A stretch of DNA of 64,000 bases from Rhodoferax sp. GTDB lineage: Bacteria; Pseudomonadota; Gammaproteobacteria; Burkholderiales; Burkholderiaceae_C. The notes beneath the pieces were generated by a model. It was not told the DNA's origin, ran no database searches, and saw only the letters and a list, made by a program, of their open reading frames with translations. The stretch spans positions 62,001-126,000 of the forward strand of contig NZ_JAQURE010000001.1 of the NCBI RefSeq assembly GCF_028715765.1, given 5' to 3'. The position numbers were made by a program, and so were the translations under genes. Shown one piece after another: positions 1 to 64,000 of the stretch. Position 1 is the first letter of the stretch, and every line of letters starts with the position of its first letter.

Positions 1-1561
1 CAATGCCCATGATGTAGGCCAACTGCTTGGCCGCTTCGGTTTTACCCACACCCGTGGGGCCGCTGAACAGGAATGAGCCAATCGGTTTGTCACCTTTACC
101 CAAGCCAGAACGAGACATCTTGACCGCAGAGGCCAATTTATCCAAGGCCTGATCTTGTCCAAACACCACGTTGCGCAGGTCGCGCTCCAGACTTTTAAGT
201 TTGCCGCGGTCATCGTTTGACACATTGGCTGGTGGAATGCGAGCAATCTTGGCCACTATTTCCTCAACCTCGGCTTTGGAAATGATTTTCTTGCGCTTGC
301 TGGGCGCCAAGATGCGTTGTGCCGCACCGGCCTCGTCAATCACATCAATCGCCTTGTCAGGCAAATGCCGGTCATTGATGTATTTGGCGCTCAACTCAGC
401 GGCAGCTTGCAATGCAGCCACGGCGTACTTGACGTTGTGGTGCTCTTCAAAGCGCGACTTCAGCCCTTTGAGGATTTCTACCGTTTCTTCCACTGTGGGT
501 TCGACCACATCCACCTTTTGGAAACGACGGCTCAGTGCAGCATCTTTTTCAAAAATGCCACGGTATTCTGTGAATGTGGTGGCGCCAATGCACTTGAGGG
601 CACCAGAACTCAACGCCGGCTTGAGCAGATTTGAAGCGTCCAGCGTGCCACCCGACGCAGCGCCAGCACCAATCAAGGTGTGAATCTCGTCAATGAACAA
701 AATGGTATTGGGCTTGTCTTTCATGGACTTCAGCACACCTTTGAGGCGTTGCTCAAAGTCACCACGGTATTTGGTACCCGCCAGCAGTGCCCCCATGTCA
801 AGCGAATAAACAATCGACTCTGCCAAAATTTCAGGCACAGCCTTTTGGGTGATGCGCCACGCCAGCCCCTCCGCGATGGCGGTTTTACCCACACCCGCTT
901 CGCCCACCAAAAGTGGGTTGTTTTTACGGCGACGGCACAAAATTTGAATCACTCGCTCCACTTCGTACTCGCGTCCTATCAGCGGATCAATCTTGCCGTC
1001 TTTGGCGAGCTGATTCAGATTTTGCGTGTATTGCTCAAGGGGTGAAGCTTTTTCATTTTTTTCAGCTGCCGCTTCTTCGGCATCAGCTGGTGCCTCGCCT
1101 GATTTCACGGGCTCAGGTGGATCACTCTTTTTGATGCCATGGGCAATGAAATTCACCACATCCAGCCGGGTCACGCCTTGCTGATGCAGGTAATAAACCG
1201 CATGCGAATCTTTTTCGCCAAAAATGGCCACCAGCACGTTGGCACCAGTGACTTCTTTTTTGCCACTGCCGGTGGACTGCACATGCATGATGGCACGCTG
1301 AATCACGCGCTGAAAACCCAGCGTAGGCTGGGTGTCAACGTCATCACTGCCCGCCACTTGCGGGGTATTGTCTTTGATGAAAGTGAGCAATGATTTGCGC
1401 AAATCATCCATATTGGCTGAGCAAGCGCGCAGCACTTCGGCCGCACTGGGGTTGTCCAGCAAGGCTTGCAACAAATGCTCTACGGTGATGAATTCGTGGC
1501 GCTGTTGACGCGCCTCCACAAATGCCATGTGAAGGCTGACTTCCAGTTCTTGGGCAATCAT
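1..1561 (-). CDS. clpA: ATP-dependent Clp protease ATP-binding subunit ClpA (C-terminus off the window edge)
   Basis: Reverse-strand translation from 1561: [35 protein letters not shown]..., Walker [16 protein letters not shown] and second-domain [15 protein letters not shown]; followed on the same strand relationship by clpS. Confidence 0.95.
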
Positions 1562-1645
1562 GGTGTTCCTTTGGATAGCTTTGGGTTGGGAGTTGACTGT
1601 AATCTGATTTAAAAATCAGTTCAGCATGAATGGAATACAGGGGCT

Positions 1646-2008
1646 TCAGGTCGGCACCGGCTCACTCACGCACTGCAAAGGATGACCGGCTTTTTGTGCC
1701 GCATCCATGACTTGATCGACCTTGGTGGCCGCCACGTCACGCGAATACACGCCACACACACCTTTGCCGTCTATGTGAATTTGCAGCATGATTTGCGTGG
1801 CGGTTTCAAGGTCTTTGGAGAAAAATTCTTGAATGACCATCACCACAAATTCCATGGGGGTGTAGTCGTCGTTGAGCATGACCACTTGGTACATCGACGG
1901 GGGGCGGGTTTTTTGGGTGCGCCGTTCCAGCACTACCGTGCCGTCGCCATCATCCTCTTGCACACGGGGTGCAATAGGGGTGGATTTTTTTGGGGTTTTG
2001 GTTGCCAT
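1646..2008 (-). CDS. clpS: ATP-dependent Clp protease adaptor ClpS
   Basis: 120 aa, [28 protein letters not shown] hallmark; immediately upstream of clpA. Confidence 0.97.
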
Positions 2009-2089
2009 TAGGTCATTTTATCTGGCACGCATGGAGCAAGCGACATGCTTTCACAGTTGGTGCTGCCTGATCTAAATTCAAGTGAGTCT

Positions 2090-3061
2090 TCAACCATGTG
2101 CCTCAAGGGCCTTGTGCTGCGCTGCCAACCAAAGCGCCACATCATGCGGTTGGTGAAAGGTGCGCACCGCCATGAAAGCCGCTTGCGCCTGCGGGTCAAC
2201 ACGGCGCAGCAGATTCAACCACTGCTTGAGTCGGCCAGTTTGCTGCTCTTTGTCCAAATGCTGCACCACCAACTGCCAAAACTGATCAAGCAGTGCCAAC
2301 AACGCTGGCCAACTCAACGCCACCGGTGTGACATGACCCGCATCATGGGCCCGAATGGCCAACGCCAGCGCCGGGTTGGCCACCATGCCACGCCCCAACA
2401 TCAAGCGCTGACAGCCTGAAACCTCGCGGCAGCGCAGGGCATCGGCCACAGACCAGATTTCACCGTTGGCAATCAATGGTAATTGCACCACCGCGCCAAT
2501 GTCGGCAATGCGGTGCCAATATGCAGGCGGGCGGTAACCGTCTTGTTTGGTGCGGGCGTGCACCACGATCTCGCTGGCGCCCCCCGCCTCAATGGCCAAC
2601 GCACAAGCCTCGGCGCGGCGGTCGTCATGCAAGCCCAATCGCATCTTGGCCGACACCGGCACCTGCGCAGGCACCGCCTGGCGCACCGCCGACACAATGG
2701 CAAACAGCATCTCGGGCTCGTCCAGCAATGCAGAGCCCCCGCGGTGCCGGTTCACCACAGGCGACGGGCAGCCAAAATTCAAGTCAATTCCCTCAGCGCC
2801 AAGCCCAGCCAAACAAGCTGCGTTGTCAGCCAAACACTGTGGGTCTGAACCCAACAATTGCGGCCGCACCGCCACCCCTGAGGTTGTTTTGCTGCCCTGC
2901 AACAACTCAGGCACACAGCGCACAAACACACGCTCAGGCAGCAAGGTATCGTTGATGCGAATGAACTCAGACACGCACCTGTCCACGCCACCGACACGGG
3001 TCAAAATGTCTCTAAGTACAAAATCCAGCAGCCCTTCCATGGGCGCAAGCAGCAAAGTCAT
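2090..3061 (-). CDS. dusC: tRNA-dihydrouridine synthase (DusC type)
   Basis: MTLLLAPMEGLLDFVLRDILTRVGG..., GIDLNFGCPSPVVNRHRGGSALL; likely start at internal ATG 3061. Confidence 0.88.
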   Translation of the reverse strand: MTLLLAPMEGLLDFVLRDILTRVGGVDRCVSEFIRINDTLLPERVFVRCVPELLQGSKTTSGVAVRPQLLGSDPQCLADNAACLAGLGAEGIDLNFGCPSPVVNRHRGGSALLDEPEMLFAIVSAVRQAVPAQVPVSAKMRLGLHDDRRAEACALAIEAGGASEIVVHARTKQDGYRPPAYWHRIADIGAVVQLPLIANGEIWSVADALRCREVSGCQRLMLGRGMVANPALALAIRAHDAGHVTPVALSWPALLALLDQFWQLVVQHLDKEQQTGRLKQWLNLLRRVDPQAQAAFMAVRTFHQPHDVALWLAAQHKALEAHG

Positions 3062-3178
3062 GAGGGGTTTTATGATGAGGGTGAGCCGAGTAGTGTGACG
3101 CTTTTGCTTGGCTTGGGCAGCCCCACCGAAAGCGCGCTGTACCCGCTTGCCCGACAAACAACATTTGGAGACACACAC

Positions 3179-3649
3179 ATGGCCATCACCGTGAACATCG
3201 ATCTAGGTTATGAACTCAACGTCAAGGCAGATTTTGAGACTGTTTTTGCAGTACTCAGCAACGTGCCTCAATCAGCCAGTTTTTTCCCCAAAGTAGACCA
3301 GCTCACCGACCTCGGTGAGGGCGTCTACCGCTGGGAAATGGAAAAAATTGGGCTGGCACAGGTGAATTTGCAAACCGTTTACGCTTGCAAATACACCAGC
3401 GACAAAACCAAAGGCTCGGTCGTCTGGACGCCGGTCAAAGGTGAAGGAAATGCCTTGGTGTCGGGCAGCTGGAAAATCACCGACAAAAAGAAATCCACCC
3501 ACTTGGTCTTTAAATCCAAAGGTGAGCTCACCCTGCCCTTGCCTGGTTTGATGAAAATGGTGGTGGCTCCTGTGGTGGGATCAGAATTTGAAAAAATGGT
3601 CGAGCTCTATTTAGACAAGCTCACAGCACATTTTGGCGGCGAAGTCTAA
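3179..3649 (+). CDS. SRPBCC/polyketide cyclase-like family protein
   Basis: MAITVNIDLGYELNVKADFETVFAVLSNVPQSASFFPKV...; START/SRPBCC-like pattern. Confidence 0.65.
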   Translation: MAITVNIDLGYELNVKADFETVFAVLSNVPQSASFFPKVDQLTDLGEGVYRWEMEKIGLAQVNLQTVYACKYTSDKTKGSVVWTPVKGEGNALVSGSWKITDKKKSTHLVFKSKGELTLPLPGLMKMVVAPVVGSEFEKMVELYLDKLTAHFGGEV

Positions 3650-3684
3650 AGCCTCGCAGCAGCATTTAATTTGCTTCAAATATA

Positions 3685-3731
3685 ATAGCTATTAGCGCTT
3701 ATATAACAAGCGCTAGAGCACTAAAAGGCTT
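3685..3731 (+). repeat. Intergenic palindromic repeat family, copy 1
   Basis: AATAGCTATTAGCGCTTATATAACAAGCGCTAGAGCACTAAAAGGCTT. Confidence 0.7.
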
Positions 3732-4656
3732 ACAAAAATTTGGCTTTCACGCGCTGTACCAAAGTCACCGTGGCCAAAGCCAAACCACCAGCTACCACGC
3801 CCACACCCGCGCTCAACCCCAGCGACACCACCGCGCCCAGCATGCCAGGCAGGGTTGCGCTGATGTGCTCAATGCCCTGCCCCAGCGTGTGCCAACCATG
3901 CGCCAAAATACCGCCACCCACCAAAAACATGGCAGCGGTGCCCACCACAGTCAGGGTTTTCATCAACACCGGGGCGGCACGCAGCAAACCGCGGCCAAGC
4001 GCTTGCTGAAAATTTGCCCCCACGCTGGACGACCGTTGGCTCAGGTAAAGCCCCAGGTCATCAATCTTGACAATGCCAGCCACCAGCCCGTACACGCCCA
4101 ACGTCATCAGTACCGCCACGCCACTGAGCACACTCAATTGCGTCAAAAACGAACTGGTAGCCACTGTGCCCAGCGTGATGACAATGATCTCGGTTGACAA
4201 AATAAAGTCGGTGCGAACCGCGCCTTTGATCTTGTCTTTTTCAAAAGCCACCAGGTCGGTGGCCTCATCACTCAGCGCTTTGACCAGCTCTGCATGCTCA
4301 TTGGCTTGCTCTTGGGTGCTGTGCAGCAGCTTGTGAGCGACTTTCTCAAACCCCTCAAAACACAAAAACAGCCCACCTGCCATCAGCAGCGGTGTGATTG
4401 ACCAAGGAGCCACGGCATTGAGCAGCAAGGCACCAGGCACCAAAATGGCCTTGTTGACCAAAGACCCCTTGCACACCGCCCACACCACAGGCAGCTCACG
4501 GTCGGCAGTCAGCCCGGTCACCTGCTGGGCATTCAGCGCCAAGTCGTCACCCAACACCCCTGCGGTCTTTTTAGCCGCCACCTTGGTCAGCAAAGCCACA
4601 TCGTCCAGCACCGTGGCGATGTCGTCCAACAGCAGCAACAAACTTCCAGCCATCAC
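3730..4656 (-). CDS. DUF808 (YedI-like) inner membrane protein
   Basis: MAGSLLLLLDDIATVLDDVALLTKVAAKKTAGVLGDDLALNAQQVTG motif. Confidence 0.9.
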   Translation of the reverse strand: MMAGSLLLLLDDIATVLDDVALLTKVAAKKTAGVLGDDLALNAQQVTGLTADRELPVVWAVCKGSLVNKAILVPGALLLNAVAPWSITPLLMAGGLFLCFEGFEKVAHKLLHSTQEQANEHAELVKALSDEATDLVAFEKDKIKGAVRTDFILSTEIIVITLGTVATSSFLTQLSVLSGVAVLMTLGVYGLVAGIVKIDDLGLYLSQRSSSVGANFQQALGRGLLRAAPVLMKTLTVVGTAAMFLVGGGILAHGWHTLGQGIEHISATLPGMLGAVVSLGLSAGVGVVAGGLALATVTLVQRVKAKFL

Positions 4657-4683
4657 AGACCCCTTGAAAAAACCGGCGACATG

Positions 4684-5214
4684 TCAGCTCAAATCGCGCT
4701 TGAAGCGAATTTCTTCCAGCCGGGTCAGCCCCACCAGCACGGTTTTGATGCTGGTCATTTCGCGCTTGAAGCCAGCCATGTCAAAAAACCGCAAGGCACG
4801 CTCATAACCCAATGGCACCCAAGCGGTGACCTTGGTGCAGCCTTCATCTTGCAACCCTTCGCAAGCAGCGTCCCACAGCGCCAGCCCCACACCCTGCCCC
4901 CAGTGGCTGGGGTGCGCGTACAAAGACCAAATCTCACCCATGGTGGCCGGGGTTTTGGGGTCACGCGAGCGGTCAAACCCCACAAAACCCATCACCTCAG
5001 CGCCTTTCACGGCCACCACCACTTGGGGGTCGGCAAACTCAATGGCTTCGCGCCAATAGGCCTGGCTTTTTTTCAGGCTGTCAAACTCTGGCATGGCTTC
5101 GCCGGGAAACTGCGCCTTGAAGGCGGCCTGGCTGGCAGCGGCTTGAATTTGGGCAATGGCTTGGGCATCGCGCTCTTTGGCGGGCCGCACTTGAATGGTT
5201 GAAAATTCTGTCAT
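4684..5214 (-). CDS. GNAT family N-acetyltransferase
   Basis: MGEIWSLYAHPSHWGQGVGLALWDAACEGL acetyl-CoA binding motif; start chosen at MTEFSTIQVRP. Confidence 0.85.
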   Translation of the reverse strand: MTEFSTIQVRPAKERDAQAIAQIQAAASQAAFKAQFPGEAMPEFDSLKKSQAYWREAIEFADPQVVVAVKGAEVMGFVGFDRSRDPKTPATMGEIWSLYAHPSHWGQGVGLALWDAACEGLQDEGCTKVTAWVPLGYERALRFFDMAGFKREMTSIKTVLVGLTRLEEIRFKRDLS

Positions 5215-5361
5215 AAAAAGTAGAAAGTACCGGTTGGCAGACGCTGCAGTCAGTGCTGGCTGGTGAAGCCACCAACCCGGCAAGTGTCAAAAAAGAGCTG
5301 CATTGTCGCAGCCAGCCTGGGCGCAAACTGCAACACCTGGTTGGCTGGAAAATTTAACAAT

Positions 5362-5406
5362 AAAATAGACCTCTAGCGCTTATGGATATTGCGTAAGTAG
5401 CTTCTA
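5362..5406 (-). repeat. Intergenic palindromic repeat family, copy 2
   Basis: complement GAAGCTACTTACGCAATATCCATAAGCGCTAGAGGTCTATTTT. Confidence 0.7.
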
Positions 5407-5408
5407 TT

Positions 5409-6257
5409 TTAATAGCTGTAAACGCCCTGCCCGGTTTTGCGCCCCAGGTAGCCAGCAGCCACCATCTCTTTGAGCAACGGGCAAGCGCGGTATTTGCTGT
5501 CGCCAAATTCTTGCAAATACACGTCCATCACCGCCAGGCACACATCCAGCCCCACCATGTCGGCCAGCGCCAGCGGCCCAATGGGTTGGTTGCAACCCAG
5601 TTTCATGCCGTTATCAATGTCCTCAGGCGTGGCCAAACCTTCGGCCAGCACAAAAAAAGCCTCGTTGATCATGGGCACCAAAATCCGGTTCACCACAAAA
5701 CCCGGTGCATTTTTGACCGTGATGGGTGTCTTGCCCAGTTGGGTGGCCATGGCATGCACGGCGGCGTGGGTGGCGTCACTGGTTTGCAGGCCACGAATGA
5801 TCTCAACCAGCGCCATCATCGGTACCGGGTTGAAAAAATGCATGCCAATGAACCGGTCAGCCCGCCCGGTGACAGCGGCCAGCTTGGTGATGGAGATAGA
5901 CGACGTGTTGGTGGCCACAATGACCTCTGGCGCCAGCATGTCGTCAAGCTGTTTGACAATTTTGACCTTGAGGTCAAAGTTTTCGGTGGCGGCTTCAATC
6001 ACCAGTTGCGCGCCAGTCAGGTCACCATAGTGCGTGCAGCCTTTGATGCGCGCCAGGGCAGCAGCTTTGTCGGCAGCGGTGATTTTTTCTTTTTTCAGCA
6101 GCCGGTCCAAGCTGCCAGACACTGCCGCAATGCCTTTGTTCACCGCAGCCTCTGAAATATCGACCATCACCACATTCAGCCCGCTGACAGCGCAGGCCTG
6201 CGCAATGCCGTTGCCCATGGTGCCCGCACCCACAATACCCACTGTTGAAATCATCAT
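5409..6257 (-). CDS. 3-hydroxybutyryl-CoA / 3-hydroxyacyl-CoA dehydrogenase
   Basis: GIVGAGTMGNGIAQACAVSG Rossmann motif, HFFNPVPMMALVEIIRG. Confidence 0.93.
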   Translation of the reverse strand: MMISTVGIVGAGTMGNGIAQACAVSGLNVVMVDISEAAVNKGIAAVSGSLDRLLKKEKITAADKAAALARIKGCTHYGDLTGAQLVIEAATENFDLKVKIVKQLDDMLAPEVIVATNTSSISITKLAAVTGRADRFIGMHFFNPVPMMALVEIIRGLQTSDATHAAVHAMATQLGKTPITVKNAPGFVVNRILVPMINEAFFVLAEGLATPEDIDNGMKLGCNQPIGPLALADMVGLDVCLAVMDVYLQEFGDSKYRACPLLKEMVAAGYLGRKTGQGVYSY

Positions 6258-6354
6258 TTGAGAAGCTCCTTGTGAAATAAGCGGGTGATGTTAGCGGCAC
6301 GGGCTGAGCCAAAGCTGTCACACACCAACGCACTTGCGCGAATCACTGAACGGG

Positions 6355-7326
6355 TTAGAGGCTATGGGGTTGCAAAGCCGTGCGCATCAAGGTACTTTTG
6401 CCAAACAGGCTCTCAATCAAGTCCACCGCCAGCTCGGCGGTCTGGTTGTGCACATCCAGCGCCGGATTGAGTTCTACCAGGTCCAGCGATGCAAGGCGAC
6501 CGGTGTCGGCAATCATCTCCATGCACAGCTGCGCCTCGCGGTAGGTCGGGCCGCCGCGGACGGTGGTGCCCACGCCAGGGGCAATCGCCGGGTCGAGAAA
6601 ATCAACATCCAAACTGACGTGCAAATGGGTGTTGGCATCCACCAGAGCCAACGCCAGTTCCATGGCGTGGCGCATGCCCATCTCGTCAATAAAACGCATG
6701 TCAAACACCTCAATGCCCATGTCATGCACCAGACGCTTTTCACCGGCATCCACACTGCGAATGCCAATCTGGCGAATCTGTTTGGGCAAGAGCGCCGGCA
6801 CATGGCCACCGATCTCAATCAACGCCTGCGGGCCATGGCCGCACAGGCAAGCCACCGGCATGCCATGGATGTTGCCGCTGGGCGTCAAGGTGGCGGTATT
6901 GAAATCGGCATGCGCATCAAACCACAAGACCCGCAGTTTCTTGCCTTGGCCGCGGCAGTGCCGTGCCACCGCGCTGATGGAGCCAATGGCCAGGCAATGG
7001 TCGCCACCGAGCATGATGGGCAACTGCCCGGCTTGCAGTTCAGCGTACATGGCGTCATGCAGCAACTGGTTCCACTGCACCACTTGGGGCAGATGGCGAA
7101 AGCCGTCAACCGCAGCTTGCCACGGGTTGGCCGGACCTTGCAGGTTGCCACAGTCTTTGACAGTCAAACCCAAGTGCGCCAGCGCCTGCGCCAGGCCGGC
7201 AACCCGCAGCGCCTCGGGTCCCATGCGGGCTCCCAGCGTACCGGCGCCAATGTCGGTGGGAACGCCAATCAGACTGACATTGGCCAGGGCGTGGCTGGCT
7301 TTGGGGATAAGTGGGCGGGTGTTCAT
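6355..7326 (-). CDS. rocF: Arginase / ureohydrolase
   Basis: GGDHCLAIGS, WFDAHADFNT, SLDVDFLDPAIAPG metal-binding motifs. Confidence 0.93.
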   Translation of the reverse strand: MNTRPLIPKASHALANVSLIGVPTDIGAGTLGARMGPEALRVAGLAQALAHLGLTVKDCGNLQGPANPWQAAVDGFRHLPQVVQWNQLLHDAMYAELQAGQLPIMLGGDHCLAIGSISAVARHCRGQGKKLRVLWFDAHADFNTATLTPSGNIHGMPVACLCGHGPQALIEIGGHVPALLPKQIRQIGIRSVDAGEKRLVHDMGIEVFDMRFIDEMGMRHAMELALALVDANTHLHVSLDVDFLDPAIAPGVGTTVRGGPTYREAQLCMEMIADTGRLASLDLVELNPALDVHNQTAELAVDLIESLFGKSTLMRTALQPHSL

Positions 7327-8450
7327 GCGGCCAATGCTAGCGCGGCTTGAGCCAGATCATGGGTGCGAGGGTTTGACGGCTTCGCGGCGCTGGTCGAAGT
7401 GGCCGCCGGGCGAATCAGGCTAAACAGGTCTTTGGGGTCAGCCAGTTCGGGCAGCAGCGACAGCTTTTGCCCCAGACCTGCCTGCGCCGCCACATCGCGC
7501 AGGTAGCGCAGCACAGAATAGTCTTCCAGCGCAAAACCAACCGAGTCAAACAGCGTGATCTGAGCCTCTGACGTGCGCCCCGGCGCCTCGCCACGCAGCA
7601 CTTGCCAGAGCTCGGTCACGGCAAAGTCAGGCGGCAGCTGCTGCAAGTCGCCTTCAATGCGGGTTTGCGGCTCGTACTGAACAAACACACTGGCCGCGCG
7701 CAGCACATCGGGGTGCAGCTCGGTCTTGCCTGGGCAGTCGCCACCGACACCGTTGATGTGCATGCCAGGCTCGATCAGCTCGGGCGTCAAAATGGTGGCA
7801 TTGGTCTTGTCAGCCGTCACCGTGGTCACGATGTCCGCACCGCGCACAACCTGCGCAATGCTGTTGCAAACGATCAAACGCAACCCGGTGCCTTGCAGAT
7901 TGCGCATGAGTTTGGCCGTTGCCAAGGCGTCGGTGTCAAACAACCGAATTTCCTCAATACCCAGCAAATGCTGGAAGGCCAGTGCCTGAAATTCCGCCTG
8001 CGCACCGTTGCCAATCAGCGCCATGCTTTTGCTGTTGGGGCGCGCCAGCGCGCGGGCTGCGACGGCCGACATGGCCGCGGTGCGCAAGGCGGTGCTGAGC
8101 GTCAGCTCGCTGAGCAGCAGCGGAATGCCGGTGGCCACATCAGCCAGCACGCCAAAAGCCATCACGGTGGGCAGCCCCAGGCGCGTGTTCTTGGGGTGGC
8201 CGTTGACGTATTTGAAGGCATAGGTGGTGGCGTCTGAAATTGGCATCAGCTCGATCACGCCGTCCGTTGAATGACTGGCCACACGGGCGCATTTGTCAAA
8301 GTCTTGCCAGCGCCGGTAATCAATCGCAATGTAGTCCGCCAGGCGGCGCAAGGTGGTGGCCGTGCCAGCTTTGGCGACCAGCGTGGCAACGTCCTGGACG
8401 CTTAAAAATTGGGTTTGTGTGGGTGGTTGACTGAGGGCTGGGTTTTTCAT
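7323..8450 (-). CDS. Ornithine cyclodeaminase
   Basis: MSAVAARALARPNSKSMALIGNGAQAEFQALAF, GVGGDCPGKTELHPDVL; overlaps arginase gene by 4 nt. Confidence 0.9.
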   Translation of the reverse strand: MKNPALSQPPTQTQFLSVQDVATLVAKAGTATTLRRLADYIAIDYRRWQDFDKCARVASHSTDGVIELMPISDATTYAFKYVNGHPKNTRLGLPTVMAFGVLADVATGIPLLLSELTLSTALRTAAMSAVAARALARPNSKSMALIGNGAQAEFQALAFQHLLGIEEIRLFDTDALATAKLMRNLQGTGLRLIVCNSIAQVVRGADIVTTVTADKTNATILTPELIEPGMHINGVGGDCPGKTELHPDVLRAASVFVQYEPQTRIEGDLQQLPPDFAVTELWQVLRGEAPGRTSEAQITLFDSVGFALEDYSVLRYLRDVAAQAGLGQKLSLLPELADPKDLFSLIRPAATSTSAAKPSNPRTHDLAQAALALAA

Positions 8451-8494
8451 GGTGTGTGTCTCCAATGCAGTAGCAGCAGTGTCTCCAATGGGCA

Positions 8495-8512
8495 TGCCAA
8501 TGTAAATTGGCA
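8495..8512. promoter_or_regulatory. Perfect inverted repeat TGCCAAT-GTAA-ATTGGCA, candidate Lrp/AsnC operator
   Basis: 7-bp arms in the ocd/lrp divergent intergenic region. Confidence 0.5.
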
Positions 8513-8559
8513 GTTCTGTTGGCTTTATGGCAAAAAACTACCATTTAGTCATACCCAGG

Positions 8560-8572
8560 TGCCAAAATGGCA
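8560..8572. promoter_or_regulatory. Inverted repeat TGCCA-AAA-TGGCA, second candidate Lrp/AsnC operator half of the pair
   Basis: Same TGCCA/TGGCA arms as 8495-8512, about 62 bp centre to centre. Confidence 0.4.
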
Positions 8573-8574
8573 AT

Positions 8575-9000
8575 ATGGATGCTACAGATCAACAACTGCT
8601 GTCACTTTTGCGCAAAGACGCCCGCACCAGTGTGGCCACCTTGGCCAGTAAATTGGGTGTGTCGCGGGGCACGGTCAGCAACCGCATCACCAAGCTTGAA
8701 GACGCGGGCATCATCGTCGGCTATACCGTGCGTTTGCGCCCGGAGGCAGAGCCCAACGAGATCAGCGCCTGGATGAGCGTGGCCGTGGCGGGCAACGAGA
8801 CCCGCGCCGTGATTGCCAGCCTGCTCGGCGAACCCGGTGTGGCCTGCCTGCACGACACCAATGGCCGCTGGGACTTGCTGGCCGAACTGCGCGCTGCCAA
8901 TTTGGCCGAGCTGTCCCATGTGCTGGAGCGCATCCGGCTCATTCGTGGCATCAGCAGCACCGAGACCAGCATCCATCTGGAAACCTATCGCCTGGCGTGA
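8575..9000 (+). CDS. Lrp/AsnC family transcriptional regulator
   Basis: MDATDQQLLSLLRKDARTSVATLASKLGVSRGTVSNRITKLEDAGII HTH. Confidence 0.92.
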   Translation: MDATDQQLLSLLRKDARTSVATLASKLGVSRGTVSNRITKLEDAGIIVGYTVRLRPEAEPNEISAWMSVAVAGNETRAVIASLLGEPGVACLHDTNGRWDLLAELRAANLAELSHVLERIRLIRGISSTETSIHLETYRLA

Positions 9001-9022
9001 CCGGCCTAGGTTAATTTTTTTC

Positions 9023-9066
9023 ATAGCTGCCCACGCTTACACAGCAAGGGCTAGAGCCTGATTTCT
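9023..9066 (+). repeat. Intergenic palindromic repeat family, copy 3
   Basis: ATAGCTGCCCACGCTTACACAGCAAGGGCTAGAGCCTGATTTCT. Confidence 0.7.
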
Positions 9067-9158
9067 TATAAATTTTTGAATTTTTTGGTGCTGCGGCTGA
9101 AGGCTCAGCGCTCAAGTGGGTGCACAAGCGTGCAAAAACGCTTGTGCCCAATGGCAGT

Positions 9159-9572
9159 TCAGCGCTGTGGCAGCAGGGCGCCCAGCATGCCTAGCAAGTC
9201 ACCAGCGTTGCCCGCACCCGCTGCAGGCAAACTTCCTTGCGGGGTGAGTTGGTCAACCACACCGGGCAAGAATTGGGAAAGCTGGCTGGAGAGTTGTGCC
9301 GCATCCAGCCCCAGCTGGCCAGCGGCTTGGGTCAAAAAGTCGCTGCCGAGCACGCCAGAGAGTTGGTCGGCAGAAATGGCTTGGTTGGCACCGTGGCCAA
9401 TCCAAGAATTCACCACATCGCCCAAACCCGCTTGATTGAATTTCTCAACCAAGCCATTGAGGCCACCCAACTCGCCATTGTTGGCCAGCAAGCCGCTGAC
9501 CACTTGCGCCAAACCGCCCTGCTGTTCAATCTGCTGACTGACGGCGCTCACCACTGAATCAAACAAACCCAT
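9159..9572 (-). CDS. YidB family protein (DUF937)
   Basis: MGLFDSVVSAVSQQIEQQGGLAQVVSGLLANNGELGGLNGLVEKF...GHGANQAIS. Confidence 0.85.
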   Translation of the reverse strand: MGLFDSVVSAVSQQIEQQGGLAQVVSGLLANNGELGGLNGLVEKFNQAGLGDVVNSWIGHGANQAISADQLSGVLGSDFLTQAAGQLGLDAAQLSSQLSQFLPGVVDQLTPQGSLPAAGAGNAGDLLGMLGALLPQR

Positions 9573-9620
9573 GAAAATTTCCTTTGGTTAAAAAGAGAAA
9601 AACAAATATAAAAAACAAGA

Positions 9621-10394
9621 TCAATGAGGCGTTGAGAGCTTGCGCTCCAATTTTCGCACCCCATAAGACACCAGCAAAATCAGCGCCAGGTACTCCACCA
9701 CCAGCAGGGTGTAAATCTCCAAGGGTCGGTATTCGCTGACATTGAGTTCATTGGCTTTGCGCGTTAACTCCGACAAACCAATGACTGAGATGAGCGAGGA
9801 CATTTTCAGAACATACACAAACTGGTTCCCCAACGCGGGCAAGATGACTTTGACCGCCTGCGGAATCACCACCAGCCGCATTTGCAGCGCCCATGGCAAG
9901 CCCAGCGCTTTGGCCGCCTCGATCTGGCCAGAGGGCACCGACTGAATGCCAGCGCGAAAGATTTCCGCCTCAAAAGCGCTGTCGCTCAAGGCCATGGCCA
10001 GCACACCGGTGGCAAACACGCCCAGTTGCAGACCAATGATCACCGGCAGGCCATAAAACACCCACAACAGCAACACCAGCAAAGGAATGGCACGAAACAC
10101 TTCCACGTAGACACGACTCATGTGCTTGAGCCCAGGCCGTTTTGACAACCCCGCCATGGCCACCAGCAAGCCCACACACACCGACAACGCAATCGCACAC
10201 ACGGACACCAACGCGGTGTCCACCAGGCCGCTGGCGAGAAAGCGCAGGTTAGAGGCGCCCTTGTCTTGCAGGGGGTTGAGAATGTGCCAGCCCCACGTGT
10301 AGTTGCTGGCCTCTGATGAGATGCTGCTGCACCCGCACAGCAAACTCAGGGCAAGCGCGATGCAAAAAAGAGCTATTTTTTGGCGGCAAGCCAT
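9621..10394 (-). CDS. Amino-acid ABC transporter permease (HisM/GlnP family)
   Basis: EVFRAIPLLVLLLWVFYGLP, FEAEIFRAGIQSVPSGQIEAAKALGLP. Confidence 0.9.
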   Translation of the reverse strand: MACRQKIALFCIALALSLLCGCSSISSEASNYTWGWHILNPLQDKGASNLRFLASGLVDTALVSVCAIALSVCVGLLVAMAGLSKRPGLKHMSRVYVEVFRAIPLLVLLLWVFYGLPVIIGLQLGVFATGVLAMALSDSAFEAEIFRAGIQSVPSGQIEAAKALGLPWALQMRLVVIPQAVKVILPALGNQFVYVLKMSSLISVIGLSELTRKANELNVSEYRPLEIYTLLVVEYLALILLVSYGVRKLERKLSTPH

Positions 10395-11170
10395 TTGGTC
10401 TCAAGGGCATCAAAAAAACCTTCGGCTTGTTTCAAGGCGATCCAGTTATTGACAAAGGTCAACCACACATCGTCACCCTGTGGCATGGGGTAGGCAAAGG
10501 GTCGCTTGTTGCGCATCTCGGCACTGGTGCCAACCATCTGAAGGTCAGGGTAAGTCTTCATCAGGGTGGCGGCCTCGACATTGCTGGTCAGCGTAACTTG
10601 AGCGCGCCCGGCCAGCACCTCTTGGTAGCCGGTGGCTGGCTTTTCGACGGCACGAATCTTCGCCTTGGGAAAATGCGCGCGTGCCTGCTGCTCAAATGTG
10701 GTGCCCATCAAGACGGCCACCGTCACATTGGGTTGGTTGACGCTGTTCCAGGTGGGAAACTTGGCCGCTGACTTTTGACTCACCAGCGGCACAGCGCCCG
10801 CATACAAATAGGGGTCAGAAAACGCCACGGTCTTGGCTCGCGCCATGCTGATGGAAGCGCCCGAGAAGATGTCAAAGCGGTCGGCAACAAGGCCATTGAC
10901 CAATGTGGCCCATTCGGCAGGAACGAATTCAACCTTCACGCCCATGTCAGCGGCCAGTTGGTTCATGGCCTCAATGTCAAAACCGGTCAAAGAATTGGTG
11001 GCCGTGTCCTTGATGGACATGGGGTTGAAGTCGCCCGTGGTGCCGACACGCAAGGTGCCGCGCTCCAGAATCTGGGGCAGTTTTGACTTGGTCTGCGCCA
11101 CAGCGCCCGAGGTGATGGATGCCAGGGTCAAGACAATCGAAGTCAAAAATGCTGCGTGATGTTTCTTCAT
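10373..11170 (-). CDS. Amino-acid ABC transporter substrate-binding protein
   Basis: signal peptide then GTLRVGTTGDFNPMS...GFDIEAMNQLAADMGVKVEFVPAEW. Confidence 0.9.
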   Translation of the reverse strand: MKKHHAAFLTSIVLTLASITSGAVAQTKSKLPQILERGTLRVGTTGDFNPMSIKDTATNSLTGFDIEAMNQLAADMGVKVEFVPAEWATLVNGLVADRFDIFSGASISMARAKTVAFSDPYLYAGAVPLVSQKSAAKFPTWNSVNQPNVTVAVLMGTTFEQQARAHFPKAKIRAVEKPATGYQEVLAGRAQVTLTSNVEAATLMKTYPDLQMVGTSAEMRNKRPFAYPMPQGDDVWLTFVNNWIALKQAEGFFDALETKWLAAKK

Positions 11171-11227
11171 AAGAGGCATGCGGTGGTGGGTTAGAGGTGC
11201 AATGAGTCAATAACTACTATTTTCATG

Positions 11228-11272
11228 ATAGCTGCACCGGCATACAGCGTGTGGGTCAGGGGTCTATTTCTA
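11228..11272 (+). repeat. Intergenic palindromic repeat family, divergent copy 4
   Basis: ATAGCTGCACCGGCATACAGCGTGTGGGTCAGGGGTCTATTTCT. Confidence 0.5.
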
Positions 11273-11301
11273 AAAACCACTGGGGTTGTAGCCTCAACAG
11301 C

Positions 11302-14300
11302 TCACTGCGCTGTCAAATTCAGCTCAGCGTGCGGCTGCCACTTGGCATCCGGCGCGACGGCTTTGGCAGCGCCCAAAAACAGGCGCTCCATGGGCAACTG
11401 CTGGCTCGCCAGATAGTCGCGCACGACCACGCCGCGTTGCAAAGCCAGTGCCTGCATGGCCGCTTCGGTGGCGTCCAAGTGGCTCTGCAGCAAAGCTTCC
11501 ATCTCGGGCACAGATAAGTCTTTGGCCATGCCGATCAGGTTGCGCGGCTTGGGAAAATCGGCTCGCTTGTACACCGCCTTGAGCAGTGCCGGATATTCTT
11601 GCGGCGTAACCTGTGGCTCAACGGGTTGCCCTGGCGCACCCTGCGCTGCAGCGGCACCCAGGCTGCGCCGCTTCTCGTTCAACACCAGCGTTTGCAACTG
11701 CGCACGCTTGTAGCCATCGCGCTCGGCCTGCAGGCTGGCCGTGCCCGTCACGGTCATTTTCAGCGCCGGGCGATCTTGTAGCGCCTTGACCACCTTGGCC
11801 AAGCTGGCTTTGGCCGCGTCGGTCAACCGGGCCGAACCTGCGTCAAACGCAACGCTGCTGAGGTCATCACCGCCGCCACCAAACGCGTTGGCCAGCAGGC
11901 TGAACGGCGCCGTGATGGCTTTGACGATCAGGTTGCCGATGACCTTGAACACCAGCGGCATCAAGCGAAACTGCGGGTCGTTGAGCGAGCCGCTGATCGG
12001 CAAGTCGATGTCGATCACCCCGTTGCGATCTGCCAGCAGCGCCACGGCCAGCTTGACCGGCAGTGTGTTGACCGCATTGGGAATGGCCTCGCCAAACTTG
12101 AGTTGGTTGAGCACCACCTTGTTGTTGGCACTGAGCTGGCCGTCGGGTTTTATCAAGTAGCTGACATCGACACTGAGCTTGCCGCGCTCGATGCCATAGC
12201 CCGCGTAACGCGCCGAGTAGGTGGACAACGGTGCCAGCTCCAGGTCGCGCACTTTGCCGCTGATGTCCAGCGCCACCGGTTGCACCAGCGGGTTGATCTT
12301 GCCCAGCACCTCCAAGCTGGCTGTGCCCTGTGCACGGCCACGCAGCTCCAGGTCGGCCAGCTCTGGCGCGCCGTTCACCGGTTGCGACGAAAACGCGCTG
12401 AGCTTGCCCACCAGCTCGGTCAAATCCGCCGAATAGTTGGGCTGGATAAAGCGGTCGGTAAAGTTGACGTTGCCGCCCACCAGACTGACCGGGCCAAAAT
12501 GAATCAGCGGCTTTGAAGAAGCACTGACCGAGTCCACTGTTGCGGTTGGCGTCGATGGGGTGGCCTGGGTTTGCACCGGCGCTGAAGCTGGCACTGGGGC
12601 AGCTGCACGATCAGCGGTGGCAGTTGCGCCATCTTTCTGTGTCGTCGGAGCAGTTGGTTTGACCATGTCTTGCAGGTTCAGTCGCCCGGTTGGGTCGATC
12701 ACCACCTTGGCGTAAAAATCGCTCAGCGCGGTGCCAGCCACATCCACCCGCGGCGCGTCGCCCGGTGCCAGCGCCACACGCAGGCCGGTCAAGCTCAGGC
12801 TTTTCCAATTAAGCAAGTCTTCAGCGGGTTTGAACGGCTCGGTCTGCGCCAGCGTCTGCACCTGCAGGTCATCCAGACGCGCGTTACCAAGCACATCCAC
12901 GGCCAAGGCATCTGCGCTTTGCGCCAACTGGAGCTTGCCGTCAAAACTGGTGTCGGCACGCAGCACTGATACGTTGAGCTTGTCATTCAGGTAGGGCGAC
13001 AGCGTGTGCAGTGGCAGCCGCACCGCTTTGAGGTCGCCCCGCGTGGCCAGTGGGCTCAAGCCAACGCTGCCGCGCCATGACAACGTGCCCGGTTCGGTTG
13101 CTGCGCTGCTCACCCGCGCCGACAACTCAGTGGCAAACAGCTTGGCACTCGTGCTCGAAAAATTCCTGACTTGCAAGGCCAGGCCCGAGACATCCAGCGC
13201 CACGGCGGGGTTGATCGACGCGTCACGAAAGGCCAGCGCACCGCCAATGACCCCCACCTCTTTCAGGGCAACCGACCACGGCCGCTGGGTGGGGGTTGCA
13301 GCCGCGCTGGCAGGATGGGGGGCGTTGGTCTGAGCCGATGACAGCCAATCTTCAACCTTCCAGCGGCCGTCTGACGAGCGGCTGAGCGTGGTGCGCGGCT
13401 GGCTCACCAGCACGCGCCCCAGCTGCACCGACTGCTGCAGCACATCTACCATCGCGTCTGTCACGGCCAGTCGCTCAACGCTGGCCAGCGGCGACTTGGA
13501 CGCATTGCGCAAAGCCAACTTATCCAACACCAGGCTGGCTACCTGCACCCGGGTCTGCGCCGACTGTTTGGCGGTGGCAGCGGCCCAATGCAGTGCCAGA
13601 TCGGTGGTCAACACGCCGTCCAAGCGGGGTTTGAGCACGCTGGCAAGGTACGGCGCTGCCATGCTCAAAGGCAACCCGGTCACTTGCACGCTGGCATCGG
13701 CCAAGGCGTCGGTGGCTTCGCCCTTGAAACGCAGGCTGGCCACAGCAAGCTCAGCAGTGCCGTCAAACGGCATCGGCTGCGTCACTGGCCAAGACAAAGC
13801 GTGCGCGTTCAGCGCCAGCGGCGTCACACGCAAACGCACCGGCTGGGCGGCTGAATCATCAACCCACACCACTTCAGCACCGGCCACAGACAGTTCGTCC
13901 ACCTTCACTTGCCAGCTGGAGGCGGGTGGGGTGACGTTTGAATTTTTTACATCATTTTTGGCTATAGCCCTTGTTATACCTGCGCTGACAGCTTCATTTT
14001 TGAGAGTATTTTTGGGTGGTGACCCCATACCAGCCAAGGCTTGCAGGTTCAAAGCACCTGATGGATTGCGGTGCAACAGCAGATGCGGCTGTAACAGTTC
14101 GACCTTTTGTAAGGCGATTTTTTGCGCCAGCGGCTGCACATCCGCCAGCACCACATTCAGGCGATCAAAGGCCAGCAGCTCATGCACAGTGCCTGAGGCG
14201 TGGCCTGCGGCCTGCACCACCTGCGCCAAACGCACGCCGCTGGCACCAACTTGCCCGCTGAGCAAGACCTGCGGGCGTTCCTGCTGCTTGAACGACAGGT

Positions 14301-15162
14301 TCAGGTTGGCATCGAGCACGGCCGTCTGCAAGCGTACGGGCAGATTGGCTGGCCAGTAAGGAAGGTACGGAGCCAGGTCCAATGCCTTGACGACCAGTTG
14401 CGCATCGGCCTGGCGTGTTTGTGCGAACGGTGTTGCGTTGGCGCTTGAGTCAAACTGGCTGCCATTGAGGTCAAAGGCCAGCCGCGGCTGCACCAAAACG
14501 TCACGTTTGGAGTCCAGATTACTGACAAAAGGCACACTCAGGTTGAGCCGGCTCAAGCGGTGCACGCTGTGGTGTGGTGTGTCTGTGAACAGTACCGCCG
14601 CATCGGACAGCACCAGGTTGTACAGAGCGAAATGCAGCGGGGAATCGGTCGGTTGGCTGGGTTGGGCAGCCAACCGCGCCAGCACGTCGTCCACGTCGTA
14701 GTGGCCACCGCCGGTATGCGTCAGGTTGAGTTGCAGGCCATTGAGCTCAAGCGCGTCAACCACAGGCGCCAAGCGCAAAAGGGACTGGAGTTCCATATTG
14801 ACATAGAGGCGCTGGAACGATGCCTGGGGCGAGGCATTGCTGGCGTGTGCCACAGCCACATCTTGCAAAGTGAGTTCGAGCGTCCAGGGTTTGAAGTCCA
14901 CCTGCCCCACCGTGACAGTGCGCCCCAATTGCTCGCCCAGGCGCGACTGCAACTGAGACTTCAGCAAGGGCGGTACCACCAGCCAACTCAGCAGCCACAG
15001 CACGGCCAAACTGCCCACCACCCAGCGCAGACGGCGCACCCAGGCATGCTTGATATCTATTGTTTTCACAGAGGAGACCCTTTTTGTAGCCCGTGATTTT
15101 GCAGCGAAATGCCAGCCAAACCATGCTGGTTCAGGATGCCCCATAACGCCAAGCAATGCCAA
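11302..15162 (-). CDS. DUF748 / AsmA-like large envelope protein (start uncertain; may begin nearer 15069)
   Basis: 1286-aa ORF; LGEQLGRTVTVGQVDFKPWTLELTLQDVAV, repeated AsmA-like strands, VAFDAGSARLTDAAKASLAKVVKALQDRPALKMTVTGTA C-terminal OmpA-like. Confidence 0.85.
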   Translation of the reverse strand: MALLGVMGHPEPAWFGWHFAAKSRATKRVSSVKTIDIKHAWVRRLRWVVGSLAVLWLLSWLVVPPLLKSQLQSRLGEQLGRTVTVGQVDFKPWTLELTLQDVAVAHASNASPQASFQRLYVNMELQSLLRLAPVVDALELNGLQLNLTHTGGGHYDVDDVLARLAAQPSQPTDSPLHFALYNLVLSDAAVLFTDTPHHSVHRLSRLNLSVPFVSNLDSKRDVLVQPRLAFDLNGSQFDSSANATPFAQTRQADAQLVVKALDLAPYLPYWPANLPVRLQTAVLDANLNLSFKQQERPQVLLSGQVGASGVRLAQVVQAAGHASGTVHELLAFDRLNVVLADVQPLAQKIALQKVELLQPHLLLHRNPSGALNLQALAGMGSPPKNTLKNEAVSAGITRAIAKNDVKNSNVTPPASSWQVKVDELSVAGAEVVWVDDSAAQPVRLRVTPLALNAHALSWPVTQPMPFDGTAELAVASLRFKGEATDALADASVQVTGLPLSMAAPYLASVLKPRLDGVLTTDLALHWAAATAKQSAQTRVQVASLVLDKLALRNASKSPLASVERLAVTDAMVDVLQQSVQLGRVLVSQPRTTLSRSSDGRWKVEDWLSSAQTNAPHPASAAATPTQRPWSVALKEVGVIGGALAFRDASINPAVALDVSGLALQVRNFSSTSAKLFATELSARVSSAATEPGTLSWRGSVGLSPLATRGDLKAVRLPLHTLSPYLNDKLNVSVLRADTSFDGKLQLAQSADALAVDVLGNARLDDLQVQTLAQTEPFKPAEDLLNWKSLSLTGLRVALAPGDAPRVDVAGTALSDFYAKVVIDPTGRLNLQDMVKPTAPTTQKDGATATADRAAAPVPASAPVQTQATPSTPTATVDSVSASSKPLIHFGPVSLVGGNVNFTDRFIQPNYSADLTELVGKLSAFSSQPVNGAPELADLELRGRAQGTASLEVLGKINPLVQPVALDISGKVRDLELAPLSTYSARYAGYGIERGKLSVDVSYLIKPDGQLSANNKVVLNQLKFGEAIPNAVNTLPVKLAVALLADRNGVIDIDLPISGSLNDPQFRLMPLVFKVIGNLIVKAITAPFSLLANAFGGGGDDLSSVAFDAGSARLTDAAKASLAKVVKALQDRPALKMTVTGTASLQAERDGYKRAQLQTLVLNEKRRSLGAAAAQGAPGQPVEPQVTPQEYPALLKAVYKRADFPKPRNLIGMAKDLSVPEMEALLQSHLDATEAAMQALALQRGVVVRDYLASQQLPMERLFLGAAKAVAPDAKWQPHAELNLTAQ
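13955..14002 (-). repeat. Palindromic repeat family copy inside the DUF748 coding region
   Basis: complement GAAGCTGTCAGCGCAGGTATAACAAGGGCTATAGCCAAAAATG. Confidence 0.55.
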
Positions 15163-15418
15163 AGTCTGAATCCGCCCCTGAAATCTACCGCGCTGGTCTC
15201 AACTTTGACGCATCTGGTGGGCGTCCAAAAATCCAAGCCTTACTGAAAAAAACCTGGGAGTTGTGCCCTTTTAATAAGAAAACCGCTGTTTAGAAAAGAA
15301 CAGGCAACTGCCGCTTCATGATTTTGAGCCATGGCAACCTGATGGGTACAGGCCACGTCATTCCCACCCACAAAGTCGTGCCGCTGAACCCCTTTGTATC
15401 GCTTGATTTATGTCGTAA

Positions 15419-15468
15419 ATGTCCGTAATATCAATCCTTATCGACTTTAAGACTGACTTTACGGACAT
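15419..15468. promoter_or_regulatory. Inverted repeat pair ATGTCCGTAA (15419-15428) ... TTACGGACAT (15459-15468), candidate HipB operators
   Basis: Perfect 10-bp arms flanking the 5' end of hipB; right arm overlaps the likely ATG at 15467. Confidence 0.55.
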
Positions 15469-15808
15469 GAAATACTGCGAATCCCCGCTGATTCCAGCCA
15501 GCCGCCTGACTGAAGCTGCCGACATGGGAGCCAAGCTCACGCGCCTACGTACAGCGCGCAAGCTGCGCCAGCTCGATGTCGCGGCGCGTGCCGGGTTGTC
15601 ACGTTCCACGGCCTCGCTGATTGAAAAAGGCGACCCTGGCCGCACTGTGGCCCAGATTCTTCGGTATCTGGAAGCCATTGCCCCTGGGCTCACCATGTTG
15701 GCATTGCTGCAGGAAAGTGACCCGTCATTGAAAGCGCTGGAACAGCTTGAAGTCACCCAGCGCGTGCGCCCCTTGTCCCCAACAGAACTGCAAAAACTGG
15801 ACTTCTGA
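15467..15808 (+). CDS. hipB: HipB-like XRE antitoxin
   Basis: LTRLRTARKLRQLDVAARAGLSRSTASLIEKGDPGRTVAQILRYLEAI HTH; TGATG overlap with hipA. Confidence 0.85.
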   Translation: MKYCESPLIPASRLTEAADMGAKLTRLRTARKLRQLDVAARAGLSRSTASLIEKGDPGRTVAQILRYLEAIAPGLTMLALLQESDPSLKALEQLEVTQRVRPLSPTELQKLDF

Positions 15809-17160
15809 TGGCAAAACGCGACGTCTATGTTTTCGCTCACCTGCCGCAAGCCTGGGTACCTGCAGGGCGCTTGTCCATCACCCAAGAACGCAATGTGTTG
15901 GCCTCGCGTTTTGCCTATGGCACCCGCTACATTGATCAGCCTGATGCCATTGAAATCGACCCGGTCAGCCTGAGCCTGACAGACAAGCCACGCGTGCGCG
16001 GTGCCGAGCTGTTCCCAGCCAACCAGCTCACCCAATTTGGCGGCATTCGCGATGCCACCCCTGATGCCTAGGGCCGCCGCGTCATTGAAGCGCAGCGTCA
16101 GGTTCCTGCCAACAGCCTGACTGAGGTCGACTACCTGCTCGGCGCGGGCAGCGACCGCGTGGGTGCGCTGGACGTGCGCGAATCTTTAAGCAGCCCGGTG
16201 CAAGCCGGTGCCACACCCATTCAGTCCCTGCCCTACATGCTTGATGCTACAGAGCGCATCGAGCAAGGGCTTCCGATCCCCACCACGTTGATCGATTTTT
16301 TTGGCTCAGCGCCCGGCGCAGGTGGTGCGCGACCCAAGGCTTCCGTGCGGGATGACACCGGCTTGCTCTGGCTGGCCAAGTTCCCTGCGGTTGGCGACAG
16401 CTTTGATGTGGCTTGGGCCGAGTGCTGCACTTTAAAACTGGCCCAGCGCTGCGGCTTGTGTGTGCCTCAGGTGAAAGTACAAGACATCGGTGGCAAATCG
16501 GTGCTGCTGATTCGCCGGTTCGACCGTTACTGGCATACACCCGGTACCCACATCAGTCCTGACACGCCACTGCATGACACACTGCCCGCAACTGGGCTGA
16601 CCGAGCAACGCCTGCCCTTTGTCAGCGGACTGACGCTGGTGGCCTGTGATGAGTTCGAATCGCGCCTCAAAAGCTACGCCGACCTGGCACTTGCCGTGCG
16701 TGAGCACGCTCACCCCGGCGTGATCCGCAGCAACACCGAAGAGCTGTTTGCCCGCATGGTGTTCAACATCTTCGTCAGCAATGACGACGACCACCTGCGC
16801 AACCACGGTTTTGTGCGCGACCCGTGCCTGCCCGGCTGGCGCCTGAGCCCGCTGTATGACGTGGTGCCGCGCCCCAGCGTCGCCTTTGAGCGCCAGCTTC
16901 ACCTGCAAGTGGGAAGCTTTGGCAAACTGGCCACGCTGGACAACGCCATGTCGGCCTACAGCGCTTTTACACCGCAGCGCACCACAGCCATCGCCATCAT
17001 TCACCGTATCTGGAGCGAGTTGCGCCAATGGCGCACCGCCTTTGAAGACATGGGGGCCAGCCCGCGCCTGATTGACCAACTGGGTTCCGCCATGCGCGAG
17101 CTGGCCGATATTGCCTCGCCCGCACTTCAAGCAGACATCCGAAAATCAACACCTGCTTGA
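15808..17160 (+). pseudogene. hipA: HipA-like serine/threonine kinase toxin interrupted by one in-frame TAG (16069-16071)
   Basis: Two ORFs in the same frame (15808-16071, 16159-17160); reading through gives ...FGGIRDATPDA*GRRVIEAQ..., downstream retains FVSNDDDHLRNHGF catalytic loop. Confidence 0.85.
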
Positions 17161-17208
17161 CACTGACACCAAACGCCGCATTGACGATAGCGATGAACCA
17201 GACAACAA

Positions 17209-17238
17209 AAAGCCCGAAGCGGTCAAGATTCGGGCTTT
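17209..17238. terminator. Hairpin AAAGCCCGAA-N10-TTCGGGCTTT between convergent hipA and lpdA
   Basis: Perfect 10-bp inverted repeat between convergent genes. Confidence 0.75.
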
Positions 17239-17260
17239 GATTTGGATCTGTGGTCTAGCG

Positions 17261-19129
17261 TTACTTGCGCGCAGGTGGTAAATCCGTACAACTGCCATGC
17301 GCCACTTCCGCCGCCATGCCGATGCTCTCACCCAGCGTCGGGTGCGGGTGGATGGTTTTGCCGATGTCGATGGCGTCGGCACCCATCTCGATCGCCAGAG
17401 CCACTTCGCCAATCATGTCGCCCGCATGGGTGCCGACCATGCCACCGCCCAGAATCTTGCCGTGACCATGCGCTTCGGGGCTGTCGTCGAATAGCAGCTT
17501 GGTCACACCTTCGTCACGGCCATTGGCGATGGCGCGACCTGACGCGTTCCATGGGAACAGGCCTTTCTTAACCTTGATGCCTTGCGCCTTGGCCTGGTCT
17601 TCGGTCAGGCCCACCCAGGCCACTTCCGGGTCGGTGTAGGCCACGCTGGGGATGACGCGGGCGTTGAAAGCAGCGGCGGCCAGTTCCTTGTTGCCTTGCA
17701 GTTCACCGGCAATCACTTCGGCCGCCACATGCGCCTCGTGCACCGCCTTGTGCGCCAGCATCGGCTGGCCAACGATGTCGCCGATGGCAAAGATGTGCGG
17801 CACGTTGGTGCGCATTTGGATGTCGACGTTGATGAAGCCGCGGTCTGTCACGGCCACGCCCGCTTTGTCGGCGGCGATTTTCTTGCCGTTGGGCGTGCGG
17901 CCGACAGCTTGCAGCACCAGGTCATACACCTGCGGTTCGGGGCAAGTGCCGCCCTCCTCTGCTGGCGCAAAGGTGACCTTGATGCCCTCGGGTGTAGCCT
18001 CTGCCGCTACCGTTTTTGTTTTGAGCATGATGTTGTCAAAGCGTGGCGCGTTCATTTTTTGCCAGATTTTGACCAGATCACGATCCGCGCCTTGCATCAG
18101 GCCGTCGAGCATTTCCACCACGTCCAGCCGTGCGCCCAGGGTGCTGTAGACCGTGCCCATTTCCAGGCCGATGATGCCGCCGCCCAAAATCAACATGCGT
18201 TTGGGGACATGCTTGAGCGCCAGTGCGCCGGTGGAGTCCACCACGCGCGGGTCGTTGGGCATGAAGGGCAGGCGCACGGCTTGGCTGCCGGCGGCGATGA
18301 TGGCTTTTTTGAACGCCACCACTTTTTTGCCACCGGTTTTTTCTTGGGATGTGCCGCTGGTTTCTTCCACCTCGACGTGGTTGGCGCCGACGAACGCGCC
18401 GTAGCCGCGCACGATGGTGACTTTGCGCATCTTGGCCATGGCAGCCAGGCCGCCAGTCAATTTACCAATGACCTTTTCTTTGTGGCCGCGCAAGGTGTCC
18501 ACGTTGACCACGGGTTTGCCAAAGTCCACACCCAAAGCGGCCAGGTGGCTGACTTCGTCGATCACGCTGGCCACGTGCAACAGGGCTTTGGAGGGGATGC
18601 AGCCGACGTTCAGGCAGACACCGCCCAAGGTGGCGTAGCGTTCGACGATGACCACTTTAAGCCCTAAGTCGGCGGCGCGAAAAGCTGCCGAGTAGCCGCC
18701 GGGGCCGCCGCCCAGTACCAGCAGGTCGCAGTCCAGGTCGGCTGTGCCGCCAAAGCTGGCTGCATTGGGAGCCGGTGCAGCTGCTGAAGGCGCTACAGAT
18801 TGTGGAGCTGGTTGCGCTTGCTGTACCTGGGCTAGAGGCTGATTTGGCTTGGAATCTTGAGCCGGGGATGCGGCAGGTTGCGCAGCGTCACCTGCGGCTT
18901 CCAGCGTCAACAGCAACGAGCCTTCAGAAACTTTGTCGCCCAGCTTGATCTTGAGTTCTTTCACCACCCCTGCGTGGCTGCAAGGGATTTCCATCGAGGC
19001 TTTGTCGCTCTCAACGGTGATCAGGCTTTGGTCTGCTTTGACGCTGTCGCCGGGTTTGACCAGCAGTTCGATCACTGCCACGTCTTTGAAGTCGCCGATG
19101 TCGGGGACTTTGATGTCGATTTGTGCCAT
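17261..19129 (-). CDS. lpdA: Dihydrolipoyl dehydrogenase with N-terminal lipoyl domain (PDH E3)
   Basis: lipoyl motif VESDKASMEIP, LVLGGGPGGYSAAFRAADLG, GGVCLNVGCIPSKALLH. Confidence 0.95.
   Translation of the reverse strand: MAQIDIKVPDIGDFKDVAVIELLVKPGDSVKADQSLITVESDKASMEIPCSHAGVVKELKIKLGDKVSEGSLLLTLEAAGDAAQPAASPAQDSKPNQPLAQVQQAQPAPQSVAPSAAAPAPNAASFGGTADLDCDLLVLGGGPGGYSAAFRAADLGLKVVIVERYATLGGVCLNVGCIPSKALLHVASVIDEVSHLAALGVDFGKPVVNVDTLRGHKEKVIGKLTGGLAAMAKMRKVTIVRGYGAFVGANHVEVEETSGTSQEKTGGKKVVAFKKAIIAAGSQAVRLPFMPNDPRVVDSTGALALKHVPKRMLILGGGIIGLEMGTVYSTLGARLDVVEMLDGLMQGADRDLVKIWQKMNAPRFDNIMLKTKTVAAEATPEGIKVTFAPAEEGGTCPEPQVYDLVLQAVGRTPNGKKIAADKAGVAVTDRGFINVDIQMRTNVPHIFAIGDIVGQPMLAHKAVHEAHVAAEVIAGELQGNKELAAAAFNARVIPSVAYTDPEVAWVGLTEDQAKAQGIKVKKGLFPWNASGRAIANGRDEGVTKLLFDDSPEAHGHGKILGGGMVGTHAGDMIGEVALAIEMGADAIDIGKTIHPHPTLGESIGMAAEVAHGSCTDLPPARK
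18805..18849 (+). repeat. Intergenic-type palindromic repeat copy inside lpdA linker
   Basis: GAGCTGGTTGCGCTTGCTGTACCTGGGCTAGAGGCTGATTTGG matches intergenic copies (e.g. 9023, 40582). Confidence 0.65.
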
Positions 19130-19147
19130 TTGTCTCTCTCTTTATTT

Positions 19148-20929
19148 TTAAAGCAGCACCCGACGGAAATCGCCGAGGATTTGACCGAGGTACACGTTAA
19201 ACCGTGCTGCAGCTGCGCCGTCAATCACGCGGTGGTCCCAGGTCAGGCTCAGGGGCAACATCAGGCGTGGCTGGAACGCTTTGCCGTCCCAAATCGGTTC
19301 AATCGTTGAGCGGCAGACACCGAGAATGGCGACCTCAGGCGCGTTGATGATGGGTGTGAAGTAACGCCCGCCAATGCCGCCCAGGCTGCTGATGGTGAAG
19401 CTGGCGCCGGTCATCTCGGCTGGGCCGAGTTTGCCGTCGCGGGCTTTTTTGGCCAGTTCGCCCATCTCGGTGCTGATCTGGAAGATGCCTTTTTTGTCAG
19501 CATCTTTGATCACCGGCACCATCAGGCCGTTGGGCGTGTCGGCGGCAAAACCGATGTGGTAATACTGCTTGTAGATCAGCGCGTCGCCGTCCAAACTGCT
19601 GTTGAACTCAGGGTATTTTTTGAGCGCAGCCACACAGGCTTTGATCAAGAAGGCAAGCATGGTGACCTTCACGCCACTCTTCTCATTTTCTTTGTTGGTG
19701 CTGACGCGGAAGGCTTCCAGGTCGGTGATGTCGCAGTCGTCATGGTTGGTGACGGCCGGAATCATGATGGCGTTGCGCAGCAGGTTAGCGCCGCTGATTT
19801 TCTTGATCCGGCTCAAGTCTTTGCGCTCAACCGGGCCGAATTTGGCAAAGTCCACCTTCGGCCAGGGGATCAAGCCCAAGCCTGCGCCGTCATTGGCGGC
19901 AGCGGCGGCCGGTTTGGCAGCTTGGCTGGCGGCAATGGCCAGGGTTTGGACTGCGCCGCTCATCACCGAGCGGGTGAACGCCTGCACATCATGGTCAGTG
20001 ATGCGGCCTTTCAAACCGCTGCCTTTGACTTCACTCAGCGGTACACCCAGTTCACGCGCAAATTTGCGCACTGAGGGGCTGGCATGGGGCAGACCCAGCA
20101 AGCTACCACCAGGTTGGTGGGCAGGGGTGGTTACCACTGTCTGACTCCCTCCCCCGCTGGGGGAGGGTTGGGGTGGGGGCGAGCCGGCTGAACTAGCTGC
20201 TTGCGCAGAAGCCCCCACCCTGCCCTCCCCCAGCGGGGGAGGATTAAAGGTTTCACCCCCCTGAGGGAGAGAGTTAGATGCCGGGCTGGCTTGCGGCGCA
20301 GACACAGCACCAGCGGCCGCGCCTTCCAAAATGGCCAGCAGGTCGCCCATGTTGACCTTGTCACCGAGTTTGACTTTGAGCTCTTTGATAACGCCAGCGG
20401 CGCTGGAGGGGATTTCCATCGAGGCTTTGTCAGACTCCACGGTGATCAGGCTTTGCTCGGCCTTGACCGTGTCGCCGACCTTGACCATGACCTCAATCAC
20501 GGCCACGTCTTTGAAGTCGCCAATGTCAGGCACGCGCAGCTCAACCGGGCCACTTGCTACGGTGTTAATAGCAGTTTGCGCAGCAGCCACGGGCGCTGCA
20601 GGCTGATTTGATACTGAAACTGGTGCCGCTTCAAAAGTTGTAGCTACTGGCGCAGTATCAACGGGGGCTGCAGCCTGATTTGATGCAGTGCCTTCCACTT
20701 CAAGCAGCAGCACCAAGCTGCCTTCGCTGACCTTGTCGCCCAACGCCACTTTGAGCTCTTTGACCACACCGCCATGGCTGGAGGGGATTTCCATCGACGC
20801 CTTGTCAGACTCAACCGTCAGCAGGCTTTGCTCGGCCTTGACCGTGTCACCGGGTTTGACCAGCAGCTCGATCACTGCCACGTCTGAAAAGTCGCCAATG
20901 TCAGGGACTTTGATTTCAATGATTGCCAT
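19148..20929 (-). CDS. aceF: Dihydrolipoamide acetyltransferase, PDH E2, two lipoyl domains
   Basis: two VESDKASMEIPSS lipoyl motifs, peripheral subunit-binding domain ASPSVRKFARELGVPLSEVKGSGLKGRI, catalytic LSLTWDHRVIDGAAAARF. Confidence 0.95.
   Translation of the reverse strand: MAIIEIKVPDIGDFSDVAVIELLVKPGDTVKAEQSLLTVESDKASMEIPSSHGGVVKELKVALGDKVSEGSLVLLLEVEGTASNQAAAPVDTAPVATTFEAAPVSVSNQPAAPVAAAQTAINTVASGPVELRVPDIGDFKDVAVIEVMVKVGDTVKAEQSLITVESDKASMEIPSSAAGVIKELKVKLGDKVNMGDLLAILEGAAAGAVSAPQASPASNSLPQGGETFNPPPLGEGRVGASAQAASSAGSPPPQPSPSGGGSQTVVTTPAHQPGGSLLGLPHASPSVRKFARELGVPLSEVKGSGLKGRITDHDVQAFTRSVMSGAVQTLAIAASQAAKPAAAAANDGAGLGLIPWPKVDFAKFGPVERKDLSRIKKISGANLLRNAIMIPAVTNHDDCDITDLEAFRVSTNKENEKSGVKVTMLAFLIKACVAALKKYPEFNSSLDGDALIYKQYYHIGFAADTPNGLMVPVIKDADKKGIFQISTEMGELAKKARDGKLGPAEMTGASFTISSLGGIGGRYFTPIINAPEVAILGVCRSTIEPIWDGKAFQPRLMLPLSLTWDHRVIDGAAAARFNVYLGQILGDFRRVLL
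20145..20242. repeat. GC-rich long inverted repeat inside aceF linker (arms 20145-20180 and 20211-20242)
   Basis: CTCCCTCCCCCGCTGGGGGAGGGTTGGGGTGGGGGC versus GCCCCCACCCTGCCCTCCCCCAGCGGGGGAGG. Confidence 0.8.
20567..20614 (+). repeat. Intergenic-type palindromic repeat copy inside aceF linker (copy a)
   Basis: AATAGCAGTTTGCGCAGCAGCCACGGGCGCTGCAGGCTGATTTGATAC. Confidence 0.6.
20639..20686 (+). repeat. Intergenic-type palindromic repeat copy inside aceF linker (copy b)
   Basis: TGTAGCTACTGGCGCAGTATCAACGGGGGCTGCAGCCTGATTTGATGC. Confidence 0.65.
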
Positions 20930-20958
20930 GATGTCTCTTTCTAGTGAGTTGTTGTGAC

Positions 20959-23676
20959 TTACGCGTACAGCGGGTTGACCTTGTCGGTGTGGATGCCGTA
21001 TTTGGCAATGGCTTCACTGACTTTGCTCACTGGCACTTTGCCCTCTTCACTCAAGGCTTTCAACGCGGCAATCACGATGAAGTGGCGGTTGATTTCAAAG
21101 TGCTCACGCAATTTGGAGCGGAAGTCGCTGCGGCCAAAGCCGTCGGTGCCCAGCACCTTGTAGGTGCGGTCTTTCGGAATGAAGGCGCGAATTTGCTCGG
21201 CATACGACTTGATGTAGTCGGTCGAGGCCACCACCGGGCCTTCGTGTCCGGCCAACTGCTGCGCCACAAACGACACTTTGGCGGGTGCAGCGGGGTTGAG
21301 CAGGTTGTCGCGCTCGCAGGCTTGGCCGTCACGCGCCAACTCATTGAAGCTGGGGCAGCTCCACACGTCAGCGGTCACCCCCCAATCCACGGCCAGCAGT
21401 TTTTGCGCCACAAAGCTCTCGCGCAGAATGGTGCCGCTACCGAGCAACTGCACGCGCGGGCCAGCGGCACCTTCGGCACCGGGCTTGCATAAATACATGC
21501 CTTTGATGATCTGCTCTTCGGTGCCAGGGGTCAGGCCAGGCATGGCGTAGTTTTCGTTCAACAGCGTCAAGTAATAGAACACGTTGTCTTGTTTTTCGAC
21601 CATGCGTTTGAGGCCATGGTGCAAGATCACGCCCACCTCATGCGCAAAGGTGGGGTCGTAGCTGACACAGTTGGGAATGGTGCCCGCCAGGATGTGGCTG
21701 TGGCCGTCTTCGTGCTGCAAGCCTTCGCCGTTGAGCGTGGTGCGCCCGCTGGTGCCGCCCAGCAAGAAGCCGCGCGCCTGCATGTCGCCCGCAGCCCAGG
21801 CCAGGTCGCCAATGCGCTGAAAGCCGAACATCGAGTAGTACACGTAAAACGGCACCATGATGCGGTTGCTGGTTGAATAGCTGGTAGCTGCTGCAATCCA
21901 GCTGGCCATGCCACCGGCTTCGTTGATGCCTTCTTGCAGAATCTGGCCTTTTTTGTCTTCCTTGTAATACATCACCTGGTCTTTGTCGACCGGGGTGTAG
22001 TTTTGTCCGGCTGGGTTGTAGATGCCGATCTGGCGGAACAAGCCTTCCATGCCAAAAGTGCGAGCTTCGTCCACCAAAATCGGCACCACGCGCTGGCCCA
22101 GCGCCTGGTCACGCAACAGCTGGGTGATAAAGCGCACGTAGGCCTGTGTGGTGGAGATTTCGCGCCCCTCAGGCGTGGGCTCCATCACCGCCTTGAAGGT
22201 GTCGATGGATGGCACGGTGAAGTGCTCGTCAGCCTTGGTGCGGCGGTGCGGCAGGTAGCCGCCCAGCGCTTTGCGGCGCTCGTGCAGGTAACGCATTTCG
22301 GGTGTGTCGTCAGCCGGTTTGTAAAACGGGATGTCCTTGATCTGGCTGTCGGGAATTGGAATGTTGAAGCGGTCACGAAACGTCTTGATGTCGTCGTCAG
22401 TGAGCTTTTTGGTTTGGTGCACGTTGTTTTTGCCCTCACCGCTCTTGCCCATGCCAAAACCTTTGACGGTTTTGATCAGCAGCACCGTGGGCTGGCCTTT
22501 GTGGTTGACCGCAGCGTGGTAGGCGGCATACACCTTTTGTGGATCGTGACCACCACGGCGCAGGTTCCAGATGTCGTCGTCGCTCATCTTGGCCACCATC
22601 TCTGCAGTTTTGGGGTCGCGGCCAAAGAAGTTTTTGCGCACAAACGCGCCGTCATTGGCTTTGAAGGATTGGTAGTCTCCGTCGAGTGTGTCCATCATGA
22701 CCTTACGCAAGGCGCCGTCTTTGTCACGTGCCAGCAGTGGGTCCCAGTTGCTACCCCACAGCAGCTTGATCACATTCCAGCCGGCGCCACGGAACGTGCC
22801 TTCGAGCTCTTGCACAATTTTGCCGTTGCCGCGCACCGGGCCGTCCAGGCGTTGCAGGTTGCAGTTGATGACAAACACCAGGTTGTCCAGGTTTTCACGA
22901 GCGGCCAGGCCAATGGCGCCCAAAGATTCCACCTCGTCCATTTCGCCGTCGCCACAAAACACCCAAACCTTGCGGTTTTCGGTGTTGGCAATGCCACGGG
23001 CATGCAGGTATTTCAAAAAGCGGGCTTGGTAAATGGCCATCAGTGGGCCTAGACCCATTGACACCGTGGGAAATTGCCAGAACTCAGGCATCAATTTTGG
23101 GTGAGGGTAACTGCTCAAGCCCTTGCCGCCAGTTTCTTGACGGAAATGCAGCAACTGCTCTTCTGTCAAGCGGCCTTCTAAATAGGCACGGGCATACACA
23201 CCTGGCGCCACGTGGCCTTGGATGTAAAGGCAGTCGCCACCGTGGTTTTCGCTCTCTGCATGCCAAAAGTGGTTAAAGCCAGCGCCAAACATGTGTGCCA
23301 GCGAGGCGAATGAGCCGATGTGGCCGCCCAGGTCGCCACCGTCTTCAGGGTGATGGCGGTTGGCTTTGACCACCATGGCCATGGCGTTCCAACGCATGTA
23401 AGCGCGCAAGCGTTCTTCAATTTCGATGTTGCCGGGGCAACGTTCTTCTTGGTCGGGCTCGATGGTGTTGACGTAGCCGGTGTTGGCTGAAAAAGGCATG
23501 TCAATGCTGCTTTGGCGTGCGTGCTCAAGCAGCTGCTCCAGCAAGTAGTGTGCGCGCTCGGGGCCTTCTTGGCCAATGACGGCGCTTAAAGCGTCCATCC
23601 ATTCACGGGTTTCTTGGCTATCGAGGTCTTGGCTGGGCACAGGGGCGCCAGAAGGGCTTGTGGGGGTTGCTGACAT
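20959..23676 (-). CDS. aceE: Pyruvate dehydrogenase E1 component, homodimeric type
   Basis: DGEMDEVESLGAIGLAARENLDNLVFVINCNLQRLDGPVRGNGKIVQELEG; start chosen at MSATPTSPSG. Confidence 0.96.
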   Translation of the reverse strand: MSATPTSPSGAPVPSQDLDSQETREWMDALSAVIGQEGPERAHYLLEQLLEHARQSSIDMPFSANTGYVNTIEPDQEERCPGNIEIEERLRAYMRWNAMAMVVKANRHHPEDGGDLGGHIGSFASLAHMFGAGFNHFWHAESENHGGDCLYIQGHVAPGVYARAYLEGRLTEEQLLHFRQETGGKGLSSYPHPKLMPEFWQFPTVSMGLGPLMAIYQARFLKYLHARGIANTENRKVWVFCGDGEMDEVESLGAIGLAARENLDNLVFVINCNLQRLDGPVRGNGKIVQELEGTFRGAGWNVIKLLWGSNWDPLLARDKDGALRKVMMDTLDGDYQSFKANDGAFVRKNFFGRDPKTAEMVAKMSDDDIWNLRRGGHDPQKVYAAYHAAVNHKGQPTVLLIKTVKGFGMGKSGEGKNNVHQTKKLTDDDIKTFRDRFNIPIPDSQIKDIPFYKPADDTPEMRYLHERRKALGGYLPHRRTKADEHFTVPSIDTFKAVMEPTPEGREISTTQAYVRFITQLLRDQALGQRVVPILVDEARTFGMEGLFRQIGIYNPAGQNYTPVDKDQVMYYKEDKKGQILQEGINEAGGMASWIAAATSYSTSNRIMVPFYVYYSMFGFQRIGDLAWAAGDMQARGFLLGGTSGRTTLNGEGLQHEDGHSHILAGTIPNCVSYDPTFAHEVGVILHHGLKRMVEKQDNVFYYLTLLNENYAMPGLTPGTEEQIIKGMYLCKPGAEGAAGPRVQLLGSGTILRESFVAQKLLAVDWGVTADVWSCPSFNELARDGQACERDNLLNPAAPAKVSFVAQQLAGHEGPVVASTDYIKSYAEQIRAFIPKDRTYKVLGTDGFGRSDFRSKLREHFEINRHFIVIAALKALSEEGKVPVSKVSEAIAKYGIHTDKVNPLYA

Positions 23677-23761
23677 GCTTGTCTCCGTTGTTGTTAAGCC
23701 ATTTGATCTTAGGGGAATTGACCATAGGAATGGTTGAAATAATTTTATAACCCTTTCCATA

Positions 23762-23802
23762 ATATTTCAAATAGTGTTTTTAAAAACCACTATATGAAAT
23801 AT
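23762..23802. promoter_or_regulatory. Long imperfect palindrome ATATTTCAAATAGTGTTTTTA / AAAAACCACTATATGAAATAT in the aceE/kinase divergent region
   Basis: about 20-bp arms with one mismatch and one indel. Confidence 0.6.
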
Positions 23803-23861
23803 AAGCACGCAACCCAAGACCATCAAACCCGCCCAAGAAACCATGCCTCTACACTTCAGAA

Positions 23862-26414
23862 ATGCCAACGCCATCCCTTCTCAGTCAACTTGAGCACTTT
23901 GCCCCACAACCTGCCGCACCGCTTCAGCGCTGGTGGGCTCGGCAGTCCCCCCACCGGCAAGACCGTTTTGCCGTGCTGGCACCGTTGGCTGCGGTGCTGC
24001 TTTTTTTGGTCGCCATCATGTCGGCTTTTGGCTATTTGCGGTTTGAAGAAAATGCCAGAGAGCGGGAAGCCATCAACCGGGATGTGGAATACACCCAACA
24101 ACGCCTGCGCCTGCGTCTGCTGGAGCAGCAAGAGCAGCTGATGCGCTTTGCCCGCGAGATTTCCAGCCGCGAAGTCAGTCACAACGACTTTGTCACCCGG
24201 GCTGAAGCCTTGGTTAACCTGTTTCCTGAATTGCGTGCGCTCAACTGGGTGGATGACAAGCTGAAAATTCGCGTCAATTACCGCAGTGGTAGCGGCACCA
24301 CCAAACGGCCTGCGGCCAGGAGTGAAACACTTGAAGACAGCGACACGCTGGTCAATTTCAGGCTGTCGCGAGATTTGTTGCTGCCCATTTACTCCACACC
24401 CAAAGCCCAAACAGACGAGGCAGCATTGCTACAACTGCACTTGCCGTTGATCGAAAAAGCCAAGTTCAAAGGCGTTTTGTGGGTGGAGTATTCCATTGAT
24501 GCCCTGTTTCGCTACGGTGTGCCGCAAGAGCTCACCTCCAAATACGCACTCTCATTTCATGATGGAGCAGGCAAATTGTTGGCTGGCACCACCGGCTCTG
24601 AAAGCCAACTCAAGCGCCACCTGCTGCCCTGGGCAAGCCCGGTGAACACCTACGAGATGCCGCTGACACCGGTGGGCAACGGCTTGACAGTGCGCGGCAT
24701 GGCCTACCGCACTTCGCTGGGGGTGATTGGCAGTGGGCTGTTTTGGCTGGTGATGGTGCTTGCAGGCATCACCGCTTGGTTATTGCTTGCCAACTGGGGG
24801 CACACCCGCAAGCGCATCAAGGCGCAAGATGCACTGGTGCAAGAAACCGCCTTTCGCCGTGCCATGGAAAACTCCATGTTGACGGGCATGCGGGCGCTTG
24901 ACTTGCAAGGACGCATCACTTACGTCAACAAAGCTTTTTGTCGCATGACCGGCTGGTCTGAGGCCGAATTGGTCGACAAAACCGCCCCTTTTCCTTACTG
25001 GCCAGAGGAAGACATAGAGCTTCTCAACACCCGCTTGAAAGACGAGCTGGAGGGCAAAATCCAAGCCGGAGGCATTCAGTTTCGGGTCAAACGCAGAGAT
25101 GGCTCACTGATGGATGCCCGCTTGTATGTGTCACCCCTGATCGATGCTTTTGGCCAGCAAACCGGCTGGATGACCTCCATGACCGACATCACCGAACCCA
25201 ATCGGGTGCGGGATCAGCTGGCGGCCTCACACGAGCGCTTCACCGCGGTGCTGGAAGCGCTTGACGCATCCATTTCTGTCGCACCTCTGGGCAGTGACGA
25301 GCTGTTGTTTGCCAACAAGTTGTACCGCTTGTGGTTTGGCACGCAAGCCGGGGGACATTTGCAACTGGTGGAAGAAGCTGGTGTGCCCAGCCCTGTGACC
25401 AGTGATGAAACGCAAGACACCGTGGATGCCTTTGCCGGCCTGCCCACCGACCAACTCTCCGACAAAGAAACCGAAAGCGCCGAAGTGTATTTGGGCAGTT
25501 TGGGGCGCTGGCTGGAAGTGCGCACACGCTATTTAAGCTGGGTCGATGGGCGACTGGCGCAAATGGTGATTGCCACCGACATCACCGCCCGGCGCGTGGC
25601 CGAAGAACAGTCTGAAATTCAAACCCAACGCGCCGAAGCCTCCAGCCGGTTGATCACCATGGGCGAAATGGCGTCGAGCGTGGCGCATGAGCTCAACCAG
25701 CCGTTGACGGCCATCAACAACTATTGCAACGGCATGGTCTCGCGCATCAAAGCCGACCAGATCAACAAAGACGAGTTGTTGGGGGCGTTGGAGAAAACCG
25801 CGCGGCAAGCCTCACGCGCCGGGCAAATCATCCAACGCATTCGCTCGTTTGTGAAACGCAGCGAACCCAACCGTAGCCTGGCCAGCGTGACCACCCTGGT
25901 GGCCGAGGCCGTGGAGTTGGCTGAAATTGAACTGCGACGGCGCAACGTCAAGCTCACCCAATATGTGGCACCACATTTGCCCAGCCTGCTGGTGGATCCC
26001 ATTTTGATCGAGCAAGTGCTGCTGAACTTGCTCAAAAATGCGGCGGAATCAGTCGACACCGCACAGCGCCCTACCGCCCAGCGGCTGGTAAAACTGCGGG
26101 TGGCGCAAGCCGTGATGAGCACCAAACCGGTGATTGAATTCATGGTGACCGACACCGGTGGCGGCATTGCGCCTGAAGTGATGACTCGGCTCTACGAGGC
26201 TTTTTACTCCACCAAAGCCGAGGGCATGGGCATTGGCTTGTCGCTGTGTCGCTCCATCGTCGAGTCGCATTTGGGCTGGATGAAAGCGGAGAACCTCTAC
26301 AATGGTTCAACCGTGACGGGTTGCTGTTTTACCTTCTGGTTACCCATTGCCAACCCGCCACCGGCCTCGCCCACCCAGCGAACTGATTCCCCCACACTGC
26401 AGGTTGCACCATGA
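23862..26414 (+). CDS. PAS-domain sensor histidine kinase
   Basis: PAS (MTGWSEAELV), GEMASSVAHELNQPLTAINNYCNG H-box, GGGIAPEVMTRLYEAFYSTKAEGMGIGLSLCRSIVESHLG. Confidence 0.93.
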   Translation: MPTPSLLSQLEHFAPQPAAPLQRWWARQSPHRQDRFAVLAPLAAVLLFLVAIMSAFGYLRFEENAREREAINRDVEYTQQRLRLRLLEQQEQLMRFAREISSREVSHNDFVTRAEALVNLFPELRALNWVDDKLKIRVNYRSGSGTTKRPAARSETLEDSDTLVNFRLSRDLLLPIYSTPKAQTDEAALLQLHLPLIEKAKFKGVLWVEYSIDALFRYGVPQELTSKYALSFHDGAGKLLAGTTGSESQLKRHLLPWASPVNTYEMPLTPVGNGLTVRGMAYRTSLGVIGSGLFWLVMVLAGITAWLLLANWGHTRKRIKAQDALVQETAFRRAMENSMLTGMRALDLQGRITYVNKAFCRMTGWSEAELVDKTAPFPYWPEEDIELLNTRLKDELEGKIQAGGIQFRVKRRDGSLMDARLYVSPLIDAFGQQTGWMTSMTDITEPNRVRDQLAASHERFTAVLEALDASISVAPLGSDELLFANKLYRLWFGTQAGGHLQLVEEAGVPSPVTSDETQDTVDAFAGLPTDQLSDKETESAEVYLGSLGRWLEVRTRYLSWVDGRLAQMVIATDITARRVAEEQSEIQTQRAEASSRLITMGEMASSVAHELNQPLTAINNYCNGMVSRIKADQINKDELLGALEKTARQASRAGQIIQRIRSFVKRSEPNRSLASVTTLVAEAVELAEIELRRRNVKLTQYVAPHLPSLLVDPILIEQVLLNLLKNAAESVDTAQRPTAQRLVKLRVAQAVMSTKPVIEFMVTDTGGGIAPEVMTRLYEAFYSTKAEGMGIGLSLCRSIVESHLGWMKAENLYNGSTVTGCCFTFWLPIANPPPASPTQRTDSPTLQVAP

Positions 26415-27037
26415 GTTTGATTCCCAAAAAAGGCACGGTTTACATTGTTGATGATGACGAGGCGGTACGCGACTCGCTGCAATGGATGCTTGAAGGCAAA
26501 GATTACCGGGTGCGCTGCTTTGACTCTGCCGAGTCTTTTTTAAGCCGGTTTGATGCGCGCGAAGTGGCCTGCCTGATTGTTGACATTCGCATGGATGGCA
26601 TGACCGGGCTTGAGCTGCAAAGCCGCCTGATCGAAAGCCACTCCCCCCTGCCCTTGGCTTTCATCACCGGTCATGGGGATGTGCCCATGGCCGTAGACAC
26701 CATGAAAAAAGGTGCCATGGATTTCATCCAAAAGCCATTCGATGAACAGCAGTTGCTGCCGTTGGTGGAACGCATGCTGGAGCAAGCCAAAGAGTCGTTT
26801 GCCGAATACCAAAATGCCCAAAACCGCGATGCCTTGATGGCTCGACTGACGCTGCGTGAGTCGCAAGTGCTTGAGCGCATTGTGGCGGGACGGCTGAACA
26901 AACAAATTGCCGACGACCTGGGCATCAGCATCAAAACCGTAGAAGCTCACCGCGCCAACATCATGGAAAAACTGGCCGCCAACACCGTGGCAGACTTGCT
27001 GAAAATTGCCTTAGGCCCAAATGCAGTCAAAGCCTAA
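26411..27037 (+). CDS. FixJ-type response regulator (REC + LuxR HTH)
   Basis: VYIVDDDEAVRDSLQWMLEG, DIRMDGMTGLELQ, ITGHGDVPMAVDTMKKGAMDFIQKPF, HTH AGRLNKQIADDLGISIKTVEAHRANIMEKL; overlaps kinase gene by 4 nt. Confidence 0.95.
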   Translation: MSLIPKKGTVYIVDDDEAVRDSLQWMLEGKDYRVRCFDSAESFLSRFDAREVACLIVDIRMDGMTGLELQSRLIESHSPLPLAFITGHGDVPMAVDTMKKGAMDFIQKPFDEQQLLPLVERMLEQAKESFAEYQNAQNRDALMARLTLRESQVLERIVAGRLNKQIADDLGISIKTVEAHRANIMEKLAANTVADLLKIALGPNAVKA

Positions 27038-27052
27038 GTTACTTCATTTAGC

Positions 27053-27098
27053 ATAGCTGCTCACGCCCGCTCCACTTGGTCTAGCGGGATTTTTTATT
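27053..27098 (+). repeat. Intergenic palindromic repeat family, copy between response regulator and folD
   Basis: ATAGCTGCTCACGCCCGCTCCACTTGGTCTAGCGGGATTTTTTATT. Confidence 0.6.
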
Positions 27099-27120
27099 CA
27101 TATATATTTTTGTCATCATC

Positions 27121-27993
27121 ATGACCCACACGCCTCATCAGTCTGCCCACATCATCGACGGCGTCGCGCTGTCACACCAACTGCGCCAAGACGTTACACA
27201 ACGTGTTCAAGCCCTCAAAGCCAAAGGCGTGACCCCTGGCTTGGCGGTGATTTTGGTGGGAGAAAACCCCGCCTCGCAGGTTTATGTGCGCAACAAGGTC
27301 AAGGGGTGCGTGGACTGCGGCTTTCACTCGGTGCTTGAAAAATACGACGCTGACATGTCAGAGGCTGACTTGCTCGCGCGCATCGAAGCGCTTAACCACG
27401 ACCCGGCCATTCACGGCATTTTGGTGCAGTTGCCGGTGCCCAAGCACATTGATGCCAATAAGGTCATTGAAGCCATTTCACCGTTGAAAGACGTAGACGG
27501 GTTCCACATTGCCAGCGCGGGTGCCCTGATGACCGGCATGCCAGGCTTTTGGCCCTGCACACCCTACGGTTGCATGAAGATGCTGGAGTCAATTGGGTTT
27601 GACTTGCGCGGCAAGCACGCGGTGGTGATTGGGCGCTCCAACATTGTGGGCAAGCCCATGGCGCTGATGTTGCTGCAAAAAAATGCCACTGTGACCATTT
27701 GTCACAGTGCCACACCAGACCTCAAAGCCATGACACTGCAGGCCGATGTGATTGTGGCGGCCGTGGGCAAGCGCAACGTGTTGACCGCAGACATGGTCAA
27801 ACCCGGTGCCGTGGTACTGGATGTAGGCATGAACCGCGACGACGCCGGCAAGCTGTGTGGCGATGTCGACTTTGCCGGCGTCAGCCAAGTGGCGAGCTAC
27901 ATCACCCCGGTACCCGGTGGGGTTGGCCCGATGACCATTACCATGTTGCTGGTGAACACCCTTGAAGCTGCCGAACGCACCCTCGCATCATGA
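27121..27993 (+). CDS. folD: Bifunctional methylenetetrahydrofolate dehydrogenase/cyclohydrolase
   Basis: [44 protein letters not shown]-like [16 protein letters not shown]. Confidence 0.97.
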
Positions 27994-30044
27994 CTAACCC
28001 TTTGCTTTCTTTTGACGACCTGCCGCTGTTTGACCAAATCCGTGCCGAGCATGTGGCGCCTGCCATGGCGCAGCTGCTCGCTCAGGCCAACACCGCCCTG
28101 GAAACCGTGACTGCGCCCGAGTTTGAAGCCCGCTGGAATGCAGTGGCCACCGTGTTGGATGTAGCGGTAGAGCGTTTGTCCCGCGCCTGGGGCACGGTGA
28201 GCCACCTCAACAGCGTGCTTGATACGCCTGAACTGCGCGCCGCCTTCAATGCAGCCCTGCCTATGGTCACCGAGTTTTACACCCGACTCGGCGCAGACGA
28301 GCGCCTGTATGCCAAATACCGCACCATTGACCCCGCCAGTTTGAACGCCGAGCAGCAACAAGCCCTAAAAAACGCGTTGCGTAACTTTGTCTTAGGCGGC
28401 GCTGACCTGAAAGGCGCTGACCGAGACCGCTTTGCCGCCATTGCCGAGCGCCAAGCGGCGTTAAGCCAAAAATTCAGTGAAAACGCCTTGGATGCCACCG
28501 ATGCCTTTGCCTACACGGCATCGCTTGAAGAGCTTGATGGCTTACCTGACGACGTGATACAAGCCGCCCGCAGTGCGGCCCAAGCCGATGGGCTAGAGGG
28601 CTACAAACTCACCTTGAAAATGCCTTGCTACCTGCCGGTGATGCAATTCGCCCGCAGCAGCGCCTTGCGCCAAAAGCTCTACACCGCCTACGTCACCCGT
28701 GCCTCAGACCAAGCCCAGGGAGCGGGTGCTGCGTTTGACAACAGCGCCATCATCCACGAGCTGCTGGCGTTGCGCCAAGAAGAAGCCAAGCTACTGGGGT
28801 TTGCACATTTTGGTGCCCTTTCGGTAGCGCCCAAAATGGCTGAATCAGCCCAACAAGTGCTCGATTTTTTGCGCGACCTGGCCCAGCGTGCGCGCCCATT
28901 TGCCGAAAAAGACCTGGCCGACCTGCGCACTTTTGCGGCCGAACATTTAGCCCTGACTGACCCCCAAGCCTGGGACTGGCCTTACATCAGCGAAAAGCTC
29001 AAAGAAACGCGTTACGCCTTCAACGAGCAAGAAGTCAAACCCTACTTTCCCTTGCCCAAGGTGTTGGCCGGGTTGTTCAAAATTGTTGAAACCTTGTTTG
29101 AGGTGCGCATCCGTGAAGACCATGCCCCGGTGTGGCACGAGTCGGTGCGGTTTTTCCGCATTGAACGTGCCAACGCGACGGGTGCGCTTGAACTGCTGGG
29201 TCAGTTTTACCTTGACCCGCAAGCCCGCAGCGGCAAGCGCGGTGGTGCCTGGATGGACGATGTGCGCAGCCGCTGGCTCCGCCCAGACACCCAGCAACTG
29301 CAAACACCAGTGGCACATTTGGTTTGCAACTTTGCCAGCGGTGTCGATGGCAAACCGGCGTTGCTGACCCATGACGACGTCACCACCCTGTTTCACGAAT
29401 TTGGCCATGGCCTGCAACACATGCTGACGCAAGTCAACGAAAGAGATGTCTCAGGCATCAGTGGCATTGAGTGGGATGCAGTCGAGTTGCCCAGCCAGTT
29501 CATGGAAAATTTCTGCTGGGAATGGAGTGTGCTCAGTCACATGACCGCCCATGTCGACACCGGCCTGCCGCTGCCCCGCGCCTTGTTTGACAAAATGCTG
29601 GCTGCCAAAAACTTCCAAAGCGGCATGCAGACCCTGCGACAAATTGAGTTTTCGCTGTTTGACATGCTGCTGCACACCGCACATGACCCAGATCAGGACA
29701 TCATGCCTTTACTGACCCAGGTGCGCGCTGAAGTGGCGGTGTTGCAACCGCCTGCCTGGTCGCGCACGGCGCACACCTTCAGCCATATTTTTGCCGGTGG
29801 CTACGCGGCGGGCTACTACAGCTACAAATGGGCAGAAGTGCTCAGCAGCGATGCCTACGCTGCATTTGAAGAAACAGTGGGTGCAGATGGCACACCCAAT
29901 GTGCACACTGGCCAACAATTTCGCCAAGCCATTTTGGAGTCGGGTGGCAGCCGCCCTGCTATGGCATCGTTCAAAGCATTTCGGGGGCGCGAGCCAGCCC
30001 TTGACGCACTGTTGCGGCATCAGGGCATGGCTGAAAGCGTGTAG
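27990..30044 (+). CDS. prlC: M3 family oligopeptidase A
   Basis: [14 protein letters not shown] (HEXXH), [23 protein letters not shown]. Confidence 0.94.
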
Positions 30045-30056
30045 CGGAGCAAGCTC

Positions 30057-30755
30057 ATGGCAGACCAGTCTTTCATGACGCCTCTTGCATGTTTTAAACC
30101 CACGTCATCACTTGCCAGATGGCGTTGGGGTGCTTGCGTGGCACTGTTTGTGGTCAGTGCCGTGGTTCAGGCACAGACGGTCTACCGCATCACAGGGCCA
30201 GACGGCCGCGTCACGTTTTCAGACAAACCGGCCTTGTCTGGCGCAGCTAAAGTTGCACCGCTGGCAGGTGTTGCCAACACACCAACGGATCCCGCCGTGC
30301 CTTTGCCGTTTGAATTGCGCCAAGTGGTCAGCAAGTTTCCAGTCACGCTTTACACCAGCAGCAATTGCGCCCCGTGCGACAGTGGCCGCAGCCTGTTGCA
30401 AATGCGCGGTGTGCCGTTCAATGAAAAAACAGTCACCACTGCCCAAGATGCTGATGCTCTGAAAAATTTGAGTGGCGCCACCTCCCTGCCCTTTTTAACG
30501 CTTGGCACGCAGCATGTGGCGGGGTTTTCCAGCAGCGAATGGACCACCTACCTCAACGCAGCAGGCTACCCCGCGCAAAACAAACTACCAGCCAGTTACC
30601 GAGCGCCTGCGGCTAGCCCGCTGGTTGCTTTGCCCAAACCAGCGCCACGCGAAGAGCCAGCAGCCACCCCGAACGCAGTTGCTCAGCCAAAACCAGCCAA
30701 GTCCGCACCGGTATCCTCCCATAACCCCAACAACCCGGCTGGCATTCAGTTCTAA
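30057..30755 (+). CDS. DUF4124 + glutaredoxin-like protein, exported
   Basis: TVYRITGPDGRVTFSDKP (DUF4124), LYTSSNCAPCDSGRSLLQMRGVPFNEKTV glutaredoxin CxxC. Confidence 0.8.
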   Translation: MADQSFMTPLACFKPTSSLARWRWGACVALFVVSAVVQAQTVYRITGPDGRVTFSDKPALSGAAKVAPLAGVANTPTDPAVPLPFELRQVVSKFPVTLYTSSNCAPCDSGRSLLQMRGVPFNEKTVTTAQDADALKNLSGATSLPFLTLGTQHVAGFSSSEWTTYLNAAGYPAQNKLPASYRAPAASPLVALPKPAPREEPAATPNAVAQPKPAKSAPVSSHNPNNPAGIQF

Positions 30756-30763
30756 ATCGCATC

Positions 30764-31600
30764 ATGCCGCTGCAAAACGCCACAACCAGTGCCCGCGATG
30801 CCGAAGGCAAAAACGGCGTTCAATCGTTAGAGATTGGCATGACCATCTTGCGCGCCATCAGCACCGGACACCGTGCCATGATGCTCAAAGACATTGCCGC
30901 CGCCGCTGACATGCCAGCCTCTAAAGTGCACCGCTACATTGTCAGCTTGGTGCGCTCAGGTCTGGTTGAACAAGACCCCATGACTTCACGCTATGACCTG
31001 GGGCCCTTTGCCTTGAGTTTGGGGCTGGTGGCGGTAGACCGGCTAGACCGCGTGCAGTTGGGCTTGCTGGCCATTGCGGATTTGCGTGACGACATCAACC
31101 AAACCACTGCGCTAGCGGTTTGGAGTGACAACGGGCCCGTCATCATTCGATCACTGCGGCCGTATCGCCCCATCACCGTGAATGTGGTCACAGGCACAGC
31201 CTTACAGTTGCTCACCTCAGCGAGTGGTCGGGTGTTTGCCGCAGGTTTGCCAAGCAACATCACCGATGCCTTGATCGGGCGCGAACGCGCCACTCTTTCA
31301 CTTTCGCAAGAGTTGCAAACCCAATCTGGCATAGATGCCATGCTTGATCAGGTGCGTCGTGACGGCGTTTCAATCGTGAGCGATTACCACCTGGTGCCAG
31401 GGGTTGCCGCTGCAGCTGCACCAGTGTTCAACTTCAAGCATGAACTCACACTTTCTGTGTTGGCCATTGGGGTCAAAGGCATGATTGATCTTGCCCCTGA
31501 AGGCAAGGTTATCACAGCCTTGAAACGCTGCGCTGCAGGCTTGTCAGAGCGTTTGGGGCACGTCAGTGGCGGTTCTTTCAAAGCCCATTCCCAGCCCTAA
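30764..31600 (+). CDS. IclR family transcriptional regulator
   Basis: LEIGMTILRAISTGHRAMMLKDIAAAADMPASKVHRYIVSLVRSGLVEQD. Confidence 0.9.
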   Translation: MPLQNATTSARDAEGKNGVQSLEIGMTILRAISTGHRAMMLKDIAAAADMPASKVHRYIVSLVRSGLVEQDPMTSRYDLGPFALSLGLVAVDRLDRVQLGLLAIADLRDDINQTTALAVWSDNGPVIIRSLRPYRPITVNVVTGTALQLLTSASGRVFAAGLPSNITDALIGRERATLSLSQELQTQSGIDAMLDQVRRDGVSIVSDYHLVPGVAAAAAPVFNFKHELTLSVLAIGVKGMIDLAPEGKVITALKRCAAGLSERLGHVSGGSFKAHSQP

Positions 31601-31745
31601 CTCACTCCTGGCCTAGCAGCCTGGTTCACCCAATGGGTGGCCGCTGATGCTGCTGCTTGTCTTGGCATCGTGATGCATTCACTGATGCGCACCATCTTTT
31701 AGCAATCGCATGAATGCCGCTTGGCATTCTTTTTCTTTATAAAAT

Positions 31746-31773
31746 TTTCAGAATCAATTCCATATTTCAGAAT
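31746..31773. promoter_or_regulatory. Direct repeat TTTCAGAAT x2, 19 bp apart, upstream of livH operon; candidate regulator site
   Basis: 31746-31754 and 31765-31773, with GAATCAATTC palindrome between. Confidence 0.3.
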
Positions 31774-31832
31774 TTGACACAAAATCAGGACTATACTTTC
31801 TACACAAACCACCTCACAACAGGAGACAAGCC

Positions 31833-31889
31833 ATGTTGATGTGTCAAAAATTAGGTCTGAGTTTGCAAATGAATAGCGGGAGCCTCTGA
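31833..31889 (+). CDS. Possible 18-aa leader peptide MLMCQKLGLSLQMNSGSL, translationally coupled to livH
   Basis: AGGAGACA ribosome-binding site, stop TGA overlaps livH ATG (TGATG). Confidence 0.35.
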   Translation: MLMCQKLGLSLQMNSGSL

Positions 31890-32764
31890 TGCTGGCCGAA
31901 TTTCTGCAGTTTTTGTTTTCCGGCATCACCGTGGGTGCCACTTACGCGCTGGCCGCTTTGGGTTTCACGCTGATCTACAACGCCAGCAACGTCATCAACT
32001 TTGCCCAGGGTGAGTTCATCATGCTCGGTGGCATGCTGGCGGTGTATTTTTCGCAAGCCGGTCTGCCCTTGCCTGTAGCCCTGGTGCTGGCGATTTTGGT
32101 GCCAGCCATCGTGGGTGTGGTGCTTGAGAAGCTGGCGATTGAACCGGTCAAAGGGGCCGAGCCGGTCACGCTGATCATCATCACCATCGGTGCGTCGCTG
32201 GTGATTCGCGGCCTGATTCAGGTCTGGCTGGGCAAAAACACCTTCAGCCTGCCGGCGTTCTCGGGCGATGTGCCGCTGCACATTCTGGGTGCCACGCTGA
32301 TGCCGCAAAGCCTGTGGGTGCTGGGTGTGACCGCCATCGTGGTGGTGGCGTTGTGGTACTTTTTTAACCGCACGCTGCACGGCAAGGCGATGCTGGCCAC
32401 CTCATTCAACCGGGTGGCGGCCGAGCTGGTGGGCATCAACACCAACTGGGTGCTGTTTTTGAGCTTTGCCCTGTCGGCGGCGCTGGGCGCGCTGGGCGGC
32501 ATTCTGGTGACGCCGCTCACGCTGACGTCTTATGACGTGGGCATCATGCTCGGGCTCAAAGGTTTTGTGGCCGCCGTGGTGGGTGGTTTGGGCAACGGGC
32601 TGGGTGCCGTGCTGGGCGGCTTGCTGGTGGGCATTCTGGAAGCCATGGGCGCGGGCTACATCTCTTCTGCCTACAAGGATGCCATGCCGTTTGTGCTGAT
32701 CCTGTTGATTCTGTTCTTCATGCCGCGCGGCCTGTTTGGCGGCACATCCACCGAGCGGGTCTGA
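31889..32764 (+). CDS. Branched-chain-type ABC transporter permease LivH family
   Basis: GITVGATYALAALGFTLIYNASNVINFAQGEFIMLGG. Confidence 0.94.
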   Translation: MLAEFLQFLFSGITVGATYALAALGFTLIYNASNVINFAQGEFIMLGGMLAVYFSQAGLPLPVALVLAILVPAIVGVVLEKLAIEPVKGAEPVTLIIITIGASLVIRGLIQVWLGKNTFSLPAFSGDVPLHILGATLMPQSLWVLGVTAIVVVALWYFFNRTLHGKAMLATSFNRVAAELVGINTNWVLFLSFALSAALGALGGILVTPLTLTSYDVGIMLGLKGFVAAVVGGLGNGLGAVLGGLLVGILEAMGAGYISSAYKDAMPFVLILLILFFMPRGLFGGTSTERV

Positions 32765-32766
32765 GC

Positions 32767-33699
32767 ATGTCAAAGCATCCTTATCTGGGCCTGTACCTCA
32801 TCATGGCGGTGCTGCTGGTGCTGCCCTTTGTGTTGCCCAACAGCTTTTATGTCGACCTGGCGATTCGCATGGCGATCAACGCCGTGATTGTGCTGGGCCT
32901 GAACTTGCTGATTGGTTTTGCCGGTCAGATCAGCCTGGGGCATGCGGGTTTTCTGGGCATTGGCGCCTATGCCAGCGCCGCGTTGCCGACCCATTTTGGC
33001 TGGCACCCGCTGCTGGCCCTGGTGGCCGGGGCAGCAGCGGCCGGGCTGTTGGCGGCCATGGTGGCGCGGCCCATTTTCAAGCTCAAAGGGCATTACCTGG
33101 CCATGGCCACGCTCGGCCTGGGCATCATCATCAACATTGTGCTGCGCACCGAGGCGCAGTGGACCGGCGGGCCCGACGGCATGCCGGTGCCCGCCATGAG
33201 CCTGGCCGGGTTCGAGATGTCGGGTGACACACACTGGTACTGGATGGTGGCCTTGCTGCTGTCGGTGAGCGTCTGGGCCTCGCTGAACCTGATCAATTCG
33301 CCGTTTGGCCGGGCCTTGCGCGCCTTGCATGGCAGTGAGGTGGCCTCCAGGGTGGTGGGTGTGGATGTGGTGCGCTACAAGGTGGCCATTTTTGTGCTCT
33401 CAGCCGTGTTTGCCAGCATCATGGGCAGCGTCACGGCGCACTACGTGGGTTTTGTCACGCCAAATCTGGCCGACTTCTTTCACTCCATTGAGCTGGTCAC
33501 CATGGTGGTGATTGGCGGCATGGCCTCGGTCTATGGCTCGGTGCTGGGTGCCGTGTTACTGACCGCGTTGCCACAAGCCCTGACCTCGTTCGAAGGCTGG
33601 GAAACCGTGGCTTTTGGCGGCATTTTGATGCTCAGCATGATCTTCATGCCCAAGGGCCTGGTGCCCACCCTTGCCGCCAAATTTGGACGGGGAGACTGA
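32767..33699 (+). CDS. Branched-chain-type ABC transporter permease LivM family
   Basis: LNLLIGFAGQISLGHAGFLGIGAYASA. Confidence 0.94.
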   Translation: MSKHPYLGLYLIMAVLLVLPFVLPNSFYVDLAIRMAINAVIVLGLNLLIGFAGQISLGHAGFLGIGAYASAALPTHFGWHPLLALVAGAAAAGLLAAMVARPIFKLKGHYLAMATLGLGIIINIVLRTEAQWTGGPDGMPVPAMSLAGFEMSGDTHWYWMVALLLSVSVWASLNLINSPFGRALRALHGSEVASRVVGVDVVRYKVAIFVLSAVFASIMGSVTAHYVGFVTPNLADFFHSIELVTMVVIGGMASVYGSVLGAVLLTALPQALTSFEGWETVAFGGILMLSMIFMPKGLVPTLAAKFGRGD

Positions 33700-33701
33700 G
33701 C

Positions 33702-34463
33702 ATGGCCCTGCTTGAAGTCAAAGACCTCTCCATCCATTTCGGGGGTGTCAAGGCGGTGCAAAACGTTTCGTTCAGCATTGATGCCGGCATGGTGTACGCC
33801 GTGATTGGCCCCAACGGCGCGGGCAAGACCACGCTGTTCAACCTGATCACCGGCATTTACACCCCGACCACCGGAACCATCACGCTCGACGGCGAAGCCA
33901 TCGGCGGCAAGTCGCCCGACGAGCTGGCCCGCCGTGGGGTAGCGCGCACCTTTCAAAACCTGCAGATATGCATGAACATGAGCGCCATTGAGAACGTCAT
34001 GGTGGGTGCCCACCTGCGGCTCGACCGCAACCTGTTCAAGGCCGCGCTGCGCTGGCCCTCGATCAAACAGCGCGACCGCGAGTTGCACACCGAAGCCGCC
34101 GAGCTGATGTCTTTTGTCGGGCTGGAAAGCTACGTCAACGCACGCGCCGACTGCATGCCCTATGGCGCATTGAAGCGGCTGGAGATTGCCCGCGCCCTGG
34201 CCATGAAGCCGCGCCTGATTTTTCTGGACGAACCCGCCGCCGGGTTGAACCCCAAGGAAACCATTGAAGTGGACCAACTGGTGCGCAAGGTGGCCGACTC
34301 GGGTGTGACGGTGGTGCTGGTGGAACACGACATGAAGATGGTGATGAACCTCTCCGAGCGCATCCTGGTGCTGGACTACGGCAAAAAATTGACCGAAGGC
34401 AGCGCCATGGACGTGCGCAACAACCCTGATGTGATCGCCGCCTACCTGGGCGCTCACGCCTGA
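33702..34463 (+). CDS. ABC transporter ATP-binding protein LivG family
   Basis: GPNGAGKTTLFNLITGIYTPTTG, RTFQNLQICMNMSAIENVMVG. Confidence 0.94.
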   Translation: MALLEVKDLSIHFGGVKAVQNVSFSIDAGMVYAVIGPNGAGKTTLFNLITGIYTPTTGTITLDGEAIGGKSPDELARRGVARTFQNLQICMNMSAIENVMVGAHLRLDRNLFKAALRWPSIKQRDRELHTEAAELMSFVGLESYVNARADCMPYGALKRLEIARALAMKPRLIFLDEPAAGLNPKETIEVDQLVRKVADSGVTVVLVEHDMKMVMNLSERILVLDYGKKLTEGSAMDVRNNPDVIAAYLGAHA

Positions 34464-34485
34464 GCCGCGACTGAAAGACCCACCC

Positions 34486-35799
34486 ATGGACGCACTGCGC
34501 ATCATCAGCGAAGACCACAACAACCTGTGGCGTCTGGCCACGGCGGTTGACCAGCTGGCCACTGACATGGAAGGCGGCGCCCCCTTGGCGCACGACTTTT
34601 TCGAGTCGGTGTTCAACTACATCGACCAGTTTGTCGAGCGCTCACACCACCCCAAGGAAGACGACTATTTGTTTCGCCTGCTGCGCCAGCGCAGCCCCGA
34701 GTCTGTCGCCACGCTGGATGCGCTGCAGTTGCAACATGCCGAAGGCCCGGCGCGCCTGAGCGCCCTGCGCATTCAACTGGCCAGCGCACATGTCGGTCAA
34801 TTGCCACTGAGCGAGCTGGCCAGCGCCTTGCGCAGCTACACCGCCGGGCTCAAAGCCCACATCCTGATGGAAGAAAAGCAGGTGCTGCCGGTGGCGCGCA
34901 AAGTCTTGCTCAAAGAAGACTGGGCAAGCATCAACCAGGCTTTTCTGGACAACAAAGACCCGCTGTTTGGCGAGGTTGCACAAGCCGAGTTTCGCGACCT
35001 GTACCACCGCATCGTCAGCACGGCGCCCGAATCCATCGGTTTGGGTGGCCAAAGCGCCGGTCATTTGCCGACCCGCACTGTGGCGGCTTCAGAGGTGCTG
35101 CTGCGCGTGCAAGGCATGGAAAGCTGTTATGGCCGCATCAAGGCGCTCAAGGGCATCAGCCTGGAAGTGCGTCGGGGCGAAACCGTGGCGCTGGTAGGGG
35201 CCAACGGCGCGGGCAAAACCACCTTTTTGCGCACACTCTCAGGTGTGCAGCCCATGAGCGCGGGCCGCATTCATTTTGATGGCGACGACATCAGCGGCTT
35301 GCGCTCTGACAAACGCATGCGCCGTGGCATTTGCCAAAGCCCGGAAGGCCGCCAGGTGTTTGGCCCGCTGTCGATTGAAGACAACCTGGCGCTGGGGGCT
35401 TACACCCAGCCCAGGCACCAGGTGGCTGGCGATATGGAAAAGATTTTTGCCATGTTCCCGATCCTGAAAGAAAAACGCGCCCTGCCCGCCGGCACGCTCT
35501 CCGGCGGTCAGCAGCAAATGCTGGCGATTGGTCGGGCGCTGATGGGGCGACCGCGCCTGCTGCTGCTCGACGAGCCCAGCATGGGGCTGGCACCACTGCT
35601 GGTGCAAGAGGTGTTTGGGGTCATCAAAACCCTCAAAGCCCAAGGCATGACGATTTTGCTGGTGGAGCAAAACGCGCTGGCTGCGCTGGACATTGCCGAC
35701 CGGGGTTATGTGCTGGAAACCGGCAGCGTTACCTTGACGGGCACCGGCCAGGAACTCATCAACAACGAACAGGTGCGCGCCGCGTACCTGGGAATGTAA
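34486..35799 (+). CDS. Hemerythrin (HHE) domain fused to LivF-type ABC transporter ATP-binding protein
   Basis: N-term ISEDHNNLW...ERSHHPKEDDYLF...LQLQHAEG...LKAHILMEEKQVLP (His/Glu diiron set); C-term GANGAGKTTFLRTLSGVQP, LSGGQQQMLAIGRALMGRPRLLLLDEPSMGLAP; one 437-aa ORF. Confidence 0.92.
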   Translation: MDALRIISEDHNNLWRLATAVDQLATDMEGGAPLAHDFFESVFNYIDQFVERSHHPKEDDYLFRLLRQRSPESVATLDALQLQHAEGPARLSALRIQLASAHVGQLPLSELASALRSYTAGLKAHILMEEKQVLPVARKVLLKEDWASINQAFLDNKDPLFGEVAQAEFRDLYHRIVSTAPESIGLGGQSAGHLPTRTVAASEVLLRVQGMESCYGRIKALKGISLEVRRGETVALVGANGAGKTTFLRTLSGVQPMSAGRIHFDGDDISGLRSDKRMRRGICQSPEGRQVFGPLSIEDNLALGAYTQPRHQVAGDMEKIFAMFPILKEKRALPAGTLSGGQQQMLAIGRALMGRPRLLLLDEPSMGLAPLLVQEVFGVIKTLKAQGMTILLVEQNALAALDIADRGYVLETGSVTLTGTGQELINNEQVRAAYLGM

Positions 35800-35821
35800 A
35801 AAATTAACCTAAGGACAAGAC

Positions 35822-36787
35822 ATGACCAAAAAATTTGCCTCGCAAGCCGACCTCGAAGTCAAGAAGACCACCTTTGCCCGACTCTCCGAGCACTGCTGGG
35901 CCTACACCGCCGAGGGCGACCCCAACACCGGTGTCATCATCACAGACGATGCGGTGCTGATTTGTGACGCGCTGGCCACGCCGGTGATGGCGCAAAACCT
36001 GGTGGCCGAGATTCGCAAGATCACCAACAAGCCGATCAAATACGTGGTGCTGTCGCACTACCACGCGGTGCGGGTGCTGGGGGCTTCGGGCTACAAGGCA
36101 CACGGCATGCAGGAAATCATTGCCAGCCAGGGTACTTTGGACCTCATCAAAGAGCGTGGCGCACAAGACATGCAGTCTGAGTACGAACGCTTTCCGCGCC
36201 TGTTTGATGCCTTTGACTCGATCCCCGGCCTGACCTGGCCAACGCTCGTTTTTCAGGAGCAGCTCACGCTTTATCTAAGCGGGCTAGAGGTCAAAATCAT
36301 GCATATCGGCCCGGGCCACACCAAGGGCGACACGATTGTCTGGGTGCCCAGCGAAAAGGTGCTGTTCTCGGGTGACCTGCTGGAAGCCGATGCCGCCTGC
36401 TACACCGGCGACGCGCAGCTGGAAGAATGGCCCGCCACGCTGGATGCGCTGGCCGCACTCAAGCCAGAAAAAATCGTGCCCGGCCGTGGCCCGGCACTCG
36501 ACACCCCAGAGCGTGTGGCCGCCGGCCTGGCTTACACGCGGGACTTTGTCAGCACCTTGCTGGGTTCCGCCAAAGAAGCCGTGGCCCAGGGCATGAACCT
36601 GAAGCAAGCCATGGCGCATTGCCGCCAAGCCATGGACCCCAAGTTTGGCCAGGTCTTCATTTATGAACACTGCCTGCCGTTTGACGTGACCCGCGCCGTG
36701 GACGAGGCCAGCGGCATCAAACACCCGCGCATCTGGACGGCCGAGCGCGACAAGGAAATGTGGCACGGCCTGCAAGCCGCAGAGTAA
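35822..36787 (+). CDS. MBL-fold metallo-hydrolase
   Basis: YVVLSHYHAVRVLGASGY, HIGPGHTKGDTIVWVPSEKVLFSGDLL. Confidence 0.85.
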   Translation: MTKKFASQADLEVKKTTFARLSEHCWAYTAEGDPNTGVIITDDAVLICDALATPVMAQNLVAEIRKITNKPIKYVVLSHYHAVRVLGASGYKAHGMQEIIASQGTLDLIKERGAQDMQSEYERFPRLFDAFDSIPGLTWPTLVFQEQLTLYLSGLEVKIMHIGPGHTKGDTIVWVPSEKVLFSGDLLEADAACYTGDAQLEEWPATLDALAALKPEKIVPGRGPALDTPERVAAGLAYTRDFVSTLLGSAKEAVAQGMNLKQAMAHCRQAMDPKFGQVFIYEHCLPFDVTRAVDEASGIKHPRIWTAERDKEMWHGLQAAE

Positions 36788-36832
36788 GTCACACCTACAT
36801 CGGCACAAAAAAATTAACACCAGAGACCAGCC

Positions 36833-38554
36833 ATGTTGAGCACTTACCAGTATCCAAAATTTGACTACGTTCGCCCGCCCGAGCAAAGCGGGGAAAAGAA
36901 GAAGCGTTACCCGGTGGTGGTGGTGGGTGCCGGCCCGGTGGGTCTGGCGGCGGCTATCGAGCTGGCGCAGTCCGGCGTGCCGGTGGTGTTGCTCGACGAC
37001 GACGACACCGTGTCGGTGGGTTCGCGTGGTGTCTGTTACGCCAAGCGCACGCTTGAAGTGCTGGACCGCCTGGAGCTGGGCGAGCCGTGTATGGACAAGG
37101 GGGTGAGCTGGAACGTGGGGCGCACGTTTTTCCGCGAGCAAGAGGTGTACAACTTCAACCTGCTGCCGCAGCCCGACCACAAACGCCCCGGCATGATCAA
37201 CCTGCAGCAGTATTACCTGGAAGCGTTTGAGGTGAAACGCGCCCAGGAGCTGCCCAATCTGGAATTGCGCTTTAAAAACAAGGTGCTGTCGGTGGCACCG
37301 CAGGGCGACGGTGCGATGCTGCAAGTGGAAACGCCAGACGGTATTTATTCGCTGGAGACCGAATGGCTGGTGGTGGCCGATGGGGCGCGTTCCAACATCC
37401 GCCGCATGATGGCGCTGGACATTGAAGGCAAGATTTTCAAGGACCGCTTTTTGATTGCCGACGTGGTCATGAAGGCCGATTTTCCACATGAGCGCTGGTT
37501 CTGGTTTGACCCGCCGTTTCACCCTGGGCAGTCGGTGCTGCTGCACCGCCAGGCTGACAACGTGTACCGCATCGACTTTCAACTCGGTTGGGATGCCGAC
37601 CCGGAAGAAGAGAAGAAGCCTGAAAAAGTCATCCCCCGCATCAAGGCCATGCTCGGTGATGAGCGTGAGTTTGAGCTGGAATGGGTCAGCGTCTACACCT
37701 TTCAGTGCCGCCGCATGAACGCCTTCACGCACGGCCATGTGTTGTTTGTGGGCGATGCGGCGCACCAGGTGTCGCCGTTTGGCGCGCGCGGTGCCAACTC
37801 CGGCATTCAGGACACCGACAACCTGTGCTGGAAGCTTAAATTGGTGGTTGAAGGCAAAGCACCGCCCGATCTGCTGGCCACCTATTCGGAAGAACGGGTG
37901 TTTGCCGCGGAAGAAAACCTGCTCAACTCGACCCGCTCTACCGACTTCATCACACCCAAGAGCAAAACCTCGCTGATGTTTCGCAACGCGGTGCTGAGCC
38001 TGGCGCGCGACCATGCGTTTGCCCGTGCACTGGTTAATTCAGGGCGTTTGTCGGTGCCGAGTTACCTGACCGAATCACGCCTGAACACGCCCGATGACGA
38101 CCCTTTTGCCGGCGACATGGTGCCCGGTGCGCCGATGGACGATGCGCCCATGCGCGTGGCTGGACAGGATGTCTGGCTGCTGGACCAAGTGGGGCAGCGC
38201 TTTTGCCTGCTGGTGTATGTGAACGATCCGGCCAGCCTGAGCGTGGACTCCCTGGCGCAACTCAAAGGCTTGGCCAGTGCAGCGGTGGGGTCTGGCTCAG
38301 ATGGCGGTTCGCGTTCTGGCACGGGCGCTGCCCTTGCAGTTGACGTGGTACTGGTGTCGCCAGCCAAGGCGGCAACAGCCACCGGTTTGACGCTGTTGCA
38401 AGACCACACCGACCGTTTTGCCGAGCGCTTTGATGCGCAAGACGGCACCACTTACCTGATTCGCCCCGATCAGCATGTGGCCGCGCGCTGGCGTGTGTTT
38501 GATGCGGCTCAGGTCCAAGCCGCGCTGGCCCGTGCCACCTGCAACCAACACTGA
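36833..38554 (+). CDS. FAD-dependent aromatic hydroxylase (MhpA-like)
   Basis: VVVVGAGPVGLAAAIELAQSGVPVVLLDDDD, HVLFVGDAAHQVSPFGARGANSGIQDTDNLCWKL. Confidence 0.9.
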   Translation: MLSTYQYPKFDYVRPPEQSGEKKKRYPVVVVGAGPVGLAAAIELAQSGVPVVLLDDDDTVSVGSRGVCYAKRTLEVLDRLELGEPCMDKGVSWNVGRTFFREQEVYNFNLLPQPDHKRPGMINLQQYYLEAFEVKRAQELPNLELRFKNKVLSVAPQGDGAMLQVETPDGIYSLETEWLVVADGARSNIRRMMALDIEGKIFKDRFLIADVVMKADFPHERWFWFDPPFHPGQSVLLHRQADNVYRIDFQLGWDADPEEEKKPEKVIPRIKAMLGDEREFELEWVSVYTFQCRRMNAFTHGHVLFVGDAAHQVSPFGARGANSGIQDTDNLCWKLKLVVEGKAPPDLLATYSEERVFAAEENLLNSTRSTDFITPKSKTSLMFRNAVLSLARDHAFARALVNSGRLSVPSYLTESRLNTPDDDPFAGDMVPGAPMDDAPMRVAGQDVWLLDQVGQRFCLLVYVNDPASLSVDSLAQLKGLASAAVGSGSDGGSRSGTGAALAVDVVLVSPAKAATATGLTLLQDHTDRFAERFDAQDGTTYLIRPDQHVAARWRVFDAAQVQAALARATCNQH

Positions 38555-38564
38555 GGAACCCGCC

Positions 38565-38789
38565 ATGTCCCTGAACCTGCAAGCCCATTTTTTTGAGCCC
38601 GGCAAACGCTACTTTCGCGCCTTCACCCCCGGCGATGATTTTTACGAAGCACTGATTGACACCCACCGCGATTTAAGCGACGAACAAAGCGCCATGGTCA
38701 ACGCCAAGCTGGTGCTGCTGCTGGCCAACCACGTGGGCGACATCAGTGTGCTGCGCGAAGCCATGCAAATCGCCCGAAACGACTCTTAA
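38565..38789 (+). CDS. Small protein, DUF2783-like
   Basis: MSLNLQAHFFEPGKRYFRAFTPGDDFYEALIDTHRDLSDEQSAMVNAKLVLLLANHVGDISVLREAMQIARND. Confidence 0.7.
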   Translation: MSLNLQAHFFEPGKRYFRAFTPGDDFYEALIDTHRDLSDEQSAMVNAKLVLLLANHVGDISVLREAMQIARNDS

Positions 38790-38858
38790 TCAGTTGAGGA
38801 CAGAGCTGGCTCGCCAAGCGTAGCTGCGGTCTGTCCCACAAATAAAAAGGTTTCCCCC

Positions 38859-39398
38859 ATGCACATCCAGAAAATTCACCATGTGGCCTACCGCTGCAAA
38901 GATGCCAAACAAACCGTGGAGTGGTACGGCAAGTACCTCAACATGGCTTTCATCCTGGCGATTGCCGAGAACGAAGTGCCGTCCACCCACGAGCCCGACC
39001 CCTACATGCACGTCTTTCTGGATGCGGGCGGCGGCAATGTGCTGGCGTTTTTTGAGCTGCCTACCAAACCTGAGATGAGCCGCGACCTCAACACCCCAAC
39101 CTGGACGCAGCACCTGGCGATGCAAGTGGCCACGGTCGACGAGTTGCTGGAAACCAAGGCCAAGCTGGAGGCCGATGGCATTGCAGTGGTGGGCCCAACC
39201 GACCACACCATCTTCAAATCGATCTACTTTTTTGACCCGAGTGGCCACCGGCTGGAACTCGCCGCCAACACCGGCACACCCAAGATGGCCAAGCTGCTTG
39301 ACGAGGCCAAATGGGACATGCTCAACGAATGGGCCATCACCAAAAAAGCGCCGCAGCACGCCCGCTGGATGCACGACGGCTCTTATGCCGGGGAGTAA
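38859..39398 (+). CDS. VOC-family (glyoxalase/extradiol dioxygenase fold) protein
   Basis: MHIQKIHHVAYRCKDAKQTVEWYGKYLNM...SIYFFDPSGHRLEL. Confidence 0.85.
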   Translation: MHIQKIHHVAYRCKDAKQTVEWYGKYLNMAFILAIAENEVPSTHEPDPYMHVFLDAGGGNVLAFFELPTKPEMSRDLNTPTWTQHLAMQVATVDELLETKAKLEADGIAVVGPTDHTIFKSIYFFDPSGHRLELAANTGTPKMAKLLDEAKWDMLNEWAITKKAPQHARWMHDGSYAGE

Positions 39399-39404
39399 GC
39401 ACAC

Positions 39405-40430
39405 ATGAAACTTGCCACCCTGAAACAAGGCGGACGCGACGGCACCTTGGTGGTCGTCAACCGCGCTTTGACCCACTGCCGCGCCGTGCCCGCCATTGCC
39501 CGCACCTTGCAAGCGGCGCTGGACGACTGGGAGGCTTGCGAGCCGCAGTTGCGCCAGGTGTATGAGGCCTTGAACAGCGGTGCCTTCAGCAACCCCGATG
39601 TGTTTGACCAGGCCACCTGCCACTCTCCCCTGCCACGCGCCTACCAATGGGCCGATGGCTCGGCCTATGTCAACCATGTGGAGCTGGTGCGCCGCGCCCG
39701 TGGGGCCGAATTGCCGCCCTCGTTCTGGACCGACCCGTTGATGTACCAGGGTGGCTCGGACTCGTTTGTCGGCCCGCGCGACCCGGTGCGTGCCTTGTCC
39801 GAAGACTGGGGCATTGACATGGAAGCTGAAGTGGCGGTGGTCACCGGCGACGTGGCCATGGGCCTTGATGTCGAACAGGCGGCCAAATCGGTGCGCTTGC
39901 TGATGCTGGTCAACGACGTGTCACTGCGCAACCTGATCCCCGGCGAACTTGCCAAGGGCTTTGGCTTCTTCCAGTCCAAACCCGCATCGGCCTTCAGCCC
40001 GGTGGCGGTCACGCCTGACGAACTGGGTGCCATTTGGGCGGACAGCCGGGTGCATCGCCCCTTGACCGTTCACCTGAACGGTGCGCTGTTTGGCCAGCCC
40101 GATGCAGGCACCGACATGGTGTTCAACTTTGCACAACTCATCAGCCACGCCGCCAAAACGCGTGAACTGTGTGCGGGTTCCATCATTGGCTCCGGCACGG
40201 TGTCGAACAAGCAAGGTGGGCTGCAGGGCTCGTCGATTGCCAACGGCGGGGTCGGTTATGGCTGCATTGCCGAGGTGCGGATGTACGAAACCATTGAGAC
40301 CGGCAAGCCGCAAACGCCCTATATGCAGTTTGGGGACAAGGTGCGCATTGAGATGCTGGATGCGCAAGGGGGGTCGATTTTTGGGGCGATTGACCAAATG
40401 GTTGAGCGGTATGGCTCGGTGGGCGCTTGA
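39405..40430 (+). CDS. Fumarylacetoacetate hydrolase family protein
   Basis: GGSDSFVGPRDPVRALSEDWGIDMEAEVAVVTGDV, GSIIGSGTVSNKQGG. Confidence 0.88.
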   Translation: MKLATLKQGGRDGTLVVVNRALTHCRAVPAIARTLQAALDDWEACEPQLRQVYEALNSGAFSNPDVFDQATCHSPLPRAYQWADGSAYVNHVELVRRARGAELPPSFWTDPLMYQGGSDSFVGPRDPVRALSEDWGIDMEAEVAVVTGDVAMGLDVEQAAKSVRLLMLVNDVSLRNLIPGELAKGFGFFQSKPASAFSPVAVTPDELGAIWADSRVHRPLTVHLNGALFGQPDAGTDMVFNFAQLISHAAKTRELCAGSIIGSGTVSNKQGGLQGSSIANGGVGYGCIAEVRMYETIETGKPQTPYMQFGDKVRIEMLDAQGGSIFGAIDQMVERYGSVGA

Positions 40431-40544
40431 GTTCCCGTTGACTCAGTTGCTTCCTCTCAATCCCTATCTTGTGAGCGCCAGCCATGGTTAATTTTTTAGC
40501 TTTTGTAACCCACCATTGCCAAGCCAAACCTCAACCAAATCCAA

Positions 40545-40570
40545 ATTAATTGGAATCTGACCCCCATTAA
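40545..40570. repeat. ATTAATTGGAATCTGACCCCCATTAAT motif, possible REP/RAYT-type remnant
   Basis: AATTGGAATCTGACCCC resembles a motif I recall as dispersed in betaproteobacterial intergenic DNA. Confidence 0.3.
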
Positions 40571-40581
40571 TTTATAACATT

Positions 40582-40621
40582 TGAGCCTCTAGCCCTTATA
40601 CAACAAGCTCAAGCAGCTATC
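40582..40621 (-). repeat. Intergenic palindromic repeat family, copy upstream of paaN
   Basis: complement ATAGCTGCTTGAGCTTGTTGTATAAGGGCTAGAGGCTC. Confidence 0.7.
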
Positions 40622-40657
40622 TTTTTTACTAATTTGATCAAGACACAAAGGCCCCCC

Positions 40658-42325
40658 ATGACCCACCCACTTTTCGAAAAACACCGCGCCAAACTCGAAT
40701 CAGCGTTAGATGCCATCCACACCCGTGGCTACTGGGCCGCCTACAACGAGATGCCCAGCCCCAAGACCTATGGCGAAACCGCTGCGGACGACGGCAAAAA
40801 AGCCTTTGAAGCGCACCTCGGCCAGCAGTTTGACCTGCAGCAGCCCGGCAGCACCGGCTGGCAAGGCGGTGAAAACTCGCCCTATGGCGTGGAGTTGAAC
40901 GTGCAGTACCCGGTGTGCGACATCGAGGCGCTGATTGCGGCGGGCCAGGCCGCCATGACCGGCTGGCAAGCCGCCGGAGTAGAGGGCCGCACGGGGCTGT
41001 GCATCGAGATGCTGGACCGCCTGAACGCACAAAGCTTCGAGATCGGCCACGCGGTGATGATGACCACCGGCCAGGGCTGGATGATGGCGTTTCAGGCCGG
41101 CAGCCCGCACGCGCAAGACCGTGGCCTGGAAACCGTGACCTACGCCTACCGCGAGCAAAGTTTTGTACCGGCTGAGGCCACCTGGGAAAAGCCGCAGGGC
41201 AAAAACCCGCCGCTGGTGATGAAGAAACATTTTCAGATCGTCGGCCGCGGTGTGGCCGTGGTGGTGGGGTGTGGCACTTTCCCCACCTGGAACACTTACC
41301 CGGGAATGTTTGCCGCGCTGGCCACTGGCAACGCGGTGATTGTCAAACCGCACCCCAATGCGATTCTGCCCGCAGCCATCACCGTGCGCACCCTTCGTGC
41401 GGTATTGGCCGAGCACGGCATCGACCCCAACCTGGTCACCTTGTGCGTGCCGAACCAGCCCGAAACCACGCAAGCACTGGTGACCCACCCGGCGGTCAAG
41501 TCGGTGGACTTCACCGGGGGCAATGTGTTTGGCCAGTGGCTCATTGACCACTGCCGCCAGGCGCAGGTGTATGCCGAACTGGCTGGCATCAACAACGTGG
41601 TGATCGACTCCACCGACGCGTACAAACCCATGCTGCGCAACCTGGCGTTCACCCTGTCGCTGTATTCCGGCCAGATGTGCACCACCTCGCAGGCGCTGTT
41701 GGTACCTGCGGGCGGCATTGACACCGAAGACGGCCACAAGAGTTATGACGAGGTGTGTGCGGACTTGGCGCGTGCCATTGAAGGCTTTCTGGCCAAGCCC
41801 GAAGTGGCTTGTGCCGTGCTGGGCGCGGTGCAGTCGGCCGACACGCTGGCGCGTATTGCGCTGGCAGAGGGTGGCTCCTTGGGCCGCGTGCTGCTGGCTT
41901 CCAAAAAGCTCGACAACCCCGATTTCCCCAAGGCACAAGTGCGCACGCCGGTGCTGCTGGCCTGCGATGCAGCAGACGAATCTGCTTACCTGGAAGAGCG
42001 TTTTGGCCCAATCACCTTTGTCGTGAAAGTAGCCGACACCGCCGCTGCCATTGCTTTGTCGGAGCGCGTCATTGCCACCCACGGCGCACTCACCGCCGGT
42101 ATTTACTCCACCCGCCCGGAAGTCATTGAAGCCATGACGGCGGCCACCTGGCGCGCCAAAGTGGCGCTGTCCATCAATCTGACCGGTGCGGTGTTTGTCA
42201 ACCAGTCGGCCGCGTTCTCGGATTACCACGGCACTGGCGGCAACCCGGCGGCCAACGCCTCGTATTCGGACTCGGCTTTTGTGGCCAACCGTTTCCGCGT
42301 GGTGCAGCGCCGTTATCACGTCTAA
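40658..42325 (+). CDS. paaN: Phenylacetic acid degradation protein PaaN (aldehyde dehydrogenase)
   Basis: RGYWAAYNEMPSPKTYGE..., VVVGCGTFPTWNTYPGMFAALATGNAVIVKPHPNAILP. Confidence 0.9.
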   Translation: MTHPLFEKHRAKLESALDAIHTRGYWAAYNEMPSPKTYGETAADDGKKAFEAHLGQQFDLQQPGSTGWQGGENSPYGVELNVQYPVCDIEALIAAGQAAMTGWQAAGVEGRTGLCIEMLDRLNAQSFEIGHAVMMTTGQGWMMAFQAGSPHAQDRGLETVTYAYREQSFVPAEATWEKPQGKNPPLVMKKHFQIVGRGVAVVVGCGTFPTWNTYPGMFAALATGNAVIVKPHPNAILPAAITVRTLRAVLAEHGIDPNLVTLCVPNQPETTQALVTHPAVKSVDFTGGNVFGQWLIDHCRQAQVYAELAGINNVVIDSTDAYKPMLRNLAFTLSLYSGQMCTTSQALLVPAGGIDTEDGHKSYDEVCADLARAIEGFLAKPEVACAVLGAVQSADTLARIALAEGGSLGRVLLASKKLDNPDFPKAQVRTPVLLACDAADESAYLEERFGPITFVVKVADTAAAIALSERVIATHGALTAGIYSTRPEVIEAMTAATWRAKVALSINLTGAVFVNQSAAFSDYHGTGGNPAANASYSDSAFVANRFRVVQRRYHV

Positions 42326-42334
42326 GGCCGCACC

Positions 42335-43126
42335 ATGACCTACCAGAACATTCGTTTTGAAGCCCAAGACGGCATCGCCCGCCTGACGCTGAATCGCCCC
42401 GACAAACTCAACAGTTTTACCGGCGCCATGCACGCTGAATTGCGCAGCGCGCTTGATGTGGTGCAAACCGACAAAAGCATCCGTGTGCTGGTCATCACCG
42501 GTGCGGGCCGCGGCTTTTGCGCCGGGCAAGACCTGGCCGACCCCGACATGACGGTGGGCCATTTGCAGCCCGATATTGGTGCCGTGGTGGAGCAACATTA
42601 CAAGCCATTGATTCTGGCACTGCAAAACCTGCGGGTGCCCACGGTAGCAGCGGTCAATGGCGTCGCTGCTGGTGCAGGTTGCAGCCTGGCGCTGGCCTGT
42701 GACCTGGTGATTGCTGCCAAATCGGCCTCGTTTTTGCAGGCCTTCAGCAAAATCGGCCTGATTCCCGACACCGGTGGCACCTGGTTTTTGCCACAGCGCG
42801 TGGGCATGGCCCGCGCTCTTGGGTTGGCGATGCTGGCCGACAAATTGCCTGCCGAAAAAGCCGAAGCATGGGGCCTGATCTGGCAGGCCGTGGACGACGC
42901 CGAGCTCACCTCCACCGTGAACCAGCTGGCCGCGCAGTTGGCGCAGATGCCGACCCGCGCGCTGGTCGCCACCCGGCTGGCCATGCACGCGGCACCCAAC
43001 CACACGCTGGAACAACAACTCGGTTTTGAAGCCGGTTTCATGCGCGAGCTGGGCTGGCGCGACGACTTCAAGGAAGGCGTGGCCGCTTTCCAGCAAAAGC
43101 GCGCGCCCAAATTCACCGGTAACTGA
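42335..43126 (+). CDS. paaG: Ring 1,2-epoxyphenylacetyl-CoA isomerase
   Basis: crotonase fold, GAGRGFCAGQDLADPDMT, FSKIGLIPDTGGTWFLPQRVG. Confidence 0.9.
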   Translation: MTYQNIRFEAQDGIARLTLNRPDKLNSFTGAMHAELRSALDVVQTDKSIRVLVITGAGRGFCAGQDLADPDMTVGHLQPDIGAVVEQHYKPLILALQNLRVPTVAAVNGVAAGAGCSLALACDLVIAAKSASFLQAFSKIGLIPDTGGTWFLPQRVGMARALGLAMLADKLPAEKAEAWGLIWQAVDDAELTSTVNQLAAQLAQMPTRALVATRLAMHAAPNHTLEQQLGFEAGFMRELGWRDDFKEGVAAFQQKRAPKFTGN

Positions 43127-43132
43127 ACCGCC

Positions 43133-44656
43133 ATGACACAAGCGCTTTCAACCCAAGCCGTGGTCGCTGTCATTGGCGCGGGCGCCATGGGGGCCGGTAT
43201 TGCCCAGGTGGCGGCCACCGCCGGGCACACCGTCAAGCTGCTCGACAACCGCCCTGGCGCTGCGGTTCAAGCGATTGACGGCATTTGCGCCCAGTTTGAA
43301 AAATTGGCGGCCAAAGGCAAGCTCACATTGGAGGCGGCTCAGGCGGCAGGCGCGCGCCTGCAGGCGGCCGAACAAGTGGCTGACCTGGCTGATGCGGCCC
43401 TGGTGGTGGAAGCCATTGTGGAAAATTTGCAGGTCAAGCAAACGCTGTTCAAAGAGCTGGAAGCCGTGGTGTCTGAGGCCTGCATTCTGGCCAGCAACAC
43501 CTCGTCGATTTCCATCACCGCCATTGGCGCGGCGCTGAAACACCCACAACGCCTGGCAGGGCTGCACTTTTTCAACCCAGCCCCGCTGATGGCGCTGGTC
43601 GAGGTGGTGTCCGGCCTGGCGACCGAGCGGGACGTGGCCAACACCTTGTTTGCCACGGCTGCCGCCTGGGGCAAAACCCCGGTGCACGCCAAGTCCACGC
43701 CCGGTTTCATCGTCAACCGTGTCGCGCGCCCGTATTACGCCGAAGCCTTGCGCGTGTTGACCGAGGGCGGGGCCGATTGCGCCACGCTCGATGCGTGTTG
43801 CCGCGAGGCCGGTGGCTTTCGCATGGGGCCGTTTGAGCTGATGGACATGATTGGCCATGACGTCAATTTTGCCGTGACCAACTCGGTCTGGCGCGCGTTT
43901 TTCAATGACCCACGCTTTTTGCCCTCATTGGTGCAACAAGAGATGGTCGATGCCGGTTTTCTGGGCAAAAAATCGGGCCGGGGTTTTTACAACTACCAGG
44001 ACGGCGCCAGCAAACCGCTGCCCGACAGCGTGCCAGCGCAAGACCTGCCCCATGACATCGTGGTGTATGGGCCATCTGCCGCGGCCCGTGCGCTGGCAAC
44101 GCGCTTGCAAACCCACAACGTCAGCTTCACCCAAGCGCAGGCGATGGGCGACGCGCTGGCCACTGCGGGCGGCGCCACCCTGCGCGTGACCGATGGCCGC
44201 AGCGCCACCCGCTGCGCCTTTGACACCCACACGCCCAACACCGTGCTGATCGATTTGGCGCTGGACTATGCCAAAGCCACCCGGCTGGCCGTGAGTGTGG
44301 CCGCCCAATGCGACAGCGCGGCCGCCCACAGCGCCATGGGTCTGCTGCAAGCAGCAGGGTTTGCCGTGTCGCAGCTGCAAGACATCCCCGGCCTGATCGT
44401 CATGCGCACGGTGGCCATGCTGGCCAATGAGGCAGCGGATGCCGTCAACCAGGGCGTGTGTGACGCAGCCGCGGTGGACACCGCCATGCGCCTGGGTGTC
44501 AATTACCCGTGTGGCCCGCTGGCCTGGGCCAACGCCATGGGTTTGCCACAAGTCAGCACCGTGCTGGCTCATCTGGCGCAAACCTATGGCGAAGACCGCT
44601 ACCGCACCTCGCCCCTGATTCAACAGCAACTTTATGCCGCAAAGGTGTTTTCATGA
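43133..44656 (+). CDS. paaH: 3-hydroxyacyl-CoA dehydrogenase, PaaH/PaaC type
   Basis: VIGAGAMGAGIAQVAATAGHTV, LHFFNPAPLMALVEVVSGLAT, 507 aa. Confidence 0.92.
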   Translation: MTQALSTQAVVAVIGAGAMGAGIAQVAATAGHTVKLLDNRPGAAVQAIDGICAQFEKLAAKGKLTLEAAQAAGARLQAAEQVADLADAALVVEAIVENLQVKQTLFKELEAVVSEACILASNTSSISITAIGAALKHPQRLAGLHFFNPAPLMALVEVVSGLATERDVANTLFATAAAWGKTPVHAKSTPGFIVNRVARPYYAEALRVLTEGGADCATLDACCREAGGFRMGPFELMDMIGHDVNFAVTNSVWRAFFNDPRFLPSLVQQEMVDAGFLGKKSGRGFYNYQDGASKPLPDSVPAQDLPHDIVVYGPSAAARALATRLQTHNVSFTQAQAMGDALATAGGATLRVTDGRSATRCAFDTHTPNTVLIDLALDYAKATRLAVSVAAQCDSAAAHSAMGLLQAAGFAVSQLQDIPGLIVMRTVAMLANEAADAVNQGVCDAAAVDTAMRLGVNYPCGPLAWANAMGLPQVSTVLAHLAQTYGEDRYRTSPLIQQQLYAAKVFS

Positions 44657-45117
44657 CCGATTCATACGCCAACCCGCAAGCACTGGCTGATGCCGTGACC
44701 CAGGCCATGTGGTCGCGCGACCATGCTGCCCAAGGCCTGGCCCTGCAAATGCTCAGCGTCAAACCGGGCTACGCTCTGTTGGCCATGTCAGTGCGTGGCG
44801 ACATGGTCAACGGGCACGGCATTTGTCACGGCGGTTTCATGTTCGCCCTGGCCGACACAGCCTTTGCCTACGCCTGCAACAGCTACAACCAGAACACCGT
44901 GGCCTCAAGTTGCAACATCGACTTTCTGGCACCCGCACGCGAAGGCGATGTGCTGGAAGCCGAAGCGGTGGAGCGCTCGCTGTCGGGCCGCACCGGTGTC
45001 TATGACATCACGGTGCGCACCCGCAGCGGCAAAACCATTGCCTTGTTTCGCGGGAAAAGCTACCGTATCAAAGGCGAGGTGATTGCCGGCTTTGAACAAG
45101 CCGATGCCAGCGCCTGA
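44653..45117 (+). CDS. paaI: Hydroxyphenylacetyl-CoA thioesterase PaaI
   Basis: GHGICHGGFMFALADTAFAYACNSYN; ATGA overlap with paaH. Confidence 0.92.
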   Translation: MTDSYANPQALADAVTQAMWSRDHAAQGLALQMLSVKPGYALLAMSVRGDMVNGHGICHGGFMFALADTAFAYACNSYNQNTVASSCNIDFLAPAREGDVLEAEAVERSLSGRTGVYDITVRTRSGKTIALFRGKSYRIKGEVIAGFEQADASA

Positions 45118-45176
45118 GCTGCCGCCACGCGGCACCCGATTCACATCACAACACATCCAAACCCGAGGAGACTGAC

Positions 45177-46502
45177 ATGACCGCCAAACACCCCCAGCCC
45201 GGTGAACTCGACCCCATTGAAACCGCCAGCCGCGACGAAATCAGCGCCTTGCAACTGCAGCGCCTGAAGTGGTCACTGCAACACGCCTACGACAACGTGC
45301 CGTTTCACAAGGCCGCTTTTGATGCCAAGGGGGTGCACCCGAGCGACCTGAAAACCCTGGCCGACCTGGCCCGGTTTCCGTTCATGACCAAAACCGCCCT
45401 GCGCGACCACTACCCGTTTGGCCTGTTTGCCGTGCCGCAAAACAAGGTGGCGCGGCTGCATGCCTCCAGCGGCACCACCGGCAAATCCATTGTGGTCGGC
45501 TACACGCTCAAAGACATTGACAACTGGGCCAACCTGGTGGCGCGCTCGATTCGCGCCGCCGGTGGCCGCGCCGGCGACATGTTGCACAACGCCTACGGCT
45601 ACGGCATGTTCACCGGCGGCCTGGGCGCGCACTACGGCGCCGAGCGGCTGGGTTGCACGGTGGTGCCGATGTCGGGTGGCCAGACTGAAAAGCAGGTTCA
45701 GCAGATCATTGACTTCCAGCCGCAAATCATCATGGTCACACCCAGTTATTCGCTGGTGATTGCCGAAGAGTTTGAGCGCCAAGGCATCACGCCGGAGCAG
45801 ATTTCACTGAAGATCGGCATCTTCGGCGCGGAGCCCTGGGGCGAGGGCATGCGCGCTGAAATCGAACGCAAACTGGGGCTGGATGCCATCGACATCTACG
45901 GCTTGACCGAGGTCATGGGCCCAGGCGTGGCGTGTGAGTGTATCGAGTCCAAAGACGGCCCGGTGATCTGGGAAGACCATTTCTACCCCGAAGTCATCAA
46001 CCCGGAAACCGGCGAAGTGGTGGCCGATGGCGAAGACGGCGAACTGGTGTTCACGTCCCTCACCAAAGAGGCTTTCCCGGTGATTCGTTACCGCACCCGC
46101 GACCTGACGCGCCTGCTGCCGCCCACCTCACGGGCGTTCCGGCGCATGGGCAAGATCACCGGGCGCAGTGACGACATGCTGATCGTGCGTGGTGTGAATG
46201 TGTTTCCGACGCAAATCGAAGAACAAATATTGCGCGACAAGCGGCTCTCAGGCAATTACCAGATTCAGCTCAGCCGCGACGGCCACCTGGACAACGTGGA
46301 AGTGCGTTGTGAGCTGCAACGCGAAGCGGCGGCACAGCTGTCCCCGGCGGATGTGGCGCTGGTTGCCAGAGAGCTGCAACACCACATCAAAACCATCATC
46401 GGCATCACCACCAAGGTCAGCGTGCTACCCCCTGAGGCGATACCGCGCACGCTGGTAGGCAAAGCGCGCCGGGTGATTGACGAGCGGCCCAAACAGCTGT
46501 GA
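45177..46502 (+). CDS. paaK: Phenylacetate-CoA ligase
   Basis: LHASSGTTGKSIVVGYTLKDIDNWANLVARS, DIYGLTEVMGPGVACEC. Confidence 0.96.
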   Translation: MTAKHPQPGELDPIETASRDEISALQLQRLKWSLQHAYDNVPFHKAAFDAKGVHPSDLKTLADLARFPFMTKTALRDHYPFGLFAVPQNKVARLHASSGTTGKSIVVGYTLKDIDNWANLVARSIRAAGGRAGDMLHNAYGYGMFTGGLGAHYGAERLGCTVVPMSGGQTEKQVQQIIDFQPQIIMVTPSYSLVIAEEFERQGITPEQISLKIGIFGAEPWGEGMRAEIERKLGLDAIDIYGLTEVMGPGVACECIESKDGPVIWEDHFYPEVINPETGEVVADGEDGELVFTSLTKEAFPVIRYRTRDLTRLLPPTSRAFRRMGKITGRSDDMLIVRGVNVFPTQIEEQILRDKRLSGNYQIQLSRDGHLDNVEVRCELQREAAAQLSPADVALVARELQHHIKTIIGITTKVSVLPPEAIPRTLVGKARRVIDERPKQL

Positions 46503-46523
46503 GCCTCCTTACCACAGTTTTAT

Positions 46524-46571
46524 AAGCCTTTTAGTGCTCTAGCCCTTATGAAATAAGCGTGAGTAGCTATT
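46524..46571 (-). repeat. Intergenic palindromic repeat family, copy between paaK and thiolase
   Basis: complement AATAGCTACTCACGCTTATTTCATAAGGGCTAGAGCACTAAAAGGCTT; closely matches copy 1 at both ends. Confidence 0.7.
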
Positions 46572-46608
46572 ATTTTTGATTAACAGGACGTGACTTGTCA
46601 CGCAACGT

Positions 46609-47814
46609 ATGACCGAAGCCTTTATTTGCGATGCCATTCGCACCCCGATTGGCCGCTACGGCGGTGCGCTGGCCAGTGTGCGCGCCGACGACCTGGCCGC
46701 CATCCCGCTCAAAGCCCTGATGGCGCGCAACCCCCAGGTCAACTGGGCCAGCGTGGACGACATCATCTATGGCTGTGCCAACCAGGCCGGTGAAGACAAC
46801 CGCAACGTGGCGCGCATGGCGGGCTTGTTGGCGGGCCTGCCGGTAGAAGTGCCGGGCACCACCGTGAACCGGCTCTGTGGCTCATCGATGGATGCCGTGG
46901 GCATGGCGGCACGCGCCATCAAGTCGGGTGAGACCGATTTGATGATTGTCGGTGGTGTGGAAAGCATGTCGCGTGCGCCCTTTGTCATGGCCAAGGCCGA
47001 GTCGGCCTGGTCGCGCAGTGCCGCCATGTTTGACACCACCATTGGCTGGCGCTTTCCCAACCCGCTGATGAAGCAGCTGTACGACACGCACTCCATGCCG
47101 CAAACAGCCGACAACGTGGCCGCCGACTTTCACATCTCGCGCGCCGACCAGGATGCCTTTGCGCTGCGCTCGCAGCAGCGCTGGGCGGCTGCCCACGCGG
47201 CCGGGCGCTTTGCTGATGAGCTGGTGCCGGTGCACATCGCGCGCAAAAAAGCTGACCCGCTGGTGGTGGACACCGACGAACACCCCCGCCCCGAAACCAC
47301 GCTGGCCATGCTGGCCAAGCTCAAGGGGGTCAACGGCCCCGAGCTAAGCGTGACGGCCGGCAACTCCTCCGGCGTGAACGATGGTGCCTGCGCGCTGTTG
47401 CTGGCCAACGAAGCCACTGCCCGCGCCAACGGATTGACCCCGCGCGCCCGCATTGTGGCCATGGCAGCCGCTGGCGTGGCCCCGCGCATCATGGGGTTTG
47501 GCCCGGCCCCGGCCGTGCGCAAGGTGCTGGCCAAAGCAGGTTTGACGCTGGCGCAGATGGACGTGATTGAACTCAATGAAGCCTTTGCCGCGCAAAGTTT
47601 GGCGGTCTTGCGTGACCTCGGTTTGCGGGACGACGAGGAAAAAGTCAACCCCAATGGCGGCGCCATTGCCATGGGTCATCCTTTGGGCATGAGCGGTGGC
47701 CGTTTGGTGACCACCGCCATGGTTGAACTGGCACGGCGTGGCGGGCGTTATGCGCTTTGCACGATGTGTATTGGTGTGGGGCAAGGCATTGCCCTGGTGA
47801 TAGAGCGCGTGTGA
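46609..47814 (+). CDS. 3-oxoadipyl-CoA thiolase
   Basis: EAFICDAIRTPIGRYGGALASVRADDLAAIPLKAL, TTVNRLCGSSMDAVGMAARAI, CIGVGQGIALVIERV. Confidence 0.93.
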   Translation: MTEAFICDAIRTPIGRYGGALASVRADDLAAIPLKALMARNPQVNWASVDDIIYGCANQAGEDNRNVARMAGLLAGLPVEVPGTTVNRLCGSSMDAVGMAARAIKSGETDLMIVGGVESMSRAPFVMAKAESAWSRSAAMFDTTIGWRFPNPLMKQLYDTHSMPQTADNVAADFHISRADQDAFALRSQQRWAAAHAAGRFADELVPVHIARKKADPLVVDTDEHPRPETTLAMLAKLKGVNGPELSVTAGNSSGVNDGACALLLANEATARANGLTPRARIVAMAAAGVAPRIMGFGPAPAVRKVLAKAGLTLAQMDVIELNEAFAAQSLAVLRDLGLRDDEEKVNPNGGAIAMGHPLGMSGGRLVTTAMVELARRGGRYALCTMCIGVGQGIALVIERV

Positions 47815-47860
47815 TCCGGCAACGGAATGAAAATTTTTTAACCCTGTAGGAGACAAAACC

Positions 47861-49006
47861 ATGAAATTCAAACTGAAACAACTCGCTGTGGGTGCCGCTT
47901 TGGCGGTGGGCACATTGGCCGCCATGGCCGCTGACACGATCAAAATCGGCTCGGTGCTGTCGGTCACCGGCCCGGCGGCATTTTTGGGTGACCCAGAGCT
48001 GAAAACCCTGCAGATGTACGTGGAAGACATCAACAAAAAAGGCGGCGTGATTGGCCGTCAGCTGGAACTGGTGCATTACGACGACGGCAGTGACGCCAGC
48101 AAAGCCAACGGTTTTGGCAAACGCCTGATTGACGACGACAAGGTCGACATCATCGTCGGCGGCACCACCACCGGCGCCACCATGTCGATGGCGCCGCTGG
48201 TTGAAAAAGCCGGTGTGCCCTTTATCTCGCTGGCCGGTGCCGTGGTGATTGTGGAGCCGGTGAAAAAATGGATTTTCAAAACCCCCCACACCGACCGCAT
48301 GGCGGCTGAAAAAGTGTTTGAAGACATGAAAAAACATGGCATCACCAAAGTGGCGCTGTTTTCCGAGACCAGTGGTTTTGGCCAGTCCGGCAAAAAGGAA
48401 ACCATGGGTGTGGCTTCCAAGTACGGCATTGACCTGGTAGCCAACGAAACCTATGGCCCCAAGGACACCGACATGAGCCCGCAACTGACCAAAATCCGCA
48501 ACACCGCTGGCGTGCAAGCCGTGTTCATTTTTGGCCTGGGCCAGGGCCCGGCGATTGCCACCAAAGGCTACAAACAATTGGGCATGACATTGCCGCTGTA
48601 CCACGCCCACGGTGTCGCCTCTGAAGAGTTCATCAAGCTGTCTGGCCCAGCAGCCGAGGGGGTGCGCCTGCCCGCTGCGGCGTTGCTGGTGGCTGACAAA
48701 CTGGCCGCCAACGACCCGCAAAAGCCCGTGGCCCAAGGCTACGCCAATGCCTTCAAAGCAAAGTGGAAAACCGATGTCTCCACTTTTGGTGGCCATGCCT
48801 ATGACGGCCTGATGCTGGCCGTGGATGCCATCAAACGCGCCGGCAGCACCGACAAGGCCAAGGTGCGCGATGCGATTGAAGCCACCAAGGGTTTTGTCGG
48901 CACTGGCGGCTTGGTCAACATGTCGGCCACCGACCACATGGGTCTGGATTTGTCGGCCTTCAAGATGCTGGAAATCAAGGGCGGCGACTGGACGCTGGCC
49001 AAGTAA
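47861..49006 (+). CDS. Branched-chain-type ABC transporter substrate-binding protein
   Basis: signal peptide, IKIGSVLSVTGPAAFLGDPELKTLQMYVEDINKKGGVIGRQLELVHYDDGSD. Confidence 0.93.
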   Translation: MKFKLKQLAVGAALAVGTLAAMAADTIKIGSVLSVTGPAAFLGDPELKTLQMYVEDINKKGGVIGRQLELVHYDDGSDASKANGFGKRLIDDDKVDIIVGGTTTGATMSMAPLVEKAGVPFISLAGAVVIVEPVKKWIFKTPHTDRMAAEKVFEDMKKHGITKVALFSETSGFGQSGKKETMGVASKYGIDLVANETYGPKDTDMSPQLTKIRNTAGVQAVFIFGLGQGPAIATKGYKQLGMTLPLYHAHGVASEEFIKLSGPAAEGVRLPAAALLVADKLAANDPQKPVAQGYANAFKAKWKTDVSTFGGHAYDGLMLAVDAIKRAGSTDKAKVRDAIEATKGFVGTGGLVNMSATDHMGLDLSAFKMLEIKGGDWTLAK

Positions 49007-49090
49007 GGGCGACAGGTACAAGCCAACGCCCCATGCGTTGGCTTGCCGTTGCCACCCCGGTCGCCAGCCATCACACTCCTGAAAAAAATC

Positions 49091-49876
49091 ATGTTTGACA
49101 CCCTTGCCATTGAACGACACCACAAGGTCGCCACGATCTGGATGAACCGCCCGGAAGTGCTCAACGCCTTCAACGAGCAGCTCATTGACGACCTGCAACA
49201 AGCCTGCCTGCAGCTCGACGCTGACACCCGCGTGCGCGTGGTGGTGCTGGCTGGACGCGGCAAACATTTTTCAGCCGGGGCCGACCTGAACTGGATGCGT
49301 CGCGCGGCTCAGGGCAGTGAGGCTGACAACCTGGCCGACGCGCGTCGCTTTGCCAGGATGCTGCGCACGCTCTCAGGCATGCGCAAACCGACCATTGCCC
49401 GCATTCAAGGCGCGGCCTTGGGTGGCGGCACCGGGCTGGCCGCCGCCTGCGACATGGCAGTGGCAAGCGTTGATGCGGTGTTTTCCACCTCAGAGGTCAA
49501 GTTCGGCATCATTCCGGCGGTGATCAGCCCCTATGTGCTGCGCGCCATCGGGCCACGTCACGCGTTGCGCTACTTTCAGAGTGCCGAGCGCATCTCGGCA
49601 GAGCGCGCGCTGGCCATTGGCCTGATCAACGAGGTGGCGCCGCAGGAGGGGCTCGATGCCGTGTTGGCCAGCTTGATTGAGCCGCTGCTGGCCGGTGCGC
49701 CGTCTGCGCAAACGGCAGCCAAGGAACTGATTGCCGCCGTGCAAGGTCAGCCCATTGACGATGTCATCACCGAGGCCACCGCCCAGCGCATTGCGGCGCA
49801 GCGCGCCACCGCTGAAGGGCGCGACGGCGTGGCCGCGTTTCTGGACAAGCGCCCACCAGCGTGGCTGGCCAATTAG
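49091..49876 (+). CDS. Enoyl-CoA hydratase/isomerase family protein
   Basis: GRGKHFSAGADLNWMRRAA, IQGAALGGGTGLAAACDMAVA. Confidence 0.88.
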   Translation: MFDTLAIERHHKVATIWMNRPEVLNAFNEQLIDDLQQACLQLDADTRVRVVVLAGRGKHFSAGADLNWMRRAAQGSEADNLADARRFARMLRTLSGMRKPTIARIQGAALGGGTGLAAACDMAVASVDAVFSTSEVKFGIIPAVISPYVLRAIGPRHALRYFQSAERISAERALAIGLINEVAPQEGLDAVLASLIEPLLAGAPSAQTAAKELIAAVQGQPIDDVITEATAQRIAAQRATAEGRDGVAAFLDKRPPAWLAN

Positions 49877-49903
49877 TTATGTTTAACCCAAGGAGTCACA
49901 CTT

Positions 49904-50920
49904 ATGTACACGCAATCGTTCAACGTGCAGGAGACCCCCGGCCAGAAAAAAGCGGCCAAACCGGCGGCCCTGGAAAACCCCGAGTTTCAGGCGCGTTTTG
50001 ATGCCAAGGTGTCTGCCGACGGCAAAATTGAGCCGCAAGACTGGATGCCCGAGGCCTACCGCAAAACCCTGCTGCGCCAGATCAGCCAGCACGCCCACAG
50101 CGAAATTGTCGGCATGCTGCCCGAGGGCAACTGGATCAGCCGCGCCCCCAGCCTCAAGCGCAAGGCGATCCTGATTGCCAAGGTGCAAGACGAAGGCGGT
50201 CACGGCCTGTACCTGTACAGCGCCGCCGAAACCCTGGGCCAGGGGCGCGACCAGATGCTGGCCGACCTGCACAGCGGCAAAGCCAAATACAGCTCCATCT
50301 TCAACTACCCCACGCTCAACTGGGCTGACGTGGGTGTGGTGGGCTGGCTGGTGGATGGCGCGGCCATCATGAACCAGATTCCGCTGTGCCGCTGCAGCTT
50401 TGGTCCCTACGCCCGCGCCATGATCCGGGTCTGCAAAGAAGAGTCTTTTCATCAGCGCCAGGGCTATGAGGCGCTGCTGGTGATGATGCAAGGCACGGCC
50501 GCGCAAAAAGCCATGGTGCAAGATGCCGTGAACCGCTTCTGGTGGAAGTGCCTGGCCATGTTTGGCCCACCCGATGCCGACAGCCCGCACAGCGCCCAGG
50601 CCATGCACTGGGGCATCAAACGCATCAGCAACGACGACCTGCGGCAGAAGTTCATCGACGCCACCGTGCCACAAGCCCAAGTGCTGGGTGTGACCCTGCC
50701 CGACCCTGATTTGAAATGGAACGAAGCGCGCCAGCACTTTGACTACGGCCAGATTGACTGGGACGAGTTTTGGAGCACCGTCAACGGCAACGGCCCGTGC
50801 AACCGCGAGCGCCTGGCGACCCGCGTCAAAGCCCACAACGATGGCCAATGGGTGCGCGATGCCGCCCTGGCGCACGCCCGCAAACACCAACCCACCCCCC
50901 AACACAAGGAAGCAGCATGA
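49904..50920 (+). CDS. paaA: Phenylacetyl-CoA epoxidase subunit PaaA
   Basis: [37 protein letters not shown] diiron ligands. Confidence 0.97.
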
Positions 50921-51243
50921 GCACCCCAACCCCTCAAACCAAAGAAGTCGGCGCACCGGCGCTCAAAGACTGGCCGCTCTGGGAAGTTTTTGTGCGCAGC
51001 AAACAAGGTCTGGAGCACAAACACTGCGGCAGCCTGCACGCCAGCGACGCACAACACGCCCTGCAAATGGCACGCGATGTCTACACCCGCCGCCAGGAAG
51101 GCGTGAGCATCTGGGTGGTGCCGAGCAAAAACATCACGGCAAGTGCACCCGAAGACAAAGATTCGATGTTTGAGCCAGCCGCCGACAAGATCTACCGCCA
51201 CCCCACTTTTTATGACATTCCTGACGAAGTGGGGCACATGTGA
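50917..51243 (+). CDS. paaB: Phenylacetyl-CoA epoxidase subunit PaaB
   Basis: [52 protein letters not shown]. Confidence 0.96.
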
Positions 51244-52031
51244 TGGCCGCCTATTTTCAAGACTACCTGCTGCACCTGGCCGACAACGCGCTCATTCTGG
51301 GCCAGCGCAACGCCCAATGGTGCGGCCACGGCCCGGTGCTGGAAGAAGACCTGGCGCTGGCCAACAACAGTCTGGATCTGATCGGCCAGGCCCGCCTGCT
51401 GTACCAGCATGTGGCCACCGTGCGCAAAGACGGCAAGACCAGCGAAGACCTGCTGGCCTATTTCCGCGATGTGCCGGATTTCAAAAACTACACCCTGCTG
51501 GAGCTGCCGCACAGCACCGCGCTGGCTCCCACGGCCAGTGGCGAGCGTGATTACGCGGTGACGATTGGGCGCAACTTTTTGTATAGCGCGCTGATGGTGC
51601 TGGTGTGGGACGGCTTGAGGGCCTCCAGCGACGCACAGCTGGCCGCGATTGCATCCAAGTCGCTCAAGGAAGCCCAATACCACCTGCGCCACGCCCACGA
51701 CTGGCTGCTGCGCCTGGGCGACGGCACCGACACGTCACACGCCAAAATGCAGGCCGCCATTGACCACTTGATGCCCTACACGCAGGAGTTCTGGACACCC
51801 AGCGCCATGGAATCTGCGGTGGCGAAAAGTGGCCAAGGGGTTGATGTGCAGCCACTTCAAGACCCATGGAACGCGCTGGTAGACGACGCGCTGGCAGTGG
51901 CCACGCTCAAGCGCCCGGCGGCCGGGGGCTTTGTCTCCACCGGCAAGAGCGGCGTGCACTCCGAGCACCTGGGTTTTGTGCTGGCCGAGATGCAAAGCCT
52001 GGCCCGGGCGCACCCGGAAGCGGTCTGGTAG
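51243..52031 (+). CDS. paaC: Phenylacetyl-CoA epoxidase subunit PaaC
   Basis: YLLHLADNALILGQRNAQWCGHGPVLEEDLALANNSLDLIGQAR. Confidence 0.96.
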   Translation: MAAYFQDYLLHLADNALILGQRNAQWCGHGPVLEEDLALANNSLDLIGQARLLYQHVATVRKDGKTSEDLLAYFRDVPDFKNYTLLELPHSTALAPTASGERDYAVTIGRNFLYSALMVLVWDGLRASSDAQLAAIASKSLKEAQYHLRHAHDWLLRLGDGTDTSHAKMQAAIDHLMPYTQEFWTPSAMESAVAKSGQGVDVQPLQDPWNALVDDALAVATLKRPAAGGFVSTGKSGVHSEHLGFVLAEMQSLARAHPEAVW

Positions 52032-52061
52032 GCCGTCTGAAAAAGACTTCTGGAAAGTGCC

Positions 52062-52655
52062 ATGTCAACCCCTACCACCCCGAACCAGCTGGCGGCTTTG
52101 AACGTCTTGCCGGATGGCCCAATCGCCCAAAAACAGCCATCAGAACCGTTTTACGCCGTCTGGCAGCTGCTGGAGTCGGTCACCGACCCCGAGATTCCGG
52201 TCGTCAACCTGCGCGAGATGGGCATCTTGCGCGCCGTGCGCCAGACCGCCAGCGGGCTTGAAGTGGTGATCACCCCCACCTACAGCGGCTGCCCGGCCAT
52301 GAGCCAGATGCACGACGATGTGGTGAATGCCCTGGCCAAAGCCGGCATGGCGGCACGGGTGCTGACACAGATTGCGCCCGCTTGGTCCACCGACTGGATG
52401 ACAGCGCAGGGGCGCGAGAAGTTGCGCAGCTACGGCATTGCCCCGCCACATGCCAGCCGCTGCGGCGAGTCGAATGCCAACGTCATCCAGTTTGCTTCCA
52501 AAAACAGAGCTTCCAGCGCACATTTGGCGGTGCTTTGCCCGCAATGCGGCTCACAAAATACAACCGAGACCTCGCACTTTGGTTCGACCGCCTGCAAAGC
52601 GTTGTACCGCTGCCTGGACTGCCTGGAACCCTTTGATTACTTCAAACCATATTGA
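52062..52655 (+). CDS. paaD: Phenylacetate degradation protein PaaD (DUF59 family)
   Basis: ESVTDPEIPVVNLREMGILR, CPQCGSQNTTETSHFGSTACKALYRC. Confidence 0.95.
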   Translation: MSTPTTPNQLAALNVLPDGPIAQKQPSEPFYAVWQLLESVTDPEIPVVNLREMGILRAVRQTASGLEVVITPTYSGCPAMSQMHDDVVNALAKAGMAARVLTQIAPAWSTDWMTAQGREKLRSYGIAPPHASRCGESNANVIQFASKNRASSAHLAVLCPQCGSQNTTETSHFGSTACKALYRCLDCLEPFDYFKPY

Positions 52656-52661
52656 GCCATC

Positions 52662-53768
52662 ATGTCCAAATCTCCCCGTTTTCACGACCTGCGCGTGTCA
52701 CGCGTCAGCCCCGAGGCCGCTGGCTCGGTGGCCATTGCCCTGAGCGTGCCCGATGACCTGTTGGGTAGCTATGACTTCCAGCCCGGTCAATACCTGACGT
52801 TGCGCAGCAAGATTGACGGCGCCGACGTGCGCCGCAGTTATTCCATCTGCTGCACGCACAGCCATCTCAAGCAACAGCATGAGCTGGTGGTGGGCATCCG
52901 CCCGATGGAAGGTGGCGTGTTCTCCAACTGGGCGGCCACACAACTCAAAGCCGGTGACACGCTGGCAGTGATGCCGCCCGATGGCCGCTTTGTGTCAAAA
53001 CGTCCACGCGCCTTGCACCGCGTGGGGTTTGCCGCGGGTTCGGGCATCACGCCCATTTTGTCGATCATGGCCAGCACACTGGAAGACCAGCCAGAGGCCA
53101 AATTCACCCTGGTCTACGGCAACCGCAGCATGGCCAGCGTGATGTTCAATGAGGCGCTGCAAGACCTGAAAGACCGCTTTGCCGACCGCCTGACCCTGAT
53201 TCACATCCTGTCGCGCCAGGCGCAAGAGGTGGACCTGTTGCAAGGCCGCATTGACGCCGACAAGGTACGCGCCCTCATCGCCACCCTGCTGCCCGTGGCC
53301 AGCATGGACGAGGTGTTCATTTGCGGCCCGGAGGCGATGATTGAGGTCACTGAAAAGGCGTTGCTGGAGGCCGGTGTGCCCGCCAAACAGGTGCACACCG
53401 AGCGCTTCACCTCGCCGGTGCTCGAAACCCTGACCCCCGAAGCCCGTCAGGCGGCGCTGGCCAGCCACATGAAGCTGCCCGCTGGTGGCCAGGTGGCGCT
53501 CACGGTGGTGCTGGACGGCAAGGCACACGCGCTCAAAATGAACCCCGATGAACATGTGCTGGACGCAGCCATGGCTGCCGGGCTTGACCTGCCTTTTTCA
53601 TGCAAGGGAGGGGTCTGCGCCACCTGCCGCTGCAAGGTCATGGACGGCAGCGTGAGCATGGACAAAAACTACGGTCTGGAGCCCTGGGAAACTGAAAAAG
53701 GCTTTGTGCTGAGCTGCCAGTCGCGCCCGACCAGCGAAAGCGTCACCGTGAGTTTTGACGAGCGGTGA
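52662..53768 (+). CDS. paaE: Phenylacetyl-CoA epoxidase reductase PaaE
   Basis: FNR domain plus C-terminal ferredoxin DLPFSCKGGVCATCRCKVMDGSVSMDKNYGLE. Confidence 0.95.
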   Translation: MSKSPRFHDLRVSRVSPEAAGSVAIALSVPDDLLGSYDFQPGQYLTLRSKIDGADVRRSYSICCTHSHLKQQHELVVGIRPMEGGVFSNWAATQLKAGDTLAVMPPDGRFVSKRPRALHRVGFAAGSGITPILSIMASTLEDQPEAKFTLVYGNRSMASVMFNEALQDLKDRFADRLTLIHILSRQAQEVDLLQGRIDADKVRALIATLLPVASMDEVFICGPEAMIEVTEKALLEAGVPAKQVHTERFTSPVLETLTPEARQAALASHMKLPAGGQVALTVVLDGKAHALKMNPDEHVLDAAMAAGLDLPFSCKGGVCATCRCKVMDGSVSMDKNYGLEPWETEKGFVLSCQSRPTSESVTVSFDER

Positions 53769-54403
53769 AGGTTTACAACTACTTTCGCAGCGGTACCTCG
53801 CACCGCCTGCGCATCGTGCTTAACCTCAAGGGCCTGGATTGGGACTATGTGGCGGTTGATTTGCGCGCTGAAGCCCACTTTGACCCGGCCTTCAAAGCAC
53901 TGAACCCGCAAGGTTTTGTCCCCACGTTGATCGAGGGTGACCTGGTGCTGACGCAGTCGCCGGCCATCATCGAGTGGCTGGAGGAACGCTACCCGACACC
54001 ACCGCTGCTGCCTGTGGATGCGAATGACCGCGCCCGTGTGCGCGCCCTGGCCGCCGTGGTGGGCTGTGACATCCACCCGCTGAACAACCGCCGCGTGCTG
54101 GAATACCTTCGCCACCAGCTCCATGGCGACGAGGCGGCGGTGCTGGCTTGGTGCGGCTGCTGGATCAACGCTGGTTTTGAAGCACTGGAACAGCTGCTGG
54201 CGGCAGACCCGAAGCGCGGCAGCTTCTGCTTTGGTGGCCAGCCTGGCCTGGCCGATGCCTACCTAGTGGCCCAGGTGGAAAGCGCCCGGCGCTTCCAGGT
54301 CGACCTGGCGCCTTACCCTTTCATTTGTGCAGTCGACCAGACCTGCGCCAATCTGCAAGCTTTTGTCCAAGCGGCACCAAAAAACCAGCCCGATGCCCTC
54401 TGA
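53765..54403 (+). CDS. maiA: Maleylacetoacetate isomerase / zeta-class glutathione S-transferase (GTG start)
   Basis: VKVYNYFRSGTSHRLRIVLNLKGLDWDYVAVDLRAEAHFDPAFKALNPQGFVPTL (SSxxxxR-like motif). Confidence 0.85.
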   Translation: MKVYNYFRSGTSHRLRIVLNLKGLDWDYVAVDLRAEAHFDPAFKALNPQGFVPTLIEGDLVLTQSPAIIEWLEERYPTPPLLPVDANDRARVRALAAVVGCDIHPLNNRRVLEYLRHQLHGDEAAVLAWCGCWINAGFEALEQLLAADPKRGSFCFGGQPGLADAYLVAQVESARRFQVDLAPYPFICAVDQTCANLQAFVQAAPKNQPDAL

Positions 54404-54474
54404 CTTGTACCTATTGCGTCAGCATTGGCAATTTAAAATTTCTCTTTCAACCAAGTTTGTTGAACAGGAAACCT

Positions 54475-56127
54475 ATGTCTGAACTGATTTTGCTGGGCGA
54501 TGAAGCGGTGGCTCGTGGTGCCATAGATGCGGGTTTGAGCGCTGCCTTTGCCTACCCTGGCACGCCATCCACCGAGATTTACCAAGCCATTGAGGACTAT
54601 GCCAAAAAGCACGGACATCATGTGCGCGGTATGTGGTCTACAAATGAGAAAGTTGCGCTGGAAGAAGGTGTTGGGGTCTCATATGCCGGACGCCGCGCCA
54701 TGGTTTCCATGAAACACGTGGGGCTGAATGTGGCGGCAGACCCGTTCATGAACGTTGCAGTGTCCGGTGCACACGGTGGTTTGGTGGTGGTGGTGGCAGA
54801 TGACCCTGGCATGCACAGCTCACAGAACGAACAGGATTCGCGTTTTTTTGCCGACTTCGCCATGGTGCCCTGCTTTGAACCAGCCGACCAACAGCAATGC
54901 TATGACATGACACGAGAGGCTTTTGAGGTGTCTGAAACCCACCAGGTGCCAGTCTTGCTGCGCTTGGTCACCAGGCTGGCACACAGCCGCTCGCGGGTCA
55001 AACTGGCGGCACAGCGGGCTCAAAATGTGGCGCATTTTGTCGATGATCCACGCCGCTTTATCCTGCTGCCTGGCAACGCGCGCAAGGCTTATGCCAGCTT
55101 GATTGACAAGCAAACCGCCTTGCAGGCCTATGGTGAATCCTCTGCCATCAACCCGCTGACTTTGCGGGGTGACAAGTGCCCTGGTATCTTGGTCAGCGGT
55201 TTGGCCTGGAACTACCTGCAAGAGGCACTGGGCACAGGGCTTGAGCAGTACAACCTGTTGCGCATAGGTTTTTACCCGCTGCCTATCAAAAAAATCCGTC
55301 AATTGCTTGATGCCTCCAGCGAAATCTTTGTGGTGGAAGAGGGTTACCCCTTTATTGAGCGTTATGTCAGCGCGCTGGGACTGATGACCGATCGCCCTAT
55401 TCGTGGCAAGCTGACCGGCCACTTGCCGCGCATGGGTGAACTGTCTCAAGATGACATCAAACGTTGCTTTGGATTGCCCATCAACCCTTCGCTCAAAATT
55501 GCAGGTCTCGAAGACGTGCTGGTAGGACGGCCACCGAGTCTGTGCGACAAATGCCCGCACACCGACTCTTACTTGGCCATCAATGAAGTGATTGCCGAGT
55601 TCAATCCAGATGCCCGGGTAATGGGCGACATTGGCTGCTACACCTTGGGCGCCATGGGGCCGTTGCAGGGCATTCATTCCTGCCTGTGCATGGGCGCCTC
55701 CATCGGCATGGCCATTGGTGTGGTGCACGCCGGCATCAGCCCGGCACTGTGTGTGATTGGCGATGGCACATTCACCCATTCGGGCATGACGGCGCTACTC
55801 GATGCAGCGCGTGACAACACCAATATCAAGGTGTTCATTCTGGACAACAGCATCATTGCCATGACCGGCGGCCAACCTACTGCCGCCACCGATGAGGAAG
55901 TGGTTGACCTGGTGGCCGGGCTGGGCGTGCCACGTGCGCACATTCGCATTGTGGTGCCGTCACCGCACAAAAAACAACACACCACCGAGACCATCCGCCA
56001 AGAGCTGGCCTACGTCGGCCTGTCGGTGATCGTTGCGCGGCGTGCCTGCGTGACATATGCCAAAGAAGTCAAGCTGCAGAAGGAAAACCGAGCGAACAAA
56101 CACACCATTGAGGTGGTCAGCGTATGA
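54475..56127 (+). CDS. iorA: Indolepyruvate:ferredoxin oxidoreductase alpha subunit-like, without C-terminal ferredoxin domain
   Basis: LGDEAVARGAIDAGLSAAFAYPGTPSTEIYQ, CDKCPHTDSY, TPP motif GDGTFTHSGMTALLDAARDNTNIKVFILDN. Confidence 0.88.
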   Translation: MSELILLGDEAVARGAIDAGLSAAFAYPGTPSTEIYQAIEDYAKKHGHHVRGMWSTNEKVALEEGVGVSYAGRRAMVSMKHVGLNVAADPFMNVAVSGAHGGLVVVVADDPGMHSSQNEQDSRFFADFAMVPCFEPADQQQCYDMTREAFEVSETHQVPVLLRLVTRLAHSRSRVKLAAQRAQNVAHFVDDPRRFILLPGNARKAYASLIDKQTALQAYGESSAINPLTLRGDKCPGILVSGLAWNYLQEALGTGLEQYNLLRIGFYPLPIKKIRQLLDASSEIFVVEEGYPFIERYVSALGLMTDRPIRGKLTGHLPRMGELSQDDIKRCFGLPINPSLKIAGLEDVLVGRPPSLCDKCPHTDSYLAINEVIAEFNPDARVMGDIGCYTLGAMGPLQGIHSCLCMGASIGMAIGVVHAGISPALCVIGDGTFTHSGMTALLDAARDNTNIKVFILDNSIIAMTGGQPTAATDEEVVDLVAGLGVPRAHIRIVVPSPHKKQHTTETIRQELAYVGLSVIVARRACVTYAKEVKLQKENRANKHTIEVVSV

Positions 56128-56903
56128 ACTTCGATCTGGTGGTCTGTGGTGTGGGCGGGCAAGGTGTTTTGACCATGGCTGGCGTGATCGACCACGCCGT
56201 GCATGAAGCAGGCTTGCAACTCAAACAGTCTGAAGTGCATGGCATGGCGCAGCGCGGAGGCGCTGTGTCAGCCTTTGTACGACTCTCAGATCACGCTGTA
56301 GCCAGTGACCTGATCGCTCAAGGTTGCGCGCAAATGATTTTGTCAGTGGAGCCCATGGAAGCCTTGCGCTACACGCCTTTGCTGAGGCCAGACGGCTGGA
56401 TCGTGACCGACATCACCCCCATGCTCAATGTAGACAACTACCCGTCATTGCCAGATTTGTACAAAGTGCTGTTTTCTGCGCCACGCCTGGTGGCACTGGA
56501 TGCGGCGCGCTTGGCACACAAAGCCGGCAGCATCAAGGTGCAAAACACCGTCATGCTGGGCGCTGCTGCCATGCACCTGCCGCTGCCTGGTGAGTTCTTT
56601 GAAAACCAGTTGCGCCATTTGTTTGGACGCAAAGGTGATCGCATCGTCACAGCCAACCTGAACGCGTTTCGCATGGGCGATGCCGCCAGTCGGTTTGCGG
56701 CTGCGCTGCTGCAAGCGGGGGTCGCCTCAGAAGTCGTGTCGCGTGCGGTCGCTCGGCTGGCGTTTGAGCCCAAACCTGTTGCCACCGAGCTCGTGGCGCG
56801 ATGGCATCAGCGCCTCATGCAGCCTGATGCTGCGGCCATAGCAGCCAAAATTTTTGCAGCAGAAGAAGCCTACACGCCCGATGCCGTGACCCAAGGCTTG
56901 TAA
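56124..56903 (+). CDS. iorB: Indolepyruvate:ferredoxin oxidoreductase beta subunit-like
   Basis: MNFDLVVCGVGGQGVLTMAGVIDHAVHEAGLQLKQSEVHGMAQRGGAVSAFVRLSD; ATGA overlap with iorA. Confidence 0.88.
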   Translation: MNFDLVVCGVGGQGVLTMAGVIDHAVHEAGLQLKQSEVHGMAQRGGAVSAFVRLSDHAVASDLIAQGCAQMILSVEPMEALRYTPLLRPDGWIVTDITPMLNVDNYPSLPDLYKVLFSAPRLVALDAARLAHKAGSIKVQNTVMLGAAAMHLPLPGEFFENQLRHLFGRKGDRIVTANLNAFRMGDAASRFAAALLQAGVASEVVSRAVARLAFEPKPVATELVARWHQRLMQPDAAAIAAKIFAAEEAYTPDAVTQGL

Positions 56904-56995
56904 GCGCACAGCGGCAGCACGCTGCACAAGGCGGGTGTGATTCAAACTGATGTGGAGTTATTCTCGCCCCATCCATGCAGCAAAGGAGCCCAGAC

Positions 56996-57397
56996 ATGAC
57001 TGAACCATTGATGAGTGATGCGGAATTGGTAAGAAGACTGGGCGCCCATCCTGATTTGCGAAGTCGAATGGAATCCTTGCTGCTGGCGGTCGAAGACGAG
57101 ACAGGAGAACTCCAGACGGCCGATGCAGCGGAAATGCGAGTCATTGAGGTCATACGACGCACTGGGCACGATGCACTGCAAGCTTGGGCCAAACACCAAG
57201 TAGAAAAGACTTCCCAAAAGTCCAAACAAACCGCTGGCGTATGGCGCGAGGGTAAAAAAAACTCTGCTGGCACACCACCTTTGGCGACATCAGCGTTGAC
57301 GAACCCCAATACCGTGACGGCACCAAAAGAATCCGTCCGTTTGCGCAAAGCGCCCAAGTCAGCAACCGCGGCTGCTCACGCCCGCTACAGCGCGTAG
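56996..57397 (+). CDS. ISKra4-like transposase N-terminal part (orfA)
   Basis: ELVRRLGAHPDLRSRMESLLLAVEDETGELQTADAAEMRVIEVIRRTGHDALQAWAK. Confidence 0.8.
   Translation: MTEPLMSDAELVRRLGAHPDLRSRMESLLLAVEDETGELQTADAAEMRVIEVIRRTGHDALQAWAKHQVEKTSQKSKQTAGVWREGKKNSAGTPPLATSALTNPNTVTAPKESVRLRKAPKSATAAAHARYSA
57256..57262 (+). promoter_or_regulatory. Putative -1 ribosomal frameshift slippery heptamer A AAA AAC
   Basis: orfA frame GGT AAA AAA AAC; -1 frame continues into orfB. Confidence 0.6.
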
Positions 57398-58344
57398 TGA
57401 CAGACTTTGGTGCTGACCAACCCTTTGCCCAAGCGATGGACAAAATCGTCGAACACTACGGCATTGTGGTCAGTGAAAGCACCATCGCCCGCATCACCGA
57501 GGGCCATGCCAAGGCGATCTTTGAGAGCGCCCCACCAGCGCAGGGCTGGCCAACGAGGGCGGGCACCAGCAGCCCCATCATTGTCGAAACTGACGCTGGC
57601 ATGGTGCCCATCATGGAACCCAACGCCAACAGTGCAGACAAACGCAAAGGCAAAAATCTGCACTGGGAAGAGGCAAAAATATGTCTTGCACACCCACAGG
57701 GCAGCAAGACGCTGGCATTTGGCGGCACGCTCCAGGGTGATGTTGACAGAGCTGGACAATGCCTTTTCGATTGTGCAGTGCAAGCCGGATTTGGCCTAGG
57801 TACGCCCATTCATGGGGTGGGTGATGGCGCACCCTGGATAGCCGATCAGGTGGAGAAAAAATTTGGTGCGCAAGGCAGTTACCTGGTCGATTTCTTCCAT
57901 GCGTGCGACTACCTCAGTGCCGCTTGTAAAGGCATCCATAAGGCAGAGCTGGAACAGCAAATCTGGATGAACGACCAAACAGCCCTACTTAAAACGAATC
58001 AGGCAGGCAAAGTATTGCAAGAGCTGCAATCGCATCTTGAATCACCACAGCTCAACGACAGCGAAGCCCCGGTAAGACAGTGCCACCGCTATCTCAACAA
58101 CAGACTCGAGCAACTCAATTACAGGGATGCCATCAAGCGCGAATTACCAATTGGTTCAGGAGAAATTGAGAGCGCCCACCGCTATATTGTTCAGCAACGC
58201 ATGAAACGCCCAGGCGCTTGGTGGCGAGTGCACAACGCCGAACATATGCTGGCCTTGCGGCTCAATCGGGCAAACCATCAGTGGCACAGCTATTGGCAAA
58301 AAATTTCAAGCAGCGTAGATGATCAAATCACTACATCAGTTTGA
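57397..58344 (+). CDS. ISKra4-like transposase catalytic part (orfB); open frame extends upstream to the A8 tract at 57254
   Basis: upstream in frame KKLCWHTTFGDISVDEPQYRDGTKRIRPF then VTDFGADQPFAQAMDKIVEHYGIVVSESTIARITEGHA...ELPIGSGEIESAHRYIVQQRMKRPGAWW. Confidence 0.85.
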   Translation: MTDFGADQPFAQAMDKIVEHYGIVVSESTIARITEGHAKAIFESAPPAQGWPTRAGTSSPIIVETDAGMVPIMEPNANSADKRKGKNLHWEEAKICLAHPQGSKTLAFGGTLQGDVDRAGQCLFDCAVQAGFGLGTPIHGVGDGAPWIADQVEKKFGAQGSYLVDFFHACDYLSAACKGIHKAELEQQIWMNDQTALLKTNQAGKVLQELQSHLESPQLNDSEAPVRQCHRYLNNRLEQLNYRDAIKRELPIGSGEIESAHRYIVQQRMKRPGAWWRVHNAEHMLALRLNRANHQWHSYWQKISSSVDDQITTSV

Positions 58345-58368
58345 ATCGCACCCGCACAAGGATGTGTA

Positions 58369-58398
58369 TTGCCAGTTTTTATAGACAAAAGGTATAAT
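58369..58398 (+). promoter_or_regulatory. Sigma70-type promoter TTGCCA-18 bp-TATAAT upstream of rpoD
   Basis: -35 at 58369-58374, -10 at 58393-58398; 13 bp downstream of IS right end. Confidence 0.6.
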
Positions 58399-58680
58399 CC
58401 GCGTTTTTCGTCTCAGACAAGAGCGACAGCAGCACCTCCGGGCTCGTGCCAACCGATGACCACTCCACATCTGGCCAACCTACCGCAAGGACTGCACTCC
58501 AAATGTTCGCCCATCCATCTTGTCAGACAAGGTATCCCCAAGTTTTCTCTTGGCCCCCGCCCAACACTGATTTAATTTGATTGACAACGCTGAAGGTTTT
58601 TGCGTTGCTTCAAAAAATTGAGCGTTTGACGGTGTCTGAGTGTGCGTTTGATTGTTGTTTCCCTGTTTGAAGGTATCACC

Positions 58681-60996
58681 ATGGCCACCACCCAGCCCAA
58701 AAAACCAGCCACACCCAAAGCACCATCCGGCGCCACCAAAAAGACGATCAGTATCGCCATTGAACCGAAAGCCGCACCTGTGACCACTGCCAAAACCAAA
58801 ACCAAAGTCAAACCCGTTCCCGAAGAAATCAAAGTTGACGCAGAACTTGCTGCGCCAGTTGAAAAGAAAAAACCTGCCAAAGCAAAAGCCGCAGCCAAAC
58901 CGGCAGCTGGTGCCAAACGTGGCCCCAAAGCCAAGGCCAAAAAGGAAGACGCTGACGACTTGGACATGTCTGACATTGAAGACGATTTAGTCGGCGAGCC
59001 AGAGCCAGAAGCGGCTGCCGCCACCGAAGTCACGGCTGAAAAGGTCAAACCTTTGCGCATGAAAATCAGCAAGGCCAAAGAACGCGCCTTGATGAAAGAG
59101 TTTGGTCTGGACGAGACAATCTTGTCTGAAGAAGACTTGAACAAACGCCGCTTGAGCCTGAAGGCGCTGATCAAGCTGGGTAAAACCCGCGGCTACTTGA
59201 CCCACGGTGAGATTTCCGATCACCTGCCCGACAAGCTGGTCGATGCTGAAACCATGGAAGTGGTGGTGTCAATGCTCAACGACATGGGTGTGGCCGTTTA
59301 CGAGCACACCCCCGATGCCGAAACCCTGTTGCTCAACCAAAATGGCCCCACCGCAGCCACTGAGGAAGAGGCTGAAGAAGAAGCTGAAGCTGCGCTGTCC
59401 ACCGTTGACAGCGAATTTGGCCGCACCACCGACCCCGTGCGCATGTACATGCGTGAAATGGGTACCGTGGAGTTGCTGACCCGCGAAGGCGAAATTGAGA
59501 TCGCCAAGCGCATTGAAGGTGGCCTGATGGCCATGATGGAAGCCATTTCAGCCTCTCCCGCCACCATTGCCGAAGTGCTGCAACTGGGTGAAGACATTCG
59601 CAGTGACAAAGTAGTCATCACCACCATTGTGGACGGCTTTACCAACCCCAATGAAGCCGATGACTACGTGGCTGAAGAAGACTTTGACGAATTCGATGCC
59701 GACGACGATGATGATGGCAATGGCGGCTCCAAAGCGCTGACCAAAAAACTCGAAGAGCTGAAAAAAGAGGCCATGAACCGCTTTGACCGCTTGCGCGAAT
59801 ACTTCGAGAAAATCCACAAAATTCATGAAAAAGAAGGTTATGGCACACCAGCCTATGTCAAAACCCAGCGTGCTTTGTCTGATGAGTTGATATCGATCCG
59901 CTTCACGGCCAAAACCATTGAAAAGCTGTGCGACATGGTGCGCCACCAAGTCGATGATGTGCGTAAAAAAGAACGTGAACTGCGCCGCATCATTGTGGAC
60001 AAATGCGGTTACCCGCAGGCGCAGTTCATTGCAGAATTCAGTGGCCGTGACAAGCACCACAACAAAGTTCCAAGCCATTTGATTGACCTGCACTGGATTG
60101 AAAAGCAAGCGGCCGCGGGCAAAACCTGGAGTGCAGCCATGGGGCGGCACATTCCCCCGGTACAAGAGTTGCAACAGCGCTTGCTTGAATTGCAAACCAA
60201 AGTGGTGGTGCCGCTTGATCACCTCAAAGACATCAATAAACGCATGAACGAAGGCGAATACGCTTCACGCTCTGCCAAGAAAGAGATGATCGAGGCCAAC
60301 TTGCGCTTGGTGATCTCGATTGCCAAAAAATACACCAACCGTGGTTTGCAGTTCCTTGACTTGATTCAGGAAGGCAACATTGGTTTGATGAAAGCGGTGG
60401 ACAAATTTGAATACCGTCGCGGCTACAAATTCAGTACCTACGCCACGTGGTGGATTCGCCAGGCCATTACCCGCAGCATTGCTGACCAGGCGCGCACCAT
60501 CCGCATCCCGGTGCACATGATTGAGACCATCAACAAGATGAACCGCATCAGCCGTCAGCACTTGCAAGAATTTGGCTACGAGCCAGATGCCTCCGTGCTG
60601 GCTGAGCGCATGGAAATTGCTGAAGACAAAATCCGCAAGATCATGAAAATTGCCAAGGAACCCATTTCGATGGAAACCCCGATTGGTGACGACGACGACA
60701 GCCACCTGGGCGACTTCATTGAAGACGGACACAACACCGCCCCCATGGAAGCTGCCATGCAAGCCGGTCTGCGTGATGTGGTGAAAGACATCCTTGACAG
60801 CCTGACCCCGCGCGAGGCCAAGGTGCTGCGCATGCGCTTTGGCATTGAGATGACCAACGACCACACGCTTGAAGAAGTGGGCAAACAGTTTGACGTGACC
60901 CGTGAACGCATCCGCCAAATCGAGGCCAAGGCGCTGCGCAAACTCAAACACCCCAGCCGCTCGGACAAACTGCGCAGCTTTACAGACAATTTGTAA
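58681..60996 (+). CDS. rpoD: RNA polymerase sigma factor RpoD
   Basis: [80 protein letters not shown]. Confidence 0.98.
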
Positions 60997-61018
60997 GCAA
61001 CTCAAGCTTGATACAAAA

Positions 61019-61063
61019 AGCGCCTTGAGCCCTTGTCAATAGGGCGCAAGGCGCTATTTTTTT
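61019..61063 (+). terminator. Rho-independent terminator of rpoD
   Basis: AGCGCCTTGAGCCCTtgtcaatAGGGCGCAAGGCGCT followed by A + T7. Confidence 0.88.
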
Positions 61064-61109
61064 GCGCTTGAACGGGTTCTTATTTTGAAAATCCAAGACA
61101 CTCTCACAA

Positions 61110-61125
61110 ACACTACATTTAGTTA
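61110..61125. promoter_or_regulatory. NrdR-box-like site ACACTACATTTAGTTA
   Basis: Resembles NrdR consensus acaCwAtATaTwGtgt; upstream of nrdJ. Confidence 0.6.
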
Positions 61126-61140
61126 CGCTTGACAAATTAT

Positions 61141-61156
61141 TGACTACCTATAGTGT
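61141..61156. promoter_or_regulatory. NrdR-box-like site TGACTACCTATAGTGT
   Basis: 31 bp centre to centre from first box (about three helical turns). Confidence 0.65.
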
Positions 61157-61253
61157 TTTTTCTAAAAAAATATTCATTTATTTGCGTTGAATCAACCCCA
61201 ATTCTGCAAGCGCAGGGCTACCATTGCGGCTGTTTTTTCATCAGAAAGATGCC

Positions 61254-64000
61254 ATGTCTCACACCAGCTCCGCAGCCACTTCCGCTACCTTGCTCCCCCA
61301 ACCCATCAGCGAAGAAGTGCTGATTGAAAAATACAGCAAAGGCGCTGAAAAAACCGTCTCAGACGTGAACCAACGGGTCGCGCGTGCCTTGGCCAAGGTG
61401 GAAGCACCTGAGCAACAAGCCCAGTGGGAAGCCAAATTTTTAACCGCTCTGGAAGCTGGTTTTTTACCAGCGGGTCGCATCCAGTCGGCCGCCGGCACTG
61501 ACCTGGCCGCCACCCTGATCAACTGTTTTGTACAACCCGTAGGCGACTCCATTGCCCATGTGGAAGATGGCCACCCTGGCATTTACACCGCCTTGACCGA
61601 AGCCGCTGAAACCATGCGCCGTGGCGGTGGTGTGGGTTACGACTTCTCGCGCATTCGCCCGCGCGGCGCCTGGGTAGGCAGCACCCAAAGCAGTGCCTCT
61701 GGCCCGGTCAGTTACATGCGCGTGTTTGACCGCAGTTGCGAAACGGTTGAGTCCGCTGGTGCCCGCCGCGGCGCCCAAATGGGTGTGCTGCGCTGCGATC
61801 ACCCCGACATTGAAGAATTCATTCACGCCAAAGACAAGGGCGACCTGAAAAACTTCAACATCTCGGTGGGTGTATCCGACGAATTCATGACCGCCGTGCT
61901 GGCCGATGCCGACTTTTGCCTGGTGCACAAAGCCGAGCCCGGCGAAGCGCAAAAAGCAGCGGGGGCCTACCTCGACCCCGACAAAGGCTTGTGGATTTAC
62001 CGCAAGCTCAAAGCCCAAGCACTGTGGGATCAAATCATGCGCAGCACCTACGACCATGCCGAGCCCGGCGTGTTGTTTCTTGACCAGATGAACCGCGACA
62101 ACAACCTGGCCTACTGCGAAACCATTGCCAGCACCAACCCTTGTGTCACCGCAGACACCTGGGTGACCACCACCCAAGGTGCACGACAAGTACAAGAACT
62201 CATTGGCCAACGCTTTACCGCAGTGGTTGACGGCCAAGCCTACCCCACCGTGTCTGAAGGTTTTTTTGCGACTGGCCGCAAACGCGTGTTGCAACTCAAT
62301 ACCCAGCAAGGCCACACACTCAAGCTGACTGCCAACCACCTGGTGCGCAAAGTCTGCAAAAAAACCCGCTACGTGACCGAATCCGAATGGGTGGAAGCTG
62401 GCCTGCTGCAACCAGGCGACGAACTGGTGCTGCACAACCATGTGCCATTGCAAGGGTGGGAGGGCAACTGCACCCAAGACGAAGGCTATTTGATGGGTTT
62501 ACTCATTGGCGACGGCACCCTGAAAGAAGACAAAGCAGTGCTCTCGGTCTGGGCACCAGAACTCAAAATGGTGGCTGGCGGCGCACCATTGGCCAATGGC
62601 ACCCACAGCGCTCAAGGCATCATGGATGCCGCTGAAGCGGCCATTCGCACCCTGCCCCATCGTGCAGATTTTTGCGGCTGGCAGCGCCCCATCGCTGCGC
62701 GTGGCGAGGTTCGCATGGCTTCAGGTGCGCTCAAACACCTGGCCCACCGCTTGGGCATGACGCCACAGCGCAAGACCATCACCGCAGAGATGGAACGGGC
62801 ATCGTCAGATTTTTATCTGGGCCTGCTGCGCGGTTTGTTTGACGCCGACGGCTCGGTGCAGGGCCAGCAAGACAAAGGGGTGAGCGTGCGGCTGACCCAA
62901 TCCGATGTATCACTGCTTGGCACCGTGCAAAGAATGCTGCTCAGATTGGGCGTGGCATCCAGCATTTACCAAAATCGCCACCCGGCTGGCCCGAGAAATC
63001 TGCCGGACGGCAAGGGCAACAGCGCCAGCTACGCGTGCCAAGCCACACACGAGCTGGTCATCAGCGGCGACAACCTGTGCCGTTTTGCAGACACCATTGG
63101 CTTCAACGACACCGCAAAAGCAGTGAGGCTAGACACACTGCTACAAAGCTACCGCCGCGAACTCAACCGCGAGCGCTTCACCGCCACCGTCGCAACCCTC
63201 ACCGACATCGGCGAAGAAGAGGTGTATGACGTGACGGTACAAGACGTTCACGCCTTCGATGCCAATGGCCTGTATGTACACAACTGTGCGGAGCAGCCGC
63301 TGCCCCCCTACGGCTGCTGCTGCCTGGGCTCGATTGACCTGACGCGCTTCATCACAGCTCCTTTTTCAGAGTCTGCTGCATTTGACGGCGAAGCCTTTGC
63401 CAAAGTGGCGCGCACAGCGGTGCGCATGCTCGACAACGTGCTCGATGCCAGCGTTTGGCCGCTGCCGCAGCAACAAGCCGAAGCCGCCTCAAAGCGCCGC
63501 GTGGGCTTGGGTTTTACCGGCTTGGGCGATGCCCTGGTGATGCTGGGTCTGCGCTACGACACCCAGGCCGCGCGCGACCAAGCGCGCCAGATTTCAGAGT
63601 TGATGCGCGACACCGCCTACGCCGCCTCTTGCGACCTGGCCAAAGAGCGCGGCGCATTTCCACTGTTCAATGCCGACCTGTTTTTCAGCGGGCAAAACTT
63701 TGCCTCACGCTTGCCTAACAAACTGCGCACCCACATTCGCCAGCATGGCCTGCGTAACTCGCACCTGCTCTCAATTGCCCCCACCGGCACCATCAGCCTG
63801 GCCTTTGCCGATAACGCCAGCAACGGCATCGAGCCTGCATTCAGCTGGACTTACAACCGCAAAAAGCGCATGGCAGACGGCAGTTTCAAAGAATATGCGG
63901 TTGAAGACCACGCCTGGCGCTTGTACCGGCACCTCAAAGGTGCCGACGCGCCGTTGACCGACGCCTTTGTCTCAGCCCTTGAAATGAGCGCCCAGGCGCA
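61254..64000 (+). CDS. nrdJ: Adenosylcobalamin-dependent ribonucleotide reductase, intein-containing (3' end off window)
   Basis: [54 protein letters not shown], spliced [24 protein letters not shown]. Confidence 0.92.
62142..63284 (+). mobile_element. In-frame LAGLIDADG intein (381 aa) in nrdJ
   Basis: N-terminus [17 protein letters not shown], block [18 protein letters not shown] blocks [15 protein letters not shown] and [17 protein letters not shown]-terminus [22 protein letters not shown]. Confidence 0.95.

Follow-up and report, generated by a model that had tools for sequence, protein, structure and literature searches.

The palindromic element in the aceF gene of this Rhodoferax-like Comamonadaceae is very probably an inverted pair of a non-autonomous, REP-like unit, in or very near the TMECO/PIT family, that has multiplied in this Rhodoferax lineage. 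The pair was then inserted in the aceF linker after the split from the nearest sequenced relatives, and has been tolerated there. The number of copies, their arrangement in inverted pairs, the in-frame position in the linker, the restriction to certain lineages, an empty site at another locus and co-variation between stem and third strand were all directly observed. The window is the whole stretch of DNA that was analysed (64,000 nucleotides); coordinates refer to it unless a contig or locus is named.

Results

The aceF linker contains an inverted pair of hairpin units

The aceF open reading frame, which lies between aceE (20959-23760) and lpd (17261-19129), encodes 593 aa on the minus strand. 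Its product matches two Biotin_lipoyl domains, E3_binding and 2-oxoacid_dh in Pfam. The initial annotation had described a long inverted repeat lying in frame in the linker of this protein, and the arms, the folding and the open frame were all confirmed. The inverted arms (20148-20178 and 20212-20242) are 31 nt long, 87% complementary and 33 nt apart. Folding of the element strand gave -44.8 kcal/mol, as compared to a mean of -23.7 kcal/mol for dinucleotide shuffles (z = -8.2; 0 of 200 shuffles). The frame remains open across the element, which contributes a peptide of 34 residues, NPPPLGEGRVGASAQAASSAGSPPPQPSPSGGGS, between lipoyl domain 2 and the E3_binding domain.

Each arm is itself a palindrome, a 9-bp hairpin (CCCTCCCCC-GCT-GGGGGAGGG), followed by a G-rich tail. 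Thus, the aceF element is an inverted pair of a repeat unit of about 34 nt, with the general form CCCTCCCCC-n3-GGGGGAGGG-TTG-GGGTGGGGG-C. Unit 1 has the tail TTG-GGGTGGGGG-C and unit 2 the tail CA-GGGTGGGGG-C, and the two tails point toward each other. The features are as follows.

19148-20929, minus strand: aceF, dihydrolipoamide acetyltransferase E2 of pyruvate dehydrogenase (open reading frame and Pfam)
20139-20252: entire inserted doublet with its conserved flanks, about 114 bp or 38 codons with approximate outer limits (from the flank consensus across 46 genomic units)
20147-20180, plus strand: unit 1, with a T-type second loop; stem CCCTCCCCC (20147-20155), loop GCT, stem GGGGGAGGG (20159-20167), loop TTG, third strand GGGTGGGGG (20171-20179), then C
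20181-20210: 30-bp spacer between the units, containing TAGCTGCTTGCGCA at 20194-20207 (genomic matches)
20211-20243, minus strand: unit 2, with a C-type second loop; TCCTCCCCC GCT GGGGGAGGG CAGGGTGGGGGC, 33 nt, tail one base shorter
20252-20275: possible third, degenerate palindrome adjoining the doublet, weak; minus strand CTCTCCCTCAGGGGGGTGAAA, encoding LPQGGET (read from the sequence)
20569-20684: remnants of a second repeat family in the linker between lipoyl domains 1 and 2 (sequence similarity)

The conserved flanks suggest that the mobile piece may span about 20139-20252, limits that are inferred from these flanks. The covariance model described below did not detect the possible third palindrome at 20252-20275. 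The stretch GGGGGAGGGTTGGGGTGGGGG at 20159-20179 also matches a G-quadruplex pattern with very short loops.

The unit is repeated throughout the host genome

A search for further copies in the host genome had been proposed with the initial annotation. A covariance model was built from 22 units and strong scores were counted in the draft assembly (112 contigs). This search returned 46 units at 30 loci, both intergenic and intragenic. For the unit core, shuffles of the window give an expectation of 0. Conservation reaches about 9 nt beyond the stem (T at -5 in 42 of 46 units) and about 4 nt beyond the tail. Three subfamilies can be distinguished: CCCTCTCCC/GGGTGAGGG, CCCTCCCCC/GGGTGGGGG and CCTTCCCCC/GGATGGGGG. 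In the first of these, three doublets (L170, L174 and L180) have a 28-nt spacer in common, which suggests that the 96-bp doublet was copied in one piece.

About half of the units are intergenic, and those in genes nearly always lie in inter-domain linkers or tails. About ten loci are inside protein genes; the frame is preserved in aceF and in several other genes with Pfam support. Pfam places units between the lipoyl and E3-binding domains of a second 2-oxoacid E2, between Fer2_4 and a 4Fe-4S domain in formate dehydrogenase alpha, between the membrane and ATPase domains of an ABC exporter, and between the central and C-terminal domains of UDP-glucose dehydrogenase. Other units were found in a loop of urease alpha, after the domain of an acyltransferase, in the C-terminal tails of RuvB and LpxK, and in two UvrA-type frames, both cut by contig ends. 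One copy lies inside a Pfam match to DUF3306, so that the preference for linkers is strong but not absolute; another is in an uncertain Eco57I-type frame. The remaining units are intergenic or in frames without Pfam support. Of 45 units, 26 are free of stops in all six frames, and the residues they encode are mostly P and G.

Pairing follows a rule

In 15 cases two units are found within 200 bp of each other, as compared to about 0.12 close pairs expected by chance, and all 15 pairs are inverted. Tail-in pairs combine a T-type and a C-type second loop in 9 of 9 cases (P=0.002), the aceF pair being TT+CA, but tail-out pairs do not obey this rule (3 of 6). In E. coli, 5 of 5 inverted TMECO pairs have one A (TT) and one B (C) second loop (Holder et al. 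2015, PMC4666352), as seen here in the doublet between phnE and phnD (L198). Because of the A+B rule, an internal mismatch is fixed in the long hairpin of the doublet. For E. coli TnpA-REP, a bulge is required for REP recognition (PMC8266576). The internal mismatch may be comparable to that bulge, by analogy only.

Stem and third strand vary together

The third strand of a purine-motif intrastrand triplex is antiparallel to the purine stem and therefore in register with the pyrimidine stem. Triplets (stem5':stem3'·third strand) were counted accordingly. At position 3 they were C:G·G in 27 units and T:A·A in 15, with 3 intermediates (Fisher 4e-10); at position 6 they were C:G·G in 28, T:A·A in 9, G:A·A in four and others in four (Fisher 6e-7). 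Since the units fall into three related subfamilies, these Fisher values suggest more independent changes than there are; their true number is small. At position 4, 41 of 45 units have T:A·T. In the Burkholderiales aceF loci, in-register stems have T6 with A6 in 16 of 17 cases and C6 with G6 in 8 of 8. Stem and third strand thus co-vary at two positions in the way that a triplex predicts. This mirror coupling is predicted by neither a Watson-Crick hairpin nor a G-quadruplex.

TMECO triplex formation has been demonstrated only in vitro, and footprinting in vivo saw no triplex (Holder et al., PMC4666352). The co-variation in natural copies is independent evidence that the triple helix matters to the repeat.

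Relatives lack the aceF element or carry other copies

Among 36 congeners, counted with stricter filters than the host, most carry 0-6 units and one carries 18, as compared to 46 in the host genome. The nearest Rhodoferax aceF orthologues have a linker without the unit. In Ramlibacter, Hydrogenophaga, Comamonas, Caenimonas, Vandammella and others, units are found in the aceF linker at other points and in other orientations. Altogether, the linker holds units in 17 of 75 Burkholderiales loci, at a density (allowing up to 4 mismatches) of 1.86 units per kb, versus 0.071 elsewhere in the same loci, a 26-fold difference. Because positions, orientations and sequences differ, these units were apparently acquired independently in different genera.

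The comparison of aceF orthologues had been expected to give a clean presence/absence boundary. Its outcome favoured the initial annotation: the closest Rhodoferax lack the element and other genera have different copies elsewhere in the linker, but the aceF linker is hypervariable and too variable to align, so that no clean empty-site boundary can be drawn there. Urease alpha and UDP-glucose dehydrogenase were used instead. In urease alpha (UreC) the copy adds 54 bp, which are cleanly missing in 11 congeners, the nearest of them 92-95% identical in protein; in UDP-glucose dehydrogenase the insert is absent in most congeners. Together with the genomic copies, these comparisons support the view of the initial annotation that the segment is a mobile miniature palindromic element tolerated in a linker. 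That account did not mention TMECO/PIT, the known triplex repeat of which the unit is probably a variant.

In two aceF orthologues (L048 and L109) the linker holds a different inverted repeat family, encoding VRPELVEG...TLRQAQD. The linker between the membrane and ATPase domains of the ABC exporter has species-specific inserts among Rhodoferax: a TMECO doublet (L226), a single unit (L232) and unrelated repeats (L224, L225 and L227-L229). This linker is a second recurrent landing site.

A second repeat family is present in the same gene

The presence of two kinds of element in aceF, as initially annotated, proved true, and the spacer of the doublet itself carries a second-family motif, TAGCTGCTTGCGCA, similar to the repeats at 20569 and 20641. 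This 14-bp core has 78 genomic matches with at most 1 mismatch, 15 of them exact, while a reversed-pattern control gave 0. Copies of the second family have about 45 bp in common, roughly TAGCTGCTTGCGCTTATTTTATAAGCGCTAGAGGC. The aceF repeats at 20569-20582 and 20641-20654 look like degenerate relatives of this family, to judge from sequence similarity; the motif GCTGCAGNCTGATTTGA of the 20569-20684 region was found only there in the genome. Pieces of the second family are present in both aceF linkers, and the second E2 linker (L179) also holds one. In lpd, the lipoyl-to-E3 linker (18790-18860) contains a segment similar to the second family (GAGCTGGTTGCGCTTGCTGTACCTGGGCTAGAGGCTGATTTGG).

Discussion

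Could the aceF pair be a canonical REPIN, mobilised by the single RAYT-like Y1 transposase of the genome (G000:C23:38184-38510, ORF of 234 aa)? Inverted doublets, a conserved arm mismatch, units of 20-50 nt and a single-copy Y1_Tnp gene of RAYT size would all fit this explanation. However, GTAG occurs within 15 nt of only 2 of 46 units, the flank being a different conserved stretch; no unit lies within 20 kb of the host's only Y1_Tnp gene; and nearly all congeners have such a gene, whether the genome carries 0 or 46 units. Among the marks of a REPtron, over-represented inverted doublets are present, but a GTAG-type tag and units flanking a RAYT gene are absent. The units thus resemble REPINs in architecture and spread but, having neither GTAG tags nor linkage to Y1_Tnp, do not qualify as RAYT-driven REPINs, and we consider this explanation unlikely. 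A RAYT as driver is supported by neither linkage nor copy number. The Y1_Tnp gene itself (L001, 1462-2166) is RAYT-sized, single and not flanked by units, and similar genes are nearly universal in the genus.

Selection for a functional part of aceF, such as a pause site (triplex or G-quadruplex) or a length-tuned linker, could account for the strong folding, the G-run pattern and the occurrence of units in two E2 genes of the host genome. It is nevertheless quite improbable, given that the nearest orthologues lack the segment, that position and orientation vary among genera and that unrelated repeats occupy the same linker. The linker is Ala/Pro/Gly-rich in all orthologues, as would be expected if low-complexity Pro/Gly codons had expanded and looked palindromic by chance. 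This hardly seems credible: the same unit occurs elsewhere in intergenic DNA and in several frames, on either strand, and hairpin and third strand are conserved at the DNA level.

Insertion of a mobile TMECO-like pair is therefore the reading that we retain. Copying would take place at replication forks, with the unit in the form of a single-stranded hairpin or triplex, through a trans-acting nuclease or template switching, and the element is probably tolerated in E2 rather than beneficial. The doublet probably persists in the linker because most units have no stops in six frames and encode a Pro/Gly-rich, presumably disordered peptide that is tolerated between domains. Much more tentatively, and with considerable doubt on our part, TMECO-type repeats might form a separate class of mobile elements. 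The selected and recognised form would then be the single-stranded triplex, made up of the hairpin and a mirror-repeat third strand and kept by three-way compensatory change; non-RAYT machinery would move it, and inter-domain linkers would serve as refuges.

The E2 and ABC-exporter linkers repeatedly take up unrelated palindromic repeats. This is a direct route from mobile DNA to protein sequence, and it shows where proteins accept new DNA. Annotators should be warned that protein motifs like PPPQPSPSGGGS or SPSPQPSPQRGEG are repeat-derived.

Comparison with known systems

Literature searches on insertions into E2 linkers, or on palindromic repeats in Comamonadaceae, returned nothing relevant. 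REPINs and BIMEs (Bertels and Rainey 2011, PMC3116915) are, like the host units, over-represented, non-autonomous inverted doublets of a short palindromic unit that form one long hairpin. The host units differ from them in having no GTAG tag and no linked RAYT and in being often intragenic, and among them only the TMECO-type subset has a conserved spacer. Intragenic GTAG/CGTC REPs and Rickettsia palindromic elements (PMC3733652) are also in-frame palindromic repeats in coding sequence, often dimers, with UvrA among the hosts. The host units have a different sequence without a GTAG/CGTC tag, and lie mostly in inter-domain linkers, including those of E2 enzymes. As in Rickettsia palindromic elements, insertion is in frame with an intact host protein, and homologues in close relatives lack the insert (UreC, UDP-glucose dehydrogenase). 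The CCCTCTCCC-XX(X)-GGGAGAGGG repeats of Enterobacter sp. 638 (PMC2869309) have the same hairpin core in about 100 copies, often duplicate, but were described as presumed terminators located at gene 3' ends.

The closest system is TMECO/PIT, the PIT elements being known from earlier work of Hoyne/Maher as cited in PMC4666352. The published TMECO pattern is CCCTCNCCC-N3-6-GGGNGAGGG-N3-GGGNGAGGG, with one mismatch allowed (PMC4666352). Host units L170, L171, L174 and L178 fit it exactly. The aceF units depart from it at third-strand position 6; in unit 1 this is the one deviation, and the base is that which restores the triplet. On this sequence evidence the unit would be a G-richer variant of the known repeat: aceF-type units have a G-richer third strand (GGGTGGGGG or GGATGGGGG, not GGGNGAGGG) and are without the TGA of the TMECO tail. 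In the counts of copies, units lacking this TGA show no more than a trend toward lying in genes. TMECO repeats were previously known as intergenic, reportedly always so in E. coli MG1655 (PMC4666352), whereas host units can also lie in genes. Both have a 9-nt pyrimidine stem, a short loop, a 9-nt purine stem, a 3-nt loop and a 9-nt purine third strand (Holder et al. 2015, PMC4666352), and both occur as scattered copies in proteobacteria and as inverted pairs in which an A type is joined to a B type.
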